DNA from: a virus
IMG/VR virus record: IMGVR_UViG_3300025141_000464
Span: 1 to 31,453 of that record
Direction: 5' to 3' (one strand)
DNA: 31,453 bases
Shown: one piece after another, positions 1-31,453 of the stretch
Layout of the letters: each line of letters starts with the position of its first letter
Numbering within the stretch: the first letter of the stretch is position 1
Notes under the pieces: generated by a model
Database searches by the model: none
Told to the model about the DNA's origin: nothing
The model's input: the letters and a program-made list of their open reading frames with translations, nothing else
Position numbers and translations under genes: made by a program

Positions 1-235
1 CACACACGGGGCAGTGCTCGCCAAAGTTGCGCTTTGGACAGAGGATTCCCCCGCGATGCTCGCCCACGTTATAGTGGAAGAACATTTCCTTCAACGGATC
101 GCCATCATTTGTCGGCACGATCCGAATATCTGTATCGCCCTCATCTGGCTTAAACCAGGGTGAGTTTGCGTCCTTGTTTCCTTCGCCGCGAAGGGATGCG
201 AGCTTCTTTCGCATCAGTTCCATATCAATTCCCAT
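1..235 (-). CDS. gp32-like single-stranded DNA-binding protein, partial (C-terminus beyond window)
   Basis: The first 78 residues of a T4 gp32-type ssDNA-binding protein are visible; the gene runs off the left edge. gp32 coats single strands at the replication fork and coordinates polymerase, helicase and recombination proteins. Seen here: a basic N-terminal segment with MRKKLASLRG, the block PWFKPDEGDTDIRIVP (residues 26-41), and a zinc-site pattern H54-x11-C66-x8-C75-x2-C78, very close to the His-Cys3 zinc site of T4 gp32. The ATG at 235 has an AGGAGA ribosome site 7 bases upstream; a second in-frame ATG four codons later lacks one. The gene is last in a replication cluster after the polymerase and the tubulin-like gene, and has its own strong promoter and a leader hairpin. 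Family assignment is confident; the C-terminal acidic tail cannot be checked. Confidence 0.88.
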   Translation of the reverse strand, partial: MGIDMELMRKKLASLRGEGNKDANSPWFKPDEGDTDIRIVPTNDGDPLKEMFFHYNVGEHRGGILCPKRNFGEHCPVC

Positions 236-265
236 TTTAATTTCTCCTATTTGTTGGGTAAAGTA

Positions 266-284
266 AATCAAGCTTTCCTTGATT
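266..284 (-). other. leader hairpin upstream of the gp32-like gene
   Basis: The minus strand reads AATCAAG, loop GAAAG, CTTGATT: a perfect 7-bp stem with a 5-base loop, between the promoter and the AGGAGA ribosome site. The loop bases AAAG are complementary to CTTT at 263-260, only two bases past the stem. T4 gp32 represses its own translation by binding a leader pseudoknot, so this could be an equivalent element. The short connecting loop argues against a classical H-type pseudoknot, and the predicted transcript start lies at the stem's edge, so the role is uncertain. Confidence 0.4.
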
Positions 285-287
285 CCT

Positions 288-316
288 ATTGTATAACACT
301 CAACGTAGCTTGTCAA
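288..316 (-). promoter_or_regulatory. sigma70-type promoter for the gp32-like gene
   Basis: On the minus strand, TTGACA (316-311) is followed after exactly 17 bases by TACAAT (293-288). This is a consensus -35 box and a five-of-six -10 box at ideal spacing. The -35 box overlaps the stop codon of the upstream tubulin-like gene. The predicted start is near 282-280, giving a leader of about 45 bases. It is the best promoter match found in the window and implies that the host sigma70 polymerase transcribes the ssDNA-binding gene independently of the upstream operon. Confidence 0.7.
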
Positions 317-1152
317 GTGTAATTTTGTATTGCGTTAGTGTGGGCAACGCAGAGCCCAAAATCTGTGTGTTCTGTTTCATAAATTGCATAAGAAATTTTG
401 CGAAATGCATTGCGAGGCTTTTCCTTTAGCAAGTCAACAATCTTCTTATGTAATCCCCCTTCGTTTTCTAATCTGTCTTTATTGATACATAAATAATAAC
501 ATACATCTCGTTCCATGTCAAGCTTATAAAGCCACTTTTCTTCAAGATTTTTAACATTTAGCAATCCAAAAGTTCTAATGCGATTAATATCTAGTGGCCT
601 AGACGTCATTCCTATTTCAGGCTCGGCATGATTAAAATAGTTTACATAATGAACTGTTGAAAAGATTGAGTCATTTATTTTATCATAATACGTTTTAATG
701 GGAATGTCACCAATTGATTTTTCTACCATTACATTTGAAATAGGCGTAAATGATTTTAAAAGACCAGATCTGGCGTACTGCTGCAAGACACTAAACACTA
801 CTTTGTCTAACAACTTTGGCACACCTGTCATCAATTCCGCATCAGGCTGAATATAAAAAACGTCCACCTCTTTGTCTTTAATTTGCTCTAATATTCCAAG
901 TGAGTAGTTTGAGCTAAAGGACGAGCCGACTATAAAAAATTGAATACGATCGTCCACTTGAGAAAGAAACTTTTTAACATTCGGTATATTCTTTTCGTAT
1001 TGTTCTGGAGTGTCATGCGATTTTAATTTAAATTTGTATTTTGAGTTTCTTTGAACTTCTTTGTTCATCATATACACATTATAATTTTTTGTTTGCTTAA
1101 ATTTTTCAGCAATTCTTGAGGCCGCGGTTCCTAAACCAACAATCGATATCAT
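313..1152 (-). CDS. putative divergent tubulin/FtsZ-fold protein
   Basis: A 279-residue protein without a clear annotation that I read as a divergent member of the tubulin/FtsZ fold. Supporting order of elements: an N-terminal strand and glycine loop IVGLGTAASRIAEKF (residues 4-18) like the FtsZ T1 loop; a strand plus loop FFIVGSSFSSNYSLG (72-86) where FtsZ has its GGGTGTG T4 loop; DVFYIQPDAELMTG (97-110) like the following strand and T5 loop; a long helix with N160 in the position of FtsZ helix 7; and TSRPLDINRIRTFG (183-196) resembling the T7 loop NxDxxD region. The GTP-binding glycines of T4 are replaced by serines, so GTPase activity may be weak or lost. Its ATG overlaps the polymerase stop as ATGA, implying coupled expression and possibly a replication-linked role. 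A Rossmann-fold dinucleotide-binding protein is the main alternative. Confidence 0.42.
   Translation of the reverse strand: MISIVGLGTAASRIAEKFKQTKNYNVYMMNKEVQRNSKYKFKLKSHDTPEQYEKNIPNVKKFLSQVDDRIQFFIVGSSFSSNYSLGILEQIKDKEVDVFYIQPDAELMTGVPKLLDKVVFSVLQQYARSGLLKSFTPISNVMVEKSIGDIPIKTYYDKINDSIFSTVHYVNYFNHAEPEIGMTSRPLDINRIRTFGLLNVKNLEEKWLYKLDMERDVCYYLCINKDRLENEGGLHKKIVDLLKEKPRNAFRKISYAIYETEHTDFGLCVAHTNAIQNYT
493..521 (-). promoter_or_regulatory. possible internal promoter within the tubulin-like gene
   Basis: On the minus strand, TTGACA (521-516), 17 bases, then TATTAT (498-493). It lies inside coding sequence about 260 bases upstream of the gp32-like start and could be a second promoter for it. In AT-rich coding DNA such a match can arise by chance, and nothing else supports it. 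Confidence 0.28.
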
Positions 1153-2324
1153 AACTTTAACTCATTTAAATTATAGTAATCTTTTCCAGCACGTAAGTTA
1201 GCCATATAGCCATCTTCAAAAACATCTCTAATGCCAATTACCATGTCACGGTCTTCGTCCGAATAATCAATAACAATTTCATCATGAACAACATGCGAGA
1301 TAAAAGATTTTTTGCCCTCAAGCATTTTGTCAATCAAAACTGCCTTTTCTAAAACACGATCAGACGTTGTGCTTTGGATTAAGTAATTTAATGCTTTTCT
1401 CTGCTCCACTTTAATTTTGCGGCCATATGGTGTATGAATATATCCGTTTTTATAATACTTATCAAGCACTTCTTCGCGATCATAATATTCCGATTCAATA
1501 TCGTTTGAATTTGGATTGTACAGCCATGCAAAAAAGTATAACTTTGCTTCCTCTCTGGTCATTGTTAGGTCGTCAATAACATTTTGAATATTCCATTCGT
1601 GCACGTCGTATGGAGGCTGTTGTTGTCCGCACAAATCTAACAATGTGCGAATCTCGGCGCCATTATAATCAAGACTCATCATCAAGTCATTGTGAGGCTT
1701 GATTATGCGGCGCAAATCTTTCTTCAAATTCAGAATTGGAAAAGAGCCTGGATGTGTTGATAGGCGCCCTGTGATTGTTCCAAACATGTTGTAATCAATG
1801 CGTTGGTAATTCTTCATTAGCTCTTGGATTTTCTGACGGTTCATTGAAGAATAGAAGAGGTGCTTACAGTCTTCACTGTTAAGATTGAGCTTCTGATAGC
1901 GAATCTTATGAAGAAGCCTGTACACGCTATCTAGGTGCTCGTAATTGTCTGGCTTGTCGTATGTCTCAAAGACGTGCTCTGTGATTTTATTTTTGATCTC
2001 GCAGAACTGGACAAGGAAGTCGTGAGGAATCAAATCAAATACACAATGATCCGCCATATTAACCTTGGCAATCTTGAAGGACTTTAAATAAGCCTTCATT
2101 TTTCTTTGGGTAGCTTGAAGTTCATTACACAAATCTTCTGGGCAGCAATCGGTGATATTGCGCCCTCCAGCACGTATCCAGGCATACTCCACCGCTGGAT
2201 CTGTGATAGATGCGCTGTAACGCCAAGTCTTTGTTAGATCATCTGGAAAGTTTTCAAACGACAGCTTGCCGTCTGCGTAAATTCCAACACATTCTGACTT
2301 ATCATCAAGTGCTTGAAATATCAA
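1149..2324 (-). CDS. family A DNA polymerase, short exonuclease-less form
   Basis: A replicative-type DNA polymerase of the Pol I family, 391 residues. Visible motifs: TITGRLS (183-189) before the palm; motif A DYNGAEIR with catalytic D219; an O-helix R257-x3-K261-x3-F265-x3-Y269, where N270 replaces the usual glycine of the YG pair; YGRKIK (300-305) followed by LIQSTTSDR; and motif C VHDE with catalytic D348. F265 aligns with E. coli Pol I F762. The first 180 residues look like a thumb region (for example PHDFLVQFCEIKNKITEHV) and show no 3'-5' exonuclease DxE motifs, so proofreading must be absent or supplied by another gene. The first codon is TTG at 2324; a GGAGGT ribosome site ends 5 bases upstream, and the next Met is at residue 77. 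It overlaps the 447-residue gene upstream as TTGA and the tubulin-like gene downstream as ATGA. Confidence 0.93.
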   Translation of the reverse strand: MIFQALDDKSECVGIYADGKLSFENFPDDLTKTWRYSASITDPAVEYAWIRAGGRNITDCCPEDLCNELQATQRKMKAYLKSFKIAKVNMADHCVFDLIPHDFLVQFCEIKNKITEHVFETYDKPDNYEHLDSVYRLLHKIRYQKLNLNSEDCKHLFYSSMNRQKIQELMKNYQRIDYNMFGTITGRLSTHPGSFPILNLKKDLRRIIKPHNDLMMSLDYNGAEIRTLLDLCGQQQPPYDVHEWNIQNVIDDLTMTREEAKLYFFAWLYNPNSNDIESEYYDREEVLDKYYKNGYIHTPYGRKIKVEQRKALNYLIQSTTSDRVLEKAVLIDKMLEGKKSFISHVVHDEIVIDYSDEDRDMVIGIRDVFEDGYMANLRAGKDYYNLNELKL

Positions 2325-3661
2325 TAGCCACCTCCGCCTCCAGTGGTTCCCCCGCCGCCGGCGGCAGTGCCTGTAACTTGAATTGGTTCGCCCTCATCGT
2401 CATCAAAAACGCCTATCTCCTCTAGTTCTGTCGCTTTTCGTCTTGGAACTACTTCATTAATAATATAACTCAAAGATCCTCTGTAGTCAAATGGATGATT
2501 CAAAATAGTTTCAAAAAAAGCTAAAGCCCGGCGTGCAGAATCATCATTTGCTCCATGTGAAGTGTATACTTTCAAGCAATCTCTTATTAGCTTGTCCTGG
2601 CTTGCTTGATCAAAATTTGATTCTTCTTCTGCTATTCTAATTTTAAAATATAATTCCAAAAAATATTCGTGACCAAACTGTTTATCAAAATCAATCATGG
2701 AAAAATATTCAATCGGACGGCTCTCCTTTAATGTTGTTTCGCCCCCACATTGAATGGGCTCAATCTTTGTTCTTTTTACTCTATTGTATATGCTTAAAAG
2801 ATCGCGCTTGAAATTATCATAGTGCTTAATATATGCGTTTTCATAATGAGTGGCCATTATTGCAGCAAATGAACCGACGTTATATGTATTAGCGTAAGCA
2901 AGCATTCCTGTTGATTTTATATCTGCCACCAATCGCCATGGAGCGTTGAAATCGATCATAAAGCCGTACTTATTAGCCGCGTTAATGTAGAAGTCCCAAT
3001 TCGGGCTAGACATAAAAGATGCGAGCTTCTCGCTATCATTGGCATATTCAAGATCAGCAATTTCAACAACAAGGCCCGACACACCCATTGGACATAGCCT
3101 ACTTTTCCCATATGCTGCTTGTGTTAACGGATATCTTCGTGATGATCTTAACACCATGGACATAAGTTTTTTTGTAAATTCATCAAAGTCTAGAACATAT
3201 TCATCTTCATCTCTGAAATTATTAAAAATAGCATCTTTATAGATGCGCAAATGTCGAGCATAAAGATTGTCAAAATCTTCCTGTGCTTTGTACACCTTTA
3301 GTTCTGACAAGTAAGTATCTGAATTGTCTATTTGACCTTTAAGCATACATTTTTTGAACTCTACCGCCATATCAGTAAATGCATCCACGACAAAATTAAG
3401 AGCTTTCATGGGAATTTGGCCGGATACCAGCGTGCTATTAAAGTTTTTTTGCAGTTCATTGTGTATAACAGGCTTTATTGTTAGATAATCAATACCAACG
3501 CGACCATATAAGGCTTTTTCCGCTACCGTAAAATTAACTATATGGTCGCGGCTTCTGGGAATCTCGTTGCGAACGTCATAGACATAGGATTTATACATTA
3601 CCCTCTTGTAAAAAAGTTCTCTTGTTCCTTCCCGATTGCTTTCTTTATAATATTTTGACAT
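2321..3661 (-). CDS. conserved phage protein of unknown function with glycine-rich tail
   Basis: A 446-residue protein I cannot assign to a function; it resembles a conserved but uncharacterised protein of aquatic myoviruses. Seen in it: a charged N-terminus, a central block with LCPMGVSGLVVEIADLEYA (about residues 190-210) followed by a Trp-rich stretch ending NAPWRLVADI, and an acidic segment GVFDDDEGEP leading to a C-terminal tail of Gly, Thr and Ala ending GGGGGY. No signal peptide or membrane segment. The start is taken at the ATG at 3661, seven bases after AAGGAA; a GTG one codon earlier is too close to that site. It follows the hub-like gene by about ten bases and overlaps the polymerase by TTGA, so it sits at the virion-replication junction. 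A virion-associated role is inferred from position only. Confidence 0.6.
   Translation of the reverse strand: MSKYYKESNREGTRELFYKRVMYKSYVYDVRNEIPRSRDHIVNFTVAEKALYGRVGIDYLTIKPVIHNELQKNFNSTLVSGQIPMKALNFVVDAFTDMAVEFKKCMLKGQIDNSDTYLSELKVYKAQEDFDNLYARHLRIYKDAIFNNFRDEDEYVLDFDEFTKKLMSMVLRSSRRYPLTQAAYGKSRLCPMGVSGLVVEIADLEYANDSEKLASFMSSPNWDFYINAANKYGFMIDFNAPWRLVADIKSTGMLAYANTYNVGSFAAIMATHYENAYIKHYDNFKRDLLSIYNRVKRTKIEPIQCGGETTLKESRPIEYFSMIDFDKQFGHEYFLELYFKIRIAEEESNFDQASQDKLIRDCLKVYTSHGANDDSARRALAFFETILNHPFDYRGSLSYIINEVVPRRKATELEEIGVFDDDEGEPIQVTGTAAGGGGTTGGGGGY
2330..2341 (-). promoter_or_regulatory. ribosome binding site of the polymerase, within glycine codons
   Basis: The minus strand carries GGAGG (2341-2337) and GGAGGT (2335-2330) just before the TTG start at 2324. 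The bases also encode the terminal glycines of the upstream protein (GGA GGC GGA GGT GGC). This site decides the TTG start, since no ATG lies nearby. Confidence 0.7.
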
Positions 3662-3674
3662 CACAAAATTCCTT

Positions 3675-6600
3675 TTAATCTATGTTCTTGTACGCCCTTA
3701 ATGTAGTGCACTTACTAGGTTTATAATCGTCAGCAGATGCATCCTCATCAGGTTCATGGGCCAAGTGATTAACCCATTTTGCAAATATGCGAGTGTTTGC
3801 CATCCCAGAACCAAAAGTATGCTCTGATCTAATAATCATATAATACCCGCCGATTCCATATTGTGTCAAGTTTAATTCGTCATCGGGTTTTAAATTTGTT
3901 GAAGGGGCAAAGCCGCGAGGATCAACAAATATATAAGTGCCAGGAAAAGCCTGTACATTAGGATATGTGTCAATGTTTACATCATATACAACGCGCAGCT
4001 GCTTAAGGCCATCAAAGCCTTCTTGTTCAAATCTAACTTCTGCAAGGCCTTTTGTGTCTGTTTTGGTCAAGGAAATATTTTTTATAATACCCCTATCTTT
4101 GCCCAGAACATAGTGCATGATTCCTGCTTGAGCGTCAGTGGCTGTATCTCCTGTCATCTTCTCAAGCGGCTGTGTTCGGCCGGCATAAAAAATTAAATAA
4201 TTATCTTCATTTTCAACCCCTCCGTGCCCTCCATCGTTTTCGTGGCGCTTGCCAGATACATTTAATAGCGGCCAGCCTTCTTCACCCTGCTTGGTCATGG
4301 TGCCATCCGCCGCATGCACGCCTGCTAAAACTCCTGGAGTGGCACGACTAGTGGACCCGCCATAATATTTAACTCTTTTAGCTCCCCCGGTATTGTGTTG
4401 TGATGCGGCAATATATGCATATTCATGGCTTATTGTTTCGAGTTCTGTATACCTATACGCAGTGACAGCGGCTTGTTGCAAGCTCGTTCTTTGCTTAATA
4501 GAGTAATTAAAACAACCATCGTTATTTAAAAAATTTCTAACAAGACCTTGCATTAAGTCATTCATAAATTTTCCAAGTGGATAAACAGATTCTTGTTTTT
4601 TAGCTAGCTTGTCTGTTAGCCATTCTACAAAATATTTAACTGAAATTGGCATATCTCCAAAATTAACGTGAGCGGACTCTAAAGCGTTTTTTTGGTTTAC
4701 AATCTCCACTGGGCCTAAAATAATTCTGTATCTTTGAAATTGTTTGAGTGATTTTTGCAATTCTTTTTTCTTTAGCTCCGCCACGCACTTATTAACGTTG
4801 CCGCCGCTATATTTTTTATCAGTTAAAGTTTTTAATGAGGTTTGAATACCATGAATTACCAAATCAACTAAATCACATAAGTAGAAAAATGGAATAGTTG
4901 CGTTGTTCGGATCGGTCACAGATAAACTCATAGCAACAGATCGTGCTTTAGAATGCCCGTTCCATCGTTTCAAGGCCTTGCCTATATTAGTGCGCAAAGC
5001 AGAATCACTCTGGGCGCTTGTTAAAACCGCAGCTTCAGATTTGTCTGAGGCGAATGGGCCTTTTGACATCCAATCTCTTAGTCCCTCATACGGCATGGTG
5101 ATATAATAAATTTTAGCCTGATCCTCCATCGCCATAATTAGCTGGGATACCAGTATTCTTTTTTCTTCATGTATTTGCTCTGAATAGCTTTTTCTAATCT
5201 TATTAAGCTGATCAGGTTCACACTTATCAGACCAATATTCATATTCAAGATTTCTCTTAATTTGATTGTAAACAATAACAGCAGAGTCTTTAGTGGCCAT
5301 AAAAACATTATAATTTGTTTGATCAAAAAAGTCTTCAACATATGCTAAATAATTTATTGTAAAAGTGACTCGCCCCATTTCATCAAAAGAAAAATCATGA
5401 GTTGTTGGAGTTAAATTTAAAGTAACAAAAGAATCATAAATTGCATCTTTCACGCCATCTGTCATATGAGAAGTGTTGCCTTTTGGAAAAGCCCACCCTA
5501 TAACTGCTTTAAGTCGAAAGTTTAATTTTGATAATTCATCGTTTAATTTTTTTCTAATGTTGGTTCCTTTGCAGTCGGTGGATTTCATTTTCTGTGTATT
5601 GCTTGTTTTTAAGGCTAAATCAACATATTTATAGCCGTCAAAAGGTCCACTATCTTCATCGCACTTACCTTTACATTCTAAAAGTTCATCAAATGTATTG
5701 GCAAATATTGTCAATTTGGCTCTAATGCTTTTTTTGGCTGAGAATGGGTTGCTGCCGTCGTAAGTAAAAGAAAAAGTTTTTACTCCGGTGCCGGAACCTC
5801 TCTTGTTGCGGTTTTTTAAGGCAGACTGCAGCTCTTTGCTTTGATTGTGGTGACTGTCAAATTTGAACTCTATTTCCCCAGCCTTATCGTCGTCATCATA
5901 TCCAATTTTATATAGCCTTATTTGTGGCTGCAGTGTTGAAATGTCATGATTACGCATGTTAAACAAGTTAACTTGATTTGGATTTTGTGTTAACTTATTG
6001 ATAAATCCATAAGAATCTCCATCTATTAAAAGACTATAAGGAGGATCGCTATTTTTTGTTTGAATAGCTTTGCCGGCACTGAGCCCAGCCTCAAGCGCAA
6101 ATTTTTTGCTATCTGTTAGTGTCCCCGCCTCTGAGAGCTTATCGTATTCACTTTCAATGAAAATCTGGGCCCTGTCAAGAACATTTTTTTTGTAGTTGGC
6201 AATGGTAAATATATTGGAAAGAAGGTAGCATTGTTCTTTAAACATCATCTTCTTGTGATAGCCACTTCCCAAACGTCCGATGTCGCCGTCTAAGGACTCA
6301 TGGTATTCTAGCCATGCTTTTGCTGAAGCTTTATCATCTGCGGTAGGAGGATCTACGTCGTCGGGGACGTCCCCCGATACTATGTCTTCGTTAGCCTCAA
6401 CCAACTCTTTTTCTGCTTTTCTTAATGCGACATCTAATCTAAAAAAACAGGAAACAGCCTCACACAAATCCTCAGAGACTTTTCGCATGTAATTATAGGC
6501 ATCAAGCATAATTTCCCATTTAGCATGCTTATAAATAAGACCTTTCGCGTTTACGGTCTTCTCCTTGGCGCCGAACTGCCCCCTGTCGTGACCAAGAGTG

Positions 6601-8189
6601 TTGAAAGAGCTTGCGCCTTTTTCAGGGTGCACCCCTTTGGCGACGGCGTATCGGGTGGCACGCGTGGCCTTCTTAAAGCCACTCTGGACTGTTGGCTTAT
6701 ATTCACAAAGATTGATATGACGCGTGCCTATTGCAAACCAATAATTAAAGGTATCAGGACAGCGCCAGGGGCCCCAATAAAATGCTTCAAATATTGTACC
6801 CGCAATCCACCAGCTGCCGTAGCCCGTCCATCGGCCATTTGATATGGGGGCAGCGTACTGGCCCTCTCTCGCGAGTGACTGTTGGAGAATCTGCTCTGCT
6901 TTAGGGGTCCAGTTGGGATCCCCAAGATTTCCAACTTCACCATCGGCTTTTTTTCGTGCGGGGTGTGCCAGCATCGCCGGGCCATGTGAGCCGGCGGTCG
7001 CCCCCCTCTTATAATAAAAGTCCCCAACCGCGTTATAGGCCGCATATTTAGTAACTGCTGCTTGGGTCGCTTTATTTTGGTTGCCTAATTGATCAATTTT
7101 GAAGCTGGTTCTATAGTCGTCAGAGTTGAATTCGCCATAATACTGATTTGCATACGTGGTCCAGGCTTTAGAGAGGGTGGAGTTATAAGATGAGCCTTTG
7201 ACTGGCCATGCTGACGCATGCATGCGGCCATTGTTTCCAGTGTCACTTGCATTGTACGATGTAATATTAGTGCCATCAGCTATTACATAATTGAGCCCTT
7301 GGCCGGCGACGGTGCTGCGGGGCCAGTTATCGGGGCCGCCCAGCTTAAATGCGGAGGCGTCGGATCCAGCACCAAGTCCATTCTTAGCTACAAGATTATA
7401 TGGACTGTTTAGCACAAGAGCCGTATCGTTTGTCTCTGTGCTATTAAAATCATCATACGATGGTGGGCCATTGATGGTAGTTGTGTCAACTGCAACAAAT
7501 TTAGCCAAGCTTCCATCTGCGGGTCCTTCAAGTGGGTTACGAGTGCCGTGAAAAAGATCTTGCATTTTCTCGTACACATCTGATGGAAACTCCGCTGCTT
7601 CCCACTTAAGAATATCATCGGTCGTCATCGGGTTGGCAACCCATTCGGTCCAAAAACCATTGTTTTTATGCTGAGCGGTTGCTATTGAATTGCAGAATAA
7701 AGAGCCCATAAGATAGTCGCGGCCGCACGTGCCATTCTTCCATGGGCCAGGATCTGCTAGCAAAGCGACGTTGTTGAATTCTGAATAGCGCGATATAGCG
7801 TCCCCGGTCGCGCCCTCCCCTTGCATCCACGTCGTCCCCTTGTAGAAGTGCCGGTTGTCGCCCAGGTTCAATGACCCTTTTGTGCTTTTAAAGTTTATAA
7901 CTTCATCTGTAGAGAGGCCTCTAAATCTGGTTCTGTCGGTGGCGTCTAGGGTGTCGTACCAGGAATTCGCGGCGGAATCATCAACCCAGGCGGGCGTAGC
8001 AAAATAGTTAGGCTGGCCGCTGTTCGCAGGATTTTCACCACCGAAAAAAGCATTGGAGGCTTTGTTGTAAGCCTCCATAGCAGCTAAAGTTTTGTTATAA
8101 CAATCCATAGCATTATCTTGAAGAGTTTTCTTTGCTTTATCAAACTTTGAGTGCGAAGCTTCTAAATATTCAGCTGCTGTTGTTCCCAT
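3675..8189 (-). CDS. very large baseplate-hub-like structural protein
   Basis: A 1504-residue protein placed directly after the LysM baseplate gene. Its last part (about residues 1440-1475) reads GIGGYYMIIRSEHTFGSGM followed by ANTRIFAKW, the pattern that ends many hub proteins of the gpD/gp27/VgrG type, where a small beta domain closes the hub ring. A conserved-looking middle stretch (about 1175-1230) includes MPISVKYFVEWLTDKLAKK. The first roughly 550 residues are rich in Trp, Tyr, Gly, Asn and Asp and look like a separate extracellular or enzymatic domain; their DNA is markedly richer in G+C than the rest. Hub proteins of this order are usually 350-600 residues, so this one carries large extra domains, perhaps adhesive or wall-degrading, though I see no recognisable catalytic motif. 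ATG at 8189 with GGAG nine bases upstream. Hub role is inference from the C-terminus and context. Confidence 0.6.
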   Translation of the reverse strand: MGTTAAEYLEASHSKFDKAKKTLQDNAMDCYNKTLAAMEAYNKASNAFFGGENPANSGQPNYFATPAWVDDSAANSWYDTLDATDRTRFRGLSTDEVINFKSTKGSLNLGDNRHFYKGTTWMQGEGATGDAISRYSEFNNVALLADPGPWKNGTCGRDYLMGSLFCNSIATAQHKNNGFWTEWVANPMTTDDILKWEAAEFPSDVYEKMQDLFHGTRNPLEGPADGSLAKFVAVDTTTINGPPSYDDFNSTETNDTALVLNSPYNLVAKNGLGAGSDASAFKLGGPDNWPRSTVAGQGLNYVIADGTNITSYNASDTGNNGRMHASAWPVKGSSYNSTLSKAWTTYANQYYGEFNSDDYRTSFKIDQLGNQNKATQAAVTKYAAYNAVGDFYYKRGATAGSHGPAMLAHPARKKADGEVGNLGDPNWTPKAEQILQQSLAREGQYAAPISNGRWTGYGSWWIAGTIFEAFYWGPWRCPDTFNYWFAIGTRHINLCEYKPTVQSGFKKATRATRYAVAKGVHPEKGASSFNTLGHDRGQFGAKEKTVNAKGLIYKHAKWEIMLDAYNYMRKVSEDLCEAVSCFFRLDVALRKAEKELVEANEDIVSGDVPDDVDPPTADDKASAKAWLEYHESLDGDIGRLGSGYHKKMMFKEQCYLLSNIFTIANYKKNVLDRAQIFIESEYDKLSEAGTLTDSKKFALEAGLSAGKAIQTKNSDPPYSLLIDGDSYGFINKLTQNPNQVNLFNMRNHDISTLQPQIRLYKIGYDDDDKAGEIEFKFDSHHNQSKELQSALKNRNKRGSGTGVKTFSFTYDGSNPFSAKKSIRAKLTIFANTFDELLECKGKCDEDSGPFDGYKYVDLALKTSNTQKMKSTDCKGTNIRKKLNDELSKLNFRLKAVIGWAFPKGNTSHMTDGVKDAIYDSFVTLNLTPTTHDFSFDEMGRVTFTINYLAYVEDFFDQTNYNVFMATKDSAVIVYNQIKRNLEYEYWSDKCEPDQLNKIRKSYSEQIHEEKRILVSQLIMAMEDQAKIYYITMPYEGLRDWMSKGPFASDKSEAAVLTSAQSDSALRTNIGKALKRWNGHSKARSVAMSLSVTDPNNATIPFFYLCDLVDLVIHGIQTSLKTLTDKKYSGGNVNKCVAELKKKELQKSLKQFQRYRIILGPVEIVNQKNALESAHVNFGDMPISVKYFVEWLTDKLAKKQESVYPLGKFMNDLMQGLVRNFLNNDGCFNYSIKQRTSLQQAAVTAYRYTELETISHEYAYIAASQHNTGGAKRVKYYGGSTSRATPGVLAGVHAADGTMTKQGEEGWPLLNVSGKRHENDGGHGGVENEDNYLIFYAGRTQPLEKMTGDTATDAQAGIMHYVLGKDRGIIKNISLTKTDTKGLAEVRFEQEGFDGLKQLRVVYDVNIDTYPNVQAFPGTYIFVDPRGFAPSTNLKPDDELNLTQYGIGGYYMIIRSEHTFGSGMANTRIFAKWVNHLAHEPDEDASADDYKPSKCTTLRAYKNID
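3840..3869 (-). promoter_or_regulatory. possible internal promoter upstream of the 446-residue protein and polymerase
   Basis: On the minus strand, TTGACA (3869-3864), 18 bases, then TATTAT (3845-3840), inside the 3' end of the hub-like gene and about 180 bases before the next start. It could let the polymerase cluster be expressed apart from the tail genes. It is coding sequence, so a chance match is possible. Confidence 0.3.
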
Positions 8190-8226
8190 TATTCATTACT
8201 CCAAAATATCTTTTGTCTATTATACA

Positions 8227-8565
8227 TTATACATTTAAGATTTTTAAAGCGTCCTGTATATTTACAGGAATTTCAATTACATCACCAAGCTTTAAGTGAG
8301 ACTCAGTGGGAACGCCATTCCACCACGCTATAACCCACCAGTATCTTCTATCTCCATAATAAGTATGTGCCAGATTATAAAATCGATTTCCATATTTCCA
8401 CATGTGAGAATTTGTAGTTATCGCCATTCTATCGGCTAATACAGGATTCCATATTAATTGTGTTGGATAGTGCCGAATCATCTTGAGATCGCGCGTTGAT
8501 CTAAGAGGGGCATAAAACTCACTGTCGTTGGTTAGAATAGTATTGCGATTATATCTTGTTGGCAT
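8227..8565 (-). CDS. LysM-domain baseplate protein (gp53-like)
   Basis: A 112-residue protein with one LysM-type domain at about residues 57-102: YGNRFYNLAHTYYGDRRYWW, then WWNG, PTESHLKLGDVIEIP. This order (Gly-Asp/Asn, Leu-Ala, Tyr-Gly-Asp, Trp, then Leu-x-x-Gly-Asp-x-Ile-x-Ile-Pro) is typical of short LysM proteins in phage baseplates, such as the LysM part of T4 gp53 and gpX/XkdP-type proteins, which sit at the hub-wedge interface. The N-terminal 50 residues (LRSTRDLKMI and following) probably bind a partner. It lies between the putative tube/baseplate protein and the hub-like gene, the usual place for such a protein. ATG at 8565 with AAAGGAA upstream. No secretion signal, so a virion rather than cell-wall role is favoured. 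Confidence 0.78.
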   Translation of the reverse strand: MPTRYNRNTILTNDSEFYAPLRSTRDLKMIRHYPTQLIWNPVLADRMAITTNSHMWKYGNRFYNLAHTYYGDRRYWWVIAWWNGVPTESHLKLGDVIEIPVNIQDALKILNV

Positions 8566-8583
8566 TGTATGATTATTCCTTTA

Positions 8584-9837
8584 TTAATTTATATCTATAA
8601 ATTTATCAACGGCGCTTTCAATTCTTTCACGCTCGGCTTTGGCGGCGGCTTCTGCGGCCTTTCGGTCGCGACGATCGTCTATCCTAGATCCTACAGTCTC
8701 AATCGCCGGGCCCTCACTGCCAGGAATTTTTATTCCCCGAATTGTAGAACTCATGGCGGCTTTACGGCGCCCAAAAGCGTCTTTTGTCATTTTCCAGCGG
8801 GCAGCTGCATTTTGAAAGCCTGATTCATTTTCATTATCACGCGCTTGTTGCATTTGAGCTTTGGCTGATAGCTTGTCTTGAGCGCTGGCGCGCTTGCTGG
8901 GATCTAGACCTTCGTTTATGGCCTCAGTTATTGTTTTTGTCATGTTTGTACCATAAGGGAATCCATCAAAAGCAAAATAAGTTTCTTCTCCTACGGTTCT
9001 CCACCCTAAAGAGTGTTCATGAATTGGCATAAAGTCAATATTAACTTCAATCAATTTTGGCAAAAGAGCGGCCGCTCCTTTGCCCTCCATGCCAGCGGGA
9101 CCAACTTCTAAAACACCAGCATCTGTCTCTAAATTGTGATTAATGGAAAGGCTTGTTATTGCGCCAAGAAGACCCGCTGATTCTTTTTTTTCCGAATCTG
9201 CGCCATTTTGTCTAGACCACTTAGTGGCGCCTTTCTCTTTTAAATCTTTCAACGATTCTCCAGCATTCCCATTTTCAGGTTCTGCGAGAAATGGATCCGT
9301 CTGATGAGGCGTAATCATTAAATCAGTTCGTCTCAATAGATTTGCAAGCTCAAGTCTGACAAGTGGTCCTTGCGAGATCGTATTTGCGTTTCCAAGATCC
9401 AAATAGTTTGGATATAAATATTGTGTTAATTTTCCCACCTTATCTAAGTTTTCATAAGCTTCACCTAGTGATGCTGCAGGGATTTTGAAAGCCATAGAGA
9501 TTCTTCGGGTCGTTGCTTTGAAAAGCATAATTGGGTCAGCTCTACCATAAACAGTTTCAGTTGCCCAATCTGAGGAAAAAGTTTCGTTAAATGCAGTTAT
9601 AAATGCTTTGAATTTAATTGTATTGCCGCTTGGTACGTGCTGAATGCCAACGTAAAAACCTTTATTGCCAAGCGAGTCACTTCCGTCAATATAAGTGTTT
9701 AATAGATCATCTCGCGGAACGAGCGCGGACCGCTGTCGTGTTGCAGGATCGTTTTTAAGATCTTGAATCTTCTTTTGCCGTTTTTTAGCATCTATTTCAA
9801 GCCTATCAATCTTCTGTGTATTAAAAAAATCAGACAT
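8584..9837 (-). CDS. probable baseplate / tail-tube-junction protein
   Basis: A 417-residue protein following the tape-measure gene. The conserved-looking core (about residues 60-165) contains KFKAFITAFNETFSSDW, then VYGRADPIMLFKATTRRISM and FKIPAASLGEAYENL, followed by QYLYPNY and a leucine-rich stretch. This pattern resembles tube-fold baseplate proteins (T4 gp48/gp54 type) that cap the baseplate and nucleate the tail tube; the tube-like beta fold is my inference. Both ends are highly charged and probably helical: the N-terminus is rich in Lys and Asp (residues 8-30), and the C-terminus is Ala/Arg/Glu-rich, a likely coiled coil (about 385-412). ATG at 9837 with GGAG upstream. Position between tape measure and LysM protein agrees with a baseplate role. 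It could also be a hub component. Confidence 0.55.
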   Translation of the reverse strand: MSDFFNTQKIDRLEIDAKKRQKKIQDLKNDPATRQRSALVPRDDLLNTYIDGSDSLGNKGFYVGIQHVPSGNTIKFKAFITAFNETFSSDWATETVYGRADPIMLFKATTRRISMAFKIPAASLGEAYENLDKVGKLTQYLYPNYLDLGNANTISQGPLVRLELANLLRRTDLMITPHQTDPFLAEPENGNAGESLKDLKEKGATKWSRQNGADSEKKESAGLLGAITSLSINHNLETDAGVLEVGPAGMEGKGAAALLPKLIEVNIDFMPIHEHSLGWRTVGEETYFAFDGFPYGTNMTKTITEAINEGLDPSKRASAQDKLSAKAQMQQARDNENESGFQNAAARWKMTKDAFGRRKAAMSSTIRGIKIPGSEGPAIETVGSRIDDRRDRKAAEAAAKAERERIESAVDKFIDIN

Positions 9838-9880
9838 TAAAGTTCTCCATTATTATATAGGCCTTTCTTGGGATTTTTTA

Positions 9881-12547
9881 TCACCCGCCCCCACCAGTAG
9901 TGGGAGCAGGGGCCCAACCAAATGCTGCGGCCTGGGCTTGCTCGCCAGTAAACTTGACGTGCTTCCCTCTAAGAAATTCTTCTGTTTGAGCGGCATCGAG
10001 CGTAATTTGGAGTTCTATTTTTTCTTTCAGGCCCGCATCTTTGGATGGCGTGCTAGTGGATTGTTGTTTTGCGGCTGCAGCGCCAGACACCACAGCATTG
10101 CCTAGACCAAGGACTTTAGCAGCCGTAAGAGCCGATGAAGCCGCATTTAATGCAGCTGCTATAGCGTTGGCTTCATCTTCTTGTATTTTGTTGATGCTGG
10201 TGGTGATATTTTCAAACGCAGTCTCAACATCGCCAATACCGGCGGCGTCAATATCTTGCATCGCTGATAGAATCGTTGCCAATGGCTTAATGTAGGGCTC
10301 AATCTTATCCATAATTACATTAGCTAAGGCACCCAAGCCAAGAGCAATGGCGCCCATGGTGGCGGCGCCGGCCACAGCTAAAGGCTGCCCTAAGAGCACC
10401 AAGGCGCCGGCTAAAAGAGTTAAAGAAAAAGCCACCTTCGCCATTACTTCAGCAAACTTCTCCAGCCTGCTAAGCCCCTCAGCCGGGATAGCCTTTAACA
10501 TCTCTGCAAGCCCTATGGCCGCCAAAGCAACACCGCCTCCCATCATCAGAGCTGCGAATCCCACGGCCATCAGTAAACTTACGGCGCCGGCGGCAATCAC
10601 GGCTTGTGGGCCGGTAACCATACCGGCTAATAAAAGCATCAATGCTCCAAACGCTATGGTGAATCCAATTACCGCATATGCGGCGGGTTCGGCAGCGGCC
10701 CCAAGCCCACTAAAAGCCGTCACAAGTTTTGCAAGGCCTAACGCGGCAATTGCAATACCTGCGCCAATCATAAAAGCGGCGGCGCCAAGGGAGAGCATCA
10801 GGGGAATTTGCATTCTCATAGCTCTCATGGTTTTTTTGCTGATTTTAGCATATTTTTGCTGCTTAAAAGCAAGTCTCGCTAGCGCTCTTCCGATAACTCC
10901 CAGCGCTCCAGCCACCAAAGGGCCAGCTTGAGTAATAAGGATATACACTCCCAGAACTTCTTTCCAATGTTTCACTATCCAGTCTAACCAATCTCCAAGC
11001 AACTGTAATTTATCAAAAAAGTTTTCAATATCAGTTCTAAGCTCCTCGATGGCCTCCTCATCCTGCATAAAAGCATCTAGCCATTCATGAAGCTTGTCTA
11101 GTATTGGCAAAAGTATTGGAACAAATTCCATCAAAATTGCTTGCAGTTTTTCTTGCAACGTTGCCATCTCTTGTGCTCGCTGAGCTGCATCCTTATAGTC
11201 TGATGAGGTTTTTCCAATATCATCTCCAAGAGCCGACATGTCACCACTCAATAATAATGCTAAATCGCCAACATTGCTTAATCCGAGAGAATCAGCATAA
11301 AACTTTCTTTGATAATATGACATCTCATCAAAGCTTAAGCCGGCATTTTCAATTGCCCCTCTAATTTGATCAAATCTTTCAACAGGATCTGTGGCAGTCA
11401 TTAAGTCCATAGCATTGACAAAGTTTCCGCCCAAAGCAGCGTTTAACTTACCTGTCATTTCGGCTGCGCCTTCAAAAGTATCAAATTTGTCAGTAATAGC
11501 TAACAATTTCTCCATCTCAAGACCAGTTATCTTAGAAACTCTTGCTAAATCTTTAAAAGCTTTTTCGCCGGCGGCTCCAAGTTTAGCTAATTGTGGGCCC
11601 ATTTGAGCAAACTGATCTATAAGTTTCGACGGTGCCACTCCGATGTCCTCTGCTAATGCTTCCATTTCTAGTAACGTCTCACCAGCAACAGAGGGCGTTT
11701 GACCAAGAACCTTATTTGCAAATTGCATTGATTTTGCAGCTGAATCGGCGCTGACCCCCCATCGTCCTAAAACTGCTACAGTTTTTGTAAGCTGCTTTTG
11801 AACGTTCTCATTTTCCATGCTAAAATTGGTAAAATCATTAAATAGCCCAACCGCGGCTTTTGAAACATCCTCCATTGGAACAGTCATAAGCCTTACATCG
11901 TCATATGCTTCTGTTGCCATACGCGCAAACTTGTCGCCGGCGCCGGTTGCTTTCTTGATATCGCTTTCAAAACTATCAACCAAAAATATGAGTTGAATCA
12001 TAGTGTCAATAAAAGAAGTAATGCCGGCAGTTGCTAAACTTCCAATAAATGCGCCCATAGATTTTGTGCCGCCTTTAAAAGCTTTAAAAAGCTTTGTGGC
12101 ATTTTCGGTGTTAAAAAACTGGTGTTTTCCGTAAGCAGCGAAGGCGCTTCCAAGATTTGCGCCCAATTCAGTGGCGGCAGCAACACCTTCTTTAATGGCT
12201 TTAGTTGTGCCTTTGACTTTCTTGATGTTTTCGTCAGCAACTTTAACTTGTTTTTCAGCAACTTCTAGGCGCTTTAAATCGTCATCGTAGAGCTTCGTAG
12301 CGCCTTGCAGCTCTTGCTGAATCATTTTTAGTTTTTCTTCGGCGATTGCTTTAGAATGCTCTGCTTGGGTAAGTCTGGCGCGCTCCGAATCTCCAAGACC
12401 CTTTAGCTTCTCAGCGTAGTCCTCCATAAGCTTAATGTCTTCTTGGGATACCTTGCGGTTTTTTTCTTTTTCTGCTTCGAGAAGCGCCTCCATGGCCTCG
12501 AGCTTGGACGCCTGTTCTTTTATTTTTTCTTCGTCGTTATTAGCCAC
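9881..12547 (-). CDS. tape-measure protein
   Basis: An 888-residue, almost wholly helical protein that should set tail length and be ejected with DNA. Residues 1-115 are a charged coiled coil rich in Glu, Lys and Ala. Residues about 200-460 are a conserved-looking helical domain (MTVPMEDVSKAAVGLFNDF and following). Residues about 550-780 hold several long hydrophobic Ala/Gly/Leu/Met segments that could insert into the host membrane. The C-terminus ends APAPTTGGGG. At about 1.5 angstroms per residue, the usual rule for tape measures, the tail would be roughly 130 nm. The first codon is GTG at 12547 with only a GGGGG stretch upstream as ribosome site; an ATG 17 codons in is an alternative but has no better site. 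Location between the chaperone-like frame and baseplate genes is diagnostic. Confidence 0.88.
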   Translation of the reverse strand: MANNDEEKIKEQASKLEAMEALLEAEKEKNRKVSQEDIKLMEDYAEKLKGLGDSERARLTQAEHSKAIAEEKLKMIQQELQGATKLYDDDLKRLEVAEKQVKVADENIKKVKGTTKAIKEGVAAATELGANLGSAFAAYGKHQFFNTENATKLFKAFKGGTKSMGAFIGSLATAGITSFIDTMIQLIFLVDSFESDIKKATGAGDKFARMATEAYDDVRLMTVPMEDVSKAAVGLFNDFTNFSMENENVQKQLTKTVAVLGRWGVSADSAAKSMQFANKVLGQTPSVAGETLLEMEALAEDIGVAPSKLIDQFAQMGPQLAKLGAAGEKAFKDLARVSKITGLEMEKLLAITDKFDTFEGAAEMTGKLNAALGGNFVNAMDLMTATDPVERFDQIRGAIENAGLSFDEMSYYQRKFYADSLGLSNVGDLALLLSGDMSALGDDIGKTSSDYKDAAQRAQEMATLQEKLQAILMEFVPILLPILDKLHEWLDAFMQDEEAIEELRTDIENFFDKLQLLGDWLDWIVKHWKEVLGVYILITQAGPLVAGALGVIGRALARLAFKQQKYAKISKKTMRAMRMQIPLMLSLGAAAFMIGAGIAIAALGLAKLVTAFSGLGAAAEPAAYAVIGFTIAFGALMLLLAGMVTGPQAVIAAGAVSLLMAVGFAALMMGGGVALAAIGLAEMLKAIPAEGLSRLEKFAEVMAKVAFSLTLLAGALVLLGQPLAVAGAATMGAIALGLGALANVIMDKIEPYIKPLATILSAMQDIDAAGIGDVETAFENITTSINKIQEDEANAIAAALNAASSALTAAKVLGLGNAVVSGAAAAKQQSTSTPSKDAGLKEKIELQITLDAAQTEEFLRGKHVKFTGEQAQAAAFGWAPAPTTGGGG

Positions 12548-12590
12548 TTTTTATAGGCCCCCAGCATTTTATAGTAAATAGTTATATAAA

Positions 12591-12929
12591 TTATTTATTT
12601 ATCTTATCTGTATATTGATGGGGGGTTGCCGGCTGATTATGCACACTCAGTGTTTGGCTTTTGCTACCGCCAGAAGAGGCTTCATCTATTGCTTCTTTTT
12701 CCGCAGTTAATTGTCGGAGAAGTCTTTCAACAAACCACTTTCTAAGCCCTATAGGAAGATTGTAGGCCTCACTAAAAGACCAGCCGCCGGCATATTTTAA
12801 AAAGAAAAACGCCTCGTATACGTTTTCCATATACTCATCGGTCAGGCCAAAAAAAGTTCGCAGAAAGCGGCACCTCCATTTCCGCTTCATATCCGCATTC
12901 ATTACAATCATAATATTGAGTAAGATCAA
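12591..12929 (-). CDS. tail assembly chaperone-like frame, probably read by frameshift
   Basis: An open frame of up to 112 codons overlapping the end of the gp26-like gene by about 95 bases and ending just before the tape measure. The meaningful part appears to start at GLTDEYMENVYEAFF (residues 28-42) and continues through YAGGWSFSEAYNLPIGLRKW and VERLLRQL, a short helical domain typical of the second half of tail assembly chaperones, with a disordered Ser/Gln/Thr tail. The first possible codon is TTG at 12929, followed by ATGs at 12911, 12902 and 12890, none with a ribosome site; the residues they would add merely reread the zinc-finger codons of the gp26-like protein. I therefore infer that it is translated as an 85-residue extension of that protein by a shift at the T-run at 12855-12849. 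Confidence 0.62.
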   Translation of the reverse strand: MILLNIMIVMNADMKRKWRCRFLRTFFGLTDEYMENVYEAFFFLKYAGGWSFSEAYNLPIGLRKWFVERLLRQLTAEKEAIDEASSGGSKSQTLSVHNQPATPHQYTDKINK

Positions 12930-13698
12930 TATTAGGGGCGGTTACACGGTATGCTGTTCTTAAATGTCTGGAGTCCATGGATGGTATATTTTGTACAACA
13001 TAATTGACTGCTTCTCTACTGTCGTTTCCGTTTGCAGCTACGACAATGCTTGCAAGTTGTTTAGTTACATTCATTTCCGGAGCGTTCTTTTTTCTTCCCA
13101 TTCCATAGGTAATTGCTTTTTCATCTCTTCCTGTTAAAACTCGAAACGTAACATCTAATTGTGTCTTAGGAAGGATAACATTAAATGTGCCGTCTTCGTT
13201 ATCGACAACGTCCATCGTGTGCATGTCTTCGCCACGATAAATTTTTGTATCATTTAAATCAAAATTATATTCGTCAGTATTGCCACACTGGGGACACGTA
13301 GTTTTTGTTATATACTCGTTTCCGTATCCTGACACTCTTAGCGCAATGATTATCGCATTTTTATCACCTATCAAAAGAGAATCAACATCAATTCCTCTAT
13401 TAACCATTACGTTTGAAACCACACGATCAAGAGCAATTCCTTTTTTGAGAAGGGTTCTGGAAGTCAGAATATCCTCTTCTTTTGCCGTCATCTGACGAAT
13501 TTCAACAGTATCCTGCATGTGGAGAGGGTGGTTTTTTGGGTAATAACGCCCCATTGAGGGCAAGTCTACAAATTCAGTGGGTACAACGAATGAAAATCCC
13601 CCACCATCACTACCTTGTTCCGCCAAAGACTTACCCACATTGGGCGGAATATTTTCGCCTCGGGAGCGTGATCCCGTGCGATCTTTATTTCTTGACAA
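12835..13698 (-). CDS. gp26-like baseplate/tail assembly protein with four-cysteine zinc site
   Basis: A 287-residue protein resembling T4 gp26 and its relatives in aquatic myoviruses, proteins tied to baseplate hub or tail assembly. Visible landmarks: FVVPTEFVDLPSMGRYYP (37-54), MTAKEEDILTSR (70-81), LLIGDKNAIIIALRVSGYG (108-126), then two cysteine pairs, CPQC (135-138) and CNEC (265-268), which would together bind zinc. The first 35 residues are basic and disordered. The start is TTG at 13698 with GAGGTG six bases upstream; the next Met is at residue 49, inside the conserved region. The last residues, ANFFWPDR, follow a run of seven T where a frameshift could add the downstream chaperone-like domain. 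Position between the tail tube and tape-measure genes fits a tail assembly chaperone. Confidence 0.75.
   Translation of the reverse strand: MSRNKDRTGSRSRGENIPPNVGKSLAEQGSDGGGFSFVVPTEFVDLPSMGRYYPKNHPLHMQDTVEIRQMTAKEEDILTSRTLLKKGIALDRVVSNVMVNRGIDVDSLLIGDKNAIIIALRVSGYGNEYITKTTCPQCGNTDEYNFDLNDTKIYRGEDMHTMDVVDNEDGTFNVILPKTQLDVTFRVLTGRDEKAITYGMGRKKNAPEMNVTKQLASIVVAANGNDSREAVNYVVQNIPSMDSRHLRTAYRVTAPNIDLTQYYDCNECGYEAEMEVPLSANFFWPDR
12849..12855 (-). other. putative +1 or -2 ribosomal frameshift site
   Basis: The minus strand has seven T in a row: AAC TTT TTT TGG in the gp26-like frame. Moving +1 (or -2) here gives TTT TTT GGC CTG and enters the downstream frame after two Phe residues, yielding a fusion of about 368 residues; a -1 shift hits TGA within three codons. 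A GGAGGT sequence lies 16 bases upstream (12877-12872). Tail chaperone genes placed immediately before a tape measure commonly use such a shift. No strong downstream hairpin was seen. Confidence 0.5.
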
Positions 13699-13745
13699 TA
13701 TACACCTCGCGTTTTGTTATTGTTTGTCGTAGTTAGTTTTTTAGT

Positions 13746-14336
13746 TTATGGGGTAAAGAAATCGGTTCCACCAGAACCAGCAACTGCAGAAGAGCCACCA
13801 GCGCTTGATTGAACCCTAGCCCAGTCATACTTAAGAGTGACTGACATTTCGGTCAAGTCGTCACCGCCATATTCTAAATCACCAAACTTTAATTCTGTGA
13901 TAAATGAGTTCCACAATGTCCACTTTTCAAGAGCTTCGCCGTTTGAATCAATTTGTGTAATAATAACTGTTCCCAGGGCGCCTGCGGCCTTTGCTTTTGA
14001 CATTGTGCTTAAGGTGGTCGCATCAGTGGGAGGAGAATAGCCGGATAATGAAATAATATCAGCAAAAGTCGCAGCCATATCGGGGTCAACAGGATCTACC
14101 AATGTTATAGCTACATCTTGCCAAGTTACCGAACCTGGGTAATAAAATGTATGATTCAAGTACTTGTGTTCAGACGCAGCAATTTGAAATGAAGGCTTGC
14201 TAACAGTTTTGGCGTACCACGCCATGGCGCCACCCTGAGAGGCTTGAATTCCTTGAAATTCAACTGTAAATCTAAATTTTCTTTTTGGATCTTTTAAGGC
14301 GGTATCTTCGCCGAAATTTGTTGACCAGAATGGCAT
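13746..14336 (-). CDS. tail tube protein (gp19-like)
   Basis: A 196-residue protein directly after the sheath gene, as in T4-type phages where gp18 precedes gp19. It has the expected beta-rich features of tube subunits: FRFTVEFQGI (21-30), WYAKTVSKPSFQI (40-52), HTFYYPGSVTWQDVAITLVDP (62-82), and near the end a strand pair with LTEMSVTLKYDWARV. Subunits stack as hexameric rings to form the inner DNA channel. The C-terminus is a flexible Gly/Ser/Ala segment ending TDFFTP. ATG at 14336 with AGGAG upstream. A 61-base gap containing a strong GC hairpin separates it from the sheath gene and may help set the sheath-to-tube expression ratio. Confidence 0.87.
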   Translation of the reverse strand: MPFWSTNFGEDTALKDPKRKFRFTVEFQGIQASQGGAMAWYAKTVSKPSFQIAASEHKYLNHTFYYPGSVTWQDVAITLVDPVDPDMAATFADIISLSGYSPPTDATTLSTMSKAKAAGALGTVIITQIDSNGEALEKWTLWNSFITELKFGDLEYGGDDLTEMSVTLKYDWARVQSSAGGSSAVAGSGGTDFFTP

Positions 14337-14376
14337 TTTGTGAAACTCCTATATGTATTCTAAATTAAGTAGTAAG

Positions 14377-14395
14377 GCGGGGGAAAATCCCCCGC
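14377..14395 (-). terminator. GC-rich hairpin between sheath and tube genes
   Basis: GCGGGGG, loop ATTTT, CCCCCGC on the minus strand, starting two bases after the sheath stop. The stem is perfect (7 bp, 8 counting the A-T pair at the loop). The minus-strand tail (CTTACTACTTAATTT) is a poor U-tract, so it is more likely an attenuator or an mRNA end-stabiliser than a full terminator; read on the plus strand the stem is followed by TTTT. Confidence 0.55.
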
Positions 14396-14397
14396 TT

Positions 14398-17373
14398 TTA
14401 GTCGTCAAACGATGCTCCCGTAGATGCAATCACGAAGTCAATCGCAATATACTCAATGGCTCTTGCGGGCTTAATCATAATCTTGGCATACATAATGTTC
14501 TGATCAATTAGATCGGCTGTTGTGGTACTGTCGTCAAGAATAAGTCTGTAATCGGTAATACCATATTCAGTTTTAACATTCACTAAGAATGGCTCTATTA
14601 GAGATGTAAACCTGTTCCAAGTTGCGGAAACATTCTGCTCAAAAAGAACCTCGGTGGCCAAGATTGAAATCTGTTTCTTCAAGTAAATAACAAGCCTTCT
14701 CACATTAATGCGGTCAAGGGCACTTTGTCTTTCTTGAAGAGTCTTCTGTCCGAAAAGCACAATTCCACTAGATGGGAACGATGCGATTGGATTAATATTG
14801 CTCTCATAAAGATCGTCGCGATCTTTTGAAGTTAATCTTTCGGTAACCCCAATAACTGGGATACCGGCGGCGCCATCTGTTAGGCCTCCTCGATTAAATC
14901 CTGCAGGAGCAAACCAAATCTGGGTGGAAGCTTGTGAGCTAGCGAGAACTCCTAAGATTGCCACAGAGGGTGGTATCCAAAGGCGGGCGCCAGAATTAGC
15001 ATCTATTGATTGGACCCATGGATAAAAAGTTGCACCATAGCTAGAGTCAATCTGCCTGTCTCTGAGAGCTTTTGCCGCTTGCAGTGGGGTTGTTGCAACC
15101 CTATCAGCCTTGCTACTCTTGTACTGTTCGTGTGAAGGAAGATATACGTTTGGCAAGTCAATAAGAGCCATAGCATCAGCGCGCTCTTCACAAACGTTAA
15201 CTGCGTGAGAAGTTAGCGCATCAAGAGTTAATCCAGGCGCGGTTAACAAGTTCATGTTAACAAATTCTGGATCGGAGACTGTATCAATTGCTCGTTTCCA
15301 AGTGTAATATGCATAATCACTTGTTTCAGTAGAAGCTGCTGACATTCCTGCGTTGTACAAAGGATCTGGCTTGTAAAGGTCAAAGCCATCCCAGCCGCCC
15401 CAAAATTGAGCCGTAAACCTATCATATCCATCTTCAAGTAAGTCTGTGTACGATCCGGTAGTGTGTGAATCCTCGCGAGCGCGGGAGCCTGAGCTGTAGT
15501 AATTACCATCTGAGCCACTAACAACATTGTCAAGCGTGAAAATATCGGACCAAGCGTCTATGCCAGCTGTGGCGCGCCAGCCAGTGCTTACTGGATCATC
15601 TGGGAAATCTTTAAATAGCAGTCTACCTAAATCGCCTATGCCGGCCTGCACCATTGTTGAACCGCTTGTTCTTCCTGTCTGGAAGCCAAAGTAAGCTTTT
15701 GTGGGATCTGATAAGTTTCCATCAGATGCAGAAAGGCGAAGTCTTGGACTTGGGAACAGTAGCGAGCCGGTAAAGTTGCCTCCACCACCTTTAAGTGTGG
15801 CTGCATTATAAGTATCAATTATGGTACCACCAGAAAGCCAAGATGTAGCGCCTGCTATAACTGTTGAGTGCGTTCCCCCGGCACCATATGATGGAATTCC
15901 GGCTCCACCGGTAATATAGGCACTGTCTACTGCCTCCAAACTTTGGCCGGCGGGCACATCACCATAAAAATAAGTACCACTAACAAGCTGAGTAACGTCG
16001 GTAAATTTAGGTGCACCGTAGTAGCCAAAGGGAAGGAGCGTGGCGTCAGTTGCGCCAGCCTCAACGTCGGCATTCATTTCAATATATACGAACTTAGATT
16101 CGTTGTCGTACTCACCGTATTGCTTAAGCCTCTTCTGGGTCGTGTCCCACTTGTAATACTTATCGCCAATTCTTCTAGCAATAAAGTTAGCAGAAGTTGG
16201 ATCAAGATTTAAGTTATCAAAGCGCTCTAAAACTATAACGTTGTTGTCGCTGTCTTTTATATCGCGAATAACAAGTGAAAAAGTACCGTAATCAGTTGTT
16301 CTAGAAACCGACTGTCTGATCTTTTCAATTGAAACCTTACAATTCTTATGAAGCCACTCGCCGTGTCCTCTTCCTTTGAGTCGAAAAAGCTTTTGTGCAT
16401 TAAAGGGAACATACGAGGATGCAGCTCCCAGATCCTGACCAATAAACCAACCTGCAACAGCCTCTCTTGATTCCTGCTTGACTGCGTGCAAGCCAGCACC
16501 AGAGCTGTTTTGAAGTGCTAAAATAACAGCTTGGGATCCCGTTAGTAGTGACGAGCCATTCTCATCTATTTGATCTCTAAGAAATTGCTCATAACTCTCA
16601 CCAAGGAAATAATGCTTCTCTGAAGCTGCGGGGTAGAAACTAGAGGCATTCTGATTACCTAAATGTGGGTTTGTATTAAACTTCTTACGAATGTAGTTCT
16701 CAGAAGTATCATCAAAATTGAACTTGATTTTTTCTTCTCCGACTCCAGATCCGCTAACCACCACTGTCCACAAACTGTCGTCAGTTCCAGAACCAATAAC
16801 AACACCAGTAGATGCTGTTGTAAAGTTATTTATAGCCGTGTGTCGCAAGCCACCACGCACAGCGCCACTTAAAGCAATGGAGCCAACATCTAGATACCAA
16901 ACAGCCGCAAGACTACCAGTGTCACAGTTAATAGCGGCGCCAGAGTGAAAAATGAACATACCATAAGCACCGCCGTTCTCAAAGTGATCGTGATTAGCGG
17001 TCTTCGCTGTCTTCCAACCAGCGTCACCGGTGGTTCCATTGGTCGTATAATTTTCCTGACCAAGAAGGCGGATATAAGTAAGAGGAGCAACATTCGCATT
17101 CAAAAAAGCTTTTGCAGCATAAGTTCCATACATAGGAGATGCAAGATTACCGTCGCGATAAACCTCGCCACCGCCGCTGCCGGGGACCGTATCGCCAAAC
17201 ATTGTAACAAAATCGGAGTAAGATTCTACAGTTACTGGTTGCATGGCAAGGCCACGCGAGGCGCGCCCAATGACAACGGGGCCAATTGAATCGGCCGATT
17301 TTGGGATAAAGGAGTTGTCAATTTCGTTAATAAACACTCCAGGAGATACAAACTTAAAACTTGTTACTGACAT
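14398..17373 (-). CDS. tail sheath protein (gp18-like)
   Basis: A 991-residue contractile sheath subunit, longer than T4 gp18 (659). The N-terminus reads FKFVSPGVFINEIDNSFIP (6-24), the classic sheath start, followed by VGRASRGLAMQPVTVESYSDF. The C-terminal conserved region includes NVCEERADAMALIDLP, VAILGVLA, NPIASFPSSGIVLFGQKTL, RINVRRLVIYLKKQI, and the closing strands EYIAIDFVIASTG near residue 980, which in sheath proteins donate to neighbouring subunits. The middle third (about residues 120-680) is a large, Ser/Gly/Tyr-rich insertion that probably forms the outward domains. ATG at 17373 with AGAGG upstream. Preceded by the gp15-like gene and followed by the tube gene. Confidence 0.92.
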   Translation of the reverse strand: MSVTSFKFVSPGVFINEIDNSFIPKSADSIGPVVIGRASRGLAMQPVTVESYSDFVTMFGDTVPGSGGGEVYRDGNLASPMYGTYAAKAFLNANVAPLTYIRLLGQENYTTNGTTGDAGWKTAKTANHDHFENGGAYGMFIFHSGAAINCDTGSLAAVWYLDVGSIALSGAVRGGLRHTAINNFTTASTGVVIGSGTDDSLWTVVVSGSGVGEEKIKFNFDDTSENYIRKKFNTNPHLGNQNASSFYPAASEKHYFLGESYEQFLRDQIDENGSSLLTGSQAVILALQNSSGAGLHAVKQESREAVAGWFIGQDLGAASSYVPFNAQKLFRLKGRGHGEWLHKNCKVSIEKIRQSVSRTTDYGTFSLVIRDIKDSDNNVIVLERFDNLNLDPTSANFIARRIGDKYYKWDTTQKRLKQYGEYDNESKFVYIEMNADVEAGATDATLLPFGYYGAPKFTDVTQLVSGTYFYGDVPAGQSLEAVDSAYITGGAGIPSYGAGGTHSTVIAGATSWLSGGTIIDTYNAATLKGGGGNFTGSLLFPSPRLRLSASDGNLSDPTKAYFGFQTGRTSGSTMVQAGIGDLGRLLFKDFPDDPVSTGWRATAGIDAWSDIFTLDNVVSGSDGNYYSSGSRAREDSHTTGSYTDLLEDGYDRFTAQFWGGWDGFDLYKPDPLYNAGMSAASTETSDYAYYTWKRAIDTVSDPEFVNMNLLTAPGLTLDALTSHAVNVCEERADAMALIDLPNVYLPSHEQYKSSKADRVATTPLQAAKALRDRQIDSSYGATFYPWVQSIDANSGARLWIPPSVAILGVLASSQASTQIWFAPAGFNRGGLTDGAAGIPVIGVTERLTSKDRDDLYESNINPIASFPSSGIVLFGQKTLQERQSALDRINVRRLVIYLKKQISILATEVLFEQNVSATWNRFTSLIEPFLVNVKTEYGITDYRLILDDSTTTADLIDQNIMYAKIMIKPARAIEYIAIDFVIASTGASFDD

Positions 17374-17494
17374 ATTGGTTTCCTCTTATAAAAAACTCGC
17401 AAATGGTAGAGCAATCATTAATTAAATAGTATTTTTAAATTCAAAAGTCTCTAAAAGACAGTTCAGGAAGTGATAAAAAAAATAATTAAAAACT

Positions 17495-18385
17495 TCAAAT
17501 TGTGTCACCGAATATGTTTGGACTTCCTGGCGCCGCTATGCGCTCTTGCGGAAAAGTTAACTCAACCGTATTTTCTTCAACTCTAACAATTGGACGATCA
17601 TCGTTTTCCCCTTCGCCGATCAAATATCCTAGCACATTAATTGTGACCTCTGTGGAAAACATTCTAGTGTCCTCTGATAGGTTGTTGACATTATTTGTAT
17701 GTGCAAAGCCTTGATCAATAAATGCTTCATATAGATGACCATTTCTTTTCATAGTGAATGCATTAATTTGCCCAGTCCTTGCGATGAACGGCTGGACAAG
17801 GCTGTTCATTTGTTCTTGGTACTCAGTCTTAATCGCTATTTTGTATGAAACGTTGATATACACTGGGATGGGTACAGACAAACTTTGTATAACTATTTTT
17901 TTGTTTACTCTCGGATAATATCGTTGTTTGGTTGCGCCAGATTCTTGTTCGCCTCTGGTGGCGGACGCTATGGCAAAATTGTTGGTTTTATCTTCCACAA
18001 TGCGTTTAGCGATCACCCAACGTCCAGAACGGCCGTTTTTCATTTTTGAATCATAATAGTGCGCCTGAAAAGATCCTTTCTTAGCCGGATCTTTTGTTAT
18101 AGCAGTTCTTTCAATACTCATAAGAGGCAATTTGAGGGCCCCAGCATCGTCACGAAGGGTCCGATCATTTTTCACTTGATAAGCTCGTTCCGGAGTTTGC
18201 CACAACACAGGAACATCTATATATCCTTCATTGGTCCTTGCTTGTAAGTTTAAATCTTTTCGGAGCCAAGAAACTATTGCGTAATCAATCGTTTCTATTG
18301 AAGAAGCCGCCATGCCAAGCTCTTTAAGCGTATGTTGCGATGATCCAGAGGGTAGCATCGCAAAATCAAAATTATTAGGTAGCAT
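17495..18385 (-). CDS. gp15-like tail completion / sheath stabiliser protein
   Basis: A 296-residue protein upstream of the sheath gene. Features resembling T4 gp15-type terminators of aquatic phages: YIDVPVLWQTPERAYQ, followed by LKLPLMSIERTAITKDPAKK, SVPIPVYINVSYKIAIKTEY and QEQMNSLVQPFIARTGQINAF, then a strand-rich C-terminus. Such proteins cap the tube and sheath at the head-proximal end as a hexamer and join the neck. I chose the ATG at 18385, which has AAAGGA seven bases upstream and leaves an 11-base overlap with the preceding gene; an in-frame ATG at 18451 would lie deep within that gene and has no better site. About 120 bases of AT-rich DNA without obvious signals separate it from the sheath gene. 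Confidence 0.72.
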   Translation of the reverse strand: MLPNNFDFAMLPSGSSQHTLKELGMAASSIETIDYAIVSWLRKDLNLQARTNEGYIDVPVLWQTPERAYQVKNDRTLRDDAGALKLPLMSIERTAITKDPAKKGSFQAHYYDSKMKNGRSGRWVIAKRIVEDKTNNFAIASATRGEQESGATKQRYYPRVNKKIVIQSLSVPIPVYINVSYKIAIKTEYQEQMNSLVQPFIARTGQINAFTMKRNGHLYEAFIDQGFAHTNNVNNLSEDTRMFSTEVTINVLGYLIGEGENDDRPIVRVEENTVELTFPQERIAAPGSPNIFGDTI

Positions 18386-18863
18386 CAAAAAGTCCTTTTC
18401 TTGCTCTTCTGCAACGTGCAGAAATTTCAAAAGCGTGGTCCACTTGACCAAATAGCTTTTTTGGTTCTGATAGTTTAACTATCTCGTAATAAAAATCTCC
18501 ATATAAAACAAAATCACCTTCTCGGACGTACATATCTTGATCTTCTTCTAATCTTCTTTTGTGAAAATGAACATTAATCTCCCAAGTTTTATCGATTCCC
18601 GCACTTTCCATATATTCTGTTGAAAAGTCGGTAAATTCTACTAAAGCATATATTCTAATTGGAGGCAAATAAGTTTTCTCAATTGCCTCGCCGTATAACT
18701 CATGAAAATCAGTTGTGTCCATATCAATTGGATAATATAAAATTTGCTGCCCAACAACTTTTTCAATTAACTCATCATTTACTTGTTTAACAAGATCTCT
18801 TTCTTTTTTGCCAAGAAATAATGGTGGCGGGAGGGTCTTTGGTGCTTTCCACTTATCTGACAT
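18375..18863 (-). CDS. neck / head-completion protein (gp14-like)
   Basis: A 162-residue protein between the gp13-like and gp15-like genes. Recognisable pattern: LYYPIDMDTTDFHELYGEAI (42-61), then PPIRIYALVEF, and a beta-rich C-terminal half (TWEINVHFHKRRLEE, VREGDFVLYGDFYYEIVKL) as in head-closure proteins that plug the portal-neck channel and bind the tail. The order neck protein, neck protein, terminator, sheath, tube matches T4 gp13-gp14-gp15-gp18-gp19. ATG at 18863, with a modest GGGG ribosome site. Seven bases follow the stop of the upstream gene. Confidence 0.65.
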   Translation of the reverse strand: MSDKWKAPKTLPPPLFLGKKERDLVKQVNDELIEKVVGQQILYYPIDMDTTDFHELYGEAIEKTYLPPIRIYALVEFTDFSTEYMESAGIDKTWEINVHFHKRRLEEDQDMYVREGDFVLYGDFYYEIVKLSEPKKLFGQVDHAFEISARCRRARKGLFDAT

Positions 18864-18869
18864 CGTTTA

Positions 18870-20192
18870 TTACCCCACAAATATTGGCAATGGAGAATTT
18901 TTAAACGTTGTTGCCGTAGCTTCTGCTCGTTCGCTGTCGTTTTTAACCAATTCAGTGTATTCCATCTCTTTAAGTGTTTCTGCCAGCTTGTCTTTTAATT
19001 GTTGCTGCTCTTCTTTTGCTTGTGACAACAATTCTGAATGATTTAATGTCACACTTTCGCCTGGAATCGGAATAGTTGTAAATTTACCGCGGATTTGACC
19101 CAACATTTCCTTACATAATGCAAGTGAATATTTTCGAATCCACTGCTTGCCCATTGAATTGATATTTTCATATCTAATGTTCTCAAACGGCAACGTATTC
19201 ATGTTATTAACACCCAAAGTGCCATCATGATATCCATCTGCCTCTTTCCAAGGAGCATCTTCTACGTAAAATCTAAACCATATCCGATCTAACTGCATAG
19301 ACCAGTAACTGGGTGTCGGATACAATCTCAATCGGTTATTTATTAATTCATACGAATAATGAGAGGTTCTTGTATAGATGGAATCTTCGTACATGATCGC
19401 TTGCATTTTGTTTTGCCATGTAGGGATAATCTCAAAAGTTGAGTCATCTGCAAATTGTCCATAGGTAGAATAATTACCCACTACTCCCACGCCACCATAA
19501 TATCCATAAAAGCGCCACATTGCTCGCGGGGACATAAAATATACTTTGGTTATTATTGCTCTTTGGTTTTCAGAAACTTTTCCAGAAAAATCAATGTCAT
19601 TGCCACCGTCATCTTCTCCAGATGCGGAGGCATCTTCAATAACTTTTTGTAAATCATAATCTTGTTGATCGGTAGATGGCGAAAAAGAACAAGAATACTC
19701 TCTTATAGAGCCTCCAAATCCCGCAACAGTGGACATGCCGTCTCCAACTCTTTTTGCGGCCGCAAGCTGGATTTTTGGGTATCTAAGCGCTATTTGAGGA
19801 GTGCCCGTACCAGAAAGTTCACTCTTTAGACGCCCTTCATAGTCAAAAGTTCCAGTTACATGACCTAACATACTAGAAAGTGAATTTTTGCTTTGATGAA
19901 GATTGATAATGTATGAATATTCTAAACACGCTTCTTCATATGCAGCATAAATATTAGAAACAGTCAATTCAATGTCAACAACATCGCCCCCTAGTTTTTT
20001 ATAAACATAGTTTACCTGCATGGAAGCTCCGGTAACAAAATCTAAAGAGCCGGTATATGCACCAAAGGGGCAGGCCTGGATTAGCACTTCTCCCGCCTCA
20101 GCGCGAAGTTGTTCTGACGAAGCGCCGGCGGCGCCAGTTGAGGGCAATATAACTGCACTGGTTTCTGAGCGTGGATTCAAGTCTGTTGGCAT
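18870..20192 (-). CDS. neck / head-tail adaptor protein (gp13-like)
   Basis: A 440-residue protein upstream of the gp14-like gene. The C-terminal part has ELINNRLRLYPTPSYW, FENIRYENINSMGKQWIRKY and SLALCKEMLGQIRGKF, followed by TTIPIPGESVTLNHSELLSQ and a charged helix, a pattern I associate with neck/adaptor proteins of aquatic T4-like phages. The N-terminal half includes SNIYAAYEEACLEYSYIINL, typical of adaptor helices. A 30-residue acidic loop (about 195-212, SGEDDGGNDID) interrupts the middle. It probably binds the portal ring after DNA packaging. ATG at 20192 with AGGAGA upstream; an intrinsic terminator lies just before it, so its mRNA must arise by readthrough or from an unrecognised promoter. 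Confidence 0.68.
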   Translation of the reverse strand: MPTDLNPRSETSAVILPSTGAAGASSEQLRAEAGEVLIQACPFGAYTGSLDFVTGASMQVNYVYKKLGGDVVDIELTVSNIYAAYEEACLEYSYIINLHQSKNSLSSMLGHVTGTFDYEGRLKSELSGTGTPQIALRYPKIQLAAAKRVGDGMSTVAGFGGSIREYSCSFSPSTDQQDYDLQKVIEDASASGEDDGGNDIDFSGKVSENQRAIITKVYFMSPRAMWRFYGYYGGVGVVGNYSTYGQFADDSTFEIIPTWQNKMQAIMYEDSIYTRTSHYSYELINNRLRLYPTPSYWSMQLDRIWFRFYVEDAPWKEADGYHDGTLGVNNMNTLPFENIRYENINSMGKQWIRKYSLALCKEMLGQIRGKFTTIPIPGESVTLNHSELLSQAKEEQQQLKDKLAETLKEMEYTELVKNDSERAEATATTFKNSPLPIFVG

Positions 20193-20226
20193 GTATACGA
20201 TTCTCCTGCTATAATTAGTTCTGATA

Positions 20227-20254
20227 AAACAAAACCCCCAGGCAAGCTGAGGGT
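20227..20254 (-). terminator. intrinsic terminator after the basic protein gene
   Basis: On the minus strand, ACCCTCAG, loop CTTGC, CTGGGGGT (8 bp with one G-U pair), followed by TTTGTTTT. It ends the transcript of the H1-like gene and lies 35 bases before the gp13-like start. Confidence 0.75.
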
Positions 20255-20277
20255 CCTTTTATAAAGATCGCGTTATT

Positions 20278-20610
20278 TTAAACTACCGCACTAGTTGTTT
20301 TCTTTTTTGTTGTTCTTTTTCTTGGCGTAGTAGCTTTTCTTTTTCTAGGTGCTGTTGTTTTTTTAGCTTTTGCGGGAGCAGCTTTAACTTTAACAACAGG
20401 CTTGGGTGCTTCTTCTTTTAAAACAATTTCTGGGGTTGGTTTTTCGACTTCATGCTTTATTGAGACCGTCTCTATTTCTTGAACAATCTCTGGTTCTGAT
20501 GTTTCTTGCGTCTGTTCCTGCAGCTGAGCCAAAAAGCGTGCTCTGGGGTGGTGTTTGTGCTTAGCTGCAAACTTAACTTTGGCAGATTTTAATCTTCTTT
20601 TCTTGCCCAT
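20278..20610 (-). CDS. small histone-H1-like basic protein
   Basis: A 110-residue protein in three parts: a basic N-terminus (GKKRRLKSAKVKFAAKHKHH, residues 2-21), an acidic Glu-rich middle with coiled-coil character (about 28-68), and a C-terminal tail of Lys, Arg, Ala, Pro and Thr with repeated PRKR and KK steps, like the tail of eukaryotic H1 or bacterial Lys/Ala-rich nucleoid proteins. It should bind nucleic acid without sequence specificity. Start chosen at ATG 20610, where GGAG lies six bases upstream; a Met 17 codons earlier precedes that site. It is flanked on both sides by intrinsic terminators and sits between decoration and neck genes, suggesting an abundant head-related or DNA-condensing product. 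Function is inferred from composition only. Confidence 0.65.
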   Translation of the reverse strand: MGKKRRLKSAKVKFAAKHKHHPRARFLAQLQEQTQETSEPEIVQEIETVSIKHEVEKPTPEIVLKEEAPKPVVKVKAAPAKAKKTTAPRKRKATTPRKRTTKKKTTSAVV

Positions 20611-20700
20611 AAAAAACTCCTTTTTTGTATAGTAACTAGTATAAAAAAGCAAAAATCTCAAAAATTTACCGGCGAAAAAATTTGGCAGATCGACATTTTC

Positions 20701-20728
20701 AAAAAAAACCCCCTTCCGAAGAAGAGGG
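20701..20728 (-). terminator. intrinsic terminator with UUCG tetraloop after the decoration gene
   Basis: On the minus strand, CCCTCTTC, loop TTCG, GAAGGGGG, then eight T. The C(UUCG)G loop is the exceptionally stable tetraloop and the U-tract is uninterrupted, making this the strongest terminator in the window. It closes the capsid/decoration transcript 31 bases after the stop codon. Confidence 0.88.
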
Positions 20729-20758
20729 CTTAAATATTAGTTGATAAGATGTAGCACG

Positions 20759-21661
20759 CTACTCAATCGTAAGCCAAATTAAAGAATAATCTGTATTAGC
20801 ATTAACTACCATAACCCAGCCGAGAACCGGGTTAACGCCGGCATCCACCTGTGGCAGTACTGCACCGTCCAGGGTGGCTAGTGCTCTACATGCATTGTTT
20901 CCAATAACAAGCGTGCCCGATGTCAATACGGCTGCGGGACCTCCAGTCTGGATCCAGCCATAATAACTGGCTGTCATATCAATAGTCGTAACGCCAAGAG
21001 CAGCTCCTGTCTCAGTGTGAGGAGCAACAATCATTCCCCCATACGGATTCTGAGAAAGGGTAAGCTTTGAATTAGCCTGAGCAAGAGCTGTCACAACCTT
21101 ATCATGAAGAGTGATCACAACAGTGGCATCGTCCGAATGATCGTGGGCTGGGTGAGACTTAATTCTAAAGCACTGACCTTGGCCGGTCCCGTCATTGACA
21201 TAAAGATAGCCTTCTGCATATTGGTTTGCAGTAAGGTCGGTCTCAGCCGTGTCAATCGATATTACCGTAACCCCAGCTGCAGCGGTCGTGCCAGAAGCCA
21301 TTCCCAAATCTTGGTGATCTCCAGCGCTACCTAGCTCGGCTGCGGCCTGAACAACTTTACCAGCGGTGACGTTAGAGCCGCCCATCTTTGCGTATCTAAA
21401 AGTTCTATCATTGTATATTAGCTTTGTACCCAGTGGAAAAAGCTGTGTGGATGACTCTTGAAATGGGTCTGCAGTAAGTCCAGCTGCGGCTCCATTTTTT
21501 CCTATGATAAGTGATGTGTCACCTTGATCTCCAGCAGAGCCGGCCTTTTTTCGTAGCATTGGGCCATTTTCAAAAGAAGATGATGTTCCCCAATCAATCT
21601 CTCTCTTTAAGTTTTCTAATAATTTCTCAACTCTCGCGAGTCCTATTCTTTTTGTTCCCAT
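20759..21661 (-). CDS. probable head decoration / structural protein
   Basis: A 300-residue protein after the major capsid gene. After a short basic helix (KRIGLARVEKLLENLKREID, residues 3-22) it is beta-rich and Gly/Ala/Thr-rich, with FPLGTKLIYNDRTFRYAKMG, a repeat-like TTAAAGVTVISID, YLYVNDGTGQGQCFRIKSHP and a closing LGWVMVVNANTDYSLIWLTIE. This composition and its place just after the capsid gene suit an accessory capsid protein, but no specific family is certain. Start chosen at ATG 21661 because GGAGG lies ten bases upstream; an ATG nine codons earlier would put that site inside the gene. A 188-base structured gap precedes it and a very strong terminator follows. Confidence 0.6.
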   Translation of the reverse strand: MGTKRIGLARVEKLLENLKREIDWGTSSSFENGPMLRKKAGSAGDQGDTSLIIGKNGAAAGLTADPFQESSTQLFPLGTKLIYNDRTFRYAKMGGSNVTAGKVVQAAAELGSAGDHQDLGMASGTTAAAGVTVISIDTAETDLTANQYAEGYLYVNDGTGQGQCFRIKSHPAHDHSDDATVVITLHDKVVTALAQANSKLTLSQNPYGGMIVAPHTETGAALGVTTIDMTASYYGWIQTGGPAAVLTSGTLVIGNNACRALATLDGAVLPQVDAGVNPVLGWVMVVNANTDYSLIWLTIE

Positions 21662-21721
21662 AGTTAAAAACCCTCCTTTTATAATCATGTCCCTGTACTG
21701 GTTTATTTCAGCAATACTAGG

Positions 21722-21748
21722 GGGCAGTTCAACGTTTAATGACTGCCC
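21722..21748 (-). other. inverted repeat in the capsid-decoration gap
   Basis: GGGCAGT and ACTGCCC on the minus strand form a 7-bp stem around a 13-base loop. It is the third stem in the gap, counting from the capsid stop, and could protect or regulate the decoration mRNA leader. Confidence 0.4.
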
Positions 21749-21760
21749 AGTAACTTTGGT

Positions 21761-21776
21761 GTGAACTGTCGTTCAC
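21761..21776 (-). other. small hairpin in the capsid-decoration gap
   Basis: GTGAAC, loop GACA, GTTCAC: a perfect 6-bp stem with a four-base loop, between the terminator-like hairpin and the third stem. An operator for a dimeric protein is an alternative reading. Confidence 0.38.
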
Positions 21777-21799
21777 CTATAAGTAGTTTTAGGTAAACG

Positions 21800-21827
21800 A
21801 AAGCCCCTGCCAATCGACAGGGGCTTT
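21800..21827 (-). terminator. strong hairpin after the major capsid gene
   Basis: AAAGCCCCTG and CAGGGGCTTT on the minus strand form a perfect 10-bp stem, extendable by two pairs to a GATT loop, 23 bases after the capsid stop. The following CGTTTACC is a weak U-tract, so partial termination or mRNA 3'-end protection is likely; this would raise capsid over downstream products. Confidence 0.7.
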
Positions 21828-21849
21828 ACATTTATTTTGCGACTAGGGT

Positions 21850-23661
21850 TTAGCTAGTGGCTCCAGCCTCACCAAGGAGTCCGCGAACGATAACTAGACC
21901 GTACATATCGGGACGAACCATCTTCTTGGCGTAACGAGTCATGACTCCCTTACGGGGCACGAAGTCGTCTGGCCCAAAGATAGTGGGTGTGGTCTGCAGT
22001 GGCACATAAGGTGCGTACACATATCCGCTTTCAAGGAAAGAAGATCCGCGACGACCAACCAAGACAACCGAACGTGGGAAGTAGGGGTCTACCATCACGT
22101 CAAACTTCTTGGAAAGGCTTCCGACCTTAACAGCTCCAATGGAGCCCTTATCGTCATCAGCTGTGACACTTGCACGGAATCCGGCAGTAAACTCAAGGAC
22201 GTTAGCAACTTCGGGTCCGCAGACGACGAAGTTAGCTCCACCACGAAGAGTCTTTCTGTGGATCTGGGCGGAAACATCATTGATTGTCTCAACGAGTGTC
22301 TCATACCACTCACTAACTGTACCTGTGAAGTCAGGGGCAGCAGAGCTTGCACCAACTTCCTTACCAGTTTCACGCTCCACGAACAAGCCGGGAGAACGGG
22401 ACCAGTAGTAGGTTCCAGCAGTAGCTAAAGTTACAAGATCCGCAAGAATCTCGCGGTCAATCTCAAGAGCAATCTGCTCAGAGAGAATACTTGTAAGCTC
22501 AACCTCAGCATCAAGGTTGTGGTAAGCGTTAAGATCTTGTCCTAACTCTGGAGTCCACTTAGCCTTAAGCTTCTTGGTCATAGCCGTCACAGCCACAGAA
22601 TCAACTTTAATGTCAATTTCTGGGATACGAGGCTCGCCTTCCAGTCCCCATGTAGCCGCACCGACAACAGAACCAAGCGCTGTAGAAGCGTTGAACTGAT
22701 CATCGATTGGGAACGTGAGTTCCATCTCAACTGCTGATGCACTTAAGGTGCTAACAATACCGTTCGTGCCGTTATCGAATGGCGTAGAACCACTCTTTTG
22801 GGCGAAAACCAGCGTCATCTTCCAATTTGCATTTGAAGGATCCTGTCCGGTTGAACCAGAAGAAATTCTAGTCAAACGACGAACAAGCTTGACGTTGTCT
22901 GTGACTGCGGTTTCAGTGTTAGAACCGAGCGCAATAGCAGGAAGGTTGTTGATATCCAACTGCTCAAAGTTGCCATCAGAAGAACCAGTCTGCTCAGCAA
23001 CAACAACCAGTGTACCAGAAAGGTCTGGGTCGTAAGAGCAAAGGCTATCAAGAGTAGCCTGATCCTTAGTGGAAAGCTGAGGATAGTCACTTGCAACAGA
23101 GTTTACTGCGCCAGAAGCAACAATAGTTAACTCTGCCATCTCCAGACGTCGGGCTGAACCAGTAGCAGAAGCATAACCGTTATTTAACGCATAAGGGCCT
23201 GCCTCAGCGTTATCACCGGTTAGCGATACACCACCAGTTAACTGCGAACCAACCACGCCGCCACCATAGAGCGACTCTTCTGTAGAGCCATATCCAAGAC
23301 GTGGGAGACCACCACCATCAGTAGATGTAGTGAAATCCAGGAAGAAAATGAGTCCACTAGGAAGACTCATGGGCTGAACGCTAACAAGATCGTTAGCGAT
23401 CAATCCTGCGAAAACGCGACGGACGATGGGGAATGCGACGGCTGCGAAACCTTCAACATCACCACTTGCCATTGCGCTACTCTCGCGAAGTAGCTCTTTT
23501 GCTTGATTCTCAAGCAGGCGAGCCATACCGTTTTTGCCGCGCTCTGTTTCAAGGCCTTCTAGAAGCCCTGTGCGCTGCCACTTTTCAATTAATGCGTGCC
23601 CTTCGGAACGCATATCACGATTAACAATACCTTCTGTTAATCTTTCGACAATACCAGCCAT
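21850..23661 (-). CDS. major capsid protein (gp23-like)
   Basis: A 603-residue HK97-fold major head protein of the T4 gp23 type. Diagnostic block: FPIVRRVFAGLIANDLVSVQ (76-95) followed by PMSLPSGLIFFLDF, as in gp23 proteins. Later landmarks: DIKVDSVAVTAMTKKLKAKW, ELGQDLNAYHNLDAEVELTS, FVVCGPEVANVLE, VDPYFPRSVVLVGRRG, and the C-terminal YAPYVPLQTTPTIFGPDDFV followed by RKGVMTRYAKKMVRPDMYG. The first 65 residues are helical and charged, matching the gp23 propeptide removed by the prohead protease; the protease gene is not in this window. A Gly/Ser-rich insertion at about 105-250 probably forms a surface domain. ATG at 23661 with the longest ribosome-site match in the window. It follows the scaffold gene directly. 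Confidence 0.94.
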   Translation of the reverse strand: MAGIVERLTEGIVNRDMRSEGHALIEKWQRTGLLEGLETERGKNGMARLLENQAKELLRESSAMASGDVEGFAAVAFPIVRRVFAGLIANDLVSVQPMSLPSGLIFFLDFTTSTDGGGLPRLGYGSTEESLYGGGVVGSQLTGGVSLTGDNAEAGPYALNNGYASATGSARRLEMAELTIVASGAVNSVASDYPQLSTKDQATLDSLCSYDPDLSGTLVVVAEQTGSSDGNFEQLDINNLPAIALGSNTETAVTDNVKLVRRLTRISSGSTGQDPSNANWKMTLVFAQKSGSTPFDNGTNGIVSTLSASAVEMELTFPIDDQFNASTALGSVVGAATWGLEGEPRIPEIDIKVDSVAVTAMTKKLKAKWTPELGQDLNAYHNLDAEVELTSILSEQIALEIDREILADLVTLATAGTYYWSRSPGLFVERETGKEVGASSAAPDFTGTVSEWYETLVETINDVSAQIHRKTLRGGANFVVCGPEVANVLEFTAGFRASVTADDDKGSIGAVKVGSLSKKFDVMVDPYFPRSVVLVGRRGSSFLESGYVYAPYVPLQTTPTIFGPDDFVPRKGVMTRYAKKMVRPDMYGLVIVRGLLGEAGATS

Positions 23662-23667
23662 TTTTAA

Positions 23668-23678
23668 ATCACCTCCTT
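23668..23678 (-). promoter_or_regulatory. near-perfect ribosome binding site of the major capsid gene
   Basis: AAGGAGGTGAT on the minus strand is complementary to eleven bases of the usual 16S rRNA 3' end, seven bases before the ATG. No other gene here has so long a match, in keeping with the capsid protein being the most abundant virion product. Confidence 0.8.
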
Positions 23679-23697
23679 ATAATATAATGATTTTTGT

Positions 23698-24843
23698 TTA
23701 TTTTATTCCAGCTAGTCTCTTCATCCTTTCTTGGAAAGGATCAGAGGCTGACCTCTCGCTACGAGAGGCGCGAATTACAGATGAACTAGAACGACGATTA
23801 ATTGCTTCGCTCAGCGATTGTGGTCCGCGCTTAGGCGTTGACTGCGCTGTGCTTTGAAGCGTATCAAAAATTGTTCTTGCTTCTGTAACTGAACCGGCGC
23901 GCGAAATAGCTTCGACAATTGTATCTTTTTGTCGCTCATTTAAGGAGGTATTTCTCAAAACACGGTTCGTGTAAAGCAGGCGAGCATTGGAAAGATTTAC
24001 ATCTTGTAAACTTTCTTTCAACTCATTTGTTGCCTGCTTATATTGTTTGTTTTGCTCTTTGAGTTGATTATTTTCAAAAACCAACTCTTCTTGAGCCTTC
24101 TTCATAACTTCTAATTCTTCAGCCACTTCTGTACTGCGGCGGTGGGCTAGTTCTTTTTCCATTTCCCACCTCATATCATAATCGGAGCGGCCGGCCCAAC
24201 CAGATAATTCAGCGCCCATATCAACAGTGAGCTTTTCCATAATCGCATCTGATATAGAATCAACATCAAGTTGCTCATCCATACCACCATCTTCAGAGTC
24301 TTCAAATTCTTTAGACTCAGCAGTTTCCAATTCCGCCTGTTCCTCACCTGCAGTTTCGCCGCTGACATCTTCCGCTTCGTCTTCGGATAGAATATTCAAA
24401 ATATCATTTTCGTTTAATTCAAGCTCAAGCTCTTCCTGTTCTGTTATTTCAGACTCAAGAGCCTGAATGGCTTCCTGAATTGCATCCAAATTAATATTTA
24501 CTTCAACATTCTCTCCCTCTGCCGGCAGATTATTAAAGCCTGTACCGTCTTTGTTGCTTAAATTATCAATAGCAGCTAGCGGAATATCTTCAGCCACTTC
24601 TTCTTGTTCTGCTTCATCGGCCAAAGGGTCTATCTCGGGCGATGCCAAAGGATCATCAGCCAAAGGATCTGCAGTGGTGCCGGCGTCAAGTTCACCGCCA
24701 AGCTCATCTTGCTCAATAAGCTGTTGTAATGTTTGACGAACTTCGTCAGAATATTTTTCAATAATAGAAGCCTCGGCATTTTTCATGGCGGCCTCTCTGA
24801 GTGCTTTTGCGTCAACAATAGCTTCTTTTAATAAACTAGACAT
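23698..24843 (-). CDS. prohead core scaffold protein (gp22-like)
   Basis: A 381-residue, strongly acidic, helical protein directly upstream of the capsid gene, the place of T4 gene 22. Residues 1-45 are helical (LLKEAIVDAKALREAAMKNA), about 48-210 are very rich in Glu and Asp with little order, about 225-300 form a coiled coil (ELAHRRSTEVAEELEVMKKA, then QEELVFENNQLKEQNKQYKQ), and the end carries TSLNERQKDTIVEAISRAGS, TEARTIFDTLQST, then a basic Ser/Arg tail ending ERMKRLAGIK. This C-terminal helix and the LAGI ending resemble gp22-type scaffolds. It would form the inner prohead core and be digested during maturation. ATG at 24843 with AGGAG upstream. Confidence 0.85.
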   Translation of the reverse strand: MSSLLKEAIVDAKALREAAMKNAEASIIEKYSDEVRQTLQQLIEQDELGGELDAGTTADPLADDPLASPEIDPLADEAEQEEVAEDIPLAAIDNLSNKDGTGFNNLPAEGENVEVNINLDAIQEAIQALESEITEQEELELELNENDILNILSEDEAEDVSGETAGEEQAELETAESKEFEDSEDGGMDEQLDVDSISDAIMEKLTVDMGAELSGWAGRSDYDMRWEMEKELAHRRSTEVAEELEVMKKAQEELVFENNQLKEQNKQYKQATNELKESLQDVNLSNARLLYTNRVLRNTSLNERQKDTIVEAISRAGSVTEARTIFDTLQSTAQSTPKRGPQSLSEAINRRSSSSVIRASRSERSASDPFQERMKRLAGIK

Positions 24844-24909
24844 GCAGGTGCTCCTAAAAAAATACTAATTCAAAATAAATAGTATTCCTCATGCGAAAAA
24901 GCAAATATA

Positions 24910-25212
24910 TTAATCGTAGTCTGCACGTAGAGATGCGGCGTATTCTGCAGTCCACTTTTCACCATCCAGCACCCCAATAAAATATTCTAAAACTTCTGCT
25001 ACTGAAAGGCTTAAGTCCGGTTGGTGAGCACTTTTTAGCTGTGCTATCTGCTCGTCGCTCACCGAGCGCTCTTTCATCAATCTATTAAATTCTAATTCAG
25101 TATTGTTTGGTCGCGACAAAGAAAACTGCAACCATTCATCAGTTGTGTCTTCGGTGTAGTCATAGAAGGCGTCGTTTAATATTTCAATCAATTTTTCGCT
25201 AGTGAATGACAT
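24910..25212 (-). CDS. small acidic protein of unknown function
   Basis: A 100-residue acidic protein between the beta-propeller and scaffold genes. It looks wholly helical: EKLIEILNDAFYDYTEDTTD at the start, a Leu/Arg-rich middle (FNRLMKERSVSDEQIAQLKS), and LSVAEVLEYFIGVLDGEKWT near the end. No signal peptide, metal site or membrane segment is seen. ATG at 25212, ten bases after the upstream stop, with AGGAA as ribosome site. From position it may be a head assembly factor or a fibre chaperone, but nothing in the sequence shows which. Confidence 0.6.
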   Translation of the reverse strand: MSFTSEKLIEILNDAFYDYTEDTTDEWLQFSLSRPNNTELEFNRLMKERSVSDEQIAQLKSAHQPDLSLSVAEVLEYFIGVLDGEKWTAEYAASLRADYD

Positions 25213-25222
25213 TTGTTATTTC

Positions 25223-26419
25223 CTACTGTGAAGTATTGTGCACGTTAAAGGCGATCGCATGATATGTTCTGTTGGTGGTTGCGGAAATATCGAATGAGGT
25301 CCACGTACCTCCGTTGTTGGTACTAACATAGAAGGAGCGGTCTCCGACAGCTACCCAGCTACCATTGTTGTCGCATGCTACGTCCTTCATCGTCCTATAT
25401 GTAGTGCCGCCATCCACGCTCACGGCGCGAGATTCAGTCCAACTTTCAGCATTGTCATCACTAGTCCAAACATAGCCAGAATCACCCACCGTGATCCAGT
25501 TACCAGACATGTCCGTAGCAACGCCATTCATTGCACGATTGGTTCCGGCGCCGTAAAAGGGGCCCCAATCCATACCCTTCCCGCCGTCGACAGTGTTGCT
25601 GGATGTTAAATTATCTTTGTTGGTGGCGACCGATGTCGCTACCCATTTGCCAGCGCCATAGCCGATATTGGATTTTTGTTTATTGGTTCCGGCGTCATCA
25701 TATGTCAATTCCCATTCGGCGCCTGGAGAATCACCGTGACCCATACCGCCACTGTGGTTCACCCACATATCTCCTCCGTCGTTACCAACGGTGAGAACAT
25801 AAACACCATCAGCTGCACTACCGCTTCCGTTTGATACTGGGCCTCGGACAAAACTATTGGTACCACTAGCATCAAATCCTCTATATACTGTATTCCAATT
25901 AGCAGTGTCTGTCATAGATCCTGAAACATAATACGCATAACAGGAATTATTGGCGCCTGCCACCGTCCATGATGCAGATGTGGCGCCTGCATTAACATGA
26001 TGATGAGTGCTATACCCGTATGTGGGGAAATCATAGATGCCTTGTGGATCAACGTCTTCCCAGTTATCACTCCCAGATGGCACCCAGTTATCAGATCCAT
26101 CAGAAACCGCTACCCGAAGAGGGCGCGCGGTTTGACTGGCGGCCATAGTCCAAGCCTCGTTGCCAGCCGAATCGTATCCCCAGGCAACATCGCGATGTAC
26201 GCTGCTTCCCAAGTCCACCAGATGCCAGTGACCAACATTGTCGAGGGATCCCGTATTCCACCAATATTCTCCGCTGGCGCCGCATGCTATAGCCACGCGC
26301 CAAGTGCTGCCTGCAGCGGGCGTTGTGGCGCCATTAATTCCCTCAATGTTGCTTTTCGCAACACCATTAATTCCCTCAATGCTGGAGGCGGCAACACCAT
26401 TAACCCCCTCATACGCCAT
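25223..26419 (-). CDS. putative beta-propeller (Asp-box) virion adhesin
   Basis: A 398-residue protein whose N-terminus has three 11-residue units (EGVNGVAASSI, EGINGVAKSNI, EGINGATTPAA; residues 4-36), probably a trimerising or attachment stalk. The rest is Trp, Gly, Asp and Ser-rich and repeatedly reads strand-turn-strand with WxVAxxxG-type steps. Two Asp-box-like turns are clear: TSDDNAESW (319-327) and STNNGGTW (366-373), each followed by the expected strand, as in sialidase-like or Ycf48-like propellers. A HHH run occurs at 139-141. No sialidase catalytic Arg triad can be assigned, so binding rather than cleavage of glycans is favoured. It begins by a TAATG junction with the long fibre gene, so both are probably made together. 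Receptor binding is inference. Confidence 0.62.
   Translation of the reverse strand: MAYEGVNGVAASSIEGINGVAKSNIEGINGATTPAAGSTWRVAIACGASGEYWWNTGSLDNVGHWHLVDLGSSVHRDVAWGYDSAGNEAWTMAASQTARPLRVAVSDGSDNWVPSGSDNWEDVDPQGIYDFPTYGYSTHHHVNAGATSASWTVAGANNSCYAYYVSGSMTDTANWNTVYRGFDASGTNSFVRGPVSNGSGSAADGVYVLTVGNDGGDMWVNHSGGMGHGDSPGAEWELTYDDAGTNKQKSNIGYGAGKWVATSVATNKDNLTSSNTVDGGKGMDWGPFYGAGTNRAMNGVATDMSGNWITVGDSGYVWTSDDNAESWTESRAVSVDGGTTYRTMKDVACDNNGSWVAVGDRSFYVSTNNGGTWTSFDISATTNRTYHAIAFNVHNTSQ
26330..26410. repeat. 33-bp direct repeats encoding the propeller's N-terminal units
   Basis: Three tandem copies, the third incomplete, of a 33-base unit encode E-G-I/V-N-G-V-A-x-S-x-I. The plus strand shows ACACCATTAA followed by a CCC-type step and CCTCAATGYTG-like spacing in each copy. 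Copy number may vary between related phages. Confidence 0.75.
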
Positions 26420-29400
26420 TACGCAACCTCAATTATCGTACTATCGGGACAGAAGTAAATCGTATTTCCATCAACTGCCCATCCAATAACCTGAACAAAG
26501 TCTCCATCTGTATCGGGTGCAGTCTGTTCGGGAACGTTGTGTCCAGACGTTTCAGCTTCGGGAGTGTAAAGTCTGCCCCCAACGGTCCAAGTTGGAAAAT
26601 TAGTGTCTGCGCGCAAAAAGCCTTTCAATAAGAACACGCCGGTGGCATCAGCTGATATGTCTGCCGTGGCCATGGCAACACATGACGTTGTTGCTACAGC
26701 AGTCGCGACAGCTTTCCACATCTTACCATCGGACTTAAAGTAGACGCATTCGCCAGTTTCCAAATCTTCTCCTGCTGTGAACGTGGCTGTGACTCCGGAA
26801 GCAACAGTGTCAGCAGGGCTGGAGTCATAGTGAGTATATCCAGCGACAAAAGAGTTAGTAGTAACAGATAGATTACCAGCGACCGTTGTGGTAGAAGCCG
26901 CACCATTACCAATTGTTGCGTCTACCTCATCTTCGACATCTCCATCTGTAATAACGAGCCCTGGTTGAGTCTCCCCATCGTGCGAAGCAACAGATAGAGT
27001 TAACTTACCACCTTCTTGGCCATTCGTATGGACGGCAACCGATCCAGTAATAGCTGCAAAACATATATTGTGTTCACTTGCATCATCAGCGAAGAACTCA
27101 ATTTTTCCTGCGACGTCGTTTGCGGCGCCGGCAGCACCTTTATCCATAACAAAACGAAGTCTGGGGCCGGTAGCGTCGTTAGACGTGTTCTTGATTATAA
27201 ATAAAGGATCTTCCGCGTTTGTCGATTGAAATGTAGCTGTATCGGCGGTTACTGTTAAAGAGGTACCGGCCATCTTTAGATCATTGGTGCCATCCTCGTC
27301 ATATTCAATAGTCCAATCATCATTAGAGCCGAAAATCAGAGTTTTATCATCGACAAGCTTGACCGTATTTGAGAATGTGACAGTTCCGCCATCGCCAATC
27401 GTAATAGCATCATCGCCATCAGTATACTCAATAAGAGGAGTTTTTAAGCTTGTGGTGGCTAACACAGAGCCGCTAGCTCTAACATCAGCATTGTAAAATG
27501 CGTGGCCAACGACCTCAAGCGTACCCGAACCTGAAGCGTTTGTGAAAGTTACGCCTTGTAAAGTAGACGAGCCATTAACTGTAGCGTTTCCGGTAACGTT
27601 TAAGGCTGCACCCATGAAAGCATTTCCAACAGCTTGTAGCGTGCCAGACCCTGATAGATTTGTAACACCAGCTAGTGCCCCTACGTTTGAAATACCTCCG
27701 TTATTAACATTAATGCCATTACATGAAAGCTGGGCATCTTCATCGAACCCTCTATTTCCGGCACCACCAACTGTTAGCGCTAATCCCTTAAGTCCCACAG
27801 TACCAGAAACAAAACCGGGAGCGCTCACTACCGATGCGGCACCTGCGCCAATTGTCACATCAAGCTCACCATCAGCGTCACCATCTTGAATTACCAATCC
27901 AGCAGTAGAGGTGCCATCGTTCTCAGCAACTGATATAGTTAACTTACCACCTTCCTGGCCATTAGTGTGAACTTTGACCTGCGACTTGATTTCAGAGAAT
28001 TTTACTTGATCTTGGTTTGCATCATCTGCGTAGAATTCGATAATACCCGCAACATCATTTGCTGCACCAGCAGCGCCCTTGTCTTTAACAAATCTTAGTC
28101 GGGCACCGTTCGCGTCATTGGTATAGTTCTTAATTATAACTAAAGGATCGGTTGAAGTTTCCGCTGTAAAAGTAACAGTCTCAGCGTTCATCTCAAAAGT
28201 GGTACCGGCCATCTTAAGAGCATCATCACCGTCCTCATCGTACTCAATTGACCAGTCTTCACCGGTGCCGAAATAGAGCTTCTTGTCGTCTATGATAGTT
28301 GTGTGTTGGCTTAGTTTGATCCTTTCACTAGAGTTTGTCGTATCAAACGTCATGTAAGCGTTATTAGCTTCTTCGACTACAAGTGCGCTTCCCTGATTGT
28401 CTGGGATTTTGATAGAGTTTTCTCCCGCTTTTGTAAACTGAAGTGCTCCATCACCAGCAGCCAACGAAACGGCTCCGGTAACATTAACAGCTGCACCAAA
28501 AAATGCATTGCCTACAACTTCTAAAGTGCCAGAGCCAGATGCGTTTGTAAAAGTTACGCCTTGGGCGCTCGTCGTGCCGGCAAGAGTTGCATTTCCAGAT
28601 ACATTCAATGTGTTTCCAAACGTAACCGCGCCAACAGCTTGTAACGTACCTGACCCTGATAGATTTGTGAAAGTACTTCCAGCGCTTGCGGCCGCCCACG
28701 TTGGAACACCGCTAGCAAGGGTCAAAACTTGATCGTCGTCTCCCTTTGCCAACCTTTGAAGATTGTTAGAATTACGATAATATATATCCCCGTCAGCATC
28801 GGAACCTAAAGCAAACCCGCCATTTGGTATATCTAAGTCGCCTGCAATTGTAGTAAGGGAGTCGGCGCCTGCACCAATAGTTACATCGATTTCGCCGTCT
28901 GCATTACCGTCTTGCAGTTTGAGACCAGTGGTAACTGTGCCGTCATGCTCTGCGACTTTAAACTCTAATGTGCCACCTTCGGCGCCGCCTGTCATATCAG
29001 AGATCTTGCCAACGACCGCAGCATACATATGAACATTATCACCATCGTCTTCGCTAACAAACGCTATATTTCCAACGACATCGTTATCGGCCACACTGGT
29101 GCCGTTTTTAGTGAACTGTAGTGCGGGGCCGTTGGCATCAGCATTTGTATTTTTAATCTCAACACTAGGCTTCTCAGAGGTTGAGCTGGCGATAACGACA
29201 GAAGGCCCATCAATCGTAACAGCTGTTGATGCATTTATATCGACTGTTGGGGCCGTCATGTCAAGCGTTGTGCCCGCATTAATCTCAAGGTGTCCGTTTG
29301 AGGAGGCATAGATCTCTTCTCCGCCACCAACATCGTGAAACTTCAATTTGGTTGTAAGTAGAAGCGCTAGCTCATCCTCTGACGCATCATAAAGGACACC

Positions 29401-30486
29401 CTCGTTAGTGGTGGCGCTGTAGATTCTAACATCAACACCAGTGTCATCAAGGCCAAAGGTGACGTTGCCAGATACGTTTAGTGTACTTCCAAAAGTAGTC
29501 GCACCGACAGCCTGCAATGTACCGGAGCCTGACAAGTTTGTAAAGGTGTTTCCAGCAGAAGCGTCCGCCCACGATGGAACTCCACTAGCAAGGGTTAAAA
29601 CTTGAGAATCAGACCCTTTTGCTAGCCTTTGAAGGTTGTTAGAATTACGGTAGTATATATCTCCATCCGCATCGGAGCCCAGTGCAAAGCCGCCATTGGG
29701 TATATCTAGATCGCCAGCAATTGTCACAAGAGAGTCAGCACCGTTTCCTATCGTTACATCAACCTCGTCTTCTGCTGAGCCATCAGTGATCACTAGTCCT
29801 GGTTGTGTCTCGCCATCGTGAGAAGCAACGGATAAAGTTAGCTTTCCTCCTTCCTGGCCGTTTGTGTGAACCGCAACTTGAGATTTGATTTCACTAAACA
29901 ATACCTGATCTTGACTAGCATCGTCTGCATAAAATTCAATTATTCCAGCTACATCGTTGGCCGCGCCTGCGGCGCCTTTATCTTTAACGAACCTTAAACG
30001 AGCACCATTAGCATCGCTATTGGTGTTTTTGATGATAACCAGCGGATCTGTTGAATTTGCAGATTGCAGTGTATGAGCATCGCCGGTTATAGTTAAATCA
30101 CCAGTAGCAGTAATATCTGTTGCGCCGGCAATAGCACCAGCATTTGTAATTCCAGTATCTTGAAGATTAAGTCCGCCGGCCGTTGTGATAGCACCAACAC
30201 AAGAAAGCGTGCTTGAACCAGAAATAGAGCCAGTAGCCGCTATAGTGGTGCCAAAAGTTGCGGCGCCGACTGATTGAAAAGTACCGGAACCAGAGATATT
30301 AGTAAGGCCGGCAATAGTGCCAACATTTGTAATTCCAGTACCTTGAAGATTTAGTCCCCCAGCAGTCGTAATTGCCCCAACACACGAAACCGTACTAGCG
30401 CCACTCACAGCGCCTGTTATATTTAGAGTACTTCCAAAATACCCAGCACCTACAATTTCAATTGTGGTTGATCCAGAAATTGGCAT
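26419..30486 (-). CDS. long modular fibre protein built from repeats
   Basis: A 1355-residue beta-rich fibre protein. Short turns of the type ISGSGTLQAVG/ATFGSTLNVSG recur throughout (about 1-95, 315-342, 605-665, 940-1010), as in trimeric beta-helical shafts. A module beginning DPLVIIKN and containing RLRFVKDKGAAGAANDVAG, then HTNGQEGGKLTLSVA, occurs at about 147-258, 780-886 and 1093-1202, with a diverged copy at 439-547. A second module with GFALGSDADGDIYYRNSNN and LQRLAKG occurs at 258-342 and 549-633. The last 145 residues form a distinct domain (GECVYFKSDGKMWKAV, LKGFLRADTNF, VQVIGWAVDGNTIYFCPD) resembling small beta-sandwich domains of other phage fibres. TAATG junctions link it to genes on both sides. 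Tail versus head attachment cannot be decided. Confidence 0.78.
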   Translation of the reverse strand: MPISGSTTIEIVGAGYFGSTLNITGAVSGASTVSCVGAITTAGGLNLQGTGITNVGTIAGLTNISGSGTFQSVGAATFGTTIAATGSISGSSTLSCVGAITTAGGLNLQDTGITNAGAIAGATDITATGDLTITGDAHTLQSANSTDPLVIIKNTNSDANGARLRFVKDKGAAGAANDVAGIIEFYADDASQDQVLFSEIKSQVAVHTNGQEGGKLTLSVASHDGETQPGLVITDGSAEDEVDVTIGNGADSLVTIAGDLDIPNGGFALGSDADGDIYYRNSNNLQRLAKGSDSQVLTLASGVPSWADASAGNTFTNLSGSGTLQAVGATTFGSTLNVSGNVTFGLDDTGVDVRIYSATTNEGVLYDASEDELALLLTTKLKFHDVGGGEEIYASSNGHLEINAGTTLDMTAPTVDINASTAVTIDGPSVVIASSTSEKPSVEIKNTNADANGPALQFTKNGTSVADNDVVGNIAFVSEDDGDNVHMYAAVVGKISDMTGGAEGGTLEFKVAEHDGTVTTGLKLQDGNADGEIDVTIGAGADSLTTIAGDLDIPNGGFALGSDADGDIYYRNSNNLQRLAKGDDDQVLTLASGVPTWAAASAGSTFTNLSGSGTLQAVGAVTFGNTLNVSGNATLAGTTSAQGVTFTNASGSGTLEVVGNAFFGAAVNVTGAVSLAAGDGALQFTKAGENSIKIPDNQGSALVVEEANNAYMTFDTTNSSERIKLSQHTTIIDDKKLYFGTGEDWSIEYDEDGDDALKMAGTTFEMNAETVTFTAETSTDPLVIIKNYTNDANGARLRFVKDKGAAGAANDVAGIIEFYADDANQDQVKFSEIKSQVKVHTNGQEGGKLTISVAENDGTSTAGLVIQDGDADGELDVTIGAGAASVVSAPGFVSGTVGLKGLALTVGGAGNRGFDEDAQLSCNGINVNNGGISNVGALAGVTNLSGSGTLQAVGNAFMGAALNVTGNATVNGSSTLQGVTFTNASGSGTLEVVGHAFYNADVRASGSVLATTSLKTPLIEYTDGDDAITIGDGGTVTFSNTVKLVDDKTLIFGSNDDWTIEYDEDGTNDLKMAGTSLTVTADTATFQSTNAEDPLFIIKNTSNDATGPRLRFVMDKGAAGAANDVAGKIEFFADDASEHNICFAAITGSVAVHTNGQEGGKLTLSVASHDGETQPGLVITDGDVEDEVDATIGNGAASTTTVAGNLSVTTNSFVAGYTHYDSSPADTVASGVTATFTAGEDLETGECVYFKSDGKMWKAVATAVATTSCVAMATADISADATGVFLLKGFLRADTNFPTWTVGGRLYTPEAETSGHNVPEQTAPDTDGDFVQVIGWAVDGNTIYFCPDSTIIEVA
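26881..27210. repeat. DPLVIIKN-type fibre module, last copy
   Basis: Encodes residues 1093-1202. It shares KGAAGAANDVAG and HTNGQEGGKLTLSVASHDGE with the first copy at 29713-30048, but differs in the middle (SEHNICFAAITGS). A third clear copy is at 27829-28149 and a diverged one at 28846-29172. Confidence 0.75.
27829..28149. repeat. DPLVIIKN-type fibre module, third copy
   Basis: Encodes residues 780-886, with RLRFVKDKGAAGAANDVAG identical to the first copy and a variant end (SVAENDGTSTAGLVIQDGD). Confidence 0.75.
28588..28842. repeat. fibre module repeat, copy 2 (partner at 29461-29715)
   Basis: Encodes residues 549-633 of the fibre, nearly identical in protein to residues 258-342. Differences are mostly at third codon positions, showing an old duplication kept by protein selection or repeated exchange. 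Confidence 0.8.
29461..29715. repeat. fibre module repeat, copy 1 (partner at 28588-28842)
   Basis: Encodes residues 258-342 with the ALGSDADGDIYYRNSNN and LSGSGTLQAVG landmarks; it lies next to the first DPLVIIKN module, as copy 2 lies next to the diverged one, so the whole two-module block was duplicated. Confidence 0.8.
29713..30048. repeat. DPLVIIKN-type fibre module, first copy
   Basis: Encodes residues 147-258; reference copy of the module, running directly into the second repeat type. Confidence 0.75.
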
Positions 30487-31453
30487 TATTCATCGTCCTC
30501 CAGTGGAATCAGGTTCATTTTAAATTTCTTACCTGTCTTATTATTAATTACACATAAATAATCTTCTTCCTCAACAATTGTCCAATCGCCGCGATCATTT
30601 CTAAGGTGTAGGTCGCCAGTGTATACGTTTGCCCAGCGTTTCGCGGCAGATCCAAGGTTCCTAGCATTATCACTATCCGGAAGAACATCGCCCCCTGCAG
30701 GGCCTAAAATAATATCTCCATCAATAGTAAAGGTAAGATCAGCTGCAGCGGCATCATCATCAACCGTTGTAATTGTGGTTGCACCATGGGTGGTGGTTTG
30801 AATTTGGAAATAATCGCCACTATCGGCTGAGCTTTCAATTCTAAGATCGACACCACCATCCTCAACATCAAGCTGGAGTCCGTAGTTGAAATCGCCGCCG
30901 CCAGCTTCGATTCTTGTGCCTGTGATGAGACTGCTGCCGTTTGTTCCGCCTTGTGCATTAATAAGCGCACCGTATACAAAGGCTCCACCAGCATCAGCGG
31001 CATGTGTAAGCGTTGGGGTAACGTGTAAACCATACATATAGTTGTTGCCATTGGTGGCCGTGGTGTTGTCCATGTCAATATTGAGACCGTACATGGTGTT
31101 GTTTGACGTGCTGGCGCCAGTCTTATCAAAATCAATACTCAGACCAGTTACTGTAGCTGCGGTAGTATCTGAGTAGTTCTTGTCTAACTCGACTCCTGTA
31201 ATGCCACCATCCGATTGAACATGTAGCGCAGTGGCGTTAATTGCCGCGGCATTATTCTGAACTATTAGTGCGGTTTGTCTTGTTCCTGTATTTGATGAGT
31301 CATCATTAACTTTGACTGCGTTACCAGTTGTTAAGGCGTCTGCTGAAATATTAATTACCTTCGCCGTTGTTACAGCATCAGCAGTAATATGAAGCACATT
31401 CGCATCGACATTCGCAGCGTTGATTTCAACAGCTCTCTTATCAGTATCGTTGC
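30486..31453 (-). CDS. fibre-associated structural protein, partial (N-terminus beyond window)
   Basis: The reading frame is open to the right edge (residues KRAVEINAANVDANV precede the first GTG at 31397), so the start lies outside. About 322 residues are visible. The first two thirds carry repeated short strands with Asn, Asp, Thr and Ala (ITADAVTTAKVINISADAL; MYGLNIDMDNTTATNGNN), a beta-helix-like pattern. The end has NARNLGSAAKRWANVYTGDL, a motif that closes many fibre proteins, then HLRNDRGDWTIVEEEDYLCV and INNKTGKKFKMNLIPLEDD, a C-terminal domain seen in several aquatic phage fibres. Its stop overlaps the start of the long fibre gene as TAATG. Together with the next two genes it forms a fibre operon upstream of the head genes. 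Function in host attachment is inferred. Confidence 0.72.
   Translation of the reverse strand, partial: NDTDKRAVEINAANVDANVLHITADAVTTAKVINISADALTTGNAVKVNDDSSNTGTRQTALIVQNNAAAINATALHVQSDGGITGVELDKNYSDTTAATVTGLSIDFDKTGASTSNNTMYGLNIDMDNTTATNGNNYMYGLHVTPTLTHAADAGGAFVYGALINAQGGTNGSSLITGTRIEAGGGDFNYGLQLDVEDGGVDLRIESSADSGDYFQIQTTTHGATTITTVDDDAAAADLTFTIDGDIILGPAGGDVLPDSDNARNLGSAAKRWANVYTGDLHLRNDRGDWTIVEEEDYLCVINNKTGKKFKMNLIPLEDDE

Follow-up and report, generated by a model that had tools for sequence, protein, structure and literature searches.

A common uncultured lineage of T4-like phages carries, fixed within its replication cluster, a protein of 279 amino acids that was undetected by every sequence library tried and that almost certainly adopts, judging from predicted structures, the tubulin/FtsZ fold including its C-terminal domain. 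The nucleotide site of this pseudo-tubulin is degenerate, and the lineage very probably possesses a set of two tubulins, the second of which is canonical and is encoded about 40 kb away. The reading that we prefer, to which we give a probability of roughly 35–40%, is that the pseudo-tubulin no longer performs canonical GTPase chemistry and, as a core element of the replication cluster, would act as an adaptor that connects the replication complex with filaments built by the canonical tubulin. The window, that is, the whole stretch of DNA analysed, is a virus record of 31,453 bases with its long ORFs on the minus strand, and its tail sheath and baseplate-type genes indicate a T4-like myovirus. 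The contigs of the lineage are, as we believe, mostly of marine origin.

Predicted fold of the pseudo-tubulin

The AlphaFold2 model of the 279-residue protein, obtained with 77 sequences, has a pLDDT of 92.8 and a pTM of 0.91. Its secondary structure, as assigned by DSSP, starts with a strand-helix-strand element, continues with a long central helix (residues 152-175) and ends with the strands and helices of the tubulin C-terminal domain. The latter comprises residues 192-272 (positions 337..579 of the window, minus strand), with strands at 192-198, 205-207, 216-224, 252-260 and 265-272 and helices at 225-230 and 234-243. A Foldseek search against the PDB returned 814 matches at E <= 0.001, and all 50 matches listed were FtsZ or TubZ, the best with an E-value of 2.5e-13 and a TM-score of about 0.72. 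Within these 50, TM-scores normalised by the query were mostly 0.61-0.74, with two Spiroplasma FtsZ rows showing a large rmsd, and the FtsZ alignments span the full length of the model, C-terminal domain included. With regard to viral models (BFVD, E <= 0.001), proteins named FtsZ or cell division protein lead the matches, which also include a tubulin-like protein. Furthermore, a second model, built for a homologue that is 36-37% identical, reached a pLDDT of 90.7, and the 50 PDB matches listed for it were FtsZ, TubZ and CetZ only.

At the sequence level, nothing significant was found for the protein in Pfam, PHROGs, NCBIfam, PADLOC or PDB chains. It does not reach the curated cut-off of PF00091, for which one divergent relative gave an E-value of 0.1 and 13.3 bits. 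Comparison of the tubulin-like family by hhalign with FtsZ, PhuZ and the canonical phage tubulin was not significant (probability 0.3 for the PhuZ family), and the positive control, the canonical phage tubulin against FtsZ, scored 96.6%. Sequence homology to tubulins is therefore not claimed. The lack of sequence-level detection, together with weak Pfam matches to Rossmann-type families (GARS_N, E 0.026), is what would be expected of an unrelated Rossmann-like fold resembling FtsZ by chance. Such a coincidence is nonetheless highly improbable in view of two confident models of proteins 36% identical, of the FtsZ, TubZ or CetZ identity of all 50 PDB matches listed and of the presence of the C-terminal domain.

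An earlier note, made from the sequence alone, had suspected a tubulin/FtsZ fold, proposed that a profile-profile search might reveal tubulin kinship and named a plain Rossmann or other fold without the tubulin C-terminal domain as the outcome that would refute the idea. Structure prediction and structural alignment bear out the fold, with whole-length FtsZ/TubZ matches and an agreeing 36%-identical homologue; the tubulin C-terminal domain in the confident model excludes the plain Rossmann fold as far as prediction allows; and the profile-profile search did not reveal the kinship.

Conservation and genomic setting

The ORF of the pseudo-tubulin (family A3) lies at positions 313..1152 (coding 316-1152 plus the stop codon) on the minus strand. 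It is not a chance ORF, since it has at least 548 relatives in IMG/VR (E <= 1e-3), strict synteny and a dN/dS of 0.04-0.06 between the window gene and five near relatives, a value that indicates strong purifying selection and is only approximate because synonymous sites are near saturation. Conservation is given for 77 sequences, i.e. the window protein and 76 dereplicated members, which show 56-87% identity to it; divergent members, reached via their canonical tubulin, are 35-48% identical to the window protein (alignment A9). No relative was found among the 50,697 phage records of INPHARED (tblastn) or in the genome contigs of 84,980 GTDB species.

The gene is linked by an ATGA stop/start overlap (1149..1152, minus strand) to that of a compact family A DNA polymerase domain of 391 aa (1149..2324, minus strand; PF00476 at 1.1e-11, phrog_17 at 2.1e-17). 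The TTG start of the polymerase gene in turn overlaps, as TTGA, the stop of a gene for a conserved 447-aa protein of unassigned function (2321..3664, minus strand), for which there was no clear Pfam or PHROG match. PolA-like loci occur once per genome in seven long relatives, in which the family B profile PF00136 had no match, and this compact PolA-type enzyme is apparently the sole Pfam family A or B polymerase of those seven. Motif C of the polymerase reads HDE in the window and YDA in the counterparts of Microcystis phage Mel-JY01 and of the 484-kb phage LR756508.

On the other side of the pseudo-tubulin gene lies that of a gp32-type ssDNA-binding protein (SSB), of which the window holds the N-terminal part (1..235, minus strand, cut by the window edge). 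It starts at position 235 with MGIDMELMRKKLASLRGE..., is preceded by an AGGAG ribosome-binding-like site (244..248, minus strand) and is identified through a full-length relative matching phrog_1192 (single strand DNA binding protein) at 1.8e-26. Dereplicated loci follow one fixed order: a 113-aa baseplate-type protein, a very long protein, a protein of about 420 aa, the PolA-like polymerase, the tubulin-like protein and the SSB, followed, sometimes past insertions, by UvsX, a 5'-3' exonuclease, a DnaB-like helicase and ribonucleotide reductase. The succession polymerase, tubulin-like gene, SSB, UvsX, exonuclease and helicase persists at 33-38% identity. Mel-JY01 and LR756508 have the neighbouring genes in this order and lack the tubulin-like gene at the matching place. 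Thus the ORF of the earlier note exists, on a strand that it had left unstated, and its description of a gene coupled by ATGA to a polymerase, followed by an ssDNA-binding gene and embedded in a replication cluster holds throughout.

The high similarity of the predicted fold to FtsZ could also be expected of a host FtsZ antagonist, a tubulin mimic that would poison the division ring so that the cell keeps growing during infection. The phage FtsZ inhibitors known to us are small accessory genes, whereas the pseudo-tubulin is a core gene locked in the replication cluster with a dN/dS of about 0.05, and we regard this role as improbable. Phage inhibitors of FtsZ are, for their part, common, for instance Hdi of T5 (PMC10714956) and Kil of lambda (PMC3961180).

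A degenerate nucleotide site

The equivalent of the T1 nucleotide loop corresponds to residues 4-14 (IVGLGTAASRI; 1111..1143, minus strand), in which G8 is invariant, G6 is found in 76 and S12 in 70 of the 77 sequences. The T4 phosphate loop is represented by residues 76-82 (907..927, minus strand), where GSSFSSN replaces GGGTGTG. Its pattern GSSxSSN is well conserved (G76 77/77, S78 74/77, S80 76/77, S81 76/77, N82 72/77) and stands in place of the glycine-rich signature GGGTGTG or GGGTGSG. Divergent members carry GGGGKAS, GGAGDIS, GDSLLAN or GADYESA as T4, with GLGQAGCNIA as T1. Among these, glycine-rich intermediates such as GGGGKAS and GGAGDIS suggest that the loop degenerated from that of an ordinary tubulin, and the divergent loops look like a series leading from the normal tubulin form to the serine-rich form.

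Other positions of the site are retained. P103 and D104 in T5 and E144 in H6 are invariant (77/77), as is N160 (codon 673-675, minus strand) in the H7-equivalent helix, which DSSP places at residues 152-175 of the model (628..699, minus strand). N140, at the T6 position (codon 733-735, minus strand), is kept in 74 of 77. N140 and N160 align with N165 and N186 of E. coli FtsZ in an hhalign path that is not significant and agrees with the predicted secondary structure; in FtsZ and tubulin these are guanine-contact positions. Given the model helix and this non-significant path, the guanine-contact asparagines on H7 and T6 are likely present at their positions, and N160 may instead be conserved for folding.

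In contrast to this guanine side, the T3 loop is absent. The T7-loop equivalent (residues 176-191; 580..627, minus strand) has no family-wide catalytic acid, be it NxDxxD or an equivalent, once divergent members are included: residue 188 is aspartate in 38 and glutamate in 28 of 77 sequences, with other residues in the rest, and E179 is kept in 73 of 77, yet lost in the divergent members. Overall, the guanine side of the site was kept and its phosphate and catalytic side was degraded. Binding of a guanine nucleotide seems plausible, and hydrolysis of the FtsZ type does not. The earlier note had read a glycine loop at residues 6-12 (G6-L-G-T-A-A-S12), a serine-rich loop at 76-84 (GSSFSSNYS) in place of the usual signature, Asn160 in a long helix and a T7-like region around D188; all of these are present and the first three conserved, but D188 itself is not. 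Its idea of a non-polymerising replication accessory would fit a protein that has neither a T3 loop nor a T7 acid kept throughout the family.

The asparagines at the guanine positions and the conserved GSSxSSN loop might also be taken as signs of a self-sufficient, unusual cytomotive filament, similar in action to PhuZ or TubZ, with GTP bound via the serine-rich loop. We find this improbable for a protein with neither a T3 loop nor a conserved T7 catalytic acid, in phages where a canonical paralogue is already there.

A canonical tubulin in the same phages

A PF00091 search of the relatives revealed a separate tubulin of about 380 aa with an acidic N-terminal extension, exemplified by the genes at L222:14545-15693 (G001), L244:6284-7432, L245:7071-8210 (minus strand) and L246:6974-8098, with a further 241 relatives. 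Its motifs GVGGGGNK, AGGGGGTGSS, LDNER and FDSKDLE are intact, it scores 34.9 and 32.9 bits against PF00091 (cut-off 33), going beyond the cut-off in the frame-wise genome search, and it matches Staphylococcus aureus FtsZ (4e-9) and 3zid, a tubulin/FtsZ GTPase (5e-9). On a 190-kb contig it directly follows RuvC-like, primase and fused SbcCD-like genes. In INPHARED it is only weakly matched, the nearest named record being gp138 of Bacillus phage G, 'putative FtsZ-like'; most of the phage 'FtsZ' matches in that collection look like host DNA inside phage records and were set aside. The BFVD entry A0A6J5RW92, 'FtsZ Cell division GTPase', may, by its name only, represent the canonical tubulin of the lineage too. 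In L222:15699-17954, after the canonical tubulin, several proteins begin with a similar short motif (MKLIxExW..., MKITKAQLKKLIxEE), which may be a shared tag for targeting or for a scaffold.

In each of the 15 contigs that contain both tubulin genes, the two share a strand and the canonical gene lies 31-83 kb upstream of the degenerate one. In two more contigs the canonical gene is cut by the contig end, and one of these holds a relative whose identity to the window protein is 86%. No counterexample to the two-tubulin set was found among contigs reaching the gene's place; long contigs with the canonical gene only were rejected as exceptions, as they end before the polymerase cluster or are without it. 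Mel-JY01 and LR756508, which lack the tubulin-like gene, have no convincing canonical tubulin. The window ends before the expected place of its own second tubulin, which is thus predicted for this phage. The unusual setting that the earlier note had envisaged for a degenerate tubulin stands with regard to the replication cluster, but the protein is not alone, given the canonical tubulin of the same phages.

A possible link between replication and filaments

The tubulin pair in the same phages suggests a two-part cytoskeleton tied to DNA replication. In the mechanism that we infer, the pseudo-tubulin would still bind a guanine nucleotide or a similar ligand, without hydrolysing it in the manner of FtsZ, would contact the polymerase and/or the SSB and, via its tubulin fold, would cap or join the filaments that the canonical phage tubulin forms; DNA under replication would in this way be tethered to and positioned by them. 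A full division of labour, in which the canonical GTPase makes the filaments and the pseudo-tubulin, bound to the replisome and without hydrolysis of its own, links the replicating genome to them, is put forward tentatively. AlpA/AlpC (PMC4446434) offers a precedent, in which an adaptor connects phage DNA with phage-encoded actin-like filaments and supports replication.

Against an adaptor counts that the genes of the two tubulins lie apart and that the window itself is without the second. The two might occur together simply as core genes of a single lineage; the pairwise-identity (mirror-tree) correlation, r 0.61, is a value that shared ancestry alone would also give, and it does not separate partnership from ancestry. 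The translational coupling to the polymerase and the fixed place before the SSB would equally suit a replication accessory unconnected with filaments, which might act as a polymerase processivity factor, load the SSB or sense nucleotides, and for which the tubulin fold would be a mere scaffold and the second tubulin irrelevant. The degenerate T4, the lack of T3 and of a conserved T7 acid agree with it, since a sequence with these features does not demand polymerisation. Such a role leaves unexplained why the canonical tubulin is kept in every contig reaching its place, and we consider it possible, if somewhat less likely than the adaptor. Should the pair work together, as the adaptor reading holds, these phages would offer a simple and testable example of the positioning of phage replication inside the cell, and also of a tubulin losing its GTPase and gaining a new job, with intermediates persisting in related phages.

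Comparison with known systems

FtsZ (PDB 6rvn, 4dxd and others), which gives the best Foldseek matches, shares with the pseudo-tubulin the whole fold, the order of secondary-structure elements and the asparagines at T6 and H7. However, the two are only 8-14% identical, and the pseudo-tubulin, with 279 aa, lacks GGGTGTG, the T3 loop, the NxDxxD of T7 and the long C-terminal tail, and lies in a phage replication cluster instead of among division genes. TubZ (PDB 4ei7, 2xka) resembles it in fold (E 8.6e-13; TM 0.61-0.69) and in its extrachromosomal DNA context, but has about 400 aa, an intact GTPase site and the adaptor TubR, whereas the neighbours of the pseudo-tubulin are polymerase and SSB. 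PhuZ of the phiKZ-like nucleus-forming phages is likewise a phage-encoded tubulin fold, with PhuZ-like proteins among the BFVD matches, yet it keeps the glycine loop and its hhalign comparison was not significant. In a single-sequence search of limited sensitivity, in which the control was found, the nuclear shell protein (chimallin, phiKZ gp54) had no match in eight long relatives. The canonical tubulin of the lineage belongs to the same phages and superfamily, and differs in its intact GGGGGTGSS loop, its T7-like DSKD, its length of about 380 aa and its PF00091 match. AlpA/AlpC of prophage CGP3 follows the proposed logic of a filament protein and an adaptor aiding phage DNA replication, but combines an actin-like filament with a DNA-binding adaptor and is not tubulin-fold (PMC4446434).

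In the open-access literature, phage tubulins are described mainly from nucleus-forming and plasmid-like phages; we found described there neither a pair of tubulins in a single phage, nor a degenerate tubulin within the replication cluster of a T4-like phage, nor a division of labour between active and inactive tubulins in phages. Two distinct FtsZ/tubulin types have been counted among jumbo phages (PMC7824862), and new FtsZ-like families have been reported in bacteria (PMC2875224).

Other genes of the window

Between the baseplate-type genes and the replication cluster, positions 3675-8189 (minus strand) encode a conserved 1504-aa protein without a PHROG match, whose relatives measure about 1070-1340 aa. 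At 26419-31397 (minus strand) lie genes for proteins of 1355 and 303 aa, the former with repeated modules (GSGTLQAVGATTFGSTLNVSG and similar), which are likely tail fibre or adhesin parts.
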